DNA from: Methylobacter luteus IMV-B-3098
GTDB taxonomy: Bacteria; Pseudomonadota; Gammaproteobacteria; Methylococcales; Methylomonadaceae
Direction: 5' to 3'
Assembly: GCF_000427625.1 (NCBI RefSeq)
Contig: NZ_KE386569.1
Location: 2,100,591 to 2,164,590, forward strand
Length of the DNA: 64,000 bases
Below, piece after piece: positions 1-64,000 of the stretch. Position numbers and translations under genes: made by a program. The notes under the pieces are model-generated. The model was not told where the DNA came from. It ran no database searches and saw only the letters and a program-made list of their open reading frames with translations. How positions within the stretch are numbered: position 1 is the stretch's first letter; every line of letters starts with the position of its first letter.

Positions 1-969
1 GACAGTAACAGCCCATATCAAATTTATACGCCATGGTCAACGCCTGATTTGAACAAATTTTCGTACAAACAGTTGCATATCGATGCGGAGAGATATCAGA
101 TTGGTGCGAATGTGACCTCTATTGTGAAGGAAGGAGGTCAACCATCGGCTTGGGTTGTTCCGCAGAACTATAAAGTCACAGCAAGAGTTACGAATGTATA
201 CGAAAACTTTAGCGGCGCTTTACCCGCACCACCACGTATCGGTGATGAGGTCACGATGACTTATGTTCTGGATAGCCAAAAATCTCCCGACTATCAGGAC
301 AGTTGGTCAATTCACTACAGCTTCAATCAAAACGAAGGCAATATGGAGGTTAGCTGGTCAAATGTAACGCTTAAAACCTCAGCGTCGCAATCGATGGTTG
401 ATCATCATATTGGCATAGATGCCAATAATGGTAACCGCATTCAGTTCTACCATGTGGGAAGCCCCGGCCCTTTTGAAAGCGATGGCAATCCTGCTCCAGA
501 CGTTAATTTTATTGGTTTTGGCCTTGGCAGTGACGGCTCTCAGTATCAGACTTATACACCGTGGTTAGCGCCTGATCTAAGCAAGTTTGCGATGAGACAC
601 TTGCATGTCGCTACGAGTGGATATTCATTTGATGCGGATGTGACTTCTATTGTGAATATACCATTCACTGTTTGGCCGGAACATGGAACTATGCATATAA
701 GCCAGAAATTTGATGTGTTTGTCACCGCGCCGGCAGGCTCTGACTCCGTAGAATTCTTCAATAATTCAATGCCAGAACCGTTATTGATCCCATGTGAAAT
801 TGCGCCAAGTTTCTATGGGCAAACTGAAACCAAATTTCTATGCCGGGATTTAGATGCTGCCAGATTACAGCTTTATCCTGAAAATAGTAGTGGTGTAACC
901 ATTCGTCTAAAAAATCTGGCAACGGGCCGATCACTAGAGCGCGTAATGAACTGGCGCATGGTTGATTAG
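1..969 (+). CDS. Repeat-containing protein of unknown function, 5' end outside window
   Basis: The reading frame is open from base 1, so the true start lies upstream; the first possible internal start is a TTG at 49. I do not recognise the family. The visible part holds a tandem repeat: a block at bases 13-120 (YQIYTPW, PDLNKF, then NVTSIV) recurs at 541-650 (YQTYTPW, PDLSKF, then DVTSIV), a period of 528 bases or 176 residues. The segments are rich in Ser, Thr, Asn and aromatic residues, as in beta-rich surface or secreted proteins, but no signal peptide can be judged without the N-terminus. It is AT-rich and is followed about 100 bases later by attC-like sequences, so it may be an integron cassette gene. 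Function is not inferred. Confidence 0.75.
   Translation, partial: DSNSPYQIYTPWSTPDLNKFSYKQLHIDAERYQIGANVTSIVKEGGQPSAWVVPQNYKVTARVTNVYENFSGALPAPPRIGDEVTMTYVLDSQKSPDYQDSWSIHYSFNQNEGNMEVSWSNVTLKTSASQSMVDHHIGIDANNGNRIQFYHVGSPGPFESDGNPAPDVNFIGFGLGSDGSQYQTYTPWLAPDLSKFAMRHLHVATSGYSFDADVTSIVNIPFTVWPEHGTMHISQKFDVFVTAPAGSDSVEFFNNSMPEPLLIPCEIAPSFYGQTETKFLCRDLDAARLQLYPENSSGVTIRLKNLATGRSLERVMNWRMVD
13..650 (+). repeat. Tandem coding repeat, 176-residue period
   Basis: Two copies of a motif block (YTPW, then PDL.KF, L H, TSIV) are encoded at 13-120 and 541-650. They are recognisably related at protein level but diverged in DNA. A further unit may lie upstream of the window. Confidence 0.7.
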
Positions 970-1072
970 CCGTTCTAAAGTTTAAACATCCAGCTCAAAA
1001 GACCAAGAGTTATATCTTCGCTCCGTTTTTAGAGCTTAAGCAAGAGTTTGATAGCATCTTTGATATTGAGTC

Positions 1073-1133
1073 GGATAACTCAAAGATGGATGGTTCTTAT
1101 CAAGCGGATGCCGCTTAACGAATAAGGTTAGAT
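1073..1133 (+). repeat. attC-like integron recombination site (degenerate)
   Basis: The 3' half matches an attC: a CCGCTTAAC core, then GTTAGAT at 1127-1133, which fits the R' consensus GTTRRRY. Two short stems with extrahelical bases are visible: AAGCGG (1102-1107) with CCGCTT (1111-1116), and CTTAT (1096-1100) with ATAAG (1122-1126). The R'' box is weak (GGATAAC at 1073-1079). No integrase gene is seen in the window. Confidence 0.5.
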
Positions 1134-1163
1134 TGTGTGTTCAAAGCGAACCACAATCTAACC
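1126..1163. repeat. Long perfect inverted repeat between two attC-like sites
   Basis: GGTTAGATTGTG at 1126-1137 pairs perfectly with CACAATCTAACC at 1152-1163. A further GTTC/GAAC pairing (1139-1142 with 1148-1151) lies inside after one bulged T. There is no T-tract, so it is not a typical terminator. Its arms contain the R' box of the left attC-like site and the R'' box of the right one, so the stretch between them resembles a gene-less mini-cassette. Confidence 0.6.
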
Positions 1164-1216
1164 GATTGTTGGACAAGTCGAAGCCGCTTCGCAGATCGGC
1201 TTAACTTGGGCGCTAG
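1156..1216 (+). repeat. attC-like integron site, 3' end broken by IS insertion
   Basis: It begins with ATCTAAC (1156-1162), fitting the R'' consensus RYYYAAC, and ends with CGGCTTAACTTGGGCG, like the 3' half of aadA-type attC sites. Stems CAAGT (1174-1178) with ACTTG (1204-1208), and AAGCCG (1181-1186) with CGGCTT (1197-1202), have unpaired bases between them, as attC folds do. The R' box expected next is occupied by the CTAG target of the IS element; after the element, sequence resumes at 2770. Confidence 0.6.
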
Positions 1217-2765
1217 GAGTCTGTCGGACAGGGTTCAGTATTATGATTCTTATTTGACCGATATGGATTATTGGCGGCATTGAGTCTTCGGTTCTGCCCA
1301 ACCAAGAGCTATTTCGGGTTATTTTTCCGTTATCCGGCCGCCAGCACATGCATTCGCTTTAAATTGAAGGCCATAGTCACCAGTTTCCACTCACCAGCTA
1401 CCGCATCAAGACCTCTCAGCGAGAATTGGCGGAAGCCCAGTACCTGTTTGATGATCCCAAATACCGGCTCGACCGTGCTTTTGCGTTTACCATAAAGCGT
1501 GCGGCCACTCTGGGTTTTGAGTTTCCAGGCCATTTTGACCAGCGGGTCATCGCTTTCAGGTTCCGGTGCATCCGGCGTCAGGCGTTCCGCCAATGGCAGA
1601 TGATGGGCTTCCCGGCCCAGCGCGATGAGGGGTGTAATTTTTTGCTCCACACAGGCCTGGATGTTGTCTTTGCTGAAGTAGCCGTTGTCGGCCAGCAGCA
1701 TTTCCGGCTTGCCGAGGCTGTCCGGCAAGGCGTTCAGCGCTTTCAGCATCGGCTCGACTTGCCGCTTGTCGTTGGTATGCTGGCTGAGCGTGGCGGCAAC
1801 CACCAGCAGGCTGTCAACATCGACGGCCGCCTGGGCATTGTAGCCCTGCACGAAGCCGTCCTTGCTCGGCATGATCCGCGATGCTTCGTCGGTCAGGTTG
1901 ATCTGGTCCTTAGCTTGGGGGCCGGTTTCGGGCGCCTTGGGCTCCTGGCCTCGGGGTTTTTTGCCCGCCTGGCGCTGGCGCTCCCGGTCAGCCAGTCTCT
2001 CCTGGTGGTCTTTTTGGGCTTGTTCGTCCCGTTCTTTAACCCGTTCGGCAATCTTGGCCTTGGCTTCCGCCAAGGCTTTCAAGCGATCTTCCCGACGCGC
2101 GACTTCCGCCGGCAAATCGATACCGTCGGCCAATTCTTCCTGATCAACGTCCGCTGCCTTTTTCAGCAGGGCCTGCACTTCCTCACGCAATTGCGCTTCC
2201 AGCTTTTCGATGTGGCCATGGGACAAGGCCTTGTGCTTCGAGGCATTGGCCTTGATTTTGGTACCATCCAGCGAAATCTGTCCCAGCTTGACGAGTTTCA
2301 TCGTCTGCGCCAGTGTCAGCACTTGTACGAACAAGTCCTCCAACTCCACCAGAAAGGTCTTGCGGAAATGAGCCAGGGTGTCATGATCGGGATGATGATT
2401 GGCAGCAATGAACCGAAACGCCACTGAATCGTAGGTTGCCCGCTCGATCTTGCGACTGGAGAACGTGCCGGTCGCATAACCATAGATCAGCAGGGCCAAC
2501 AGCAGTGCCGGATGATAAGCCGCTGAACCCCGTCCAGAATAATGGCCTGTCAGTTTTGATAGATCGAGCTGATCGATCACTTCGACGATAAAGCGTGCCA
2601 GGTGGTCTTCCGGCAACCATTCGTCCACGGACGGCGGAAGCAAATACTGTTGGTTACGATCAAACTGAATAAAGCGACTCATCAGAAATCATGGCGGTAA
2701 AATGATTGAACTCATCACTATTTTACAACTGATGAGATTTAAATGCTGATAAGTCCGACAGACTC
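1217..2765 (-). mobile_element. IS1182-like insertion sequence, copy 1
   Basis: The element is 1549 bp with 13-bp terminal inverted repeats GAGTCTGTCGGAC. It is flanked on both sides by CTAG (1213-1216 and 2766-2769), probably a 4-bp target duplication, although CTAG could instead belong to the ends. It carries one transposase gene on the minus strand. A copy with identical ends and an identical predicted transposase lies in opposite orientation at 47637-49185. It sits in the 3' box of an attC-like site. Confidence 0.9.
1330..2682 (-). CDS. IS1182-family transposase (copy 1)
   Basis: A 450-residue DDE-type transposase. The N-terminal DUF772-like domain (SRFIQFDRNQQYLLPPSVDE, then a P-DH-L-RF block) is typical of IS1182-family enzymes. 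A highly charged Ala/Lys/Glu/Gln-rich coiled-coil-like segment spans roughly residues 150-255. The C-terminal half has the catalytic-core patterns DGTKIKANASKH and LLADNGYFS and a terminal E-containing KSTVEPVFGIIKQ. It is intact, full length for the family and identical in translation to the second copy, so both may be recent and active. It would act on its own inverted repeats at 1217 and 2765. Confidence 0.93.
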   Translation of the reverse strand: MSRFIQFDRNQQYLLPPSVDEWLPEDHLARFIVEVIDQLDLSKLTGHYSGRGSAAYHPALLLALLIYGYATGTFSSRKIERATYDSVAFRFIAANHHPDHDTLAHFRKTFLVELEDLFVQVLTLAQTMKLVKLGQISLDGTKIKANASKHKALSHGHIEKLEAQLREEVQALLKKAADVDQEELADGIDLPAEVARREDRLKALAEAKAKIAERVKERDEQAQKDHQERLADRERQRQAGKKPRGQEPKAPETGPQAKDQINLTDEASRIMPSKDGFVQGYNAQAAVDVDSLLVVAATLSQHTNDKRQVEPMLKALNALPDSLGKPEMLLADNGYFSKDNIQACVEQKITPLIALGREAHHLPLAERLTPDAPEPESDDPLVKMAWKLKTQSGRTLYGKRKSTVEPVFGIIKQVLGFRQFSLRGLDAVAGEWKLVTMAFNLKRMHVLAAG

Positions 2766-2810
2766 CTAGTCATTTAATTAGGATGTATTTTTATAATAAG
2801 GGAAAAAACA

Positions 2811-5453
2811 GTGAAAAAAATCAATCCGTTTAGTATTGTGCGTATTTTAAGTTTATTTCTGATAGCCACTGCATTACCTAACCAAAGTTTTGCATTTAAG
2901 CCTACAGCAGAATTTGGTCATGTTGGTATTGTTCGTGACGCGCTTGAGGACATTAAGAGGATTTCATCAAAAGGAAATACATTAGTATTTTCAGAACGGG
3001 CAATTAAAGAAATAAGAGAATCCACTGCAAGCGTAGATGACTTGACATCAGAATTGTTGACAAATCCTGCTGCGCATTGTGATGATGAATTACTACATGA
3101 TTGTACTTTTAGAATAAACAGCATTAAAAAAGCCGTTATAGATAATCTTAAAAATGATGCTACTCGAAATGGTGCTGGAGCAAGAAGAGAAATAGGACAT
3201 GCCTTGCACACATTGCAAGATTTTTATTCTCACAGTAATTGGATTGAAATTAGCGGTGGAGATTCACCTAACCCTGATTTAGGACTCTCTCTGATTTCTG
3301 CATTATCACCAAGCCAAATAACTTGCGACAGTACCCAAGCAAATTTAGATGGCTTTGGTCTTTCTAGTCTTACAACTGGTTATTTTCCGCTTGATGGAAT
3401 TAGTGCGCCTGCAGGAAAATGTCTTCATGGATTTCCTCTGCTAACAGATGGCATACACAAAGACTCTCCCTTACAAATAGGCCATGCTGCAGCTAGAAAG
3501 ACTGCAGTTGAGGCAACTAGAAAATTTATAGAAGAAATTCTGGATGCGGAAGGCATTAAAGGTAATGACTTAGCTATCGCTGAGTTTATGGATTCAATAG
3601 GAACATTTGGTGTTGTTATTGATGATACAGGAAGCATGGGTACAGAAATAGCCGGTGTTCAAAATATTATTGCAAATCTAGTTGCAGCAATTCAAACTGA
3701 CCCAGAAATATCTTTTACAAATTTCCTCTTTGAACGTTATGGCGACCCTGATATTGGAGAGCCTAGTCTTAGTAAAACAGCGGATGAGTTGTTAAACTCA
3801 GTCTTTAGTATTTCACCAAACGGCGGAGGAGACTGTCCAGAACTCGGTCAAACTGCGTTGTTACGTTCTTTAGATAAATCAGAAGTAAAAAGCCAATTGT
3901 ATTTTTTTTCTGATGCGACCTCAAAAGACTCAGACCTTTCGAGTAAAGTAGAGTCTTTAGCATCGGAAAAGAAGTCAGTAATTAACTATTCCATAACAGG
4001 CTCTTGTTCTCCTGTTGATCCAGCCTATATAAAAGTAGCCCAAGCGACTGGAGGTCAGGTTTTTATAATTAATCCGACTGAAACGAATAAATTATTTAAT
4101 CTTATTCAACCTTCTTTAAAAGGCGATCTTGAGCCAATCCTAATTGTGCAAGACGCTAATAGTTCTACTGAAAAAAAATATAGCATTCCTGTTGACTCAA
4201 CTATTACTGGAATTACGTTTTCAATTGTTTCTGATGTGCTTTCAACAGCTAAAGTGTTTCGTCCTTCTGGTGAAGAAGCGTTACTCAATGACTCAGACGT
4301 AACAATTACAACATTATCTAATGGAAAAATTATCAGAGTCGCTTCACCTGAAATAGGCTCTTGGAACTTGTCTGTTTCTGGTTCTGGAGACCTTTCAATT
4401 TCAGTATTGGGAAATAGTTCTATTAGTTTAAATGATTTTGATTTTGTCGAAGAACGCGGTCGGTTAGGTCATACTGGGTTATTTCCAATTTCAGGAAAGC
4501 CCATACTAAGCGATTCGCCATCACTTGCTAAAGCGTTTATTACGGGAGGCATATCAACAGCAACATTCGAAATACGAGCAAAAGACAATCATTTAATTCA
4601 ATTGATTGACTTAAACAAAGGAACGGGAGAGGTTGCTACGGATGAATTTTTTGGTTCCCTTACCCTGCCAATCGAACCATTCCGCGTTTATGTTAACGGC
4701 ATAGATGATGCGGGGAAAGCTTATACTCGTGCTTTTCCCAGAGTATTTGTAGCTCAAACAGTGAAAATCACACCAGAAATTCCATTTATAGAATTGAAGC
4801 CAAATAGTTTAGTAAAAATCAATTTTACCGTAACAAATTTTGGAAATGCTGGTGATTTTTCTCTTTCATCTTCTGAGACTATTGGATTGATAACAAGCAT
4901 TAAACCATCAACAGTTACTTTAGCTACCAATGAAACGGCTACAGTAGAAGTTAGTCTATCAATGCCTGACGGAATTTCTGTAGGTAATGACCAGAAGGGT
5001 TCTTTAGTTGTAGAAGTACAAAGTTTATCTAATAAAGAAATAAATAATACTGCTGTGGTTCAATTGGCTGTTGAAAATTTGATACACGCTGTTATTGATA
5101 TTAAGCCTGGAGACAGTAACAATCATGTTAATCTAAAATCTCATGGAATTTTCCCTGTGGCTATTTTAACTACAAAGTTAGCTGACGGAGATGACTATGA
5201 TTTCGATGTAAGTCAAATCGATTTATCAAGTTTAACTTTATCGGGTTCTAGTGTCTTAATAAATGGGAACAGTGGGAACATTGGTACTTTTAAAGATATT
5301 GATAATGATGGTGATAAGGACTTACTTATACATTTTCATACCGATGAACTCAATTTAAATACATTATCAATTCCAGCAGAAATTAAAGGAGTTCTATTAA
5401 ACGGAGCTAGCTTTATAGGCGTAGACTCAATAAGTCTAACCCCAGCTAAGTAA
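2811..5453 (+). CDS. Secreted Het-C-like / von Willebrand factor A domain protein
   Basis: 880 residues, starting at GTG after a GGGA ribosome-binding site. The N-terminus is a signal peptide ending near NQSFA. Residues about 30-240 resemble the Het-C/VWA7 type of zinc-phospholipase-like domain: H37, then H130-ALH-TLQD-FYSH-SNW (candidate metal ligands H130, H133, D137, H141). A vWA domain follows with an intact MIDAS motif DDTGSM at 271-276. The middle has Ig-like beta segments. The C-terminal ~120 residues (IDIKPGD, GIFPVAILTT, DIDNDGDKDL) match a repeat often found at the ends of secreted bacterial proteins and include a Ca-loop-like acidic run. It lies just beyond the broken attC site and is AT-rich, so probably transferred. 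Substrate or partner is unknown. Confidence 0.8.
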   Translation: MKKINPFSIVRILSLFLIATALPNQSFAFKPTAEFGHVGIVRDALEDIKRISSKGNTLVFSERAIKEIRESTASVDDLTSELLTNPAAHCDDELLHDCTFRINSIKKAVIDNLKNDATRNGAGARREIGHALHTLQDFYSHSNWIEISGGDSPNPDLGLSLISALSPSQITCDSTQANLDGFGLSSLTTGYFPLDGISAPAGKCLHGFPLLTDGIHKDSPLQIGHAAARKTAVEATRKFIEEILDAEGIKGNDLAIAEFMDSIGTFGVVIDDTGSMGTEIAGVQNIIANLVAAIQTDPEISFTNFLFERYGDPDIGEPSLSKTADELLNSVFSISPNGGGDCPELGQTALLRSLDKSEVKSQLYFFSDATSKDSDLSSKVESLASEKKSVINYSITGSCSPVDPAYIKVAQATGGQVFIINPTETNKLFNLIQPSLKGDLEPILIVQDANSSTEKKYSIPVDSTITGITFSIVSDVLSTAKVFRPSGEEALLNDSDVTITTLSNGKIIRVASPEIGSWNLSVSGSGDLSISVLGNSSISLNDFDFVEERGRLGHTGLFPISGKPILSDSPSLAKAFITGGISTATFEIRAKDNHLIQLIDLNKGTGEVATDEFFGSLTLPIEPFRVYVNGIDDAGKAYTRAFPRVFVAQTVKITPEIPFIELKPNSLVKINFTVTNFGNAGDFSLSSSETIGLITSIKPSTVTLATNETATVEVSLSMPDGISVGNDQKGSLVVEVQSLSNKEINNTAVVQLAVENLIHAVIDIKPGDSNNHVNLKSHGIFPVAILTTKLADGDDYDFDVSQIDLSSLTLSGSSVLINGNSGNIGTFKDIDNDGDKDLLIHFHTDELNLNTLSIPAEIKGVLLNGASFIGVDSISLTPAK

Positions 5454-5464
5454 TTTAAATGTAT

Positions 5465-5494
5465 GGGCATGTTATTAAATCGTGCCCTATTTTA
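5465..5494 (+). terminator. Rho-independent terminator after the vWA gene
   Basis: GGGCATG (5465-5471) pairs with CGTGCCC (5481-5487) across an AT loop with one G-T pair, followed by TATTTTATT. It lies 11 bases after the stop codon of the vWA gene. Confidence 0.75.
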
Positions 5495-5496
5495 TT

Positions 5497-5868
5497 ATGA
5501 TCAACCTTAAATCCTATAATATAGAAAAGTATATAAAGTTATTTACGTTAACCAAAAAGCTTTTGCTATTGATAACAAAATCTTTTTATATATTCCTTAT
5601 TTTATTATTAATTTATACATTACTATTCAATGTAATAGAAAGCGGAGATTTTTTTTCTGGCAGAACAGAGATATTAACTATATTATGGTGCATAGTATTG
5701 ATATTTCCATTTTGGATGCTTTATGCATGGGTGAAAAATACTAAATACATTGGATATATATGCACATTAATTATTTACTATGCATTATGGATATATACCC
5801 CAATATTCAAAATAGTGTTCAGAATAATCAGAAATTTATTGATGAAAATGGTTTCATGGTTATTTTAG
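5497..5868 (+). CDS. Small membrane protein, unknown
   Basis: From the ATG at 5497 this encodes 123 residues, very rich in Ile, Leu, Phe, Tyr and Lys. Three hydrophobic segments are visible (about residues 25-48, 60-82 and 85-105), so it is probably an inner-membrane protein. I do not recognise a family. An upstream GTG at 5482 would lie inside the terminator hairpin, so the ATG is preferred; there is no good ribosome-binding site. Low GC matches the preceding vWA gene and suggests the same foreign segment. It could be an immunity or accessory protein, but nothing shows that directly. Confidence 0.5.
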   Translation: MINLKSYNIEKYIKLFTLTKKLLLLITKSFYIFLILLLIYTLLFNVIESGDFFSGRTEILTILWCIVLIFPFWMLYAWVKNTKYIGYICTLIIYYALWIYTPIFKIVFRIIRNLLMKMVSWLF

Positions 5869-6551
5869 ATTGAACTCATATTTTTTAATAATTTCGATTT
5901 ATCAAAAAAGCAAATCAGAAGGACATATTGATATCACCTATTCATATGAAATATGATAATTATGAATACACTGGGTGTAGAGTCAGAGTTATGGATAGTT
6001 TGTATTTGATATCAAATGTTGATATTGAGTTTTATCCATCATGAGTACGAGCATACAAAAATAATAGAGCAATTGATTTATGGTATAGGCTATCCTCTCC
6101 ATGGCAATCCTTTTGCTACAATGGAATTTATATAGATAAAGTTGTAATAATTATTTTAGTTTTGTTAATTATTTTTTCTTAGACTCTATCATAAGAGAGC
6201 ACGAACAAAATACAGCTCTAACCATTATGAACACTATAGTTATTTCTGTTCATATCTTCATTGAACGTTTTAATTCAATAAATATTTCTAATAAAGTTAA
6301 AAAAGCCATAAGTTAATAAAATACAAAATTAAAAGGCTCTGACTATGCAGGATAGAAAAAATACAGGTTTATTTTATAGTGCGATTGGATGATTGGGTGA
6401 AGAAAGTTAATCATTAATATTTGATGACTCCGTGCCCTAACCCATAACTGGAAACCGCTACCGATCAATCCTAGCTTGGTTCTAGGCCTTTATTTCTGCC
6501 AGATGATAAAGTCAAAAATATAAACCCGACTTCTATCTTCCCTTTTGGAGA
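5869..6551. other. AT-rich gene-poor stretch with decayed coding fragments
   Basis: No intact gene is seen. A short open segment at about 6042-6134 encodes HEYEHTKIIEQLIYGIGYP followed by HGNPFATMEFI and a stop; it looks like the end of a decayed gene but has no start. A CCTAG/CTAGG hairpin lies at 6470-6486. No attC consensus was found here. Confidence 0.4.
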
Positions 6552-6767
6552 TCATCCTCTCTTTTTATCAGCCTCGGGAAGCAAGTCAACCAAAGTGCAG
6601 TTTAAAGCTTTGGCCAGTTTCCTGAGCACGTCGATAGACACATTTTCGGCGCTGCCGCCTTCAACTTTGCTGATCATCGATTGGGTTACGCCTGAGCGGT
6701 TCTCAAGCTCTTTTTGGATCAAGCCCAGTTCAAGTCGCTTACGTTTTATAATGTCGCCTATTTGCAT
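6552..6767 (-). CDS. XRE-family helix-turn-helix regulator
   Basis: 71 residues forming one HTH_3/Cro-CI-like domain: IGDIIKRKRLELGLIQKELE begins helix 1-2, and SGVTQSMISKVEGG is the recognition-helix region, with the usual hydrophobic core after it. It has no effector domain. Its own promoter (6797-6826) contains a perfect 16-bp palindrome in the spacer, and the same palindrome recurs at 9038-9053 upstream of the minus-strand phage-type operon. It therefore probably represses itself and that operon, as a phage repressor or a plasmid-type controller would. It lies just downstream of that operon but is separated from it by a terminator. Confidence 0.85.
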   Translation of the reverse strand: MQIGDIIKRKRLELGLIQKELENRSGVTQSMISKVEGGSAENVSIDVLRKLAKALNCTLVDLLPEADKKRG

Positions 6768-6796
6768 CGGATTTCCAACCCTGAGTGAAACGCGGC

Positions 6797-6826
6797 ATTA
6801 TATGAATATATTCATAAGAAAGACAA
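6797..6826 (-). promoter_or_regulatory. Promoter with operator palindrome for the XRE regulator
   Basis: On the minus strand a perfect -10 TATAAT (6797-6802) lies 18 bases from a -35-like TTGTCT (6821-6826). The spacer and -10 are covered by the 16-bp palindrome TATGAATATATTCATA (6801-6816), which begins 34 bases upstream of the regulator start. Binding there would block RNA polymerase. Confidence 0.75.
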
Positions 6827-6828
6827 AA

Positions 6829-6847
6829 AAAAGCCGCCGAAGCGGCT
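6829..6847 (-). terminator. Rho-independent terminator after the Gp157-like gene
   Basis: On the minus strand AGCCGC-TTCG-GCGGCT (6847-6832) is followed by eight T. It has a UUCG tetraloop and lies 21 bases past the stop of the Gp157-like gene, separating that operon from the regulator's promoter. Confidence 0.9.
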
Positions 6848-6867
6848 CTGATTTCAATGAGAAATGA

Positions 6868-7371
6868 TTATCGGATAGCCAGGCGCGTGCTGTTGACCAG
6901 TTCAGCGCCGGGCACCGCTTCGCCGGCTTTGATCGCGTCCCTGATCGCGGCTTTATTGATTCTCCAGGTGGTGACCGGTTCTATGAACTGGTCCGGGATC
7001 GCGTCTTCGTCGACGATATGAATGGCCGAAGGATTATCCTGGATTGACAGCTTGAAATACGTGCATTCAATTGTGCTGATGCCGGTGTGCTCCATATTGC
7101 CCTTCAGGTAATCTTTCAGCCATTTCACGCGGCTTTCCAATATTCTCCGGCGCTTGCCCATGTCGGCTTCGGCGTTTTTGATCGCCTCGGCCGTGGCTTC
7201 CATATTGCGCAGGAATTTGGCGACGTTGATCGCCTTATCTTCCAGTTCGCCGCTTAAAGCTTCCAGCGTGCCATTAATGACTTCGGCCGGAAGATCGGCC
7301 TCCGGATCGGTCAAGGCGTCCAACGCTTCAATGTAATTGGCACTCAATTGATAGAGAGTCAAACGGCTCAC
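6868..7371 (-). CDS. Siphovirus Gp157-like protein
   Basis: 167 residues matching the phage Gp157 family pattern: an all-helical N-terminal half (LYQLSANYIEALDAL, then a conserved KAINVAKFLRNMEATAEAIK region), a KRRRILESRVKWLKDYLKG coiled segment, and a C-terminal beta part ending in WRINKAAIRDAIKAG and TRLAIR. The family occurs in phage and prophage DNA-metabolism clusters, often beside recombinases; early work linked it to phage resistance, but its biochemical role is not settled. Its start overlaps the stop of the upstream 278-aa gene by 4 bases, indicating translational coupling. GC content is higher than in the flanking AT-rich DNA. Confidence 0.8.
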   Translation of the reverse strand: MSRLTLYQLSANYIEALDALTDPEADLPAEVINGTLEALSGELEDKAINVAKFLRNMEATAEAIKNAEADMGKRRRILESRVKWLKDYLKGNMEHTGISTIECTYFKLSIQDNPSAIHIVDEDAIPDQFIEPVTTWRINKAAIRDAIKAGEAVPGAELVNSTRLAIR

Positions 7372-8204
7372 TGCGTTGCCCTCGCAAACTGGTCAAGCTT
7401 TCGGTAAAGGACCTGATAAAATTCAGGGTCCAACTCTTCGAAACTGGCGAAGCGCTTCTTCGATGCCTTGATCATCCAGTTTTTAACCCTGTCCCGGTCC
7501 AGACCGAGTTCTTCTATCCGGGCCTCAAGCTGATGATGCTGGTCTTCAGTAATGCGCTGAGAGGCGGTATCCGGCTCAATCTCGGCTTGCTGGATATTCT
7601 CGGATTCGCGACGTGCCATCATATCCTCGATGTCCTGCGTGAAGACTTCGGACAAACCCGCCATTCTTAGCGTAGCATCGATGTGGGCCGATTTTTCGGC
7701 CATCTTCAGCGCCTTGTTGATATCACCGTAGTCCTGGGCGAGGAGACGAGCCCCTACCCCATCTGCCACTACGCGCCCGGATGCTTCCAGGATCTCGCAG
7801 CGGATAATGATCTGGCTCAGTTTTGCGCCCGTGAGCGCGGCCTTTTCATAATCCGGCAAGGTCGGATAACGCACCGTCAATCCCAGCATGCCGCAGATTT
7901 TCTCGGCACCGGGCTTGAACAGACTAGGCTTGCTGAAATGCGCCGGGTTTCTGCAATCCTTGCCGGCATGGCATTTGCTCCGGCTGACAACATGAACTCT
8001 CCCGTAATCGATACCTTCCACCAGAGCATCATGCACCCATGCCATGAGCACGGCGCGATTTGCCCTGCGCCGATCCAGGCCTTCCCTGAAAGTATCGGCC
8101 GGCAGATCCAACGGATTCGCGGAAACGACCGGCAATTGCGCATGTTCGTTTTTGACCGGCTTTGCCTGGTCAACTAATTGGGTTGATGAATACATAAAAT
8201 ACAA
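7368..8204 (-). CDS. Phage-type protein, possible recombination/annealing factor
   Basis: 278 residues. The N-terminus is polar; the middle has CHAGKDCRNPAHFSKPSLFK followed by PGAEKICGMLGL, with a Cys/His cluster (C-x5-C-x4-H) that might bind metal. A later segment (KALKMAEKSAHIDATLRMAG) resembles the helix of single-strand annealing proteins in which a KxxxTDAxKRA pattern is found. That similarity is weak and is my inference. The C-terminal part after about residue 195 contains an EELGLDRDRVKNWMIKASKK region like those in phage accessory proteins. It overlaps the Gp157-like gene, a common partner of phage recombinases. It could also be an unrelated conserved phage protein. Confidence 0.65.
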   Translation of the reverse strand: MYFMYSSTQLVDQAKPVKNEHAQLPVVSANPLDLPADTFREGLDRRRANRAVLMAWVHDALVEGIDYGRVHVVSRSKCHAGKDCRNPAHFSKPSLFKPGAEKICGMLGLTVRYPTLPDYEKAALTGAKLSQIIIRCEILEASGRVVADGVGARLLAQDYGDINKALKMAEKSAHIDATLRMAGLSEVFTQDIEDMMARRESENIQQAEIEPDTASQRITEDQHHQLEARIEELGLDRDRVKNWMIKASKKRFASFEELDPEFYQVLYRKLDQFARATQ

Positions 8205-8207
8205 TTC

Positions 8208-8396
8208 CTAACTGTGCGAAATAAATAATACAGCGGAGCAAGCGGCTACAAGCCCCGCCAATTTGCTTGATATTCCTCGACTAAAAATGACCGTTACTGA
8301 ACGATCGACTTTGATATTTACCCAAACTCCATCGCCGCACTGACGGCGGCTTAACAATGCCAGCAGCGAAGTGCCTGATTGCGGTCTAATAGCCAT
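8208..8396 (-). CDS. Small hypothetical protein in phage-type module
   Basis: Starting at the ATG at 8396 this would encode 62 residues: a basic N-terminal half and a hydrophobic C-terminus (KLAGLVAACSAVLFIS). An AAGG lies a few bases before the start. It ends 3 bases before the 278-aa gene on the same strand, consistent with the operon, but there is no family match and it may be spurious. An in-frame ATG at 8414 is possible. Confidence 0.3.
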   Translation of the reverse strand: MAIRPQSGTSLLALLSRRQCGDGVWVNIKVDRSVTVIFSRGISSKLAGLVAACSAVLFISHS

Positions 8397-8547
8397 TACG
8401 CCTTGTCTTGCCAATGACTGGCCCGAAGTAAAACAACAAGTTAGCTTGATTTATTGATTGAGTTGTCATAACCTTTTAACTCCTGATGTGCGAATTTAGG
8501 AAACGTGAGCCAGGGCGGCTACCCTGACCCACATAGGAAACACCCAT

Positions 8548-8853
8548 TTAAAACGGCGCTGACTCGGACACGTCCGGTTCAGCGCCGTTCGTCCTGCCCT
8601 TGATTGAATCAATCATATTTTTCACTGCCTCCACAATGGTTTTACCCGTTACAAAATACGGCTCGACGTCCGTCCCGACCGGAGCAGAAACAAACACGCC
8701 GACGTTTGCGTTGCCGCCGCTATAGTAGCTATAGCTAAACGCCCACTTATCGACAGTAACGCACACCGAACGCCCGCTAACGCCGACATTAAGCAAAGCG
8801 GTTTCTACGACGCTAACCGCCCGCCGTTGTTTATCCGCTAATTCAACTGGCAT
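8548..8853 (-). CDS. Hypothetical phage-type protein
   Basis: 101 residues from the ATG at 8853, preceded by GGGGAG; an upstream in-frame TTG (8865) is less likely. The sequence begins MPVELADKQRRAVSVVETAL, contains an aromatic stretch WAFSYSYYSGG, and ends acidic. I do not recognise a family. It appears to be the first gene of the minus-strand phage-type operon, about 170 bases downstream of the putative operator at 9038-9053. GC-rich codon use matches the other genes of this module. Confidence 0.6.
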   Translation of the reverse strand: MPVELADKQRRAVSVVETALLNVGVSGRSVCVTVDKWAFSYSYYSGGNANVGVFVSAPVGTDVEPYFVTGKTIVEAVKNMIDSIKGRTNGAEPDVSESAPF

Positions 8854-9023
8854 GAAACTCCCCAAAGGAAGATTAGAAACCTCAAATCACAAAAATATTC
8901 ATAATTTGAACCGATTTCTTATCTGTGTATTGATCACATCTGCAAACTCGCTAATAGAAAAAAATCGCTCCCGTTTTCTACTGTTTTTCAGGTACTCTGA
9001 CGGTAGCTGAAAACAAGCAGATA

Positions 9024-9053
9024 TTTATACTCATCTATATGAATATATTCATA
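9024..9053 (-). promoter_or_regulatory. Putative operon promoter overlapped by the XRE operator palindrome
   Basis: TATGAATATATTCATA at 9038-9053 is identical over all 16 bases to the palindrome in the XRE gene promoter. Eight bases further along the minus strand is a -10-like TATAAA (9024-9029), so the palindrome would cover the -35 region of a promoter reading into the gene at 8853. A half-site (ATATTCATA) is at 8895-8903. Confidence 0.65.
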
Positions 9054-9059
9054 TTTTAC

Positions 9060-9569
9060 CAGAAAAACACAATAGTTTTAATAATTTATCAGAAAATTTC
9101 TATTGAATTTTACAGCCATTCAAAGCCTCTTGGATGACCTGAAAACCTTTTAAAACCGATCATCAAAACAGATGATTTTGCGCCGTAAAACCCTAGCGGA
9201 AACTCAGGCTGCTGCAAGCCAGATACAAGCGGGAAAACACCACCCTTCAGAATCAGCCGATACCTTGGCATCCATGTAGGCCGATAGCTTTACTCAGCAG
9301 ACTTTCAGACTATATCTGTTGGCTTCTGCACAGGCCCTGCACAGTTGTAAGCTCGCTTTTCTCCGGAGATAATGAATATCCGCACACCTGTAGCGCGGTC
9401 ACTTAACTGATTAAAGTGCACAGCAAAAACGCTTGTCCTGGACGTTAATGCAGTGTTAGAGTTCGAGTCTCTTTTTACATCAACAATAAATGCAATGTAT
9501 GACACTTCTTGGGACGTCTCACTACGAGTTGGATGAAGTCGCTGTGCCATACGGCTAGACTTTAGCGCC
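9060..9569. other. Non-coding stretch, nothing recognised
   Basis: About 500 bases between the phage-type operon promoter and the GNAT gene. Only short open frames with no coding character are seen. GTTGGAT at 9528-9534 fits the attC R' consensus by itself, but no partner box or stem was found. Confidence 0.4.
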
Positions 9570-10411
<842 letters not shown>

Positions 10412-10856
10412 TAAGGTTGACTTGCGCTGTATACCCGCAACCTGCGCATACAGAAGCTTCTCAAAGCTCCAATTACTCGTAAAAAAGACTGGCAGCCATT
10501 TCCCTGACAAAAATGCACATCAAAAATACATCAAAATAATTGTCTTGAATTCTATTGCGCTGCTAGAGTTCTAGCTATCCATTTAAGCGTAATGTATACC
10601 CTCTTTTGGGTTAATCATTCCAGTGGAGCAACCACAAGCGGTGTTTTACACCGTTTGCAACCAGTCAACTCAATTTTGATATTAGATCGCTCCATTCGCT
10701 ATATCCAGTAATATTTCGCATGATTATTATTAACAAGCTCACCATGGTAACAAGTTAATCCCCATATCTTGGTATAAATCAGGAGAGGTAATTCTGGTGT
10801 CGCTAGCAGTTTTTGACCGGACAAGTGGCGAAGGCAATCCAAAATAGGAGACCAGA
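10412..10856. other. Intergenic stretch, no gene seen
   Basis: About 445 bases with no convincing coding sequence. A small hairpin, CGGTGT (10639-10644) with ACACCG (10648-10653), has no T-tract. The promoter for the di-heme protein gene should be in the last 100 bases but no clear hexamers were identified. Confidence 0.4.
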
Positions 10857-12467
10857 ATGACTACAAAAACTGTACATACATTTATACTCAAATCATGCTG
10901 TGGCGGAGTTTTGTTATTAATGGCTGCAGGTGTTCGAGCAGAACTGACCGACGTAACCCAAACGACGCCTAATGTGCCGGGCGGCGCTATCGAAAAATCA
11001 CTTGAGCAGCAGATTGGCGCAGGACGAGGAGACGAGTTGACGCCTGGCTCATCAATCTATCTGATAAAGCGCGACCCAACCCGCTCGGTTCGTCGCGGGC
11101 GCCAACTCTTCCAACGTAAATTTACGCACGATCAAGGCCAGGGGCCGCGGGTGAGCAATGACTCGACTGGGGATATTCATGAAAATCCAGCACTGGGAGC
11201 CGGAATGACGGACAGTTGCGCAGCCTGTCACGGCCGCCCGAAAGGTGGAGCAGGATTTGGCGGCGACGTAGCCACCCGGCCCGATAGCCGTGATGCGCCT
11301 CATCTTTTCGGTCTCGGCCTTGTGGAGATGCTGGCGGACGAAATCACGAGCGATCTGCGCGCCATCAGGGACAAAGCACTGCAGCTTGCCGTTAGAACAA
11401 AAAAACCCGTCAAATTGCCGCTTGAGAGCAAGCAGATTCACTACGGATTTATTCAGGCATTGCCGGATGGGGAAATTGATACTTCCATGGTAGAAGGTGT
11501 AAATTCGGATCTCCGCGTTCGCCCTTTCTTTGCCCAAGGCGGCGAGTATTCCATGCGCGCATTCTCTGTTGGCGCCTTCAAAGACGAGATGGGGCTAGAG
11601 TCTGCGGACCCTGTGCTCTGTCAGGCTACGGATCCAAATTTTCCAATCAAGACCACGAGCCCAACTGGCATGATATTCGATCCAGCCTTGGACAGAATCA
11701 AGCACTCACCTGTTTGTGACGCCAACGAGGACGGCGATGGTGATGGTGTAGTCAATGAGATCGATCCCGCCATCATTGACCATATGGAGTTTTATCTGCT
11801 GAACTACTTTAAACCTGGTACGGGCGAAATGACTGCACGCGCCAAATCCGGTCTGAAGTTGATGAAGAAAATCGGATGTACCGGTTGTCATGTAGAAAGC
11901 CTGCGCATCGAACATGACCGCCGTGTCGCCGATGTCGAGACTCGCTTCGATCCGAAGAAGGGAATTTTTAACCGTCTTTTTGCAACCGCCACAACGCTCT
12001 ACGATACCGTCGACGACGGCCAGGAGTTTCCAAAGCTGCTTCCCAAGGGGAACGACTTTCTCGTCAAAAACTTCTTCGCAGACTTCAAGCGCCACGATCT
12101 CGGGCCGGCATTTTACGAAAGACAGTACGACGGAAGCCTGATGACAAAATTCATGACCGAACCACTTTGGGGGGTGGGCAGCACAGCTCCCTATGGTCAC
12201 GACGGGCGCAGCATTAACCTTAAAGAAGTGATTCTGCGCCATGGTGGCGAAGCACAGGAATCAAAAGAAACGTTTGCCGAACTTGATGATAACAAACAAC
12301 AGATGATTCTCGAGTTTCTTGCTGCTCTGGTGCTGTTCCCGCCTGATGATACGGCGTCAAACCTGAACCCTGGCAATCCTGGAGCTGATAACCTGCAAGA
12401 CCCTGCGGAACACGGCAGTATCAACCTGGGGGCACTGTTCCAGATCCCGGCAGAGGGAAAGGAATAA
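10857..12467 (+). CDS. Di-heme oxidoreductase (DHOR/DUF1111-like, c-type)
   Basis: 536 residues with a signal peptide (hydrophobic CGGVLLLMAAGVRA), so periplasmic. Two heme c attachment motifs are present, CAACH (about residue 121) and CTGCH (about residue 341). The C-terminal block PLWGVGSTAPYGHDGRSINL, then HGGEA and LDDNKQQMILEFLAAL, is typical of the di-heme oxidoreductase/peroxidase-like family. A DANEDGDGDGVVNEIDP segment (about 284-300) looks like a Ca-binding loop. Members are periplasmic redox proteins related to cytochrome c peroxidase and MauG; substrate not inferred. The ATG is preceded by GGAG. Its maturation would need the ccm genes found further along. Confidence 0.85.
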   Translation: MTTKTVHTFILKSCCGGVLLLMAAGVRAELTDVTQTTPNVPGGAIEKSLEQQIGAGRGDELTPGSSIYLIKRDPTRSVRRGRQLFQRKFTHDQGQGPRVSNDSTGDIHENPALGAGMTDSCAACHGRPKGGAGFGGDVATRPDSRDAPHLFGLGLVEMLADEITSDLRAIRDKALQLAVRTKKPVKLPLESKQIHYGFIQALPDGEIDTSMVEGVNSDLRVRPFFAQGGEYSMRAFSVGAFKDEMGLESADPVLCQATDPNFPIKTTSPTGMIFDPALDRIKHSPVCDANEDGDGDGVVNEIDPAIIDHMEFYLLNYFKPGTGEMTARAKSGLKLMKKIGCTGCHVESLRIEHDRRVADVETRFDPKKGIFNRLFATATTLYDTVDDGQEFPKLLPKGNDFLVKNFFADFKRHDLGPAFYERQYDGSLMTKFMTEPLWGVGSTAPYGHDGRSINLKEVILRHGGEAQESKETFAELDDNKQQMILEFLAALVLFPPDDTASNLNPGNPGADNLQDPAEHGSINLGALFQIPAEGKE

Positions 12468-12557
12468 AATATGGCGCATCTGGCGACTGGAGAAGGATGC
12501 CGCAAAAAGCGCTTCTTCGTGAACTTGAAACGTTAAAAACATAAACAGGACAACGCC

Positions 12558-12998
12558 GTGCCAACCTTACAAGCAAGCATGCAATTTGTAGCAACTCTGG
12601 CTTGCGGCATCTTTGCCGGAGCGGCGATCTATATAAATGCTGTTGAGCATCCAGCGAGAATGTCGTGTGGCACCTTGGTGGCGGCTATCGAATGGGCGCC
12701 AAGCTACAAACGAGCCACATGGATGCAAGCCCCGCTCGCCGTATCCGGTTTTTTATTCGCGCTCATTGCGTGGTTCGCCGGAGCTGGACTGAAGTGGCTT
12801 ATCGGCGGTGTTCTGTTAGGTCTGGTGGTGCCATTCACCTTTATCGTGATTATGCCTGTTAACAAGCGCCTCTTGTCGCCCGATCTCGATAAGAACTCGG
12901 AAGAGGCGCGGCAACTCTTGGAAAGATGGAATAGACTTCATGCCGTGCGGAGCGCTCTAAGTACGTTGGCTTTGATGATTTTTTTATTGAACTTCTAA
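12558..12998 (+). CDS. DUF1772 family membrane protein
   Basis: 146 residues starting at GTG with CAGGA upstream. Four hydrophobic segments are visible (about 8-28, 55-76, 81-101 and 128-146). The conserved NAVEHPARM near the N-terminus and the W.. LH..R region before the last helix match DUF1772 (anthrone-oxygenase-like). The family's function in bacteria is unclear. It follows the di-heme gene by 90 bases on the same strand and may be co-transcribed. Confidence 0.75.
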   Translation: MPTLQASMQFVATLACGIFAGAAIYINAVEHPARMSCGTLVAAIEWAPSYKRATWMQAPLAVSGFLFALIAWFAGAGLKWLIGGVLLGLVVPFTFIVIMPVNKRLLSPDLDKNSEEARQLLERWNRLHAVRSALSTLALMIFLLNF

Positions 12999-13211
12999 CT
13001 CGGCGCTGTAACGAAAATGCCCCAAAGCCGCCGCCCCACTTTAAGCAATTTGACTTATTGATCTTTATTGACCTGACTGGATAATGGAGATAGCTTTTTC
13101 AAAAACAGCTCGCGCTTGATCTGTTCTGGTTCATTGATTACGATTGCCGTATCCTGACCTGGCGCCATCCCGGTTCCGGCTCAACCCGCACCTCCAAAAA
13201 CACAGGCATTT

Positions 13212-14216
13212 ATGCATCAGGCTCCTACATTCCTTCTTCCTCCCATCAGCACCACAACGTCGGGAGACATGAGGCGAGTGGGTGTGGAACTGGAATTTGC
13301 AGGACTCCCCATTAAAGAGATTGCCCGACTGATCCGCGAGCAGTTCGGCGGCACCATATTGACCAACAGCGCTTACGAGAACACCATCGCGGGCACGTGT
13401 CTGGGTGATTTCAGAGTCGAGCTGGATTTCCAGTATCTGAAGAAAAAAGGCCGCGACAAGCTGGATCCCGAGGATCCTTTTGCCCTGCTCGATGAATGGT
13501 CGGAGCAGATCGTGCGCATAGCGGCCGAACAGATTGTGCCTTTTGAAATCGTTTCACCACCTATTCCGATGGACCGCCTCGGTGAGCTGGAGCTTTTGAT
13601 TACGAACTTGCGGGCATCGGGCGCCCAAGGCACGGACAGCGGCACACTGTATGCCTTCGGCCTGCATTTCAACCCGGAATTGCCCAATCTGGATCCCGAA
13701 ACCATCGTCGCTTACCTCAAGGCTTTTCTTTGCCTTTATGACTGGCTGGTTTATCACAGCGAGATCGATCTGACCCGAACAATGACCGGTTATATTGCCC
13801 CGTTTCCAACCAACTATATTCGGCAGGTCATTGATGTGAATTACCACCCCGGCCAAAACGCGTTAATCGACGATTACCTGGTCGCCAATCCCACGCGCAA
13901 CCGGGCCCTGGATATGCTGCCGCTATTCGCCTATCTCGATGAGTCCCGGGCGCTGTCGATCATCGATGATGATCGGATTCATCCCCGCCCCACGCTGCAT
14001 TACCGGCTGCCCAACTGCCGGATTGACCAGCCTGGCTGGGGTATTGACATGGACTGGCGCAACTGGCTGATGGTCGAAAAGCTGGCCTGCGATGCCGAGT
14101 ATCTGAATGCCATGTGCCGGGCTTATATGCAATTTCTGGACAGACCTTTAGCCGACTTGTTCAAAAACTGGAAAGATACGGTCGAAACATGGCTGACTCG
14201 CTATTGCGCCCCGTAA
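13212..14216 (+). CDS. Amidoligase family protein (COOH-NH2 ligase)
   Basis: 334 residues. The N-terminal RRVGVELEFAGLPIKE with its ExE pattern, the FRVELDF strand and the later YAFGLHFNPELPNLD match the amidoligase family of the glutamine-synthetase/ATP-grasp-like carboxylate-amine ligases. Such enzymes are predicted to join a carboxylate to an amine using ATP, in peptide or small-molecule synthesis; the substrate is unknown. The next gene, a class I glutamine amidotransferase, overlaps it by 28 bases and a YqaA membrane protein follows, so the three form a tight operon. I use the ATG at 13212; an ATG at 13269 would begin right at the first conserved motif and is possible. Confidence 0.85.
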   Translation: MHQAPTFLLPPISTTTSGDMRRVGVELEFAGLPIKEIARLIREQFGGTILTNSAYENTIAGTCLGDFRVELDFQYLKKKGRDKLDPEDPFALLDEWSEQIVRIAAEQIVPFEIVSPPIPMDRLGELELLITNLRASGAQGTDSGTLYAFGLHFNPELPNLDPETIVAYLKAFLCLYDWLVYHSEIDLTRTMTGYIAPFPTNYIRQVIDVNYHPGQNALIDDYLVANPTRNRALDMLPLFAYLDESRALSIIDDDRIHPRPTLHYRLPNCRIDQPGWGIDMDWRNWLMVEKLACDAEYLNAMCRAYMQFLDRPLADLFKNWKDTVETWLTRYCAP

Positions 14217-14878
14217 TCGGCGTAACAGGGCCCAGCAAAGGAGGGGATCGCGCCTGGTTTTTCACACGCTATGCCATTCTCGCTGCTGGCGGCGCTCCAC
14301 TCAGGCTCACACCCAGGCACTCGCATCTGAATGAGGTATTGGACGGTATCGTGATCGGCGGCGGCGATGATATCTATCCTACGCTTTACGAGTCGGAGGA
14401 ACTGCCCAATACGCGTTATGACAAAGAGCGGGATTTGTTCGAGCTCATGTATATCGAAAAATCCCTGAAACAGGATATTCCCATGCTGGCCATTTGCCGC
14501 GGAGAGCAGTTGCTCAACACCTACCTGGGCGGCAATTTACATCAGAATCTGCGCAAACTGCGCCGCCATACGCGCAATCGTTTTACGGTACTGCCGCTGA
14601 AAACTCTGCTGGTAGAACCGGACAGTCGAATGAAGGAACTGCTGGGAACCACGCGTTGTCGCATTAATAGCCTTCATACGCAAGCCATCGATCAGTTGGG
14701 TAGCGGATTGAAGGTCGTCGGCCGTGATCTGGATAATATTGTGCAGGCGGTAGAAGACCCGTCGAAACTATTCCTGATGGGGGTTCAATGGCATCCGGAA
14801 TACTTACTCTATCTATCGCGCCAGCGTAACTTTTTTCACACGCTGGTTAAATCCGCACGTCAGAGGCTAGTAAGATAA
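14189..14878 (+). CDS. Class I glutamine amidotransferase / gamma-glutamyl hydrolase-like (peptidase C26)
   Basis: 229 residues from the ATG at 14189, inside the end of the amidoligase gene. It has the peptidase C26 pattern: GIVIGGGDDIYPTLY, the nucleophile elbow LAICRGEQ (C103), and the His-Glu pair in GVQWHPEY (H202, E204). Relatives hydrolyse gamma-glutamyl bonds (PuuD-type) or act as glutaminase-type domains. Coupled to an amidoligase it could either supply ammonia or cleave the gamma-linked product; the sequence does not decide. The coding overlap with the preceding gene supports translational coupling. Confidence 0.88.
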   Translation: MADSLLRPVIGVTGPSKGGDRAWFFTRYAILAAGGAPLRLTPRHSHLNEVLDGIVIGGGDDIYPTLYESEELPNTRYDKERDLFELMYIEKSLKQDIPMLAICRGEQLLNTYLGGNLHQNLRKLRRHTRNRFTVLPLKTLLVEPDSRMKELLGTTRCRINSLHTQAIDQLGSGLKVVGRDLDNIVQAVEDPSKLFLMGVQWHPEYLLYLSRQRNFFHTLVKSARQRLVR

Positions 14879-14881
14879 AAC

Positions 14882-15307
14882 ATGAGCGCCTATTTCAGCT
14901 TATTTGGGGTGAGTTTTCTGGCCGCCACGCTGATTCCGTTTTATTCGGAAGTGGCGCTGGTCGGTTTACTGGCTACGGGTCATGATCCCTGGCTGCTGTG
15001 GCTGTTTGCTTCGACAGGCAATACGCTGGGCGCCGTCGTAAACTGGGTTCTAGGCCGTTATCTGCTGCATTTCGAATACAGCCGCTGGTTTCCGTTCAAG
15101 ATCTCGCAGCTGCACCGCTACCAGAGTTGGTACCAGCGGTTCGGCGTCTGGTCTTTATTATTGTCCTGGCTGCCGGCCGGCGGCGATGCCTTGACATTTA
15201 TCGCCGGCATCATGAAGGTGCGCCTTCCGGTCTTTCTGATCCTGGTAGCAGTGGGCAAGGGCTTGCGCTATGCGCTGATCATCGCATTATCCGATCAAAT
15301 TCTGTGA
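14882..15307 (+). CDS. YqaA/DedA-family membrane protein (VTT domain)
   Basis: 141 residues with the SNARE-associated/VTT domain layout of YqaA: an N-terminal re-entrant segment (FLAATLIPFYSEVALVGLL), GNTLGAVVNWVLGRYL, the conserved LLSWLPAGGDALTFIAGIMK region, and a final transmembrane helix. DedA-superfamily proteins are inner-membrane proteins, several of which move lipids such as undecaprenyl phosphate; a role for this one is not established. It starts 3 bases after the amidotransferase stop and closes the three-gene operon, placing the putative ligase pathway near the cell envelope. Confidence 0.85.
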   Translation: MSAYFSLFGVSFLAATLIPFYSEVALVGLLATGHDPWLLWLFASTGNTLGAVVNWVLGRYLLHFEYSRWFPFKISQLHRYQSWYQRFGVWSLLLSWLPAGGDALTFIAGIMKVRLPVFLILVAVGKGLRYALIIALSDQIL

Positions 15308-15438
15308 TGCCCGCTATGAAAGGCCGACGACATCAGATTGCTTGGAGTTCACTCAATCCGAGACGAATGCACTGGAAGAACCGCAGACGCGGAAACCGGC
15401 GCTGGCGTTCTTACCACTCCATCCGCAGGAGAAAACCC

Positions 15439-17370
15439 ATGCCTAAAAATGTGACGCAAAAATTGATTGAAAGCCATCTGGTCGAGGGCGACATGATTGC
15501 GGGGCAAGAAATTGCGCTGAAGATCGACCAGACCCTGACGCAGGATGCGACCGGCACAATGGTCATGCTGGAGCTTGAGGCCATGGAGCTCGATCGCGCC
15601 AGGACCGAAGTCTCCGTCCAGTATGTCGATCACAATCTGCTGGAAACCGACTTCAAGAATGCCGACGATCATCTGTTTCTGCAGAGCGCCTGCCGGAAAT
15701 TCGGCCTCTGGTTCAGCCGCCCCGGCAACGGCGTGAGCCATCCGGTCCATATGGAACGCTTCGGCAAACCGGGCAAAACGCTGCTCGGTTCTGACAGCCA
15801 TACCTGCGCCGCGGGCTCCTTAGGCATGCTGGCGATCGGCGCCGGCGGCCTCGAAGTCGCCTTGACGATAGCCGGCGAGCCGTTTCATGTGAAGATGCCG
15901 AAGATCGTCGGCGTCAAGCTGACCGGGCAACTGCCGGACTGGGTCAGTGCCAAGGATATCATCCTGGAACTGTTGCGTCGTCTCGACGTATCGGGCGGCA
16001 TCGGCAGGATCATCGAATACTATGGGCCGGGCCTGGACCAGCTCAGCGCAATGGACCGGCACGTCATTGCCAACATGGGTGCCGAACTCGGCGCGACGAC
16101 CAGCGTATTCCCTTCGGACCAGGCCGTGAAAGCCTTTCTGGAATCGCAGGCGCGCGCTAACGACTGGATCGAACTGCTTGCCGACGAGAGTGCGACCTAC
16201 GATGAGCATATCGAGGTCAACCTCACGGAACTCGTGCCCCTGATCGCCTGCCCCAGCAGTCCCGGCAATGTCGTGCCGGTCAACGAGGTCGCCGGCAGAA
16301 AAGTCTACCAGTGCATGATCGGCTCATCGGCGAACCCTGGACTTCGGGATTTCGCGATTCCCGCGATGATACTGAAGGATCACCCGGTGCATGAAGACGT
16401 ATCGCTCGATGTCAATCCGACCTCGCGGCAGATCCTTGAAAACATGACGCGCTTAAGCTATCTCGGCACGTTGATTCATCAGGGCGCGCGCATTCATCAG
16501 GCCGGCTGCGACGGCTGCATCGGCATGGGACAGGCGCCGGCCACCCACCGTATCAGCCTGAGGACCGTGCCGCGCAACTTTCCGGGGCGCTCGGGCACGA
16601 AGGAAGACCTGGTCTATCTTTGCAGCCCCGAGACGGCCGCCGCATCCGCCATCACCGGCGTCATCACCGATCCGCGCACGCTGCCCATGCATTATCCGAA
16701 ATTTGAGGAGCCGAAAACCTATGTCCTCAATACCGAGGCGCTGGCACCGCCGCCTGAGGACGGATCAAAGGAGGAGCTGGTGAAGGGGCCGAACATCGCC
16801 TCGCTACCGGTATTTGATCCATTGCCGCAAAGCCTGGCCGGACCAGTGCTGATGAAGGTGGGCGACAATATCTCGACCGATGAGATCATGCCGGCCGGCG
16901 CGAAAGTGCTGCCGTATCGCAGCAATATTCCCGAGATCAGCAAATTCACTTTTTCCCAGATCGACGAGTCGTACTACGACCGGGCCATGCCGTATCGGCA
17001 GAGCGGCTCTCTGATCATCGGCGGCATCAACTACGGCCAGGGATCGAGCCGCGAGCATGCGGCATTGGCGCCCCGCCACCTCGGTGTCAAAGCGGTCATC
17101 GCCAAGAGCTTTGCCCGCATTCACTGGCAGAACCTCTGCAATTTCGGCATCCTGCCATTGGTTTTTATCGACGAGCAGGATTACGATACGATCGAACTGA
17201 ACGATAGCCTTGAACTGCCAAACGCCAAGGAAGAAATTCAAGCGGGCGATACGGTCACGGTTATCAACAAGACCCGGAGCAAAACCTTTTTGACCCGGCA
17301 CACGATGACACAGCGGCAGGTCCAGATGATTCTGGCCGGCAGCGTGATTAATTTATATAAAATCAAGTAA
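15439..17370 (+). CDS. Aconitate hydratase, Aquifex-type
   Basis: 643 residues from an ATG with AGGAG 7 bases upstream. It interconverts citrate and isocitrate in the TCA cycle. The N-terminal 3-domain catalytic part contains KTLLGSDSHTCAAGSLGMLA and the cluster ligand pair GCDGCIG (C357, C360). The swivelling domain begins near 460 and holds NISTDEIMPAGA and the active-site loop NYGQGSSREHAALAPR. The third ligand is unusual: where aconitases have an SCTN motif this protein reads GSSAN (295-299), with the nearest Cys at 292, giving C-x64-C-x2-C spacing. It stands alone between the amidoligase operon and the permease gene. Confidence 0.9.
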   Translation: MPKNVTQKLIESHLVEGDMIAGQEIALKIDQTLTQDATGTMVMLELEAMELDRARTEVSVQYVDHNLLETDFKNADDHLFLQSACRKFGLWFSRPGNGVSHPVHMERFGKPGKTLLGSDSHTCAAGSLGMLAIGAGGLEVALTIAGEPFHVKMPKIVGVKLTGQLPDWVSAKDIILELLRRLDVSGGIGRIIEYYGPGLDQLSAMDRHVIANMGAELGATTSVFPSDQAVKAFLESQARANDWIELLADESATYDEHIEVNLTELVPLIACPSSPGNVVPVNEVAGRKVYQCMIGSSANPGLRDFAIPAMILKDHPVHEDVSLDVNPTSRQILENMTRLSYLGTLIHQGARIHQAGCDGCIGMGQAPATHRISLRTVPRNFPGRSGTKEDLVYLCSPETAAASAITGVITDPRTLPMHYPKFEEPKTYVLNTEALAPPPEDGSKEELVKGPNIASLPVFDPLPQSLAGPVLMKVGDNISTDEIMPAGAKVLPYRSNIPEISKFTFSQIDESYYDRAMPYRQSGSLIIGGINYGQGSSREHAALAPRHLGVKAVIAKSFARIHWQNLCNFGILPLVFIDEQDYDTIELNDSLELPNAKEEIQAGDTVTVINKTRSKTFLTRHTMTQRQVQMILAGSVINLYKIK

Positions 17371-17468
17371 GCACCTAGTAACCTTTTTAAAGCGCTAATC
17401 GCTGCCGGCGTGACAAAATGAGATAGTTGCAAACAGGGCAGCCGATTGAACACATACTTTTCAGGTTT

Positions 17469-18593
17469 ATGAATGATTTTTTAAACAGACCTCTCTACCG
17501 GGACATCATTCCGGGCATCCTTTTAGCCAGCCTCCTTGTATTGAGCTATATGGTGCTGCGCGAGTTCCTGCTGTCGCTGGTCTGGGCCTTCATTATCGCC
17601 TATGTCACCTGGCCAGCTTACCGGTGGCTGCGCCGCCAGATGCAAGGCAAGAAAACGCTCAGCGCGCTGGTCATGACATTAATCATCTCCGCGATCATCT
17701 TTCTGGCGGTTTTCTGGCTGGTCGCTTTGCTACAGGAAGAATTGAGGGCAGCCTATCAGACCTTAAGCGCCAGCTTTTCTCAAGGCAACCTTCAATTACC
17801 GGGGTTCATCAAGCGCATACCGGGATTAGGCGATTATCTGCAAGACAGCATAACGCGCTTGAACACAGACAGAGCCGGTATGGCGAAACAATTTGCCAAT
17901 ACGGCACAACACTGGCTGGGCGATGTAACTAAGTTTGTAGGTGATATCGGCAACAACCTGGTAAAACTGGCAATTGTTCTGGTCACGGTATTTTTCTGCT
18001 TTCGCGATGGCGAAGAAGCGGTCAGGCAGTTACATCAAGGACTGATCCGTTTCCTGGGTAAACACCAGCATGTTTATCTGCAAGCTGCCGGCCACACGAC
18101 TAATGCAGTCGTTTTCGGGATGGTGCTTGCGGCATTGGCACAAGGCATTCTGGCTGGCCTCGGCTTTTCCGTAGCTGGCGTACAGGCGCCGGTATTATTT
18201 GGCGCACTTACCGCCTTGTTCGCCCTGATACCCATGGGCGCGCCGCTGATATGGCTGCCTATCGCCATCGGACTCATTTTTTTGAATGAGGTATGGGCCG
18301 GCATAGGGCTGATAATCTGGGGCGTTCTGGTAGTCAGTACGGTAGACAACGTGGTTCGTCCGCTGGCAATCAGTGGCGCCAGTCGGGTGCCTTTTCTCAT
18401 CGTAATGTTTGGCGTTTTTGGAGGATTGACGGCTTTTGGCGTGATAGGTATTTTTTTGGGGCCAGTCATACTGGCGGTGTTGAGGGCCGTCTGGCAGGAA
18501 TGGCTGGATCAACAGAAAGAGGAAGAATCTTTGCTGGTTAGTAATACAGCCATCAAGTCGCCCTTGCCTGAACAGGACGAGGCTGCTGATTGA
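17469..18593 (+). CDS. AI-2E/PerM-family permease
   Basis: 374 residues from the ATG at 17469; an in-frame TTG at 17427 would add 14 residues and lacks support. The AI-2E transporter family pattern is clear: paired N-terminal helices, a periplasmic helix region (ISASFSQ-like, IPGLGDYLQDS), then the second half with VFFCFRDGEEA and the conserved FALIPMGAPLIWLP and VVSTVDNVVRPLAISG motifs and GIFLGPVILAVL. About eight transmembrane segments are expected. Members export quorum signals or act as Na/H antiporters; the substrate here is not known. Confidence 0.88.
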   Translation: MNDFLNRPLYRDIIPGILLASLLVLSYMVLREFLLSLVWAFIIAYVTWPAYRWLRRQMQGKKTLSALVMTLIISAIIFLAVFWLVALLQEELRAAYQTLSASFSQGNLQLPGFIKRIPGLGDYLQDSITRLNTDRAGMAKQFANTAQHWLGDVTKFVGDIGNNLVKLAIVLVTVFFCFRDGEEAVRQLHQGLIRFLGKHQHVYLQAAGHTTNAVVFGMVLAALAQGILAGLGFSVAGVQAPVLFGALTALFALIPMGAPLIWLPIAIGLIFLNEVWAGIGLIIWGVLVVSTVDNVVRPLAISGASRVPFLIVMFGVFGGLTAFGVIGIFLGPVILAVLRAVWQEWLDQQKEEESLLVSNTAIKSPLPEQDEAAD

Positions 18594-18634
18594 CGGCTTG
18601 GTAGTGAGCATGAAATAAGTCAGCAAATTGTAGA

Positions 18635-18819
18635 TGCGAATTCATTCGCACTCAACGATAACCATACAATCTTCTGTAAAGCGCTGTGCGTTTCAGGTCG
18701 AATTAATTCGACCCTAGAGCGCAGTTAGTGATCCAGTCATCAAGCCATCCTTGCATGAACAAAACGGGATTATTGATTGAAGAGTTCGGAAATTGATGCC
18801 GGCGCGAAGTTATTCGCGC
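18635..18819. repeat. Cluster of three CGAA/TTCG palindromes
   Basis: The 230-base gap between two convergent genes contains TGCGAAT-TC-ATTCGCA (18635-18650), the perfect 18-mer GGTCGAATTAATTCGACC (18696-18713), and GCGCGAA-gtta-TTCGCGC (18802-18819). All are variants of a hairpin built on CGAA and TTCG. They may be REP-like elements or mRNA ends; none has a T-tract. Confidence 0.6.
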
Positions 18820-18823
18820 TTGC

Positions 18824-20203
18824 TTAAATCACTTTCGAAAACTGCTGCTGTTTCTGCGCCAGATAGCGGTCGAATACCATGCAGATATTGCGGATCAACA
18901 ACCGTCCTGCCGGTAGCACATGAATGGTCTGTTCCGACACGGTCAGCAAGCCGTCGGCCTGCATCGGAGCCAGGGCTTTCAGTTCGTCGGCGAAATAATC
19001 GTGAAAATCGATGACAAATGCTTTCTCAATAGCGGCAAAGTCCAGATCGAAGTGGCAGATCAACTGCGTGATGACGGCGCGGCGCAATTTGTCGTCATCG
19101 TTCAGCTCGACGCCTTTGAAGACCGGCAGCCTGCCTTGTCCGATCAACTGGTCGTACTCGGCCAGCTCTTTGACATTCTGGATATAGGCATCCCCTACCC
19201 GGCCGATCGAGGTAATGCCTAAGCCGACCAGATCGCAATCCGAGTGCGTCGAATAGCCCTGGAAATTCCGGTACAGTTTGCCTTCGCGCTGCGCGATGGC
19301 GAGTTCGTCATCGGGCTTGGCGAAATGGTCCATGCCGATATAGACATAACCCGCCTCCGTGAGCCGTTGCCCGACCATCTGCAGAATATCGAGCTTGACG
19401 TCGGCAGTCGGCAGATCCGCATCGTTGATCTGGCGCTGCGTTTTAAAGCGCGCCGGCATGTGCGCGTAATTGAAGATCGAGAATCGGTCCGGCGCAACGG
19501 CCAGAAGCTTGTCCAGCGTTCTGGAAAATGTCGCTACCGTTTGCAGCGGCAGGCCGTAAATCAAATCGATATTGGTCGAACGAAAACCCTCGGCCCGGGC
19601 CGAGGCCAGAACCGCGAAGGTTTGTTCCTCGCTTTGCAGGCGATTGACGGCCTTTTGCACGGCCGGGTCAAAATCCTGAACGCCGAGGCTGATGCGGTTA
19701 AATCCGAGCTGGCGGAGCTGGTGAATGGTCCGGTCGTCAGTCTCGCGCGGATCGATTTCGATCGAATATTCACCCTGATCATCGTCCCTTAATGAGAAAT
19801 GCTCGCGCGTCACCTGCATCAGCTTTTGCATTTGCTCATGGCTCAGGAAAGTCGGCGTACCGCCGCCCCAGTGCAGCTGGTTGACGACCCGATTGCGGTC
19901 GAACAGGTCACCCTGCATGGCGATTTCTCTATAGAGATTGTTCAAATAAGGCTGCGCATGGCCGCGGTTTTTGGTAACGATTTTATTGCAGGCACAGTAA
20001 AAGCAGACCGTATCGCAAAATGGAATATGGAAATATAGCGACAAGGGTCCGCCTGCCGCATTGGACTTTACGATATGCTCACGATATTCCTTGTCGCCGA
20101 AGCCTTCGTGCAGTTCCAGAGCGGTCGGGTAAGAAGTATAGCGCGGGCCTGCCTTGTCATAACGATTAATCAGATTCAGATCGAATTTAATAGATTGATC
20201 CAT
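18824..20203 (-). CDS. hemN: Oxygen-independent coproporphyrinogen III oxidase
   Basis: 459 residues, full HemN length. It decarboxylates coproporphyrinogen III to protoporphyrinogen IX by radical SAM chemistry. The cluster motif CDTVCFYCACNK supplies the CxxxCxxC ligands plus the fourth conserved Cys; YTSYPTALEL at the N-terminus and GGGTPTFL, then RISLGVQDFDPAVQKAVNR are HemN landmarks. It starts in a TAATG overlap with the end of ccmI, so it is the last gene of the ccm operon, joining heme synthesis to heme attachment. FNR-type control would be expected of the family, but no clear site was seen. Confidence 0.95.
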   Translation of the reverse strand: MDQSIKFDLNLINRYDKAGPRYTSYPTALELHEGFGDKEYREHIVKSNAAGGPLSLYFHIPFCDTVCFYCACNKIVTKNRGHAQPYLNNLYREIAMQGDLFDRNRVVNQLHWGGGTPTFLSHEQMQKLMQVTREHFSLRDDDQGEYSIEIDPRETDDRTIHQLRQLGFNRISLGVQDFDPAVQKAVNRLQSEEQTFAVLASARAEGFRSTNIDLIYGLPLQTVATFSRTLDKLLAVAPDRFSIFNYAHMPARFKTQRQINDADLPTADVKLDILQMVGQRLTEAGYVYIGMDHFAKPDDELAIAQREGKLYRNFQGYSTHSDCDLVGLGITSIGRVGDAYIQNVKELAEYDQLIGQGRLPVFKGVELNDDDKLRRAVITQLICHFDLDFAAIEKAFVIDFHDYFADELKALAPMQADGLLTVSEQTIHVLPAGRLLIRNICMVFDRYLAQKQQQFSKVI

Positions 20204-21402
20204 TATTTCACTTCGCTATCAATCACGATTATGTTGCGGGTGCGGTCGGCCAAGTCCACTGAATCGATCACACCGATCAGATCCCCGGGCTGCTGAGTTG
20301 CATTGCCGGACTTTGAAATACGCGCGATTAGTTTAACCTGATCGAAACGCGATAATTTCATTTCCGGCATCATGGCCATGCTGTCGTTCAGATTCACGGT
20401 CAACGGCAGATCCGAAACCTGCTTGCGGACAATCGCCAACGGCATTTTCGGGCCGGATAGTGCCTGGGCATAGATGAAAACGGTATCTTTGGGGCCGATC
20501 CTTGACTGAAGCTCGGGCGCCAGACTCACCTCCACCTCGATGTCTTGCGGAGCCTTTTCAGTCGGTTGTTCCTCGGGCACCCGGTTCTCGACATTGGCCA
20601 TTAAGGTTTGAATTTCCTGCTGCGCTTCAGAACCCGGCGGCAATGATGCTTCCAGCTTGCGCCATAGCTGAACCGCGCCTGTCACATCGCCCGCTTCGGC
20701 CTTGGCCATGCCGCCCAGCCACAGACCGGTCATATTATTTGGCTCCAGAGCCAGTGCCTTGAATACCAGTTCGGCCGGTTTTCCCGAGAGTCGTCCGTCA
20801 TTGGCCATAGCCAGCGCATCGGCATAAGACAGCAGCACTTCCGCCTGATCGCCCAGCAGACGGTAGGCTTGTGCAAAGGCATCGGCGGCTTCCGGATATT
20901 GCTGCAGATATTTATAGGATCGTCCCAGCATGAGCCAGCCCTGCGCATCATTGGGATTGCTCTTCATGCGAGCGGCCAAACCGGCCACCATGCGGCTGAT
21001 ATCCTCAGGTCCAGGCGCCGCCGAAGCGTCGCTAGGCCGATCCAGTGAGGCATAACTGCCCAGACTTGCATACAATGAAAGCGCCGTCAGCGGCACCAGC
21101 AAAACCAGTACGAAAACCATCCACCGGCCTTTCGTACCGGATGCTTTTACCTGGCCTGGTATATCAAGGTCATCACTGAGCGCGACTTCAAGTTCGGCGC
21201 GCTGTTCCTCAAATTGCATTCGGGTTAATGCCCCTGTCTGTAATTGATCCTGAAGCTCGGACAGACGCTGCCGCGCAATGGCAATATTGCGCTGATCCTG
21301 ATCGGCTGCTGCAATCTCGCGCGGGCGCCATAACGGCGGCAGGACAATCATAAAAGCGGCCAGGATCAACAAGCCGGCCAGCATCCAAAATATCGTAGTC
21401 AA
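20203..21402 (-). CDS. ccmI: Cytochrome c maturation protein CcmI
   Basis: 399 residues. The N-terminal two-helix membrane part (MTTIFWMLAGLLILAAFMIV and a second segment near 100-118), with a coiled segment between (QRLSELQDQLQTGAL), and C-terminal TPR repeats (NDAQGWLMLGRSYKYLQQYP, ALALEPNNMTGLWLGG) match CcmI/CycH. It carries apocytochrome c to the heme-ligation complex. The final ~110 residues form a beta domain seen in the longer CcmI proteins. It starts within the end of ccmH (4-base overlap) and overlaps hemN. Confidence 0.9.
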   Translation of the reverse strand: MTTIFWMLAGLLILAAFMIVLPPLWRPREIAAADQDQRNIAIARQRLSELQDQLQTGALTRMQFEEQRAELEVALSDDLDIPGQVKASGTKGRWMVFVLVLLVPLTALSLYASLGSYASLDRPSDASAAPGPEDISRMVAGLAARMKSNPNDAQGWLMLGRSYKYLQQYPEAADAFAQAYRLLGDQAEVLLSYADALAMANDGRLSGKPAELVFKALALEPNNMTGLWLGGMAKAEAGDVTGAVQLWRKLEASLPPGSEAQQEIQTLMANVENRVPEEQPTEKAPQDIEVEVSLAPELQSRIGPKDTVFIYAQALSGPKMPLAIVRKQVSDLPLTVNLNDSMAMMPEMKLSRFDQVKLIARISKSGNATQQPGDLIGVIDSVDLADRTRNIIVIDSEVK

Positions 21403-21857
21403 GATTTATCCCCTTTTTCCAGCAAGCTGTGTATCTTTTGCCGCTTCTCGGCGCTGATCTCGGCCGTTGCAGGAGTCCTGTTGCGCCGGACGAATACAAA
21501 TACGGTAATCAGGCCAATTATCAGAAAAACGGCCGGACCGATCCACAGCAAACCGGTTTTGGCCTTGAAGGGTGGATTATATAAAACGAAATCGCCGTAG
21601 CGCTGGGTCATGAAATCGGCGACATCCTGCTTCGTCTTGCCCTGCTGAAGCATTTCATAGACCTGCCGGCGCAAGTCCTTGGCCAGATCGGCATTGGAAT
21701 CGGCAATGGTCTGGTTTTGACAAACCAGACAGCGCAACTCCGATATCAAATCATCATAGGCCTGCTGCTGCTCGGCATTGGAAAATTCCTTATATTCAAC
21801 GCGGGCGCCGGCAAAACCGGACAGGGTCAACAGCAAGACCAGCATTAAGATTTTCAT
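21399..21857 (-). CDS. ccmH: Cytochrome c maturation protein CcmH
   Basis: 152 residues: signal peptide (KILMLVLLLTLSGFAGA), the redox motif LRCLVCQNQTIADSNADLAK, the conserved RYGDFVLYNPPFK and one C-terminal transmembrane helix (LLWIGPAVFLIIGLITVFVF). It reduces the apocytochrome disulfide in the periplasm before heme attachment. This is the short CcmH, with CcmI as a separate gene. It overlaps ccmG by 4 bases. Confidence 0.95.
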   Translation of the reverse strand: MKILMLVLLLTLSGFAGARVEYKEFSNAEQQQAYDDLISELRCLVCQNQTIADSNADLAKDLRRQVYEMLQQGKTKQDVADFMTQRYGDFVLYNPPFKAKTGLLWIGPAVFLIIGLITVFVFVRRNRTPATAEISAEKRQKIHSLLEKGDKS

Positions 21858-22387
21858 GAGTTTTCTGCCTGTAATTTAGCGATCAGAGGGAGAAAGATGG
21901 TCTGAACGTCTTGCGAGGTCACAGGTCCCGTATGCTTGTACCGGATCACGCCTTTTTTGTCGATAACGAATGTTTCCGGCACGCCGTAAACACCCCAGTC
22001 TATGCCGATACGGCCATCCTGGTCCATGATGCTGACGTCGTAAGGGTTGCCTAGTTGGGTCAGCCAGTTTTTCGCCGCATCCGGCTCATCCTTGTAGTTC
22101 AGACCGACAATGACAGCGGCTTTCTGCTGCGCCAGCTGATTCAGTATCGGATGCTCGGATCTGCATGATACGCACCAGGAAGCCCAGACATTGAACAGCC
22201 AGACTTTTCCTTTCATATCGGTCTGGCTTAGTGTTTCGGAAGACGCGCCGAGTTTGGGCGCCGAAAACGCCGGCGCCGGCTTATCGATCAGCGGCGAAGG
22301 AATATCGCGTGGATTCAGGTTCAAACCCACGGCCAGAAAGACGGCCATGATGATAAAGATGACTAACGGGATAATATATTTAAGCAT
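21854..22387 (-). CDS. ccmG: Thioredoxin-like cytochrome c maturation protein CcmG/DsbE
   Basis: 177 residues: N-terminal membrane anchor (IIPLVIFIIMAVFLAVGL) then a thioredoxin fold with active site WASWCVSCRSEHP and the family's acidic GVYGVPETFVIDKKG loop. It keeps CcmH and apocytochrome reduced in the periplasm. It lies 34 bases downstream of ccmF. Confidence 0.95.
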   Translation of the reverse strand: MLKYIIPLVIFIIMAVFLAVGLNLNPRDIPSPLIDKPAPAFSAPKLGASSETLSQTDMKGKVWLFNVWASWCVSCRSEHPILNQLAQQKAAVIVGLNYKDEPDAAKNWLTQLGNPYDVSIMDQDGRIGIDWGVYGVPETFVIDKKGVIRYKHTGPVTSQDVQTIFLPLIAKLQAENS

Positions 22388-22421
22388 GTCTTATCAATAA
22401 GGTTATGGCGCAAAAGGTTTT

Positions 22422-24365
22422 TTATCGTGCCTCTTTTATCCTGTACCGGTAGCGCCTGTCGAAGGCCGCACACAAGCCGCCCGCCGCCATGAATACGGCG
22501 CCCAGCCAGATCCAGCGGATGAACGATTTATAGTAAATGCGAAGACTCCAGGCCCCCTGATCGCCCAGCGGTTCGCCTATGGCCACGAATAAATCCCGAA
22601 ACAGGCCGGCATCGATCGCCGCCTCAGTCATCGGCATGGTCTGCACGCGATAAACCCGTTTCTGCGGTTCCAGTCTGGCGACTTGCGCACCTTTGTGGCT
22701 GACCGTGACGAAACCTTGCTCGGCACGGTAGTTCGGCCCTTCGGATTGGCGCACGCCATGAAACTCAAACAGATAGCCCGACATGTCCAGCGTTTCGCCG
22801 GGCGCCATGCGGACATCTTTCTCGACGCTGTAGACCGTGGTAAAGGTAATGCCGATGACAAAAACCGCGATACCCAGATGCGCGACAGTCATGCCGTAAA
22901 ATCCGGCCGGCACGCTTCGTAACCGTTGCCATGAAAAGCCGCGGGCACCTGCCCTATCCATGAAAGCCAGAATTGAAATAGCCGCGGTCCATAACGCCAG
23001 CGTCACGCCCAGCACCGCCGCCCAGGAATAAAAAGGCATGGCGAAAGGAATCAGCAGACCGCCGGTCACACAGATCAGAATTGCCCAGCGCACGCGCAAG
23101 GCAACCGTCTTGATATCGTCTCTTTTCCAGCGAAGCAGCACGCCCAGACCTACCGCAATCGACAACGGCGCCATCAATGGAATAAACACGGCATTGAAAT
23201 AAGGCGGGCCGACCGAAATTTTGCCCAGACCCAATGCATCGATTATCAGCGGATACAGGGTGCCGAGCAGAATGCTGGCGGCTGTTACGACGAGCAGGAC
23301 GTTGTTCAACAAAATCACGGATTCCCTGGACACCAGTTCAAAGGTCGCATTGCTCTTGACGTAAGGTGCTCTGACCGCATACAGCAACAGCGAACCGCCC
23401 ACAACGGCAGCCAGAAATATCAGGATGAACAATCCTCTGGCTGGATCGCTGGCAAATGCATGCACGGACGTCAACACGCCGGACCGCACCAGAAACGTGC
23501 CCAACAAGCTCAGAGAGAATGCGAAAATCGCCAGCAGCACCGTCCAGGTCTTGAACACGCCGCGTTTTTCGGTCGCCGCCAGTGAGTGAATCAGCGCGGT
23601 CCCGACCAGCCAGGGCATGAACGAGGCATTCTCCACCGGGTCCCAGAACCACCAGCCGCCCCAACCCAGTTCGTAATACGCCCACCAACTACCCAAGGCG
23701 ATGCCTAGCGTCAAAAACATCCAGGCGATATTGGTCCAGGGCCTCGACCAGCGTGCCCAGGCAGCATCCAATCGGCCTTCCAGCAAGGCGGCAATCGCGA
23801 ACGCGAACGCGACCGAAAAGCCGACATAGCCCATATACAGCATGGGCGGATGTATCGCCAGACCTGGGTCCTGCAACAGGGGATTCAAGTCACGCCCTTC
23901 TGCAGGCGCCGGGAACAGGCGCTCGAAAGGATTGGATGTCAGCAGCAGAAACAGAATGAAGCCGACTGCAACCAGCCCCATGACGCCCAGCACCCGCGCC
24001 ACGGTCGTATCGGGAATGTTTCGGCTGAACAGCGCAACCAGCGCCGTCCAGCACGACAGCACTAACGCCCAGAGCAATAGTGAGCCCTCGTGGGCGCCCC
24101 AGACCCCCGAAATCAGATACAGCACAGGTAATGCCGTGTTCGAATTGGTCGCCACGTAGGCGATTGAGAAATCATGCGTCAGAAAACCGTATGTCAGGCA
24201 ACCGTACGCGATAATCATGAATAAAACCAGTGCGTAAGCCGCCGGCCTCGCCACGGCAATCCAGCCGGCAATGGCGCGCGATGCGCCGATAATCGGCAGT
24301 GTGCCTAAAATGACTGCCATGCACAACGCCAGGATCAAAGAGAAATGCCCAAGTTCAGCAATCAT
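22422..24365 (-). CDS. ccmF: Heme lyase subunit CcmF
   Basis: 647 residues, typical CcmF length, with about 14-15 transmembrane segments. The tryptophan-rich WWD domain is GGWWFWDPVENASFMPWL, and NPFERLFPAPAEGRDLNPLLQ is the conserved periplasmic loop before it; a large periplasmic loop near the C-terminus (KDVRMAPGETLDMSGYLFEF) is also typical. It takes heme from holo-CcmE and ligates it to the apocytochrome CxxCH. It starts in a 1-base overlap with ccmE. Confidence 0.96.
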   Translation of the reverse strand: MIAELGHFSLILALCMAVILGTLPIIGASRAIAGWIAVARPAAYALVLFMIIAYGCLTYGFLTHDFSIAYVATNSNTALPVLYLISGVWGAHEGSLLLWALVLSCWTALVALFSRNIPDTTVARVLGVMGLVAVGFILFLLLTSNPFERLFPAPAEGRDLNPLLQDPGLAIHPPMLYMGYVGFSVAFAFAIAALLEGRLDAAWARWSRPWTNIAWMFLTLGIALGSWWAYYELGWGGWWFWDPVENASFMPWLVGTALIHSLAATEKRGVFKTWTVLLAIFAFSLSLLGTFLVRSGVLTSVHAFASDPARGLFILIFLAAVVGGSLLLYAVRAPYVKSNATFELVSRESVILLNNVLLVVTAASILLGTLYPLIIDALGLGKISVGPPYFNAVFIPLMAPLSIAVGLGVLLRWKRDDIKTVALRVRWAILICVTGGLLIPFAMPFYSWAAVLGVTLALWTAAISILAFMDRAGARGFSWQRLRSVPAGFYGMTVAHLGIAVFVIGITFTTVYSVEKDVRMAPGETLDMSGYLFEFHGVRQSEGPNYRAEQGFVTVSHKGAQVARLEPQKRVYRVQTMPMTEAAIDAGLFRDLFVAIGEPLGDQGAWSLRIYYKSFIRWIWLGAVFMAAGGLCAAFDRRYRYRIKEAR

Positions 24366-24811
24366 TATTTTTGTCCTGTCGCTTGATTCGTGCCGGTTTT
24401 CAAACTGCCGGCCACTTCCGGTGGCATATAGTTTTCATCGTGCTTGGCCAGCACTTCCTCGGCGATGAAAACGCCTTGGGCATTGAGTCGACCGTGCGCT
24501 ACGATGCCCTGGCCTTCCCTAAACAAATCCGGCAGTATGCCGGTGTATTCGACCGTCACGTCTTTACTGAAGTCGGTCAGCTTGAAGCGCACCATCAGCC
24601 CGTCGCCGGGCCGCTCGACACTGCCTTTGACGACCATGCCGCCCAAACGGAACAAGGCATCCTCAGGCGCCTTGCCTTCGACCACATCGGTCGTGGAAAA
24701 GAAATACATGAGATTTTCATTAAATGACTTCAATGCAAAACCGGCGGCAAAACCGGCGCCCATCAGCATCAAGGCTATCAGGATCAAGCGTTGTTTTCTG
24801 GCTGGTTTCAT
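24365..24811 (-). CDS. ccmE: Heme chaperone CcmE
   Basis: 148 residues from the ATG at 24811, which overlaps the ccmD stop (ATGA); a longer frame upstream runs through ccmD and is not real. It has an N-terminal membrane anchor (LILIALMLMGAGFAAGFAL), the OB-fold RLGGMVVKGSVERPGDGL, and the heme-binding HDENY motif (HxxxY), where the His bonds covalently to heme. It carries heme from CcmABCD to CcmF. Confidence 0.95.
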   Translation of the reverse strand: MKPARKQRLILIALMLMGAGFAAGFALKSFNENLMYFFSTTDVVEGKAPEDALFRLGGMVVKGSVERPGDGLMVRFKLTDFSKDVTVEYTGILPDLFREGQGIVAHGRLNAQGVFIAEEVLAKHDENYMPPEVAGSLKTGTNQATGQK

Positions 24812-24975
24812 AGCGTACCTTGTCGTTTTTGCTTTAAAGCTTGCTGACGCAAGAACTGTCTGCGTCGCACAATGGGAATAATGATATTGGCCAGCAATAC
24901 AATGAACGTGACCGCGTAAGAGGTCCATACATAAAAGGCATAACCGCCCATTGCGAAAAATTCCTGCCAGTTCAT
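24808..24975 (-). CDS. ccmD: Heme exporter protein CcmD
   Basis: A 55-residue gene that overlaps both neighbours by 4 bases (ATGA junctions). It reads MNWQEFFAMGGYAFYVWTSY, then a single transmembrane helix (AVTFIVLLANIIIPIV) followed by RRR and a basic tail. That is the typical CcmD layout, including the MGGYAFYVWTSY consensus. CcmD links CcmE to the CcmABC release machinery at the inner membrane. Confidence 0.93.
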   Translation of the reverse strand: MNWQEFFAMGGYAFYVWTSYAVTFIVLLANIIIPIVRRRQFLRQQALKQKRQGTL

Positions 24976-25739
24976 CGCTCAACTCCCAATGCTGCCATAG
25001 ACTTGACCCACTGCGCGTTACGCTCGCGCGAAAGCAACTCGATGCGTGCGCGTTGCAGCATCGCAATCAGATAATAAAATTTAAAAGCGACCGCCATCAG
25101 CAGCAACGGTATCAGCATGCTGACATGAATGGAAGGTTTGTCCATTTTGGTCACGGTTGGCCCTTGATGCAAAGTGTTCCACCATTCCACGGAATAATGA
25201 ATGATCGGAATATTGACCACACCGACCAGTGCCAGAATAGCAACAGCCTTAGAGGCAGTGCGTTTGTCATCTATCGCACCATAAAGCCCAATAACGCCAA
25301 GGTACAAAAACAGCAAAATAAGCTCGGAGGTTAAACGCGCATCCCAGACCCACCAGGTTCCCCACATCGGTTTGCCCCACAGCGAGCCTGTCACTAACGC
25401 AATAAACGTAAAGCCGGCGCCGACCGGTGCACTGCTGACGGCAACAATCTCTGCCAGTTTAATGCGCCAGACCAACCCTATGCCGCCCGCAACAGCCATA
25501 ACGACATAAATAAACAACGACATCCAGGCGCTAGGCACATGGATATAAATAATGCGATAGCTGTCGCCTTGTTGGTAATCCGGCGGCGCCAGATACAATC
25601 CGCCATATAAACCTGCCGTCAGCAGCAGCAGGAAAATAACCGTCAGCCACGGCATCAAACGCTCGGTAAGAGCATAAAAATGCGGCGGAGAAGCCATGCG
25701 ATGGAAGAATCTAACGACCGGGTCTGGAATCAAAAACAT
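24972..25739 (-). CDS. ccmC: Heme exporter protein CcmC
   Basis: 255 residues from the ATG at 25739; the open frame extends 40 residues further but the family starts here. It has six transmembrane segments and the WWD domain WGTWWVWDARLTSELILLFL; the heme-ligand His residues are in IYIHVPSAWMS and IIHYSVEWWNTLHQ. It loads heme onto CcmE. It overlaps ccmD by 4 bases. Unusually, it is separated from ccmB by about 540 bases holding a decayed gene, so its expression may depend on read-through. Confidence 0.95.
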   Translation of the reverse strand: MFLIPDPVVRFFHRMASPPHFYALTERLMPWLTVIFLLLLTAGLYGGLYLAPPDYQQGDSYRIIYIHVPSAWMSLFIYVVMAVAGGIGLVWRIKLAEIVAVSSAPVGAGFTFIALVTGSLWGKPMWGTWWVWDARLTSELILLFLYLGVIGLYGAIDDKRTASKAVAILALVGVVNIPIIHYSVEWWNTLHQGPTVTKMDKPSIHVSMLIPLLLMAVAFKFYYLIAMLQRARIELLSRERNAQWVKSMAALGVER

Positions 25740-25821
25740 AAGGAACAGATAAAAGGTGAACGGTTCAAGTCCGAAAAGTGAAAGACCACAGGACGGCTTT
25801 AGCTGTCCTGCAGCCCGGTTT

Positions 25822-26223
25822 TTATACCTTGCAATAAGACGGTATCCAACTACGCTCAATCATATATTCAGGCAACTCATTGAAATCAAATCCAATGCCA
25901 TCTTTAATCATCCGATCAACATCAAGCAATTGGTCAAGTTCAGGAATATCATTAAAGAACAACGTATAAATAAGGTTTGGCCAGTAATTTTGAAACCTTC
26001 ATGCCTATCGGACCAATAAAATTTTTTCTTTGACAGGGCTTAAAGACATCCATTCCATTTTATCGAGACCGCAAGTGCGCAACATTTCATGAAACAGGCG
26101 CACATGGCCGAACTCCTCGGCTAAATGCACCACTGCGCTGCTGAATAAACTGCCGGCAATTTTCAAAGTTTTTCCTTTCGTTCCTGGCGCGTGGCTGGTG
26201 AAAAAACAGAACGTATGCTGATC
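25822..26223 (-). pseudogene. Decayed gene fragment between ccmB and ccmC
   Basis: A coherent protein can be read only by joining frames. The first part, from about 26223, includes HTFCFFTSHAPGTKGK and AVVHLAEEFGHVRLFHEMLR; the frame then changes near the T6 run at 26022-26027 (KFYWSDRHEGF) and again near 25988. It continues as NYWPNLIYTLFFNDIPELDQ and ends ELPEYMIERSWIPSYCKV before the stop at 25822. An in-frame stop closes the 5' side and no start codon is present, so this is a 5'-truncated, frameshifted relic. EEFGH gives an ExxH pattern like a diiron protein, but I do not recognise the family. A sequencing error at the homopolymers could explain the shifts but not the missing N-terminus. 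Confidence 0.65.
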
Positions 26224-26278
26224 CTATAATTCTTTAGTCCTGATTCATAATATGAATCTTTTATTTTACGAAATATTA

Positions 26279-26953
26279 TCAGCTAATACTCATTTTTAAT
26301 GCCGCCGCTACCGGCAGCGGCGCCAATACCAATGCCATCAATAAAATCGATATCAAAATACTGATCTGAGCATCCACGGGCAAGCCGCTGCCGGCCATCT
26401 CTACTGCATTGCCGGCAAAAATCAGCACTGGGACATACAGAGGCAAAACCAGCAAAGACAGAATCATACCACCCCGACGCAGACCTATCGTCAGCGCGAC
26501 GCCGATTGCGCCTATCAAACTCAGTACCGGCGTTCCCAGCAGCAAGGTCAGCAATAAAACGCTTAGCGCCGAATCAGGCATGCCCAGGAAAACAGCCAGC
26601 AGCGGCGCCACAAGCAGTAACGGCAAGCCTGTCACCAGCCAATGCGCGATTATTTTGCCCAGGACCAAAATCGAGGTCGGGTGCGGGCTCAATAAAATCT
26701 GCTCCAGAGATCCGTCGTCAAAATCCGAACGGAACAAACTATCCAATGAAAGCATGGCCGCCAGTAGTGCCGAGACCCAGATAATGCCTGGCGCAATCGC
26801 TTGTAATAAGTTTGGTTGCGCGCCTATCCCTAACGGAAACAGCGTAATCACCAGGACAAAAAACAACAACGGATTGACCATTTCCGAGCGGCGCCGCGAG
26901 GCCAGAACAAGATCGCGCCGGATGATGGCGAAAAATGCACGTGATAAAGACAT
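26279..26953 (-). CDS. ccmB: Heme exporter protein CcmB
   Basis: 224 residues with six transmembrane segments, the CcmB family length. Landmarks are the N-terminal RRDLVLASRRRSEMVNPLLF and FDDGSLEQILLSPHP. It is the membrane subunit of the CcmAB ABC transporter that releases holo-CcmE from CcmC/D. The start overlaps the ccmA stop (TGATG). Confidence 0.95.
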   Translation of the reverse strand: MSLSRAFFAIIRRDLVLASRRRSEMVNPLLFFVLVITLFPLGIGAQPNLLQAIAPGIIWVSALLAAMLSLDSLFRSDFDDGSLEQILLSPHPTSILVLGKIIAHWLVTGLPLLLVAPLLAVFLGMPDSALSVLLLTLLLGTPVLSLIGAIGVALTIGLRRGGMILSLLVLPLYVPVLIFAGNAVEMAGSGLPVDAQISILISILLMALVLAPLPVAAALKMSIS

Positions 26954-27576
26954 CAGGACAAATTAATACGTTGCACATCCACATCATGCAAATCGATGTC
27001 ATGATGTGAAGTCAGAATGATCATGCCGCCTTTGACTGCGTGCTCGATCATTAAAGTTTCAATAAGGGCAATCCCCTGTTTATCCAGCGAAGTAAAAGGC
27101 TCGTCAAGAATCCACAGCTGGTTGTCCGTAATCAGCAGACGAGCCAATGACAGTCTTCTTTTTTGTCCCGCCGACAAGGTCTGCACGAGCGCATCATCGA
27201 AACCGGCCAGATGCACTTTATCCAGAGCCGCCTCAATGGAATAGCGCCCGGGTTTGCTTAACGCCAATGCCATTTTTAAATTTTCCAGCACGGTCAATTC
27301 TTTTTTGATGCCATCCAAATGACCGATATAAGCCATCTGTTCATAAAACTGACTATCGTTTACCGCTTCGCCGCACCAGCGCACCTCCCCGGCATCCGGC
27401 TCGCGAAATCCGCATAGAATGCGTAACAACGACGTCTTGCCGCTGCCATTTTTGCCTTCCAGCAATAAAACCTGACCTGAATATAGCTCGAAATTTAGCC
27501 CTGCAAACAGGAGTCTGTCGTCGCGTATACAGCTCAGGTCGCTGCCCTCAAGGGATAATTGTTGCTTTATTTCCAT
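26953..27576 (-). CDS. ccmA: Heme exporter ATP-binding protein CcmA
   Basis: 207 residues from the ATG at 27576. ABC ATPase motifs are all present: Walker A GKNGSGKTSLL, signature LSAGQKRRLSLARLL, Walker B LWILDEPF and the switch His in TSHHDIDL. It powers release of heme-loaded CcmE from CcmC/D at the inner membrane. It starts 7 bases after rlmB ends, so the ccm genes follow rnr and rlmB in one run. Confidence 0.95.
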   Translation of the reverse strand: MEIKQQLSLEGSDLSCIRDDRLLFAGLNFELYSGQVLLLEGKNGSGKTSLLRILCGFREPDAGEVRWCGEAVNDSQFYEQMAYIGHLDGIKKELTVLENLKMALALSKPGRYSIEAALDKVHLAGFDDALVQTLSAGQKRRLSLARLLITDNQLWILDEPFTSLDKQGIALIETLMIEHAVKGGMIILTSHHDIDLHDVDVQRINLS

Positions 27577-27583
27577 CGTGCTT

Positions 27584-28324
27584 TTAATTCGAACGCTGCC
27601 GCACAGCCTCATACAACAATACACCAGTAGCGACGGATAAATTAAGGCTTTCCACTTGTCCCAGCATAGGCAATTTAACCAGAAAATCGCATTGCTCCTG
27701 CGTCAACCGTCTTAAGCCTTTGCCTTCGGCACCAACCACTACGGCAAGCGGCACGGTTAAATCGGTCTGATAGACGGTCTGCGTTGCGGCGCCGGCGGCG
27801 CCCATGATCCAGATGCCTTGATCCTTGAGCCAGCGCAGGGTTCTGGACAGATTGGTCACTTGGTAAACGGGTACCGTTTCGGCCGCACCACTGGCAACTT
27901 TACAAACTGTCGGGGTGATGCCGGTAGCATTGTCCTTGGTAATGATCACACCCTGCACACCAGTTGCATCAGCCGTTCGAAGGCAGGCGCCTAGATTGTG
28001 CGGATCCTGAACATTGTCCAGTACCAGAAATAAGGCTGTGCCTGTTAAGGATTCTACTGCCTGCTTTAAGTCGCTTTCCGATAGCTCGCCTGGCATTTCC
28101 ACTTCGATCACAACACCCTGGTGATTCTTGCCTTCGGCAAATCGGTCGAGTTTTTTGCGATCGGTTTTTTCAGGCTCTATGCCCAATGACAATAAATCGT
28201 CAATAACCTGCATCAAGCGCTTGTCTTGCCGTTGTGTGTCTATCCAGGCTTTGTTGATTTTTTTGGGGGAGTAATCCAGAGCGGCCTGCACCGCATGAAT
28301 ACCGAATAGTTTGGTTAACTTCAT
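27584..28324 (-). CDS. rlmB: 23S rRNA (guanosine-2251-2'-O)-methyltransferase
   Basis: 246 residues of the SpoU/TrmH (SPOUT) family. The N-terminal substrate-binding domain opens FGIHAVQAALDY; the C-terminal knot has the three family motifs NVQDPHNLGACLRTADATG, VVVGAEGKGLR and LNLSVATGVLLYEAVR. It methylates the ribose of G2251 in the ribosomal P-loop using SAM. It overlaps the end of rnr by 4 bases, the usual rnr-rlmB pair of gammaproteobacteria. Confidence 0.95.
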   Translation of the reverse strand: MKLTKLFGIHAVQAALDYSPKKINKAWIDTQRQDKRLMQVIDDLLSLGIEPEKTDRKKLDRFAEGKNHQGVVIEVEMPGELSESDLKQAVESLTGTALFLVLDNVQDPHNLGACLRTADATGVQGVIITKDNATGITPTVCKVASGAAETVPVYQVTNLSRTLRWLKDQGIWIMGAAGAATQTVYQTDLTVPLAVVVGAEGKGLRRLTQEQCDFLVKLPMLGQVESLNLSVATGVLLYEAVRQRSN

Positions 28325-30564
28325 TTTTTACTTCTACGTCGCTTTTTCTTAGGTTTGCTCAACGCCGGCCGATTATGCACCAGTTCAAAGTCAATCTTCT
28401 TTTCATCCAGATCGACGCGAACCACCTTGACTGTGACACCATCGCCCAAACGGTAGCGGATGCCGGTCTTTTCTCCGAGCAACTGATGACTAGTCGGATC
28501 AAAATGAAAATAATCCTGAGCCAGATTGCTGATATGAACCAAACCTTCCACATAAATTTCGGTCAATTCAATGAACAAACCAAATGAAGTGACTGATGAA
28601 ATAATGCCGGGGAATTCCTCACCGACCTTATCCATCATATATTCGCACTTGAGCCAGTTGACTACGTCGCGCGTCGCGTCATCGGCACGACGCTCATTGG
28701 CGGAGCAATGTTCACCCAGCTTCTCCATGTCAGGAATTCCGTAAGGAAAATTCTGCACGGTCTTACCCTGCAGGCAGTGCCTGATAGCGCGATGGACGAG
28801 CAGGTCGGGGTAACGCCTAATAGGTGAGGTAAAGTGGGCATAGGCTTCCAGCGCGAGGCCGAAATGACCTTTTAATTCAGGACTATAAACTGCCTGCGAC
28901 ATGGATCGCAATAGAACGGTCTGTATCAAGTGCGCATCGGGCCTGTCTTTGACCGAATCGATCAAATGCATATAGTCCAAAGGCGTCGGCTTGGCGCCAC
29001 CGCCTAATCTTAATCCCAGCTCGCCAAGAAAGCTCCTCAAGCTCAACAGCTTATCGGGGCTTGGCCCATCGTGTATCCTCAGCAACTTGGGCATTTTTCT
29101 ACGATTTAAAAAACGAGCCGCCGCCATATTTGCAGTGATCATGAACTCTTCAATCAGCTTGTGCGCATCATTGCGTACGACGGGCACTATTTTTTCAATT
29201 TTACGATTTGAGCCGAAAATAATGCGCGTTTCCTGTGTGTCGAAATCCATCGCACCGCGTTGTTCACGACTAACGCGCAAAATTTTGTAAAGCGCATATA
29301 AATTCTGCAAATGCGGCATCAATGTCTCGTATTGCTTGGCTAGTTCTTTATCGCCTTCGACGAGCATCTTGGCGACTTTAGTGTAAGTCAACCTGGCATG
29401 CGAGCGCATCACGGCTTCAAAAAAGCGTGACCTGATGACTTTACCTTGCTGGTTTATGTAGAGTTCGCAGACCATGCATAGACGGTCTACGTCGGGATTG
29501 AGCGAGCATAATCCGTTCGATAAGATCTCCGGCAACATCGGGATGACCTTTTCCGGAAAATATACAGAAGTGCTGCGGTTTTGCGCTTCTCTATCCAAAG
29601 ACGTATTAATCTGCACATAATGAGAAACGTCGGCGATTGCTACCAGTAATTTCCAACCCGTTGAGGTTTTTTGGCAATAAACCGCATCGTCAAAATCGCG
29701 GGCATCCTCTCCGTCAATAGTGACTAACGGGGTTGCCCGTAAATCGACCCGATTCTGCTTAGCCGATTCCGGTACTTCATTTTTCAGCGATTTAATTTCT
29801 TCCAGCAATTCATTGGGCCATTGATCAGGCAATTCGTAGGAGCGAATAGCCATCTCGATTTCCATACCTGGCGCCATGTGATCGCCCAACACTTCAACGA
29901 CTCTGCCGATAGGCTGCCGCAGCTTAGTCGGTTGCTCCAGGATTTCTGCAACGACTATCTGTCCTACTTTTGCCTTGCCTGCATCGCCTTTTTCAATCAG
30001 GACGGTTTGCGCGATATTCTTATTATCCGGCACCACATAAGTGAAACCTCTATCCCTGTAAAGCCGCCCTACAACCTGATGCGTATTCCTTTCAAGAACT
30101 TCAACAACCGCGCCTTCCCTGCGACCTTTTTTATCGATCCCAGAAACCCGTACAACCGCCCTGTCGTTATGCATCAATTGATCCATTTCCCGCGGTGACA
30201 GAAACAGATCATCTGAGCCGTCATCTGGCTTAATGAAACCAAAACCGTCGGCATGACCGATAACGCGGCCGGCAATTAAATCCCTGCTATTGACCAGGCA
30301 ATACTGCTGCGCCCGGTTAAAGATCAATTGCCCATCCCTTTCCATAGCCCTCAACCGACGTCGCAACGCCTCCAACTGGTCTTCCTCCACCAGCGAAAAT
30401 GTCTTGGCAATCTCTTTACGCCGCAAAGGCCGCCCTATCTCCTCAATAAGCTGCAGTATCAATTCGCGGCTGGGGATGGGATTCTCATATTTTTCAGCTT
30501 CGCGCTGAGCATATGGATCTGTTGTTGAACTAAAATCAACGTCTTTTTTTGACTTCGCTGTCAT
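28321..30564 (-). CDS. rnr: Ribonuclease R
   Basis: 747 residues. Domains in order: N-terminal HTH-like region (SRELILQLIEEIGRPLRRKE), two cold-shock domains (GRVIGHADGFGFIKPDDG), the catalytic RNB domain (VTIDGEDARDFDDAVYC, with its Asp cluster, and HFTSPIRRYPDLLVHR), an S1 domain (FPGIISSVTSFGLFIELTE) and a Lys-rich tail (KPKKKRRRSKK). It is a processive 3'-5' exoribonuclease that degrades structured RNA, with roles in rRNA and tmRNA turnover. It is the first gene of the long minus-strand run to hemN. Confidence 0.96.
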   Translation of the reverse strand: MTAKSKKDVDFSSTTDPYAQREAEKYENPIPSRELILQLIEEIGRPLRRKEIAKTFSLVEEDQLEALRRRLRAMERDGQLIFNRAQQYCLVNSRDLIAGRVIGHADGFGFIKPDDGSDDLFLSPREMDQLMHNDRAVVRVSGIDKKGRREGAVVEVLERNTHQVVGRLYRDRGFTYVVPDNKNIAQTVLIEKGDAGKAKVGQIVVAEILEQPTKLRQPIGRVVEVLGDHMAPGMEIEMAIRSYELPDQWPNELLEEIKSLKNEVPESAKQNRVDLRATPLVTIDGEDARDFDDAVYCQKTSTGWKLLVAIADVSHYVQINTSLDREAQNRSTSVYFPEKVIPMLPEILSNGLCSLNPDVDRLCMVCELYINQQGKVIRSRFFEAVMRSHARLTYTKVAKMLVEGDKELAKQYETLMPHLQNLYALYKILRVSREQRGAMDFDTQETRIIFGSNRKIEKIVPVVRNDAHKLIEEFMITANMAAARFLNRRKMPKLLRIHDGPSPDKLLSLRSFLGELGLRLGGGAKPTPLDYMHLIDSVKDRPDAHLIQTVLLRSMSQAVYSPELKGHFGLALEAYAHFTSPIRRYPDLLVHRAIRHCLQGKTVQNFPYGIPDMEKLGEHCSANERRADDATRDVVNWLKCEYMMDKVGEEFPGIISSVTSFGLFIELTEIYVEGLVHISNLAQDYFHFDPTSHQLLGEKTGIRYRLGDGVTVKVVRVDLDEKKIDFELVHNRPALSKPKKKRRRSKK

Positions 30565-30866
30565 TTATTTTAATGAAATGCAAGATGATGGATACCATAA
30601 GTAATATTCATATAATACATTACTTTAGTATATCGATTAGCATGGAAAGAGAAAAACTTTTGAATTTATACAAAAATGAATCTCCATTTGTCCAGGTTAT
30701 TAGTATTTTTCATATCTGAAATTATTAGACACGGTCTGACTCATCTTCCGCATGACTAATATGGAAGATTCACAAGCCTAGCTTACTCGCTCATTGGAGA
30801 GAATCGGTTATTAAGAGTTCCTTAAACTTTGAAAATAAACCTTATGCTAAAAAATTTACAATTTGT

Positions 30867-30895
30867 TTGACAAAAATTAAATAAGCCAGTATGAT
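30867..30895 (+). promoter_or_regulatory. Sigma-70 promoter of tRNA-Leu
   Basis: A consensus -35 TTGACA (30867-30872), a 17-base spacer and -10 TATGAT (30890-30895), followed by a GC-rich discriminator (GCGCGC), lie 32 bases upstream of the tRNA. A GC-rich discriminator is typical of stable-RNA promoters under stringent control. The rest of 30565-30927 holds no gene; the rnr promoter must be in its left part. Confidence 0.85.
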
Positions 30896-30927
30896 GCGCG
30901 CTCACTTAGCTTATACAGCATCCCTCA

Positions 30928-31014
30928 GCCGAGGTGGTGAAATTGGTAGACACGCTAGCTTCAGGTGCTAGTTGGGGCAACCCAGTGGAGGTTCAAGTCC
31001 TCTCCTCGGCACCA
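30928..31014 (+). tRNA. tRNA-Leu (anticodon CAG)
   Basis: 87 nt including an encoded CCA. The acceptor stem is GCCGAGG with CCTCGGC; the anticodon loop TTCAGGT gives CAG (reads CUG); there is a long class II variable arm (TTGGGGCAACCCA region); the T arm is GAGGTTCAAGTCCTC. A strong promoter lies just upstream. Confidence 0.96.
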
Positions 31015-31696
31015 TCACACATTGTTTTTCCATATTCAATAAATTATTCATAAGCTTATTGAGTTATCCCACACATGCCTGTTGCATGTATTTTTACAAT
31101 TAATTTCATTATTTTCCCGGAAAATATAGACACACGAAGATTCCTTCGAGGATCTCTACGTGTTTTTTTCGAGCTATCAAAGAAATAACTCCGTCTTTTC
31201 TCTGGCACCAACAACTTTCAAAGTATTTACGAATGATTGACTGCGAACATAAGCAGCGATCTTATGGATGCCTAGCAGAACCCCAGAAACCATTTATCAT
31301 TCAAATGCTTTAACTGAGAGCAGTCCAGAGCCATGATTGAATAGCAAATATCACGTTCTGGACTGACGGTCATTTACCGTACCCGACTCATCATTTTGAT
31401 TCCGCGAATCTATGGCGATTTGCAAGCAACTACTTTCTGTAGCGTAACAGATACAATAGACCCGACCACATCTCTAGCAATGAATATTGACTTGCCATCC
31501 ACTTCTAGAGCCCTAGCAGCGGCCGAGTAAAATTGAAACGAAATAGATTCCCTCAATCTTATCTATTGACATAACATCTGACTTGTGATAAATCATTAAC
31601 CGCGTGTTAGCATACACTAAACACATTTCGTCGCTGGACGCCATCATTCTTATATTAAGGAAGCATATATTACTGTCTTGCTATAAGGAAACATAT
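31015..31696. other. Non-coding region downstream of tRNA-Leu
   Basis: About 680 bases without a convincing gene. It contains the terminator at 31132-31170 and an inverted repeat with 9-base arms, CAGTCCAGA (31321-31329) and TCTGGACTG (31357-31365), whose origin I cannot tell. Confidence 0.45.
31132..31170 (+). terminator. Rho-independent terminator downstream of tRNA-Leu
   Basis: ACACG (31132-31136) pairs with CGTGT (31159-31163), with an inner stem AGAT-t-CCT / AGG-ATCT closing a TCG loop, followed by seven T. It is about 120 bases past the tRNA and on its strand. Confidence 0.75.
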
Positions 31697-31933
31697 ATGT
31701 TGTATAATCATATTGGTAAACACACCATTAAAAGTGTTAAAGATTCCGGAAAAATTATCGTCATGGAGGATAATTCAAAATGGGAAGTCTATTCACTTGA
31801 TAAATTCACGTCAAAGATATGGGGCTTCGCCGATAGAGTTACCATCAAGCCTGATATCGGTTCCAAGTTTAGAATTGAGCGCAAGACCAGAAGCGGTAAA
31901 GTCGAGAGAATTAGAGCGACTTTTTTAAATTAA
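31697..31933 (+). CDS. Small conserved-looking hypothetical protein
   Basis: 78 residues from the ATG at 31697, preceded by AAGGAAAC; upstream in-frame ATGs give a poor, leucine-rich extension. The sequence is basic and beta-like (HTIKSVKDSGKIIVMEDNS, then WEVYSLDKF and RVTIKPDIGSKFRIERKTRSG), suggesting a small barrel fold. I do not recognise a family. It has its own strong terminator about 30 bases downstream, which supports a real, separately transcribed gene. Confidence 0.6.
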   Translation: MLYNHIGKHTIKSVKDSGKIIVMEDNSKWEVYSLDKFTSKIWGFADRVTIKPDIGSKFRIERKTRSGKVERIRATFLN

Positions 31934-31960
31934 TAATTTCCATCAAGACTCAAACTTATG

Positions 31961-31986
31961 AAAAAGGCCGCGTAAGCGGCCTTTTT
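31961..31986. terminator. Bidirectional rho-independent terminator
   Basis: AAAAA-GGCCGC-GTAA-GCGGCC-TTTTT: GGCCGC at 31966-31971 pairs perfectly with GCGGCC at 31976-31981. It serves the plus-strand small gene ending at 31933 and the minus-strand purA end. Confidence 0.92.
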
Positions 31987-32018
31987 CATAGCCATCCATT
32001 ATGATTGATCTATGTACT

Positions 32019-32186
32019 TTAAAAATGAGGCATTGTTAATAAAGTATAGCATCCAGTTCTCCACCCCATTTGCGTACCAGAAGCATGACGCAATACTTCA
32101 GCATGATCTTGCTTTGCTATAGCATTTAGACTTTCGGCGTAGCCGGGCAAGAAAACGCCTATGCTTTCTGAAAAGAATCCATTCAT
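32019..32186 (-). CDS. Possible small protein downstream of purA
   Basis: A 55-residue frame whose ATG (32186) is preceded by a strong GAGGAGAAGG Shine-Dalgarno sequence at 8-base spacing, about 28 bases after the purA stop and before the shared terminator. The product begins MNGFFSESIGVFLPGYAESL and shows no domain I recognise. The ribosome-binding site is the main support; the frame could be chance. Confidence 0.45.
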   Translation of the reverse strand: MNGFFSESIGVFLPGYAESLNAIAKQDHAEVLRHASGTQMGWRTGCYTLLTMPHF

Positions 32187-32214
32187 CTTAAACCTTCTCC
32201 TCAGCGCTGTTCGC

Positions 32215-34711
<2,497 letters not shown>

Positions 34712-34732
34712 ATTTGTGTGTCCACTCAAACA

Positions 34733-34762
34733 AAACGCCCCGCACGGGCGGAGCGTTTTTAT
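34733..34762 (-). terminator. Rho-independent terminator between hflC and hisZ
   Basis: On the minus strand AACGC-t-CCGC-ccgt-GCGG-g-GCGTT is followed by TTGTTT. It lies 50 bases past hflC, so hisZ-purA may be transcribed partly from their own promoter. The top strand also ends in a T-rich run. Confidence 0.8.
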
Positions 34763-34811
34763 ATTTTAAAACAATGTAGTGAATGAACCTATTTCACTAA
34801 AACCATCATGG

Positions 34812-35669
34812 CTATTTTTGCTTCTTAAAGTAGTTAAAAAAATCAGAATCGGGTTCGAGCACCATTATATCCGAGCCAGAAAAAGAATTTTTATAAGCGC
34901 TCAAACTACGAGAGAAAGCAAAGAACTCAGCATCCTGCCCATAGGCATTTGCATAAATCTCTGCGGATTTAGCATCACCCTCACCACGCAGCTTTTCCGC
35001 ATCGCGATAAGCATTAGCCAGCGTTACAACTTGTTGTCTGTCCGCATCAGCACGAATCCTTTCGGCGGCTTCCGAGCCTTGTGAACGGAATTCACGAGCA
35101 ACTCTTTCACGCTCCGCTTCCATTCTGCGGTAAACAGAGCTACTGACTTCGCTAGGCAAATCGATACGCTTCACTTGGACATCGACAATTTCCATACCCA
35201 AACTAGCCGCAATAACCTTGGAATTTTTAATTAAAATTTCACGAATAGCTCGACGGTCAGTCGAAACCAACTGCCTGATGTCACGTTTACTGAATTCGCT
35301 ACGGAAGGCGTCTTTTATAATCTGATCAAGACGCAGATTAGCTTGATCTATGTCGCCCCCGACCACTGTATAAAAAGTGGTTACATCTCCAATTCGCCAT
35401 TTAACAAAAGAATCAACAATTACGTTCTTTTTTTCCGCTGTTAAAAAGCGCTCAGGTTTCGAATCCATGGTTTGGATACGCGCATCGAACTTCTTAATAT
35501 TATTAATAAAAGGTATTTTGAAATGAAGCCCAGGCTCGTAATCAAATTTTACAATTTCACCTAAACGAAATTTAATTGCCTTTTCTGTTTCATGAACTGT
35601 AAATATGCACATCATGCCTATAAGCAACAGTGCAGCTATGCCTAACAATATCTTATTATTCTGTGTCAT
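34812..35669 (-). CDS. hflC: Protease modulator HflC
   Basis: 285 residues: N-terminal membrane anchor (ILLGIAALLLIGMMCIFTV), an SPFH/band 7 domain (VHETEKAIKFRLGEI through the VDVQVKRIDLP region) and a helical C-terminal stalk rich in Arg, Glu and Ala (RRMEAERERVAREFRSQGSE). With HflK it forms a large periplasmic cage around FtsH and modulates proteolysis of membrane proteins. Its start overlaps the hflK stop. Confidence 0.95.
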   Translation of the reverse strand: MTQNNKILLGIAALLLIGMMCIFTVHETEKAIKFRLGEIVKFDYEPGLHFKIPFINNIKKFDARIQTMDSKPERFLTAEKKNVIVDSFVKWRIGDVTTFYTVVGGDIDQANLRLDQIIKDAFRSEFSKRDIRQLVSTDRRAIREILIKNSKVIAASLGMEIVDVQVKRIDLPSEVSSSVYRRMEAERERVAREFRSQGSEAAERIRADADRQQVVTLANAYRDAEKLRGEGDAKSAEIYANAYGQDAEFFAFSRSLSAYKNSFSGSDIMVLEPDSDFFNYFKKQK

Positions 35670-36862
35670 TAGCGTCCCCTTGCATCACGACCGCGAGTTG
35701 AACTTCGCAAAGCAGGTTGCTCCATAGTTGCTGCCCGCTCAGGCTGCTCTACGGCGCTTTGAGGAACATGAGGTTGTAGATCCGAAGACGGCTGCTGGGT
35801 CATCTTATCTATTGGCAAATAAAGTACATTATTACCCCCTTTAACATCAACCACAACCGTATTGCTTTCATTTAATACGGATTCCATAGCTTCAAGATAA
35901 AGTCGTTGTCTTGTTACTTCAGGCGCCTTCTTATATTCTGCCAACAACTTGGAAAAACGGTTGACTTCACCTTCTGCCCGAGCGATAACCTGTTCCTTAT
36001 AGCCCTCGGCTTCCTGGATCTTTCTAGCTGCCGCACCACGCGCTTTCGGTACGACATCATTAGAATAGGCTTCCGCTTCGTTAATCAACCGTTGCTGATC
36101 TTCGCGTGCTTTAATGGCATCTTCAAATGCGTTTTGAACCTGTTCAGGCGGCTGTGCATCCTGCAGATTTACACTAGTAACCTGAATGCCCGACTGATAA
36201 CTGTCCATAATATCCTGAATTTCCTTTTTAATCTGAGCCACAATTTCACTACGCCCTTCAGTCAAAACAAAGTCCATTTTACTGCTACCAATAACACCAC
36301 GCTCCGCACTCTCCGTAGCCTGTTTCAAGGTAGCCACGGGATTAGCCACATTAAAGAGAAACTGCTTGGCATCTTTAACCTGATACTGAACAGCCAAGCG
36401 GACATCGACAATATTTTCATCCTTGGTCAGCATTAACGCCTCTTTTGGCACTGATCCAAGAGCCTGCTCGCTACCGGCACTCCGATAACCTACTTCAATA
36501 TAACGCTGCTGCTTAACATTGATAATTTCAACCTGTTCAATTGGCGCAGGAAAATGCCAGTTTAAGCCCGGCTGAGTTGTAATGATATATTTGCCAAAGC
36601 GTGTTTCAACACCCTGATTCCCGGCATCGACAATGTAGAAACCGGTTAAGCCCCACAAAACCACAGCACCTGCCGCCAAAAAACCAAGACCTTTTATTGG
36701 TCCACCGGAAGAACCTTCACCACCACCTCTACCGCCACCAAAAATGCCGCCCAACTTTTCTTGCCATGAACGAATCACTTCATCGAGATCAGGTGGACCC
36801 TTTTGGTCGCCCCGACCACTCCAGGGGTCTTTCTTATCGCCGCCAGGCTCATTCCAGGACAT
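35669..36862 (-). CDS. hflK: Protease modulator HflK
   Basis: 397 residues. A Gly-rich cytoplasmic N-terminus (MSWNEPGGDKKDPWSGRG and FGGGRGGG) precedes one membrane helix (GLGFLAAGAVVLWGLTGFYI), the SPFH domain (DAGNQGVETRFGKYI, LTKDENIVDVRLAVQYQ, VTSVNLQDAQPPEQVQNAF) and a coiled C-terminal stalk. It is the partner of HflC in the FtsH-regulating complex. Confidence 0.95.
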   Translation of the reverse strand: MSWNEPGGDKKDPWSGRGDQKGPPDLDEVIRSWQEKLGGIFGGGRGGGEGSSGGPIKGLGFLAAGAVVLWGLTGFYIVDAGNQGVETRFGKYIITTQPGLNWHFPAPIEQVEIINVKQQRYIEVGYRSAGSEQALGSVPKEALMLTKDENIVDVRLAVQYQVKDAKQFLFNVANPVATLKQATESAERGVIGSSKMDFVLTEGRSEIVAQIKKEIQDIMDSYQSGIQVTSVNLQDAQPPEQVQNAFEDAIKAREDQQRLINEAEAYSNDVVPKARGAAARKIQEAEGYKEQVIARAEGEVNRFSKLLAEYKKAPEVTRQRLYLEAMESVLNESNTVVVDVKGGNNVLYLPIDKMTQQPSSDLQPHVPQSAVEQPERAATMEQPALRSSTRGRDARGR

Positions 36863-37036
36863 ACATATGCTCCATATGGGATTATTTATAATTTATTTAA
36901 GATTATTCCGAAGGATATTCAACTCTCAGCATAAACCACAGGCCTAGCCTATCCATGCAAATCTTACATTTTTATCCAATTCTGATTGTTTAGCTGGGAA
37001 ATTATCCTAAAAAAAAACACTTTGTACAAACCTAAG

Positions 37037-38302
37037 CTAGAGTATTTCTTCAATTTCTACTGATTTGAGCAAGCCCAAATGTTTCGCATCAATCTCGATA
37101 ACCAATTCATAACCACCGAAATCATCAACTTGCTCTTCGAGAATTTTAGCAACAGAAAATAGTTTAGCTCTCACATCACCTTGATCGGGTCTTAGATAGC
37201 ATTTTCTTTTGATTCTAGTGCTTGAAAATATTTCCGCCAATGCTTGATAAAGTAGCTCAACGCCCGCCCCGGTTTCGGCAGATATCCATACACGCACAGG
37301 ATTTCCGGCATCATCACGATCAATACGAGGACTAATGCCAGTCAATAAATCGATTTTATTGAAAATCTCCAATTGCCTGACTTCGTTAGCCTCAATATCT
37401 TCCAGAACCTGATTGACTTGAATTATAGTCTCATCTCTGTCTTCGGCATTAGCATCAATTACATGCAACAACAAATCGGCTTCACTGGCTTCCTGCAGAG
37501 TCGATTTAAATGATGCAACTAGTTCATGCGGCAAATGACGAATAAAGCCAACCGTATCGGCAAGCACTATTTCCGAACTATTGGGCAATTGACAATTACG
37601 TAATGTTGGATCCAGGGTGGCGAAAAGCTGATCCGCTGCGTAAATATTCGCTCCAGTCAATTTATTAAATAATGTTGATTTCCCGGCATTGGTGTAACCC
37701 ACCAACGAAACGGACGGAATTTCGGCTTTTTTTCTTTTACTCCGTCCTTGATGCCTTTGTTTGTCAACTTTTTCCAATCGCTGTTGAATCTGCTTAATGC
37801 GCAAACCCAATAGTCTCCGGTCGGTTTCCAGCTGAGTTTCACCTGGACCACGCAGGCCGATACCACCTTTTTGGCGCTCTAAATGCGTCCAACCTCTGAC
37901 TAGTCGAGTTGATAAATGACGTAGTTGAGCCAGTTCAACCTGTAATTTGCCTTCAAATGTTTGCGCACGCTGGGCAAAGATATCAAGAATCAGTCCGTTC
38001 CTGTCGACCACTCGAACACCTAATGCATTCTCAAGGTTTCTTTCCTGACTAGGCGAAAGCGGATGATTAAATAAAACGATATCTACAGACTGGCTTTCTA
38101 TAACATTTTTAAGCTCATCAAGCTTACCCGTTCCAACAAAATATTTCGGATCAGGGCTGCGTCGACTGCCGGTCACCACATGAACAGGATCTGTGCCGGC
38201 CGATTTAGCCAATTCCTTTAATTCTAAAAGATCTTCCTGCCCGGAATGAAGTGTTAGATGAACCAGAACCGCTCGTTCACCTGAGTCAGGACGATCAAAC
38301 AA
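37037..38302 (-). CDS. hflX: Ribosome-associated GTPase HflX
   Basis: 421 residues. The N-terminal HflX domain (VHVVTGSRRSPDPKYFVGTG, LFNHPLSPSQERNLE) is followed by a coiled linker and a G domain with P-loop GYTNAGKSTLFN, the DTVGFIRHLP G3 motif and NKIDLL G4 motif. It splits stalled or dormant 70S ribosomes under stress. It follows hfq by 89 bases and precedes hflK. Confidence 0.95.
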   Translation of the reverse strand: MFDRPDSGERAVLVHLTLHSGQEDLLELKELAKSAGTDPVHVVTGSRRSPDPKYFVGTGKLDELKNVIESQSVDIVLFNHPLSPSQERNLENALGVRVVDRNGLILDIFAQRAQTFEGKLQVELAQLRHLSTRLVRGWTHLERQKGGIGLRGPGETQLETDRRLLGLRIKQIQQRLEKVDKQRHQGRSKRKKAEIPSVSLVGYTNAGKSTLFNKLTGANIYAADQLFATLDPTLRNCQLPNSSEIVLADTVGFIRHLPHELVASFKSTLQEASEADLLLHVIDANAEDRDETIIQVNQVLEDIEANEVRQLEIFNKIDLLTGISPRIDRDDAGNPVRVWISAETGAGVELLYQALAEIFSSTRIKRKCYLRPDQGDVRAKLFSVAKILEEQVDDFGGYELVIEIDAKHLGLLKSVEIEEIL

Positions 38303-38391
38303 TTAAGCGCTCCAGTGCCATATTTATAAAAAGATTGATATTTTCTTGTGTTTTAATGTTTTTCAGCACCAAGACTTACTCGCACAAAGAG

Positions 38392-38631
38392 TTATTCTTC
38401 ATTAGATTCGTTTTCACGCGTCAGCTTTACGGCTTTACTCGGTACAATCGTTGAAATGGCATGCTTGTATACCATTTGACTGACTGTATTCTTGAGCATA
38501 ATCACATACTGATCAAATGAATCCACCTTTCCTTGCAATTTAATTCCATTAACAAGGAAAATTGAAACAGGCGTATGTTCTTTTCTAAGCGTATTTAGAA
38601 AATTATCCTGCAAATTCTGACCTTTTGACAT
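38392..38631 (-). CDS. hfq: RNA chaperone Hfq
   Basis: 79 residues with both Sm motifs: [20 protein letters not shown] with [18 protein letters not shown] (Sm1), and [12 protein letters not shown] (Sm2). A hexameric ring protein that pairs small RNAs with mRNAs. The C-terminal tail is short. The usual upstream neighbour miaA is absent here; about 1.1 kb without an intact gene lies upstream. Confidence 0.97.
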
Positions 38632-39721
38632 CCGGTTTCTCCTTATTATTTTTTATAAAAAAAGCTGCTTAAGACAATTGCAATTAAAAGTCATGCCAAA
38701 CGTTTATGAAATAACCCAAAAATTGCTTCTAGATATTTTAACGCCATTCAGACTGAATTTTCATATATTCCTACTTTCTCATGAATAAAAATATTATGTA
38801 GTTGACATCATCGTTAAATATTCACCTGACTGAACTGATCTCTACCTGTTTATTTTGCCTGCATCCGGCAGGAAATCGAATCTTCTTGACCGGTTTGTCT
38901 CCTTCATAAAGCTTTATTTGCACGCTTATAGCCGCAAACACATTAACTTTTCAGACAATGCCAAAATCTTATGCTTGCCAAGCCAACGTTTGATTGCTGT
39001 TTTTTGAGTCTCTGTTTTTGACATGATTACTGACACCCCGTTTGCCCGGCAAAAATACTCAAGCCCATCATGAACCACTAAACATAACCGCCATTTTCCG
39101 AAACATTTAAATTCAATTCTTTAAATAGTCTCACTGAACCGAGCCAGCCGCTCACGTCAATTCTCTTTATATTGTCACCCGTAACCGAGAAAAATATCAG
39201 CCAAATAGACAAATAGTTTTTACTGTGCTCAAACGCGTCAATTCTATGACAATAACATTAGCTTTTTGTGCAAACCATTTGTTATCTATATTCGCTGCTA
39301 TCGTCATTTTTACTGGCAATGACCGCTCATATTGCCCCTTACTTTAACTTATGTAATCAGTAATTTTTGATCTCGAATTTTGCCAACAATCCGTTTTCAA
39401 CGATTGTGGACTTCACTCAAAAACAGACTGTAGTTTTGGACATACTGACTATTCTATTTTTAACTCAGCCCGACATCACTGAAGAAGGAATTATCATCCA
39501 CAACAACACAGACCGTAGTTTTTTGCAGCAGTTTAAGATTTTTTTACAATTCGGGCTAAAGTTGATCGAAGATACGGAAAACGCGGGCCTCTATACGAGT
39601 CTTTATATTAATATCAGAAGAAACTCTGCTTTAGGTAGACCCTTTAATGAGGCATCAATCCACGATCCGTATCTTTGCAACTAAGGACTTTTCTTTAGTG
39701 AGTGACAGACAGGTTTTTATT
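38632..39721. other. Gene-poor region upstream of hfq
   Basis: No intact gene is supported. A minus-strand fragment near 38930-39025 reads MSKTETQKTAIKRWLGKHKI before stops, and other short pieces look decayed. A plus-strand frame at 39367-39684 (105 codons) has a poor start and no recognisable features. The hfq promoter should lie in the first 150 bases. Confidence 0.45.
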
Positions 39722-40495
39722 TTAATTTAATAAAAAATTCTTAACCCACTCTATAAAAATTTCCGGCTGTTGCACATGCAGCCAATGCCCGGCATTAGCA
39801 ATGATACTGAGCGTAGCTTCAGGAAATAACTCAGCAATATCATCAGGCTGGACATAATCCGAATCCGCTCCGGCAATAAACAGTGTATTTCCGGCAAAAG
39901 GCGGCAGTTGCCCGGCATCTGGAAAAGCAATTATATTCGGTGCCATTCGGTAAAAAACATCCAGATCAATTCTCCAGCGATATTCGCCGTGGTTCAGTAC
40001 AAGATTTTGCAATAAAAATTGACGATAGCTCAGTTCCGGTATGTCAGCGGCCAGCATAGCTTCGGCCTGCTTGCGATTGCTGATCTCATTAAGTGGTAAG
40101 GACTTCAGTGCCTGAATGAGATGGTCAAAACTATGCTTATAACTGACCGGAGCGATATCAACGACAATCAATTTATCCACATGCTCGGGATAATTAAGCG
40201 CGAACCACATAGCAACCTTACCGCCCATGCTATGCCCCAATAAATTGACCTTCTTTAATCCCAACCGATCGATAAAGAGTTTAAGATCGGCCACCATAGA
40301 AGGATAATCCATCAATGGGTCATGAGGCGATGAACCATGATTACGCATATCCGGCATATAAACATGAAATTTAGCCGAAAGCTTTTCCGCTACCTGGCGC
40401 CAGTTGCGTGAGGAAGCGAAAAAGCCATGCAGGATAATTAAGTGACAATCATCCGAATTACCCAGCTCTTCAAATGCTAATTCGACAGTTTTCAT
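39722..40495 (-). CDS. Alpha/beta hydrolase (YbfF-like)
   Basis: 257 residues from the ATG at 40495, which overlaps the stop of the DUF445 gene (TAATG). The alpha/beta hydrolase fold is clear: oxyanion HGFFASSRNW, MRNHGSSPHDPLMDYPSMVA, nucleophile elbow LLGHSMGGKVAMWF, acid in FIAGADSDYV and the catalytic His in IANAGHWLHVQQPE. It resembles the small esterase YbfF; the natural substrate is unknown. Confidence 0.88.
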   Translation of the reverse strand: MKTVELAFEELGNSDDCHLIILHGFFASSRNWRQVAEKLSAKFHVYMPDMRNHGSSPHDPLMDYPSMVADLKLFIDRLGLKKVNLLGHSMGGKVAMWFALNYPEHVDKLIVVDIAPVSYKHSFDHLIQALKSLPLNEISNRKQAEAMLAADIPELSYRQFLLQNLVLNHGEYRWRIDLDVFYRMAPNIIAFPDAGQLPPFAGNTLFIAGADSDYVQPDDIAELFPEATLSIIANAGHWLHVQQPEIFIEWVKNFLLN

Positions 40496-41217
40496 TAGGC
40501 GAAACTGAATACGGCGCCCAGCAAGCCACCAAAAATACCACCCCAAACAACCAGCCACCCCAAATGCTCGCGAATTATCGACTGAACCATTTCCTTAACT
40601 AATTGAGGTGTTAGTTCACTCAACCGCTTATCAATCACTGTTTCAATTTTACCAACAATGTCCTCGCCGATTTTATGTGCATTCAAGCCTTGCTGCAGCG
40701 CTGCTTTAAAGCGGTCGGATTCAACTGTTTCTGTCAACGTATGTTTCATCTTTTCAGTAAAGGGTTCTCTTAAGGGCACTAATGCTTCCGGCCCTCCCAT
40801 CATCATCAACATGCCACCAAAAGAAGAGCCCATGATCGATGCAACCAAACCTTCATACACTTTGTCATAATCGACCGCGTTTAATAATGGCTCTAAATTC
40901 AACACTTTTTCGCCTTCCTGTTCTTCAGCCTCAATAAAATTTTCAATATTATCAACTGTAAAGAACTGTTGCATCATGAGTCGTTTGATGGAGTTCTTAA
41001 ACTCTTCAAAGCGATTAGGTATTACGCCAGAACCATATAAAAAAGGCACTTTCTCAAATAGCATATAAATAGCCAACCAGTTGGTAATTGCCCCCGACAA
41101 GGCAAAATAACCAATCGCTTTTATCAGTTCCTGTTGTATTGGACAGATATAGCCCGTGATAATAATCGCAATAGCGATCAGATTAGTAAGAAAACTTTTA
41201 GTAATTATTTTTTCCAT
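40495..41217 (-). CDS. DUF445 family membrane protein
   Basis: 240 residues from the ATG at 41217 (a TTG at 41250 is possible). There are N-terminal membrane helices (FLTNLIAIAIIITGYICPI; YFALSGAITNWLAIYMLFEK), the conserved GAITNWLAIYMLF and GSGVIPNRFEEFK motifs, a helical middle and a C-terminal transmembrane helix (GWLVVWGGIFGGLLGAVF). The family is of unknown function (YheB/YjiN-like). It is translationally coupled to the hydrolase downstream. Confidence 0.8.
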   Translation of the reverse strand: MEKIITKSFLTNLIAIAIIITGYICPIQQELIKAIGYFALSGAITNWLAIYMLFEKVPFLYGSGVIPNRFEEFKNSIKRLMMQQFFTVDNIENFIEAEEQEGEKVLNLEPLLNAVDYDKVYEGLVASIMGSSFGGMLMMMGGPEALVPLREPFTEKMKHTLTETVESDRFKAALQQGLNAHKIGEDIVGKIETVIDKRLSELTPQLVKEMVQSIIREHLGWLVVWGGIFGGLLGAVFSFA

Positions 41218-41475
41218 TGTTTTTAAGATAGCGTTGGTAAGCGTCTCCAACCATCACTATTGAAAAATCCAAAATTTTGGCTGAAACGGGTGTGCATGAA
41301 CAACTAACACCAAGTCTTCAATGCAGATGTTCTCTGCCAGAACTTCTGTTTTGAATTGTTATTTTTATTATATCAAGGCTTTGCCAGTGTATGTGATATT
41401 GATAAATTTGATAATGATCTTGCCCCGATCTAGCGGACAACTCGGTTAAGAGAGTAATCTCTGAGCCCGAGGTCA

Positions 41476-42120
41476 ACAATAAAAAACAAAAAAGAATCAA
41501 CTGCGCCTGCTGTTCGCAGTCAATATACAGCCCCGTTTAAAGAACAGGCGTTGGAACGCGCAGAACACGATGGCATCCCCAGGGCAGCTCAGGGTTTAGG
41601 GCTTTCCGAATCGATGTGGTATTTATGGCGAGCCAAACGCCGTCAAACGGGGCAGTCATGCGAAGATCAGACGCTTCAACACGTTGAAATAGCGCGGCTC
41701 AAACGAGAAAATGCCCGTCTTGAAGAGGAAGTGGCTTGCCTAAACAAGGCGGCCGCGTATTTATGCCCTCTGGGTACTTCGCGAAACGACCCAAGTGAAG
41801 TCCGCCATGCTCAAGGCTAACGAAAATCAATTCCCCACGGCTATGCTGTGCCGCATGGCATCGGTTTCACGTAGTGGCTCACCGCTGGAGACACAGGCCG
41901 CTTTCCGATAGAAAACAGGCCAATCTAGGGCTGGCTGAAGCCATTAAACGCATTTTTGATGATGAGAAAAGCCGGCCAGGTTGACCCGGAATCACTCGAC
42001 GACTCCAGGCAGAAGGTGTACCGGCTAGCCGACATCGAGGGGGGCAGAATCATGCGAGGCAACGACTGGGGAGCCAAAGCGGCCAGGAAATGTTTGAGGT
42101 GTAACCCTCGCAAAAGGCTT
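41476..42120 (+). pseudogene. IS3-family element relic (orfA and start of orfB)
   Basis: The frame from about 41476 reads like IS3 orfA: a helix-turn-helix (YTAPFKEQALERAEHDGIPR, LGLSESMWYLWRAKRRQTG) and a leucine-zipper region (HVEIARLKRENARLEEEVAC), but it lacks an ATG and its end is garbled. From about 41806 pieces of orfB follow in shifting frames (MLKANENQFPTAMLCRMASV, then QANLGLAEAIKRIFDDE, then RIMRGNDW), breaking off before the DDE core. Inverted repeats are not recognised. It is a dead, 3'-truncated copy. Confidence 0.82.
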
Positions 42121-42331
42121 CACTCCCAATGAGGCTATCTCAGCCCGGAAGCTTTTGAAACAAAAAAAGCCGCTTAGTCGAGTGTCTATAAAATCCGGGC
42201 AAGATCAGAGTCAGGTTATCTAATGTCTGACTCCGCCAAGCATCACAGTCAACAACCCAAACCAGAATATAAACCATAGATAAAAATATACTGAGATTTG
42301 TTTCACAGAAGACTAAATGGCTTAGACACAT

Positions 42332-43513
42332 CTACACATACTGCCCCGCACACCAGGCCGACGACCATGCCCATTGAAAGTTGTAGCCGCCCAACCATCC
42401 GGTAACATCCAGTACTTCGCCAATAAAATAAAGTCCCGGCACAGCCTTGCTTTCCATTGTTTTCGAAGAAATAGCTTCACAGTCAACTCCGCCGCTAGTT
42501 ATTTCAGCAGTACGATAGCCTTCAGTGCCGTTAGGTTTAATGGTCCAGTTATGAATCTGTTTTGAAATCTGTTCAATCTGTTTGTCGGAAAGATCCTGCA
42601 AGGAGCTCTCCAGCACATCGTCAGTGAATAAGCTATTGATCAATCGTTTGGGTAAATAGCTGTCCAGACACGTTTTCATCTTGCTTTTTATCTTTTGTTG
42701 CCGCTTTGATTTCAGTTCCACGCTCAGATTCATATCCGGCAGCAGATTAATCATTATTTCCTCTCCGGGTCGCCAATACGATGAAATCTGCAAGACAGCC
42801 GGGCCACTCAATCCACGATGGGTAAACAAAATATTTTCTCTAAAGCTCCGGCTTTTGTTACTGATGACGCACAGAACCGCGATTCCCGATAAAGTCGAGA
42901 ATTTGGCTTTATCTTCTGGCTGCAAGGTAAACGGTACCAAGCCTGCACGCGTAGGCCACACTGTTATGCCAAATTGTTGAGCGATTTTATAACCCAGCGG
43001 CGTAGCGCCCATTTTCGGTATGGACAGGCCACCGGTCGCAACCACCAGTGACTGACAGATATAGTTGCCTTTGTTTGTTTTAAGATGGAAGCCCTTATTG
43101 CTTGCTGGCTCAATAGTATCTATGCTCGTGTTCAACTTTATAACCACGCCGGCATTATTGCATTCCGATAACAGCATATTGAGAATATCACGAGCACTTT
43201 CATCACAAAACAGTTGCCCGTGCTCTCTTTCATGAAATGGAATATGGTAGCGCCCGACTAGGGCCAAAAAATCCCACTGTGTGTATCGGCTTAGGGCTGA
43301 TTTGCAAAAATGCGGATTATGCGAAATATAATTATCAGGCCCAACCTCATAATTAGTAAAATTGCAGCGGCCGCCGCCCGACATCAGGATTTTTTTGCCG
43401 GCCTTATTGGCATGATCCAGAACGATGGCTTTCCGGCCTCGTTTGCCCGCCTCGGCTGCGCACATTAATCCCGAGGCGCCCGCTCCTATAATGATGACAT
43501 CGGCCTCAATCAT
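42332..43513 (-). CDS. NAD(P)/FAD-dependent oxidoreductase, YhiN/HI0933 family
   Basis: 393 residues from the ATG at 43513. The FAD-binding motif is at the N-terminus (VIIIGAGASGLMCAAEAGKR) with the family signature KKILMSGGGRCNFTN; VVATGGLSIPKMGATPLGY and the C-terminal GLYFIGEVLDVTGWLGGYNF close the flavin site. HI0933-type flavoproteins are widespread but their substrate is unsettled; related members are linked to reduction of aromatic or tRNA-like substrates without proof. It stands alone, with a terminator upstream from the hppA unit. Confidence 0.9.
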   Translation of the reverse strand: MIEADVIIIGAGASGLMCAAEAGKRGRKAIVLDHANKAGKKILMSGGGRCNFTNYEVGPDNYISHNPHFCKSALSRYTQWDFLALVGRYHIPFHEREHGQLFCDESARDILNMLLSECNNAGVVIKLNTSIDTIEPASNKGFHLKTNKGNYICQSLVVATGGLSIPKMGATPLGYKIAQQFGITVWPTRAGLVPFTLQPEDKAKFSTLSGIAVLCVISNKSRSFRENILFTHRGLSGPAVLQISSYWRPGEEIMINLLPDMNLSVELKSKRQQKIKSKMKTCLDSYLPKRLINSLFTDDVLESSLQDLSDKQIEQISKQIHNWTIKPNGTEGYRTAEITSGGVDCEAISSKTMESKAVPGLYFIGEVLDVTGWLGGYNFQWAWSSAWCAGQYV

Positions 43514-43572
43514 GACCTGCACTCACACAAAAGCGGGCAACTATACAGCAAATCCGGTCATATTTTAATCAT

Positions 43573-43605
43573 AAAAAAGCCCGATTATATGGCCAGGCTT
43601 TTTTT
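43573..43605. terminator. Terminator hairpin upstream of the YhiN-type gene
   Basis: AAAAAAGCC (43573-43581) pairs with GGCTTTTTTT (43596-43605) around a 14-base loop. It ends transcription from the minus-strand hppA unit 30 bases past the small gene's stop, and is nearly symmetric. Confidence 0.75.
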
Positions 43606-43635
43606 ATATTGGAAATATTGCGGCTCACTAAACCT

Positions 43636-43950
43636 CTAGAAAAGTTCAGGAAAACTATCCGGCTCATGCATGATCTCAGGACCAAGCTCACTGAATTTAA
43701 ACAATCTCATAGCGCGCTCACCATTGTAATCGACCACTCGTAGATGATCGGTTTCATATAAATCATGGGTTGCGATATCGAAATGTTTGCCATATCGTTC
43801 TTTTGCCAGTTCCAAAGGAATTTCGTGAGCGATAAATTTATAGATGCCTTTGCCAGCCAATTTTTCCAGAAACAACTCGTGTTCAACATCATCATGCTGC
43901 GAAAGAACCACCAAAGTACCGCTGCCAGAGAATAATAAATACGCTTTCAC
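43636..43950 (-). CDS. Conserved-looking hypothetical protein downstream of hppA
   Basis: 104 residues with no signal or membrane segment. It begins MKAYLLFSGSGTLVVLSQHD and ends acidic (ELGPEIMHEPDSFPELF). The middle has KFIAHEIPLELAKERYGKHF and LRVVDYNGERAMRLF. It resembles short cytosolic proteins of unknown function, but I cannot name a family. It follows hppA by 18 bases and precedes a terminator, so it is co-transcribed with the pyrophosphatase. Confidence 0.75.
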   Translation of the reverse strand: MKAYLLFSGSGTLVVLSQHDDVEHELFLEKLAGKGIYKFIAHEIPLELAKERYGKHFDIATHDLYETDHLRVVDYNGERAMRLFKFSELGPEIMHEPDSFPELF

Positions 43951-43968
43951 AATTGACCCTCCTCTCTG

Positions 43969-46056
43969 CTAACCTAACAAGGGAGCAATAACCAGACTAA
44001 CAATAGCCATGACATTGATAAGAATATTCATTGATGGACCGGCAGTATCCTTAAAGGGATCGCCAACTGTATCTCCGACAACGGCGGACTTATGGGCTTC
44101 AGATCCCCTGCCGCCATGATGGCCTTTTTCAATATACTTCTTGGCATTGTCCCAGGCACCGCCTGCGTTCGCCATCATCAGCGCCAATAAAACGCACGAA
44201 AGCAGCGCGCCTCCCAGCATGCCGCCCAGCGCTTCAGGACCGAGTATAAAACCTACCACGGGCGGCGCGGCAATAGCAATCACTCCGGGCAAAATCATTT
44301 TTTTAAGCGCTGCTTTAGTGGCTATGTCAATGCAGGTTGCGGTATCCGGATCAGCGTTTGCTTCCAGCAAACCAGGAATCTCGCGGAATTGTCGGCGAAT
44401 TTCCTTGATCATCTCGAATGCGGCATCGCCAACTGCTGTCATTGTAATTGCAGTGATAAGATAAGGCAGCATACCGCCAATAAAAAGACCAATCAGTACA
44501 TCCGAATTATTTAAATTCAACTGGAAATCTTCGATGCGAACACTCACAGTTTCAACATAAGCAGTAATAATTGCCAAGGCCGCCAAAGCCGCGGCACCGA
44601 TAGCAAAGCCTTTACCGATTGCAGCCGTAGTATTGCCCACTTCATCAAGAGAATCTGTAATTGCACGGGTTTTAGCCCCTAGCCCTGCCATCTCGGCAAT
44701 GCCGCCGGCATTATCGGCAATGGGTCCATAGGCGTCGATCGCCATGGTGATGCCCACAGTTGCCAGCATACCCACTGCCGCAATACCAACACCATATAAA
44801 CCCACCAATGAACTGCTAATTAAAATTACTGCACAAATTGTCACCACCGGTACGACGACGGATTCCATACCTACAGCCAGGCCCGTGATCATCACTGTAG
44901 CCGGTCCGGTTTCCCCTGATTCAGCAATTCGATGAACCGGCTTACTGGCCGTGTAATATTCAGTTACCAGACCGATAATTACGCCACCCGCAGCACCAGC
45001 CAGCACAGCTAATGCAACTTTTAAGCTAATCCCCATGCCGGCTACCACAAGAAAAGATGTCAGGATAAACAAAATAGACGCACCCAATGTACCACTACGC
45101 AAGGCCAATTCAGGTTTCTCGCTGGCATTTAACTTGAGTTCCATCAGAGGTTTAGCAAGAAACCCTAAAACATCATACTTTAGAAGAACTTCAGTCTGTT
45201 TGTTACCCGCTTGATGCACTAAAGCAATACCCGCTATGGAACAGATCAGTCCCGTAGAAGATAAGGCTAGCGGCAAAAACATCAGATCCTCACGCAAACC
45301 CAAGGGATCAATAACGTCAGCCGCCATAGAACCGGCCATAGCAATTGTGGCAATCATCGCTCCACAGTAGGACTCAAAAATGTCTGACCCCATGCCGGCC
45401 ACATCACCTACGTTATCGCCAACATTATCAGCAATAACGCCGGGGTTGCGTGGATCATCTTCAGGAATACCAACTTCGATTTTACCCACCAGATCCGCGC
45501 CGACATCAGCTGATTTGGTAAATATTCCACCGCCTACGCGAGAAAATAAGGCAACAGTTGATGCCCCCATGCCAAATCCGTGAATTGCATGGGCCGTCTC
45601 CGCATCGCCACCAAAAAATAAATAGAGCGAACCCAATCCAAGCAGACCTAAGGAAGCTACGGCCAATCCCATCACGGAACCGCCAAAAAAAGCGACTGAT
45701 AATGCAGCGGACATACCGTCCTCATAAGCAGCGGTAGTTGTTCTGACATTGGCTCTGGTGGCGGTAAACATGCCAAGAAAACCGGCTAGTCCTGAGGTTA
45801 TTGCTCCGACAATAAATGCCAACGTTGTCATCCACCCCAGCGAAAAAAACAGCAATACAACTAATACGCCAGCAAATATGCTCAGCATCGTATATTCGCG
45901 CCGCATAAAAACCATTGCTCCTAGATGAATCTCGCGTGCAATTTTAGTGACCTTTTCACCACCTTCGCGATAACGCATTACCTTTAGAAAAATTATGAAA
46001 GCGACTAGCAGCCCGAATAGGCCAAACAACGGCGGAATAAAAGTTGTTTGCATCAT
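43969..46056 (-). CDS. hppA: Membrane-bound pyrophosphatase (ion pump)
   Basis: 695 residues with about 16 transmembrane helices. It hydrolyses pyrophosphate and pumps cations out. The substrate-site motif [20 protein letters not shown] and the C-terminal [19 protein letters not shown], with their Asp clusters, are intact. The sequence [11 protein letters not shown] has Ala at 478, the position where K-independent enzymes have Lys, so a K-dependent enzyme is predicted. E228 in GSDIFESY is at the place where Na-pumping enzymes carry their gate Glu, one turn before that of plant H-pumps. Na pumping is therefore possible, but K-dependent H-pumps exist too. Confidence 0.95.
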
Positions 46057-46415
46057 TAGTATTCCCCATTTTTTATTATTAATCCATTCGATATTAAATA
46101 GTTAACATCACTCAGTAATATTTATTATTTAAAATAATTATTGGTTCTTTACGATGCCTACTTTAAACCGCTCTAAGCTGTTATAAACAAAAAATTCATA
46201 ATATGGATTAAAAATAGAATTAAGCCATAGAAAAATAGATATTTACCTTACTAAGTCATTTTAGATTTTTACTACTTTAAATAACTTTATAACTCACAAT
46301 CATCTTAAATTTTTTAATCCAAGTGAAAGTAATTGAATAATTAATTTATTGAAATGTCCGAATTAAAATTAAGTAAACAGATGACAATACATTACTACCA
46401 CTTGTTCCAACTTAA
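46057..46415. other. AT-rich intergenic region upstream of hppA
   Basis: No gene or clear hairpin. It should hold the hppA promoter, on the minus strand. TA-rich runs prevent a confident choice of hexamers. Confidence 0.4.
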
Positions 46416-46865
46416 TCACAAGCTAGGCAAATACATAGGCAGATGCGCTCGAATTTCAGCAGCGCTATGCGTAGTAATGGATTTATCGAGCTCTAGACAA
46501 ACTGTTTTTTTAACTTGTTCAGGCAAATTATTGCGAAGCATCCCCAAAAACGTAGGCTCTGCAATGATCACCAACTGCTCAAACTTATTTTCACCACGTG
46601 CCTCTTGCAGATGCTGAGCAATGGAATGAGCGAAATTACTGGCTTCGTGTTTTTTCGGATCGCTAGATGGATTGTAAGGATGCCCTTCTACACCACCACC
46701 AACATGCCGCATTCTTCCCGGCAGATCAGAAGTGATCTCCCTATCATGTAGACGCCCTTCCGTATGGGCAATATCTTCAAGTTCTTCTAAAGATGAAGAA
46801 GGCGTATCGGCAGTAAATATTCGCGCACGACTACTATCGGCAACAAGTATCCAGAATGATTTCAT
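46416..46865 (-). CDS. Host attachment family protein
   Basis: 149 residues matching the family named after proteins required for attachment to host cells (eRF1 domain 2-like fold): FWILVADSSRARIFTADTPS at the start, DLPGRMRHVGGGVEGHPYN in the middle, and LVIIAEPTFLGMLRNNLPEQ with the closing THHSAAEIR-like ITTHSAAEIRAHLP. The molecular role is not settled and family members are common in free-living bacteria. A ribosome-binding GGAG lies upstream of the start. Confidence 0.85.
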   Translation of the reverse strand: MKSFWILVADSSRARIFTADTPSSSLEELEDIAHTEGRLHDREITSDLPGRMRHVGGGVEGHPYNPSSDPKKHEASNFAHSIAQHLQEARGENKFEQLVIIAEPTFLGMLRNNLPEQVKKTVCLELDKSITTHSAAEIRAHLPMYLPSL

Positions 46866-47335
46866 AGCTGTTCTCCTTTAGTAAGAAATTTCCCAGTAGA
46901 CTCTTCAACATTATTCTTTATTACTAAAAAGATCCATACGTATACTTACATAGGGCTATTTAGCCAGAACTACTGCCTTACATTTATTTTCTAAGTGCTT
47001 TTACTTAAGTTATTGCACTAATTTATTTGCTCCAGGTATTACGTTATAAAGGTTTAAAAAACTAAAATGGTTATATAGAAACATTAAATTAATGTTTAGG
47101 TGTGAGTTTCTTTGGCCATGCAACAAGACAGGAGAAAAATAAAGTGGCTGCTTCTTACACTAATGAGTCACTTCATATTCATTCCTTACAATCAAGATAT
47201 TCTAAAGCGATATGGAACTATAGGAATATCGGAATATGATTGTTGAATCTATATATTATTCTGAATTAGCAGTCATACATGATAACGAGCGATAAACTCA
47301 TGCTTAATAAAGCGACTTTAAACCATTACTGATTA
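46866..47335. other. AT-rich gap, no gene seen
   Basis: About 470 bases of low GC with only short open frames. Nothing resembling a promoter pair or RNA gene stood out. Confidence 0.4.
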
Positions 47336-47578
47336 ATGACTATGCAATATTTCATTATTGTCGCTTTAACGTGCATTACAATACTTGCCACAGCTCAAGC
47401 ATCAGAACTTCCAAAAGATCAGAAGCAGTATCAAAAAACACAACAAAAAAATATTGCCGCCAAAATCCTTGTTCAAAATCCGCAGTTAGAAACTTATTTC
47501 AACGAAGGCCAATGTCTATCATGCCATGGCATCAATCAGTTACAAGGGCTTTTCATTGAAACTAAACAAAAACATTAG
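47336..47578 (+). CDS. Small c-type cytochrome-like protein
   Basis: 80 residues. The N-terminus is a signal peptide (YFIIVALTCITILATAQA), and one heme c motif CLSCH lies near residue 60, in NEGQCLSCHGINQLQ. Only about 17 residues follow the motif and no distal Met is present, so a normal cytochrome c fold is not complete; it may be a 3'-truncated gene. No clear ribosome-binding site. The IS copy begins 60 bases downstream of the stop, so loss of the 3' part by earlier rearrangement is possible. Confidence 0.55.
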   Translation: MTMQYFIIVALTCITILATAQASELPKDQKQYQKTQQKNIAAKILVQNPQLETYFNEGQCLSCHGINQLQGLFIETKQKH

Positions 47579-47636
47579 TTTGGCATGATGGAAGTTAAAT
47601 TATTATAACGCCGGGATACATCATTCCCGTGCCTAG

Positions 47637-49185
47637 GAGTCTGTCGGACTTATCAGCATTTAAATCTCATCAGTTGTAAAATAGTGATGAGTTCAATCAT
47701 TTTACCGCCATGATTTCTGATGAGTCGCTTTATTCAGTTTGATCGTAACCAACAGTATTTGCTTCCGCCGTCCGTGGACGAATGGTTGCCGGAAGACCAC
47801 CTGGCACGCTTTATCGTCGAAGTGATCGATCAGCTCGATCTATCAAAACTGACAGGCCATTATTCTGGACGGGGTTCAGCGGCTTATCATCCGGCACTGC
47901 TGTTGGCCCTGCTGATCTATGGTTATGCGACCGGCACGTTCTCCAGTCGCAAGATCGAGCGGGCAACCTACGATTCAGTGGCGTTTCGGTTCATTGCTGC
48001 CAATCATCATCCCGATCATGACACCCTGGCTCATTTCCGCAAGACCTTTCTGGTGGAGTTGGAGGACTTGTTCGTACAAGTGCTGACACTGGCGCAGACG
48101 ATGAAACTCGTCAAGCTGGGACAGATTTCGCTGGATGGTACCAAAATCAAGGCCAATGCCTCGAAGCACAAGGCCTTGTCCCATGGCCACATCGAAAAGC
48201 TGGAAGCGCAATTGCGTGAGGAAGTGCAGGCCCTGCTGAAAAAGGCAGCGGACGTTGATCAGGAAGAATTGGCCGACGGTATCGATTTGCCGGCGGAAGT
48301 CGCGCGTCGGGAAGATCGCTTGAAAGCCTTGGCGGAAGCCAAGGCCAAGATTGCCGAACGGGTTAAAGAACGGGACGAACAAGCCCAAAAAGACCACCAG
48401 GAGAGACTGGCTGACCGGGAGCGCCAGCGCCAGGCGGGCAAAAAACCCCGAGGCCAGGAGCCCAAGGCGCCCGAAACCGGCCCCCAAGCTAAGGACCAGA
48501 TCAACCTGACCGACGAAGCATCGCGGATCATGCCGAGCAAGGACGGCTTCGTGCAGGGCTACAATGCCCAGGCGGCCGTCGATGTTGACAGCCTGCTGGT
48601 GGTTGCCGCCACGCTCAGCCAGCATACCAACGACAAGCGGCAAGTCGAGCCGATGCTGAAAGCGCTGAACGCCTTGCCGGACAGCCTCGGCAAGCCGGAA
48701 ATGCTGCTGGCCGACAACGGCTACTTCAGCAAAGACAACATCCAGGCCTGTGTGGAGCAAAAAATTACACCCCTCATCGCGCTGGGCCGGGAAGCCCATC
48801 ATCTGCCATTGGCGGAACGCCTGACGCCGGATGCACCGGAACCTGAAAGCGATGACCCGCTGGTCAAAATGGCCTGGAAACTCAAAACCCAGAGTGGCCG
48901 CACGCTTTATGGTAAACGCAAAAGCACGGTCGAGCCGGTATTTGGGATCATCAAACAGGTACTGGGCTTCCGCCAATTCTCGCTGAGAGGTCTTGATGCG
49001 GTAGCTGGTGAGTGGAAACTGGTGACTATGGCCTTCAATTTAAAGCGAATGCATGTGCTGGCGGCCGGATAACGGAAAAATAACCCGAAATAGCTCTTGG
49101 TTGGGCAGAACCGAAGACTCAATGCCGCCAATAATCCATATCGGTCAAATAAGAATCATAATACTGAACCCTGTCCGACAGACTC
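47637..49185 (+). mobile_element. IS1182-like insertion sequence, copy 2
   Basis: 1549 bp with the same 13-bp inverted repeats as copy 1 (GAGTCTGTCGGAC) and CTAG on both sides (47633-47636 and 49186-49189). It is in the opposite orientation to copy 1, about 45 kb away. Just left of its target is a small hairpin, CGGGA (47612-47616) with TCCCG (47625-47629). Confidence 0.9.
47720..49072 (+). CDS. IS1182-family transposase (copy 2)
   Basis: 450 residues, identical in translation to the transposase at 1330-2682, with intact N-terminal DUF772-like domain, charged central segment and DDE core (DGTKIKANASKH, LLADNGYFS, STVEPVFGIIKQ). The absence of any amino-acid change between the copies indicates a recent duplication or gene conversion. 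No frameshift signals were seen; the enzyme is made from one frame. Confidence 0.93.
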   Translation: MSRFIQFDRNQQYLLPPSVDEWLPEDHLARFIVEVIDQLDLSKLTGHYSGRGSAAYHPALLLALLIYGYATGTFSSRKIERATYDSVAFRFIAANHHPDHDTLAHFRKTFLVELEDLFVQVLTLAQTMKLVKLGQISLDGTKIKANASKHKALSHGHIEKLEAQLREEVQALLKKAADVDQEELADGIDLPAEVARREDRLKALAEAKAKIAERVKERDEQAQKDHQERLADRERQRQAGKKPRGQEPKAPETGPQAKDQINLTDEASRIMPSKDGFVQGYNAQAAVDVDSLLVVAATLSQHTNDKRQVEPMLKALNALPDSLGKPEMLLADNGYFSKDNIQACVEQKITPLIALGREAHHLPLAERLTPDAPEPESDDPLVKMAWKLKTQSGRTLYGKRKSTVEPVFGIIKQVLGFRQFSLRGLDAVAGEWKLVTMAFNLKRMHVLAAG

Positions 49186-49276
49186 CTAGGTATAACACGA
49201 CAGGTATGCCGAAATGGCACTTTAATGAAAGGGGCTGAGATTCAACTTTAAAAAGTTGATAATAATTAGCGGGCAT

Positions 49277-49308
49277 AAAAAAAGGGGTTATCCACATAGG
49301 ATAACCCC
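49277..49308 (-). terminator. Terminator of the gltX-tRNA unit
   Basis: A perfect 10-bp stem GGGGTTATCC (49284-49293) with GGATAACCCC (49299-49308) and a 5-base loop; on the minus strand it is followed by seven T. It lies 10 bases past the second tRNA-Glu. Confidence 0.93.
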
Positions 49309-49317
49309 TCTATTTAA

Positions 49318-49393
49318 TGGCGTCCCCAGGGGGGTTCGAACCCCCGTTACCGCCGTGAAAGGGCGGTGTCCTAGGCCACTAGACGATGGGGAC
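49318..49393 (-). tRNA. tRNA-Glu (anticodon TTC), copy 1
   Basis: 76 nt with encoded CCA. Acceptor GTCCCCA with TGGGGAC, anticodon loop CTTTCAC giving TTC, T arm GGGGGTTCGAACCCCC. Identical to the copy at 49532-49607. Confidence 0.97.
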
Positions 49394-49531
49394 TAAAACT
49401 GGTTTAGTCAGCCTAATTTTTAGCAGATCTCAAAAAACCTGCTGATAGCTACTGCTTAATTCTTAACTAAATTGTACAACCCTCATGATCTAATAACTTA
49501 AAGATCATGAAACATGAATCTATTAAATTCA

Positions 49532-49607
49532 TGGCGTCCCCAGGGGGGTTCGAACCCCCGTTACCGCCGTGAAAGGGCGGTGTCCTAGGCCACTAGACGA
49601 TGGGGAC
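49532..49607 (-). tRNA. tRNA-Glu (anticodon TTC), copy 2
   Basis: 76 nt, identical to the copy at 49318-49393. The flanks just upstream of both (TTTAGTCAGCC) are also alike, so the pair arose by tandem duplication. Confidence 0.97.
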
Positions 49608-49636
49608 TAAATTGATTTAGTCAGCCTTTAACTGCT

Positions 49637-49712
49637 TGGTGGAGCCAGGCGGGATCGAACCGCCGACCTCAACACTGCCAGTGTTGCGCTCTCCCAATTG
49701 AGCTATGGCCCC
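49637..49712 (-). tRNA. tRNA-Ala (anticodon GGC)
   Basis: 76 nt with encoded CCA. Acceptor GGGGCC with GGCTCC (one G-U pair), D arm ATAGCTCAATTGGGAGAGC, anticodon loop CTGGCAG giving GGC, T arm GGCGGTTCGATCCCGCC. It lies 47 bases after gltX on the same strand. Confidence 0.97.
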
Positions 49713-49759
49713 TTAGTTAAGAACCGCCATTTTACAGAATTTTTCAGTTATGTCCACCA

Positions 49760-51163
49760 TTAATTTGAGTTTTTTATATAATTTATAGCTTGCAGTATCC
49801 TGGACAAGGTTTTTTCCTGGCCAAGCAGCGACAAAGTCACATCGATTGCTGGCGAAACAGAGGTGCCGGAAACCGCAACTCGTAAAGGCTGGGCCACTTT
49901 TCCCAGGTTGAGCTCCATTGCTTCGGCAAGGTTTATAACAATCTGGTGTAATTTCTCTCCTTCCCATTCGGTGACTGCGGAAAATTCATCGTGCAATCGC
50001 GCCAATACTTCCTCTGACCCCGCAGTAAAATTCTTTTTAGCGGCTTTTTCATCATAGGAATCAAAGTCTTTATAAAAGTAAATACTTGCAGACGCCATTT
50101 CAACCAATGTTTTGCTGCGCTCCCTTTGCGCCTTTACAATATCGATCAGATCCGGTCCTTCTGAAGGATCAATACCCAATTCGCCCATATGCCAGCTTAA
50201 GTGACGCGCAACATGAACAGGATCACTGTTCATAATATACTGATGGTTCAGCCATAACAGCTTTTCTGGATTAAATGTGGAGGCCGATACGTTGACATTT
50301 TCCAATTTAAAATACTCAACCATTTCATCCAAGGAGAAAATCTCCTGATCACCATGAGACCAACCCAGCCTGACCAGATAATTAAGCAGAGCATCCGGTA
50401 AATACCCATCGTCACGATATTGCATGACACTGACGGCACCGTGGCGCTTTGACAATCGAGCCCCATCGGAACCCAGTATCATAGGCAAATGTGCATATTT
50501 AGGCAGTTCGGCGCCTAACGCTTTCAGAATATTCATCTGCCGAGGCGTATTGTTTATATGATCGTCGCCGCGAATAACATGCGTCACGCCCATATCCATA
50601 TCATCAACCACAACGGTTAAATTGTATGTCGGCGTACCATCGGCTCTAGCAATAATCAAATCATCGAGTTCCTTATTGGCGACAACAATTTCACCTTTGA
50701 CCAGATCAGGGATAACAACAACCCCTTCAGTCGGATTCTTGAAGCGAACGACCGGCATCCCTTCCCCGCGCGGTTCAGCAGAATCCCTGCATTTACCGTT
50801 ATAACGCGGCTTTTGTTTGTTAGCCATTTGCTCGGTACGTAACTGCTCCAGCTCTTCCTTGCTACAGTAGCAATAGTATGCGTCGCCTTGATCCAACAAT
50901 TGCTGAATAACTTCCTTGTAGCGATCAAAACGATGAGTTTGATAAAAAGGCCCTTCATCATACTCCAACCCCAGCCAAGTCATACCTTCCAGAATGGCAT
51001 TCACTGATTCCTGCGTTGAACGCTCCAGATCGGTATCTTCAATCCTTAAGATAAACCTTCCGCCATGCTTGCGCGCGTAAAGCCAGGAAAACAGGGCGGT
51101 ACGAGCGCCACCCACATGCAGATAACCCGTCGGACTCGGGGCAAAACGTGTTTTTATACTCAT
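49760..51163 (-). CDS. gltX: Glutamyl-tRNA synthetase
   Basis: 467 residues, class I synthetase of full length. Signatures: [20 protein letters not shown] (HIGH-type motif), a four-Cys-containing zinc-like insertion [12 protein letters not shown] with later C residues, [14 protein letters not shown] and [15 protein letters not shown] (KMSKS-type). It charges tRNA-Glu. Two tRNA-Glu genes and a tRNA-Ala lie directly downstream on the same strand with no terminator between, so the enzyme and its substrate tRNA are probably co-transcribed. Confidence 0.97.
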
Positions 51164-51170
51164 TTGATAT

Positions 51171-51620
51171 TTATTTCTTCAGTAAAATTTTTTTCGCATA
51201 TTCTGTTGGAATCTGCCGTGCCGCGGTTAGGCGAGCTGTTTTGTAATTAAAAGCAACGCTACCTTTGGTAGTGTCATTTCTCCCCAGAAGCGCAAGGGAA
51301 GCACCATGTCCTTTGACAGCCGCTTTTTCATACCATTGCGTTGCCGTATCAACATTTTGCGGAACACCCATCCCTCTATCGTATAACGCCGCCATAACCA
51401 CTTCTGCTTCAATAAGGCCTTGCTTTGCTGCTTTCAGCATCCATTCGGCCGCTTTCTGGTCATCGTGTTCGACGCCATCCCGACCCAATATATACATCGC
51501 CCCTAATTTCGCCTGGGCTAAAGCATCGCCCCGCTCCGCCATTTGTTGGATATCGTTTTCTGCCGCTTGTATGGCAATACTTGACATTAACAACGATAAT
51601 AAAGCTAATAATCTAATCAT
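51171..51620 (-). CDS. Sel1-repeat secreted protein
   Basis: 149 residues from the ATG at 51620, giving a clean signal peptide ([18 protein letters not shown]); an ATG at 51647 would add nine residues. Two Sel1-type repeats follow: [20 protein letters not shown] with [12 protein letters not shown], and [20 protein letters not shown] with [12 protein letters not shown]. Sel1 proteins act as periplasmic or secreted scaffolds; the partner is unknown. It lies 7 bases upstream of gltX and may be the first gene of that unit. Confidence 0.85.
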
Positions 51621-51779
51621 TCGCCAAACCCATAATTTATAAACCATTTGTATTATTTTATGTCCTATTATAAAGATGAATTATTCATTTAGGAAAAACT
51701 CAATGTGCAGCATTTTATAACCAATTGATAATAAAAAGAAATATCAATTTTTCTATTTAGCATGATCAAGGAGAAAAAA

Positions 51780-52967
51780 ATGAAAAAAATAATCATGATT
51801 ACTGCTTTTATAACTGTCGGGATTTTGTCGGGCTGTGCATCACAACCGGTTACCACCTTTCAGGTATTTCACGCCAATGATTTTAATGCGCTTGTTAGCT
51901 CGGGACAATTTCAGCAAAAAACTGATAATTTCTTTGTTATCAATGACTCCTCTTCATCCATGGATAAAGAATATGAGGGATCAGGCTATCCTGGCCAGCC
52001 TACCCCTACAAAATTTGCTGTTGAAAAAGAAATACTCAACAGAATAAATCAGACCATGCCCGACGACCTGCGATTAACTTCAAGCATCCGCAGTTTTGGT
52101 TTCGGCCCTTGCTTGTCATGGGAATTCAGCAAGCTCAATCTCCCTCCTACAAATTATTCAAAATCAGTTTTCGGCCAAGGTATTGATTCGTTAACCTGCG
52201 CCAGCGGCGGCTCACCCATGGGTGCGGCAATTAATGAAATGGCTAAAGACTTGTCGGCAACATCCGGTAACATAGCCGTTTTGATGCTTAGTGACGGTCA
52301 TGATCTGAGCGACCAGCCAGTGACTGCATTTCAATCCTTAAAACAACAGTATGGCGACAGATTATGCGTTTATACGATTTGGGTCGGTAATAAAGACGAA
52401 GAACAAGGCCAAAATGAATTGGCTAAGTTTTGGAATACTACACGCTGCGGCTACGGCGTAACAGCCGACAGCATCGCCAACCCTGACGATATGGGCAAAT
52501 TTGTCCGCAGCATTTTCTTAAGAGCTGGCGCACCAATCGCAGTTGACGGCGATGATGACGGCGACGGCGTCCCCAATAGCCAGGACCAATGCCCAGGCAC
52601 ACCTAAAGGCGCTCATGTCAACAAATTCGGCTGCTGGATTATTGAAGGTGTGAAATTTGATTTCAATAAAAGCAATATTAAGCCCGAATACTATGGAGAA
52701 CTGGACAAGGTCGCCACCGTTCTGAACAACAATCCCGGCCTTACAGTTGAAATACAAGGCCACACCGACAGCAAAGGCACCGTCGAGTATAACCAGAAAT
52801 TATCAGAACGCCGTGCACAATCGGTTAAAAAATATTTAGACCGTGCAATCACTACCGATGTGAGATTATCGGCCCAAGGCTATGGCTTGACTCGTCCTAT
52901 AGACACTAACGAGACCGAAGAAGGCCGGGCTAACAACCGTCGCGTGCAACTGGAAGTTATTAAATAA
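51780..52967 (+). CDS. Outer-membrane lipoprotein with vWA and OmpA domains
   Basis: 395 residues from the ATG at 51780, with GGAG upstream. A lipoprotein signal ends LSGC (C19). A vWA-like domain spans about 50-240 with MIDAS motif DSSSSM (56-61). Thrombospondin type 3-like calcium repeats (DGDDDGDGVPNSQDQCPGTP) lead to a C-terminal OmpA peptidoglycan-binding domain (VKFDFNKSNIKPEYYGELDK, IQGHTDSKG, LSERRAQSVKKYL, NRRVQLEV). It is probably anchored in the outer membrane and bound to the cell wall, with the vWA domain for protein contact. Confidence 0.9.
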   Translation: MKKIIMITAFITVGILSGCASQPVTTFQVFHANDFNALVSSGQFQQKTDNFFVINDSSSSMDKEYEGSGYPGQPTPTKFAVEKEILNRINQTMPDDLRLTSSIRSFGFGPCLSWEFSKLNLPPTNYSKSVFGQGIDSLTCASGGSPMGAAINEMAKDLSATSGNIAVLMLSDGHDLSDQPVTAFQSLKQQYGDRLCVYTIWVGNKDEEQGQNELAKFWNTTRCGYGVTADSIANPDDMGKFVRSIFLRAGAPIAVDGDDDGDGVPNSQDQCPGTPKGAHVNKFGCWIIEGVKFDFNKSNIKPEYYGELDKVATVLNNNPGLTVEIQGHTDSKGTVEYNQKLSERRAQSVKKYLDRAITTDVRLSAQGYGLTRPIDTNETEEGRANNRRVQLEVIK

Positions 52968-53391
52968 TTTCCACTTGATTCCGCATTCAAAAAACTTCGA
53001 TAACAACCACCGGCCAATGCCGGTGGATTATCCCTATGATAAAACTACAGGCATAATCAGTTTGTGCCGGTTAACCCAACATTAAGTAATTATTTACGCA
53101 AGTACCATTAAGGCTGTATTTGATCATTTACTAGCGTCGATTTAACCGAGCCGATATTAAACAAGTTGCCAGAGCATTTTGCCGGATAGGTCAATATGCC
53201 AAATCCGCCAATAAAAAATAATTATTGAGTGAATAAAAGCGGATAGACAAGAAATTGAACTGATTTTATTAAGCAGCAGCAAGATCAGGTTGAAGTTTCA
53301 CAAGCACAATGCCCGCCACTCATGACGTTAGAAAAACAAAAGCTGAGGATGCAACTCTGCACCCTCAGCTTCTTAGATGATCACTTACAAA
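52968..53391. other. Intergenic region between two convergent genes
   Basis: No gene is seen. A stable hairpin CCACCGGC-CAAT-GCCGGTGG (53007-53026) lies 40 bases after the OmpA-domain gene and may end its mRNA, though no long T-run follows. The terminator of the His-rich gene is at the right end. Confidence 0.5.
53335..53371 (-). terminator. Rho-independent terminator of the His-rich protein gene
   Basis: On the minus strand AAGCTGAGG-g-TGCA-gagt-TGCA-t-CCTCAGCTT forms a long stem with one mismatch, followed by TTGTTTTT. It lies 20 bases past the gene's stop. Confidence 0.88.
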
Positions 53392-53904
53392 TTAATGTTT
53401 GTGATCATCATCATGATCATCGTCATGACCGTGATGATGTTCTGAGTCAGGGAATCCAACAACTTCCCAGTTCATGGAACTACCGCGCTGTTCCATTGTA
53501 ATATCATATCTTTTACCGTTAACTTCTAAGCAAGGAATGAATAGCTCTCCTTTATGGCCATCATTTAAGTTAACAACTGGCTCAGCATCGCAGTAGCTTG
53601 ACAGGCATTCACTGACATCAAAAGATTCAACGGAAGAAACCGCTTTCGTCACAGGATCAGTGACAGTAACGAATGCTTTACCATCGTTGATCACAACATC
53701 AGTTCCGTTTGGAACTAACTGTGGCTTTGTAGCCAATTCACACAGTGCTGGCAAGGGTGCAGCTACTGGATCAACAGCTTGTACAGACAGTTGACCATTA
53801 CTCACTATAAAAATCGCCCCATCTTTAACTGCAACAGGCTCTGCTCCTGCCACGTTAGCCATGAGTAAACCAGCAACTAAAGAACTTAAACCAAATTTTT
53901 TCAT
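53392..53904 (-). CDS. Secreted protein with His/Asp-rich C-terminus
   Basis: 170 residues from the ATG at 53904, with GGAG 6 bases upstream. A signal peptide (KKFGLSSLVAGLLMANVAGA) is followed by two short similar beta segments (VAVKDGAIFIVSNGQLSVQ and VVINDGKAFVTVTDPVT), five Cys residues (possible disulfides), and a metal-binding-like tail HHHGHDDDHDDDHKH. I do not recognise a family. The tail would suit binding of Zn, Ni or Cu in the periplasm, which is an inference from composition only. It has its own terminator and appears monocistronic. Confidence 0.75.
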   Translation of the reverse strand: MKKFGLSSLVAGLLMANVAGAEPVAVKDGAIFIVSNGQLSVQAVDPVAAPLPALCELATKPQLVPNGTDVVINDGKAFVTVTDPVTKAVSSVESFDVSECLSSYCDAEPVVNLNDGHKGELFIPCLEVNGKRYDITMEQRGSSMNWEVVGFPDSEHHHGHDDDHDDDHKH

Positions 53905-54194
53905 TATTATCTCCCAAAAACACGCATCACCATGACACATGTATTGATATCCTACAGTTTTAAAGCTTAACGAAACATTAATCAGTTCACAGTTTTATAA
54001 GTGTCTTTTAATAATCTTATTACTTATCAGTTTATAATCCACTTAAAATAATATGCCGAACCGGAATCTTAATGGAATGAGCATCAAGCCCAATACTGAT
54101 GCAGAATTAGCAGATAATCATTCTGACTGATAAAAAATAACACGGCAGATAATAGAAATCAGCCATTCACTTATTTGATTCCATCAATATTCAA

Positions 54195-55466
54195 TTACTC
54201 AATAATATCCAACCCGCCCATATAAGGCAGCAATGCTTCGGGAATGCGAACGCGTCCCTGGGCGTCCTGATAATTTTCCATAATCGCAATCAGGGTTCTG
54301 CCGGCCGCCAAACCCGAGCCATTCAATGTATGCACCAACTCGGGTTTGCCGGTTTCCGGATTGCGCCAGCGCGCCTGCAAACGACGGGCCTGAAAATCCT
54401 TGAAATTGCTGCACGAAGATATTTCGCGATAAGCCCCCTGCCCTGGCAGCCAGACTTCGAGATCATAGGTCTTCGCTGAGGAGAAACCGGTATCACCAGC
54501 GCACAACAACACCTTGCGGTAAGGCAGTTTCAGTTTTTTCAGGATGTTTTCGGCATGCGTGGTCAGTTCTTCATGCGCCTTGGCGGAATCTTCAGGCTTG
54601 ACGATTTGCACCAGCTCGACCTTTTCAAACTGATGCTGGCGGATCATGCCGCGCACGTCGCGCCCGTAAGCGCCGGCTTCGCTGCGGAAACATGGCGTGT
54701 GTGAGACGAATTTCAGCGGCATGTCCTTGGCGTCGACGATGATGTCTCTGACGATGTTCGTGACCGGCACTTCGGCGGTTGGGATCAGATAGAAAGGAGT
54801 ATCATTGTCGACCCTGAACAGATCAGCCTCAAACTTCGGTAGCTGGCCAGTGCCGCGTAGGCTTTCGGCATTGACCAAAAACGGCACATAGGTTTCGCTG
54901 TAACCATGCTCCAGCGTATGCGTATCCAGCATTAATTGGATAATCGCGCGCTGCAACCTTGCCAATGGACCGTTCAAGACCACAAACCGGGCACTGGCGA
55001 TTTTGGCGCCCAGCTCGAAATCCATGCCCTTCTTTGAACCCAGATCGACATGATCCCTGGGTTCGAAATCAAATACAGGAATATCGCCCCAGCGGCTGAT
55101 TTCAACATTGTCGTCCTCGTTTTTGCCGTCCGGCACGCTGACGTCGAGGATGTTGGGAATGCCTTCCATCAAGGCTGTCATTTGCACCTGGATTTCGGAC
55201 AGTTCCGTTTCCGCCTCTTTCAGCTGATCGCCCAAATGCTGAACCTGATCCAAAAGCGGCTGAATATCTTCGCCTTTGGCCTTAGCCTGCCCAATCGCTT
55301 TGGACCGGCTGTTACGGTCATTCTGTAATTCCTGGGTTTTAACCTGCATGTCCTTGCGCCTGGCTTCCAGAAGAACGTAAGACTCCGAATTAAAACTGAA
55401 CGAACGCCTGTTTAATTGTTCCTTCACAAAATCAAGATCAGCTCTAAATAAATGGGGATCTAACAT
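54195..55466 (-). CDS. serS: Seryl-tRNA synthetase
   Basis: 423 residues, class II synthetase. The N-terminal coiled-coil tRNA arm (about residues 25-105) precedes the catalytic core: motif 2 [20 protein letters not shown] with FEKVELV, and motif 3 [15 protein letters not shown]. It charges tRNA-Ser. It ends the orn-crcB-DUF190-serS run; the crcB-serS neighbourhood is common in gammaproteobacteria. Confidence 0.97.
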
Positions 55467-55489
55467 GACGGTGTAGTTACCTTTTAAAA

Positions 55490-55807
55490 TTAAGAAATTG
55501 AATGAGTATGGGCCGTCGCTGCCCAGCTAACGATATGTTTGAGCTTCAGTCTTGACTGAAGCTCATGGATGGCTTTTTCAACTTTTAAAGGCTCATCGTA
55601 AAACTCGATGATCAACGGTAATTCCAGCGACAGGTCAAGCAGTGAGGAAGTATGAATCTCACCAGATATCCCCATCCCGGCGATACCACGCATCACCGTG
55701 ACACCCATGATTTTTTCCTCGTCGCGCAGAATATTCAGAACGCGATCAAGATGATCACGCCCTTCCATCGTATAAACTCTGGCAATTTTTATATCTGTTG
55801 TAGTCAT
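55490..55807 (-). CDS. DUF190 family protein
   Basis: 105 residues from the ATG at 55807, which overlaps the crcB stop (ATGA). It is a PII-like small alpha/beta protein: [62 protein letters not shown]190 genes are often next to or fused to crcB and are thought to help fluoride export or sensing, without a settled mechanism. The overlap with crcB supports joint expression. Confidence 0.9.
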
Positions 55808-56511
55808 ATCTGCCTGCCTACCCATAAGCCCGCCCAGAGCACCAAGATACTGATCAAACCGTTGCCGACAAAAATGCCGAGCATTAAATTCAAATGGGTT
55901 TCAAATGAATAACCATGCTCTATCAAATACAGAATTAAATACAGACCGGACAAGGTTAAATAAAGACCCACTATTATGATCATAATCGCGGCCCGATATT
56001 CCATTGACATAGCTACTTTCTGCAATAAAACAGTCGCTACAATGCCTATTAAAAAAGCGCCAATGGCATTCACGACAACCAGTGCATAAGGAAACATTCC
56101 GCCCGGCCATTGAATAACGCCGTCCGAATACAGAAATAACGATCGGCCGGAAAGCAGCCCCAGCCAGACAGCCAACAGACACGCAATAAGGCTGATCAAC
56201 ACATTCAGTGCGGCTTTCGTAAAACTGCCCTGCTCTATCAAATAAATTGTTTCCAGCGAGAAACTCGAAAACGTCGTGAAACCGCCCATAATACCCACCA
56301 GAATCCCGGCCCGGTATTCCAAGGCAAAGGCAATACGTTGAAGAATAAGGGCTTCAGCTAATAATCCGATTAAGAACGAACCAATGACATTTACCGCTAA
56401 CGTGCCGTAAGGAAAGCCTCGCCCCAGCCACTGATAAGTTCCCGTTGATACTAAAAAACGCAGCACCGAGCCGAGCGAGCCGCCCAGCGCCACAGCAATC
56501 AATTGATTCAT
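55804..56511 (-). CDS. crcB: Fused, internally duplicated CrcB/Fluc fluoride channel
   Basis: 235 residues, nearly twice the usual ~125. Half 1 (1-125) is a normal CrcB with GGSLGSVLRF, pore Asn N41 in YGTLAVNVIGSFLIG and GGFTTFSSFS (76-85). Half 2 repeats from IQWPGGMFPYALVVVN (133-148, matching 26-41), with N148 kept but the FTTFSSF segment changed to LYLTLSGLY (183-191). Segments 65-95 and 171-200 also align (EYRA to YLIE). Only about seven membrane helices are visible: helix 4 of half 1 seems to double as helix 1 of half 2, which would invert the second half, as the antiparallel Fluc dimer requires. Exports fluoride. Confidence 0.88.
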   Translation of the reverse strand: MNQLIAVALGGSLGSVLRFLVSTGTYQWLGRGFPYGTLAVNVIGSFLIGLLAEALILQRIAFALEYRAGILVGIMGGFTTFSSFSLETIYLIEQGSFTKAALNVLISLIACLLAVWLGLLSGRSLFLYSDGVIQWPGGMFPYALVVVNAIGAFLIGIVATVLLQKVAMSMEYRAAIMIIIVGLYLTLSGLYLILYLIEHGYSFETHLNLMLGIFVGNGLISILVLWAGLWVGRQI

Positions 56512-56517
56512 GTCTTC

Positions 56518-57081
56518 TCAGGCGTTGCCCGTGCCCTTATAGGCAATGAAATGGTCCCGGTAATAACGCAACTCTTCAATGGATTCGATAATATCGCTTA
56601 AAGCCATGTGCGTCGCTTTTTTATTGAAGCCGCCTCTCAATTCCGGCGCCCAACGGGAAACCAGTTCTTTCAGCGTCGAAACATCAAGATTACGGTAATG
56701 GAAATAAGCTTCCAGTTTAGGCATATACCGGTAAAGAAAACGCCGGTCCTGGCAAATACTGTTGCCGCAGATAGGCGACTTGTTTTCCGGCACCCATTCC
56801 CTGATGAATTCCAGGGTCAGCCGTTCCGCTTCGGCATCATCAATAGTTGAAGCCTTGACTCGATCAATCAGGCCCGATTGTCCGTGATATTTCTGGTTCC
56901 AGTCGTCCATAGCCGCCAGCGCCGCATCGGACTGATGAACCGCCAGCACAGGCCCTTGAGCCAGGATATTCAAATTCTTGTCGGTAATGACCGTGGCAAT
57001 CTCAATGATTAAATCAGTATCGGGATTCAGTCCGGTCATTTCCAGATCTATCCAGATGAGATTCTGTGAGTCCTGCGCCAT
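56518..57081 (-). CDS. orn: Oligoribonuclease
   Basis: 187 residues, DEDDh exonuclease. The motifs are [16 protein letters not shown] (DxE), [15 protein letters not shown] and the later [20 protein letters not shown] (His and Asp). It degrades 2- to 5-mer RNAs and pGpG, finishing mRNA decay and c-di-GMP turnover. It is divergent from the M48 protease and rsgA pair, as is often seen in gammaproteobacteria, and is followed 6 bases later by crcB. Confidence 0.97.
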
Positions 57082-57171
57082 ATTATTGATTCCATAATAT
57101 TAATAAGGTTGCGGTAAATTGTAGCATTGGCTAATCTGTATGCCTAATTCTTAAACTTTTGTTTTAAACCC

Positions 57172-58422
57172 ATGAATACCTTTACCATTATCTTTATAAT
57201 CGCATTGATTATTTCCTATTCGGTTCAATTCTGGCTGTCCAAACGCCAGGCCGCTTATGTCAAAAGTCATCGCAACGCCGTGCCCGAAGCGTTCAAAAAC
57301 AGAGTTCCTCTGGAAGCTCATCAAAAAGCGGCTGACTATACTATTGAAAAAGGAAAATTGGGGGATATCGACAGTGTTATCGGTGTAATCGTCTTGCTGT
57401 TGCTGACAGTAGGCGGCGGCATCAATGCCGCCTTCGAATTCTGGGCGTCTTTTGACTTGTCACCGCTGATGGCCGGTATCGGAGCCATAGCCACTGTTTT
57501 TCTGGTCATGTCTCTGATTGATCTCCCGACCAGCATTTATCAGACTTTTGTTATTGAAGAAAAATTCGGCTTTAACAAAAGCACCCCCAAACAGTTCGTC
57601 AAAGACCAGTTTCTGCAGCTGACTTTAGTCGCAGTGATCGGTCTGCCTTTACTGGCCCTGATTTTGTGGATTATGGACAGTATCGGCTCCCTATGGTGGC
57701 TGTGGGCATGGGCTATTCTGATCAGTTTTTCACTGCTGATGAGCTGGCTTTACCCTACCGTCATTGCCCCGCTATTCAATAAGTTCACACCGATGCAGGA
57801 AGGTTCTCTGAAAGACAGAATCCAGGGACTACTGGCTCGCTGCGGCTTTAACAGCCAGGGCATTTTCATCATGGACGGTTCCAAGCGTTCGGGCCATGGC
57901 AACGCCTACTTCACGGGCCTTGGCAATAACAAGCGCATCGTATTTTTCGACACGCTGGTCAATTCACTGGATGATGAAGAGCTGGAAGCCGTGCTGGCTC
58001 ATGAACTGGGACATTTCAAATGCAAACATGTCATCAAAATGCTGGTCGCCACATCGATCATGAGCTTGATCAGTCTGGCGATCCTGGGCTGGCTGATCGA
58101 TCAGCAATGGTTTTACAACGGACTCGGTGTAGAACAGCCGTCCAACGCGGCGGCCTTGTTGTTATTCATGCTGGTTTCGCCTGTTTTTACTTTTTTCATG
58201 CAACCTGTCAGTGCTTATTTTCAACGCAGGTTTGAATTTGAAGCCGACGATTTTGCATCGAAAAACGCCCAGGCCAGCAAGATGATCAGCGGGCTGGTCA
58301 AACTGTATGAGGAAAACGCCAGCACGCTAACGCCGGACCCGCTCTATTCGGCCTTCCACTACAGCCATCCGCCGGCGGCTATCCGTATCGCGCATCTGGA
58401 ATCCAAAATACAAAGTGCATAA
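57172..58422 (+). CDS. M48 family zinc metallopeptidase (Ste24/HtpX-like)
   Basis: 416 residues. An N-terminal CAAX-protease-like membrane region (about residues 1-200, five to six helices; LIDLPTSIYQTFVIEEKFGF is characteristic) precedes the catalytic domain with VLAHELGHFKCKH (HExxH) and the third ligand region RRFEFEADDFASKN. The fold is that of Ste24p CAAX prenyl protease; in bacteria it is probably a membrane-protein quality-control protease. The stop overlaps the rsgA start (TAATGG). Confidence 0.93.
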   Translation: MNTFTIIFIIALIISYSVQFWLSKRQAAYVKSHRNAVPEAFKNRVPLEAHQKAADYTIEKGKLGDIDSVIGVIVLLLLTVGGGINAAFEFWASFDLSPLMAGIGAIATVFLVMSLIDLPTSIYQTFVIEEKFGFNKSTPKQFVKDQFLQLTLVAVIGLPLLALILWIMDSIGSLWWLWAWAILISFSLLMSWLYPTVIAPLFNKFTPMQEGSLKDRIQGLLARCGFNSQGIFIMDGSKRSGHGNAYFTGLGNNKRIVFFDTLVNSLDDEELEAVLAHELGHFKCKHVIKMLVATSIMSLISLAILGWLIDQQWFYNGLGVEQPSNAAALLLFMLVSPVFTFFMQPVSAYFQRRFEFEADDFASKNAQASKMISGLVKLYEENASTLTPDPLYSAFHYSHPPAAIRIAHLESKIQSA

Positions 58423-59309
58423 TGGCTGATCTTCTTGAAGGCTTGGTCCTTTCCCATTTAGGCCAAGGCATTGCCGTGGAAACCGACGGCAAAATTTACC
58501 TGTGCCAGACCCGGCGACGGCTTGACACCGTCGCCGTCGGCGATAAGGTTTTATGGATACAATCGGCGCCCGATCAGGGTCGTATAGAAGAGATTCTGCC
58601 CAGGCGATCATTGCTGGCCCGCCCGTCCAGAAACGACAAAGTCCGCCCTGTGGCCGCCAATATCGATACCGTCTTCGTCGTCTTTGCCATCGAACCTTAT
58701 TGCGATTTCCTACTGATCGATCAATATCTGGCCGTTTGTGAAAACCATCATTTCGACGCGGCTTTAATATTCAACAAAATCGACCTAGGCCAATCGGATG
58801 CTATCGAACAGGAGTTACTCGATTACCAGAAGCTGGGCTATGCGTTGTACCGGGTCAGTACTAAAATTCCAGGGCATAAAGGGCTGGAAGAACTGAAACA
58901 GGCGCTAAAAGACCAGGTCAGCATCTTCGCCGGCCAATCGGGTGTCGGCAAATCTTCCTTAACAAATACCCTGATCCCTGATAAGGAACTCAAGACCAAT
59001 ACGATCTCGGCAACGACGAAACACGGGCGCCACACGACCACGGCCGCGACGCTGTATCACATGGATCAGGGCGGCGATCTGATTGACAGTCCCGGCGTCG
59101 CCATTTTCGGATTGGCGGGTCTTACCGAACGGCAATTGGCCTACGGTTACAGGGAGTTTCAACCTTTGATTGATCAATGCCAGTTCAATGACTGCCGCCA
59201 TTTGAATGACAAGGGCTGCGCCGTGCGCGCGGCGGCCGAAGCTGGCGATATATCATTGAAGCGGTATGAGCGGTTTTTGAAGCTTAGGGATAAAATGCCG
59301 CCTACATAG
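58422..59309 (+). CDS. rsgA: Ribosome small subunit-dependent GTPase A
   Basis: 295 residues. An N-terminal OB-fold, a circularly permuted GTPase (FNKID at G4, then P-loop GQSGVGKSSLTN and G3 DSPGVAIFGL) and a C-terminal zinc domain (CQFNDCRHLNDKGCAV). It assists late 30S maturation. It is translationally coupled to the M48 gene and lies opposite orn. Confidence 0.96.
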   Translation: MADLLEGLVLSHLGQGIAVETDGKIYLCQTRRRLDTVAVGDKVLWIQSAPDQGRIEEILPRRSLLARPSRNDKVRPVAANIDTVFVVFAIEPYCDFLLIDQYLAVCENHHFDAALIFNKIDLGQSDAIEQELLDYQKLGYALYRVSTKIPGHKGLEELKQALKDQVSIFAGQSGVGKSSLTNTLIPDKELKTNTISATTKHGRHTTTAATLYHMDQGGDLIDSPGVAIFGLAGLTERQLAYGYREFQPLIDQCQFNDCRHLNDKGCAVRAAAEAGDISLKRYERFLKLRDKMPPT

Positions 59310-59368
59310 CCTCTTACCATCAAGAGCATCGATGAACAGATTATTGAGCTGATCGGAGTACAGAAAGT

Positions 59369-62300
59369 ATGGCACAGAACACCTTTAAGCCGGGCATCCC
59401 CGGCTTCACCTACGCGGATTTATACAACTCCGCACGTCTGAAAGACTTGCTGGATGTGTTCGATACGACGGTCGAGCAGCAAAATCCTGAACTGTTCGCG
59501 GCATTTCAAGACTACCGGCTGACTCAGGGCGCAGGCCTGGAGCCGGTGGAGATTTCCGACCTGCTGGTGCGCATGGGACCTTATGTCGGCCAATTCGTCG
59601 CCAGGCTGTTCAATGTAACCGGGCAACAACAGGCGCAGACCATAAAAATCAAGGACGAGTTTGATACGATCTATGCCTACAAACACGAAGTCGTCGGAAA
59701 GCTCGGTACGCTATTCAAGGGCCAGGATATCAGCCAATGGGACATTTCAACTGTAACAAGCCGCTTTGAACTGCTGATCGAGGCGGGCTTCCCGGGAACC
59801 AATGCCGACACTGATGATGAGCATCGCGTAGCCCGCGTAGGCTCTGAACTGGCGCGACTGGCCAAACATTATACGCTCATCGCCAAAGGCCAAAACAGCG
59901 ACTACGGAAATGCGGATCAAGCCGTGGAGGCGCTGCACCGGAACCTGAGCGCGCACGGATCGGCCGCTATCGTCTTTGCCGACATACTGGCACTACAGGA
60001 TGCGCCCGAATTCGTAAGCCGCCTGCTGGACATCGTTCAGCGCTGGAGCTTCGTCGCGCTCGAAGACCCACAAGTCGGCCAAAAAGTCACAGACTGGCTC
60101 AGCTTCAAAACGCCTGGCAAACAGGATTTCGACGATCTCGTCGAGCATGAAATCATCGATCACGGACCCTACAAAACCTGGATAGGACCCAAGACATTAC
60201 GCAAGCGGCGCGATGGCTTTGCGCTGACCGATCCGCGTTTCAATGAAAGACAGGTACTGTATGAAGTCGACCATTGCATCTACTGCCACGAGCGGGACAC
60301 GGACTCTTGCTCCAAAGGCATGCGCAACAAGAAAACCCATACTTATAAAACCAATCCTCTGGATGTCGTCATAACCGGCTGTCCTCTCGATGAAAAAATC
60401 TCCGAGATGCACGTGGTCAAGCGCCAGGGCGACAATATCGGCGCACTGGCGATCATCATCATCGACAACCCCATGTGCCCCGGCACCGGCCATCGTATCT
60501 GCAACGACTGCATGAAGGGCTGTATCTTCCAAAAGACCGACCCTGTCAATATTCCGCAGATCGAAACCAATGTCCTGACCGACGTGCTGTTCATGCCCTA
60601 CGGCTTTGAAATTTACAGCCTGCTGACGCGCTGGAACCCGCTGAACGTCAAGCGCCCTTATGCCCTGCCCTATAACGGCAAAAACGCGCTGGTGGTCGGG
60701 CTGGGGCCGGCCGGCTACACTATGAGCCATTACTTGCTGAATGAAGGCTTCGGCGTCGCGGCCATCGACGCCCTGAAACTGGAGCCGTTGCCCCATGACC
60801 TGATCGGCGATGCCGACACGCCGCCCGAACCGATTCGGGATTTCAGCGAACTCTACGAGCAACTGGACAAGCGCAGGCTGGCCGGTTTCGGCGGCGTGGC
60901 CGAATACGGCATCACGGTGCGCTGGGACAAGAATTTCCTGAAAGTCATCTATGTCAACCTGCTTCGCCGCCATAATTTCCGGGCCTACGGCGGCGTCCGT
61001 TTCGGCGGCACACTGACTATCGACGATGCCTGGGACATGGGCTTCGACCATATCAGCATCGCGACCGGCGCAGGCAAGCCGACCGTTATCAACCTGAAGA
61101 ACAACCTGATCCGAGGCATCCGCAAAGCCTCCGACTTCCTGATGGCGCTGCAACTGACCGGCGCGGCCAAAGCCTCATCGCTGGCCAACCTGCACGTGCG
61201 CCTGCCGGCCGGCGTCATCGGCGGCGGTCTGACCGCGATCGACACCTGCACGGAACTCTTGGCCTATTATCCGGTACAGGTCGAGAAAATACTGACGCGC
61301 TATGAAAAGCTGGTGCAGGTGTTCGGAGAGAAAACCGTACGCATCCGTTATGACGAGGAAGAAATCGAAATACTGGATGAATTTCTGACCCACGGCCAGG
61401 AAATACGGGCCGAACGCCAGCGCGCCGAAGCTGCCGGCGAGAAACCGGACTTTCATCCGCTGCTCGAAAAATGGGGCGGCGTTACTTTGTTCTACCGCAA
61501 GGGTATCAAGGATTCCCCGGCCTATCGGCAAAATCACGAGGAAATTACCTCGGCTCTGACTGAAGGCATCGCCCTGGCCGAAGGTATGAGCCCTAAGCAG
61601 GCACTGGCCGATGAGCATGGCCATCTGAAAGCGGTACTGTTCGAGAAAATGGTTCTGGAAGGCGACAGCTGGGTCATCTCAGGAAACAACGTGACCGTGC
61701 CATTGCGCAACCTTTATATCGCCGCCGGCACATCGCCCAATACGATTTATCAAAGCGAGCATCCCGGCACTTTCGAGATGGACAAGCAGTTCTTCCAGCG
61801 CTACCAGCCCGAATGGCTGGACAGCAACCTGGAACTGGTTCCCATGGCTGACAAGACCGCTCCGAAACTGGGCAAGCCGGCTCCGCTGACCTCCTACCGG
61901 AAAGGCAATAAATTCATCAGTTTCGGCGGCGACAACCATCCGGTCTATGCCGGCAATGTCGTCAAGGCCATGGCCAGCGCCAGAGACGGTTATCCTTATA
62001 TTGTCAAACTGTTCGAAGAAGAACTGGCCGCCCTGGACCCCGCACAGCAGACGCAACGCGATACAGCGCTGCGAACCCTGTTCTCGGCCCTAGACGAAGC
62101 CCTGACGGCCAGGATAGTGGCTATCAACCGCCTGACGCCAAACATTATCGAAGTCATCGTGAAGGCACCGATGCAGGCCAGGAGATTCCAGCCGGGGCAA
62201 TTCTACCGGGTGCAGAACTTTGAAGCCCTTGCGCCGGTCGTCGAAGACACGGTGCTGGCGGCGGAAGGCATCGCCCTGACCGGCGCCGAGGTCGACAAGG

Positions 62301-63088
62301 AAAAAGGTACGATCTCGCTGATTGCTCTGGAGATGGGCGCCTCCACGCGTCTGTGTGCCAACTGGAATATTAACGATCCTCTCATCGTCATGGGCGTCAC
62401 GGGCACGCCGACGGAAATCCCGCATGATAAAACCGTGCTGCTGCTGGGCGGGGGCTTAGGCAATGCCGTCTTGTTCTCTATCGGCAAGGCATTGCGGGCG
62501 GCCGGCAACCGCGTCATTTATTTTGCCGGTTACAAAAACAAGCATGATGTTTTCAAAGTCGAGGATATCGAAGCGGCCTCGGATATTATCATCTGGTCCG
62601 TCAATAAAACGCCTGATGTTGAAGAACCCATCATGCCGTCACGGCCCCAGGACAAGACCTTTATCGGCAATATCCTGGAGGCCATGATCGCCTATGCCAC
62701 CGGCAATCTGGGAGATCAGCCCATCAGTCTGTCCGAAGTCGATCATATGGTTGTCATTGGCTCTGACCGCATGATGGCGGCCGTCAAGCAAGCCCGCTTT
62801 GGTGTATTGCAGCCGTACCTGAAAGAGCACGTAGCCATCGGCTCCATCAACTCGCCGATGCAGTGCATGATGAAGGGCGTCTGTGCTCAGTGCCTGTGCA
62901 AGCATGCCGATCCGGCAACGGGCGAAGAATACTTTGTCTATTCCTGCTATAACCAGGACCAGGAACTGGATCGCGTGGACTTCACGCATCTGCATGAGCG
63001 GCTGCGGCAAAATTCGGTACAGGAGAAGCTGTCGAATCTTTGGCTGGACTATCTGCTGGAAAAACAAAAAGAAGCGGAGCACCCATAA
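59369..63088 (+). CDS. Large Nfn-like flavoprotein (GltD/NfnB-like fused to PyrK/NfnA-like)
   Basis: 1239 residues. Residues 1-290 are a helical region I cannot assign. A Cys-rich part follows (C303, C306, C314, C338, C370, and C378-x2-C-x3-C385), resembling the iron-sulfur domain of GltD/NfnB. Two nucleotide-binding folds come next: GLGPAG (444-449) for FAD and VIGGGLTA (near 618) for NAD(P). From about 905 the protein resembles PyrK/NfnA: FQPGQFYRVQNF, LLLGGGLGNAVLFSIGKAL, and a [2Fe-2S]-like cluster C1166, C1172, C1175, C1177, C1193. NfnAB couples NADPH oxidation to NADH and ferredoxin by electron bifurcation; whether this fusion does so is inference. It has no operon partner in view. Confidence 0.82.
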   Translation: MAQNTFKPGIPGFTYADLYNSARLKDLLDVFDTTVEQQNPELFAAFQDYRLTQGAGLEPVEISDLLVRMGPYVGQFVARLFNVTGQQQAQTIKIKDEFDTIYAYKHEVVGKLGTLFKGQDISQWDISTVTSRFELLIEAGFPGTNADTDDEHRVARVGSELARLAKHYTLIAKGQNSDYGNADQAVEALHRNLSAHGSAAIVFADILALQDAPEFVSRLLDIVQRWSFVALEDPQVGQKVTDWLSFKTPGKQDFDDLVEHEIIDHGPYKTWIGPKTLRKRRDGFALTDPRFNERQVLYEVDHCIYCHERDTDSCSKGMRNKKTHTYKTNPLDVVITGCPLDEKISEMHVVKRQGDNIGALAIIIIDNPMCPGTGHRICNDCMKGCIFQKTDPVNIPQIETNVLTDVLFMPYGFEIYSLLTRWNPLNVKRPYALPYNGKNALVVGLGPAGYTMSHYLLNEGFGVAAIDALKLEPLPHDLIGDADTPPEPIRDFSELYEQLDKRRLAGFGGVAEYGITVRWDKNFLKVIYVNLLRRHNFRAYGGVRFGGTLTIDDAWDMGFDHISIATGAGKPTVINLKNNLIRGIRKASDFLMALQLTGAAKASSLANLHVRLPAGVIGGGLTAIDTCTELLAYYPVQVEKILTRYEKLVQVFGEKTVRIRYDEEEIEILDEFLTHGQEIRAERQRAEAAGEKPDFHPLLEKWGGVTLFYRKGIKDSPAYRQNHEEITSALTEGIALAEGMSPKQALADEHGHLKAVLFEKMVLEGDSWVISGNNVTVPLRNLYIAAGTSPNTIYQSEHPGTFEMDKQFFQRYQPEWLDSNLELVPMADKTAPKLGKPAPLTSYRKGNKFISFGGDNHPVYAGNVVKAMASARDGYPYIVKLFEEELAALDPAQQTQRDTALRTLFSALDEALTARIVAINRLTPNIIEVIVKAPMQARRFQPGQFYRVQNFEALAPVVEDTVLAAEGIALTGAEVDKEKGTISLIALEMGASTRLCANWNINDPLIVMGVTGTPTEIPHDKTVLLLGGGLGNAVLFSIGKALRAAGNRVIYFAGYKNKHDVFKVEDIEAASDIIIWSVNKTPDVEEPIMPSRPQDKTFIGNILEAMIAYATGNLGDQPISLSEVDHMVVIGSDRMMAAVKQARFGVLQPYLKEHVAIGSINSPMQCMMKGVCAQCLCKHADPATGEEYFVYSCYNQDQELDRVDFTHLHERLRQNSVQEKLSNLWLDYLLEKQKEAEHP

Positions 63089-63144
63089 CCCGATGCCATG
63101 CCGGTGTGGCTTGTCACCGCACCGGCATGGCATCGTAATGCCGA

Positions 63145-63597
63145 TTACATTTTCACTGCGGCTAAAGCCGCCTCGGCGCGATCGCCGACATGGCTCTTTT
63201 CAAAATCACCACGTAAAATCTTTAAGGCATATTTCTCCCGATCGATTTCCTTACGCGTGCGAACGCCTAAACGGCGCAAAATCGGGACCGGAGGACACCA
63301 GCCCTGAATGGCATGCTGAAACAGAAACGGCAGCACAATAGTGGGCAGCCAAAACCATCGCCTATCGTATTTTCTGCCGAGAAAAAGGCCGGTAAATGCC
63401 AGTACTGAAGCATTGGTTTCCAAAACGCGCTCTATATCCCACTCGTGATCAAGCTCCCATATGCGGTGTGTAATGTCTTCTCTGCTTCGGGCCGCGTACC
63501 GACGAACCCGAGCCTCGATCTCGCGATCTATATGGCGATTAATAGCCCGTGAGGTGTGGGATCGCACCCTGTCTGAAGTATCAACGATATTGCTCAT
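63145..63597 (-). CDS. Small membrane protein with DUF2892-like segment
   Basis: 150 residues. A charged N-terminal half (SDRVRSHTSRAINRHIDREI, RRYAARSREDITHRIWELDH) is followed by IERVLETNASVLAFTGLFLG, a second hydrophobic segment (WFWLPTIVLPFLFQHAI) and QGWCPPVPILRRLGVRTRKE with a conserved-looking IDREKYALKILRGDF. The hydrophobic part resembles the DUF2892/YgaP-type membrane domain that often accompanies rhodanese domains. Function unknown. A GGAG lies upstream of the start. Confidence 0.75.
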   Translation of the reverse strand: MSNIVDTSDRVRSHTSRAINRHIDREIEARVRRYAARSREDITHRIWELDHEWDIERVLETNASVLAFTGLFLGRKYDRRWFWLPTIVLPFLFQHAIQGWCPPVPILRRLGVRTRKEIDREKYALKILRGDFEKSHVGDRAEAALAAVKM

Positions 63598-63732
63598 CGC
63601 TAGCCTCCTTATGAAGCATTTGAATCGAAATATTATCCATAAAATCAGATAATGTCAGTACGGAAACGTACACAATATCTGCGCAATAGGCTTCGGCTTA
63701 AAGCAAACGGCAAGGCCCGAGTCGGCCTTTGC

Positions 63733-64000
63733 TTAAAGAAACCGCGCGGGCGAAAACTGCCTGGACTCCGGTTTTTGTTCACAAGCCGCCATGGCTTTGT
63801 GAAAACATTCATCCGCGGCAACAGGCCCCATAATCTCACAAAAGGCCGTGTAAACCCGATGCACCAGGCTGGCGAGTGTCTTTTCGTCCAGACCTTCCGT
63901 CCAGTCAAACTTATCAGGATTGCTTGCCCATCGGCTGATATGATCGGTGCTGTTTCTTTTATTCTTCGCCAATTCCATCAGAATCTCAAATAAGGCCGGT
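63733..64000 (-). CDS. Hypothetical protein, 5' part beyond the window
   Basis: The frame is open to the right edge on the minus strand, so the start may be at the ATG at 63978 or outside the window. The visible product contains EILMELAKNKRNSTDHISRW and DEKTLASLVHRVYTAFCEIM, mainly helical, ending SRQFSPARFL. No family recognised. Confidence 0.5.
   Translation of the reverse strand, partial: PALFEILMELAKNKRNSTDHISRWASNPDKFDWTEGLDEKTLASLVHRVYTAFCEIMGPVAADECFHKAMAACEQKPESRQFSPARFL

Follow-up and report, generated by a model that had tools for sequence, protein, structure and literature searches.

The window, a stretch of 64,000 nucleotides from contig NZ_KE386569.1 of Methylobacter luteus IMV-B-3098, carries on its reverse strand a crcB gene (positions 55804..56511) whose ORF starts with ATG and encodes 235 amino acids followed by the stop. 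Against the Pfam model CRCB (PF02537) the whole protein scores 105.7 bits over two stretches (cut-off 32.9), and NCBIfam assigns residues 1-125 to the fluoride efflux transporter CrcB with 155.2 bits (cut-off 129). The significant sequence matches in the PDB are bacterial Fluc channels, and they span residues 3-125 at most. A Pfam search of the 5.03 Mb genome found this one crcB.

The neighbouring genes lie on the same strand. Downstream, a DUF190 gene (about 55490-55807, reverse strand) overlaps the crcB stop in an ATGA, and beyond it stands a gene (54195..55466, reverse strand) that, from its sequence, we take to resemble seryl-tRNA synthetase. Upstream, crcB begins six bases after the end of a gene (56518..57081, reverse strand) which presumably resembles oligoribonuclease. 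No fluoride riboswitch was found near crcB, since there was no Rfam match nearby, and a plasmid search gave no match. Elsewhere in the window, positions 59369-63088 hold a 1239-residue open frame that, judged by eye, looks like a fused flavin/NAD oxidoreductase.

Two CrcB copies in a seven-helix chain

A sequence-only reading of the locus had described the protein as a tandem of two CrcB copies, and this description is borne out by the two Pfam stretches, by the internal repeat and by profile comparison. The Smith-Waterman score of the repeat is 199; 2000 shuffles averaged 35.7 and never exceeded 63, and shuffling residues within blocks of ten gave no score above 89. Profile-profile alignment of copy 2 with copy 1 gives a probability of 99.7% and an E-value of 1.7e-26. 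Copy 2 alone reaches 22.3 bits against PF02537 (E 1.7e-4), below the cut-off of 32.9, and its homology to CrcB rests on the profile-profile and internal-repeat alignments and not on Pfam. The earlier pairing of YQWLGRGFPYGT (residues 26-37) with IQWPGGMFPYAL (133-144) has the right coordinates; the second repeated block, running from EYRA to YLIE, is also present, with ends that had been placed one residue short, the true spans being 65-93 and 171-198.

Copy 1 (residues 1-125; 56137..56511, reverse strand) is a complete canonical Fluc subunit with helices TM1-TM4 and the residues R18, T37, N41, T79, T80, F81 and F84. Copy 2 (residues 127-235; 55807..56133, reverse strand) comprises the TM1/TM2 loop, TM2, TM3 and TM4. 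As had been proposed, it has no first helix of its own: in the profile alignment copy 2 from residue 128 matches copy 1 from residue 21. The hydropathy profile of the protein shows seven hydrophobic peaks, and each of the 97 fused proteins that form the comparison set described below is hydrophobic across the seven helix regions.

An AlphaFold2 model calculated from an alignment of 42 rows (9 fused, 33 single) has a pLDDT of 89.7 and a pTM of 0.77. It contains seven transmembrane helices and no eighth, at residues 2-29, 35-57, 64-78/86-93, 97-127, 142-165, 170-198 and 207-234. Copy 1 of the model adopts the four-helix Fluc fold, with a TM-score to Fluc chains of up to 0.88 by target length (Fluc-Ec2) and an rmsd of about 2.1 Å; a structure search with the model returned no chain covering the two halves together at an E-value of 0.001 or better. 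An earlier model built on nine rows (pLDDT 69.6, best TM-score to Fluc 0.61 by target length) was set aside as poor. According to the model and the hydropathy profile, the offset of three helices suggested by the sequence-only reading holds, and because the number of helices added is odd, copy 2 must, in the modelled topology, stand upside down relative to copy 1, the two halves being antiparallel.

The same reading had also proposed that TM4 of copy 1 doubles as TM1 of copy 2, and this part finds no support. TM4 (residues 97-127 in the model; 56131..56223, reverse strand) runs into the fusion joint and keeps the residues usual in single CrcBs, namely N103, S107, C111, W116 and G118. Its best 17-residue score against TM1 is similar in fused and single forms, with a median of 14 (3-28) in the 97 fused proteins and of 10 (0-30) in 33 singles, and when residues 97-235 are aligned with copy 1 by hhalign the alignment begins only at the end of TM1. 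TM4 thus holds the topological place of TM1, and an identity as TM1 is not evident from its sequence.

Distribution and selection of the fused form

The fused form is found in six of the eight families of Methylococcales that were sampled. In the family of the window organism 136 of 151 genomes give a match, most of them nearly full length and without stops, while 15 have none; by genus, 28 of 29 have a match. Among the named relatives with matches are Methylobacter, Methylomonas methanica, Methylocucumis and other Methylococcales, which we take to be methanotrophs. Methylomonas methanica belongs to the Methylococcales according to the NCBI taxonomy. A CrcB occurs in 192 of the 201 genomes of the whole order, and 36 loci from the other families show the fused form in f2-f6 and single forms of 124 amino acids in f7 and f8. 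In a tree of copy 1 the single forms of f7 and f8 group with Cycloclasticus and another gammaproteobacterium.

We extracted 106 proteins, 70 from the window's family (the 30 best loci and 40 chosen regions, mostly selected for divergence) and 36 from chosen regions of the other families. The comparison set of 97 fused proteins includes the window's own protein (L002); it omits one frameshifted locus (L071), one running through masked bases (L155), one truncated (L162) and the single-copy loci L167, L177, L178, L182, L183 and L187, and the named fused loci L072-L079 also lie outside it. A DUF190 gene stands downstream on the same strand at 44 of the 97 fused loci and at 31 of 86 other loci where copy 1 was found, a count made with short flanks and one protein query in which the 86 include a few fused loci (L074, L079). 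Because it is present in both groups and also adjoins single-copy crcB genes, DUF190 was rejected as a partner specific to the fused form.

For the search outside the order we used a copy-2 profile; run on the window protein, it matches twice within one frame. At class level at least 195 of 274 genomes match this profile; among the matches listed, and besides the window's genome, two matches occur only in G454, in separate frames. Twelve of these genomes (eleven with open frames of length 200 or more, plus G454) were compared with the Pfam model and gave one match each, save G454. In the phylum at least 99 of 150 genomes match, and among the matches listed three others have two matches, again in separate frames; this result covers the two-match test, about ten long open frames there lying outside it. 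Thus no fused form appeared outside Methylococcales among the matches listed in the class and phylum samples, by a profile that can miss a strongly diverged second half, as in G153, a fused member of the same order that gave one match.

That a frameshift or an assembly error joined two genes, or that the repeat arose by chance, is practically excluded, the homologues refuting the artefact. No observation on this gene speaks for it, the nearest being the broken second copies of a few relatives (such as L071 from G065), whereas long stop-free matches occur in most of the 136 genomes of the family and in five other families, so that the check for a frameshift origin proposed with the original reading, like the proposed search for further fused CrcBs, came out in favour of a genuine fusion. 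The repeat moreover stands far above its shuffles, and dN/dS is well below 1 in both halves.

For 29 close pairs, which were chosen by hand and are not all independent, copy 1 has a median dN/dS of 0.05 and copy 2 one of 0.13; the median ratio of dN between the copies is 2.3, copy 2 being the faster, although two pairs show less change in copy 2 than in copy 1. Averaged over pairs of the 97 proteins, sequence identity is 64% in copy 1 and falls to 34% in copy 2. From these values copy 2 is under purifying selection, with a weaker constraint than copy 1. In family f4 copy 2 has been reduced to a remnant in L162 (from G171, 160 amino acids) and is absent from L167 (from G197, 133 amino acids); these two proteins pair with support of 100/91 and are nested inside the fused proteins of f4 in the copy-1 tree, and at least one line has thus retained copy 1 after loss or reduction of copy 2. 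Since that tree has few columns and places an Agrobacterium row next to the window protein, which is surely an effect of long-branch attraction, we used it only for this nesting and for the grouping of the single forms.

Several further loci deserve mention. In family f6 two fused crcB genes (L163 and L175) lie on opposite strands of one locus of about 3.8 kb. G065 and G089 (L045, L048, L071) have an intact fused crcB of a more diverged type together with broken pieces closer to the window's type elsewhere, as if one crcB type had replaced the other. G010, whose genome is listed as 100% complete, has no match to the fused protein and no CrcB match in the search of the order, and it and the 14 other match-less genomes of the family may have another fluoride exporter.

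Pore residues and the pairing of the copies

In copy 1 of all 97 fused proteins R18, P34, T37, N41, T79, T80, F81 and F84 occur together, and they include the pore Asn, both central Phe and the TTF of the TM3 motif (TTFSTF in the CrcB/Fluc family). The window protein carries the TM3 motif as GGFTTFSSF (residues 76-84; 56260..56286, reverse strand), where the model breaks between TM3a and TM3b as Fluc does. Its counterpart in copy 2, GLYLTLSGLY (residues 182-191; 55939..55968, reverse strand), belongs to a helix, TM6, that is unbroken in the model. The loss of the TTF segment and of the pore Phe noted at the outset is confirmed, F81 corresponding to L187 and F84 to L190, and none of the 97 proteins keeps both Phe in copy 2. 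Position 187 is Phe in 13 of them, on several branches of the tree, and something else in 84; at position 190, where 85 have Leu, only L051 has Phe, leaving 96 without it. At position 191, which aligns with Ec2 S84, Tyr is found in 70 and Trp in 14. In 13 proteins none of the positions 187, 190 and 191 holds Phe, Tyr, Trp or Met. Polar residues of copy 2 are often kept: N148 is present in 67 of the 97 and N217 in 85, and position 188 is Ser or Thr in 91.

In Fluc, according to an eLife 2016 study and the FEX paper, each pore takes its first Phe from one subunit and its second from the other. Table 1 of a paper in eLife 2017 gives both F80L and F83L of Fluc-Ec2 as inactive, and Ec2 concatemers with both pores hit are reported as inactive in eLife 2016. 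If the two halves of a chain paired with each other, as the sequence-only reading assumed, both pores would therefore be damaged, each drawing one Phe from each half, and its picture of a degenerate second pore alone has to be corrected. In the window protein each pore of such a self-paired chain would combine one Phe with one Leu, and in 83 of the 97 proteins, this one included, no pore would contain the full Phe pair. By analogy with the published Ec2 mutants, pores of this kind are predicted to be dead. Several results point away from pairing within the chain.

We therefore propose, with a probability of about one half (0.52), that two chains each contribute their copy 1 to the channel and that copy 2 is a conserved appendage outside the pore. 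The complete subunit is fused to TM2-TM4 of a second CrcB, which must be inverted, and in the predicted arrangement the conducting unit would be the usual antiparallel dimer, made of copy 1 from each of two chains that insert in both orientations, so that both pores would be canonical. Copy 2 would lie beside the dimer and perhaps stabilise it or control its assembly. Pairing of copy 1 with copy 1 is favoured because the pore set of copy 1 is complete in 97 of 97 proteins and the Phe pair of copy 2 in none; because F81, a residue that contributes to the partner's pore in Fluc, is kept throughout; because copy 2 was cut or lost in the f4 line with copy 1 kept; and because of the 13 proteins with neither an aromatic residue nor Met at 187, 190 and 191. 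The single crcB in the genome, by Pfam search, also agrees with it, as do the dN/dS values of the two copies. The K+R bias between the two sides, with a mean of -0.70 over the 97 fused proteins (range -4 to 5), -2 in the window protein and a mean of +1.24 in 33 singles, is small enough to permit both orientations; it would suit a self-contained dimer equally, and was rejected as a judge between the modes of pairing.

The main alternative, which we regard as tentative and distinctly less probable, is a self-contained antiparallel pseudo-dimer, the two copies of a single chain pairing with each other in the Fluc manner. Conduction would be confined to the pore that TM2 and TM4 of copy 1 line, as it is to one pore in eukaryotic FEX, and where Phe187 has been lost Tyr or Trp at 191, one helical turn on, would provide the aromatic ring. 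The three added helices, which invert copy 2, suit such self-pairing and would not be needed by an appendage; copy 2 is under purifying selection; and its polar residues in the pore half (N148, N217, Ser/Thr188) are often kept. In the 13 proteins with F187 this residue and F84 would complete the pore of copy 1 in the pattern described for FEX, giving one complete pore if the chain is self-contained, and L051 keeps F190; by sequence, a FEX-type Phe pair exists in these relatives and is lacking in the window protein with its L187 and L190. The prevalence of Tyr and Trp at 191 also fits, since Ec2 S84 projects into the partner's pore according to the eLife 2017 paper. Against the pseudo-dimer stand the 83 proteins without a complete pair, given the inactive Ec2 mutants, and the 13 in which 187, 190 and 191 are all devoid of an aromatic residue or Met. 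F81 would then face only the damaged pore and is invariant, whereas the FEX Phe at the vestigial pore is described as having drifted; TM6 is unbroken in the model, and in one line copy 2 was cut or lost while the motifs of copy 1 stayed.

It is rather unlikely, in our estimate, that this bacterial clade solved the parity problem independently by dropping a helix and arrived at a single-chain, seven-helix channel with one pore, in which Y191 (Tyr or Trp) replaces Phe contrary to the two-Phe rule of Ec2. Self-pairing may possibly have come first and been given up later in most lines; the full-length tree, with weak inner support and a midpoint root, does not discriminate among ancestral residues at 187. 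Quite improbable is a fusion that is no longer a channel by itself and serves in regulation or assembly, or transports something else. Such a role would agree with the lack of functional data found for this protein and of a fluoride riboswitch near the gene; it is at odds with the whole Fluc residue set in copy 1 of all 97 proteins and with the finding by Pfam of no other crcB in the genome.

Comparison with known Fluc arrangements

Copy 1 shares its fold and pore set with the Fluc/CrcB homodimers Fluc-Ec2 and Fluc-Bpe (PDB 5A43, 5NKQ), whose chains consist of four helices, while the fused protein adds three more that lack TM1, the TTF segment and two Phe. With FEX it has in common two CrcB domains per chain, forced to be antiparallel, and one half more degraded than the other. 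FEX, however, joins its domains through a linker helix, and the extra helix attributed to it in the sequence-only reading agrees with the inversion linker helix named in eLife 2013; the fused protein has no such linker and a copy 2 without TM1, and hence seven helices. FEX is also described as having lost one Phe per domain, leaving one pore whole, whereas copy 1 of the fused protein lost neither.

Three other arrangements are comparable. The La1/La2 Fluc heterodimers, encoded by paired genes, likewise combine two unequal CrcB copies of neighbouring sequence, but they are two separate four-helix proteins, each of them needed, and not one chain of 4 + 3 helices. In the engineered Fluc concatemers (Laf-TM; WT/WT Ec2) two Fluc copies are joined and inverted as well, there by a foreign glycophorin helix and here by leaving one helix out. 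For DUF606 a mini-review describes homo-dimeric, hetero-dimeric and fused antiparallel forms within one family; the two-domain membrane proteins of DUF606 are treated here as a separate family, likened by description only.

The fused seven-helix form is thus a variant within the known CrcB/Fluc family, built unlike the fungal and plant fusion. In the publications consulted, bacterial Flucs appear as homodimers or heterodimers and fusions that occur in nature are placed in eukaryotes, and eLife 2013 terms the step needed for fusion 'evolutionary gymnastics'; among the matches listed in the open-access literature (PMC) no paper reported a bacterial Fluc fused in nature. The family is a leading example for the study of dual topology and of how inverted repeats might have originated, and a clade-wide bacterial fusion through helix loss would be a second route beside the eukaryotic one. 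Among the Ec2 concatemers, the eLife 2016 study could not test the class in which one domain lacks both Phe. The fused protein carries this combination naturally, so that either the two-Phe rule or the way in which the chains pair can be put to a direct test.
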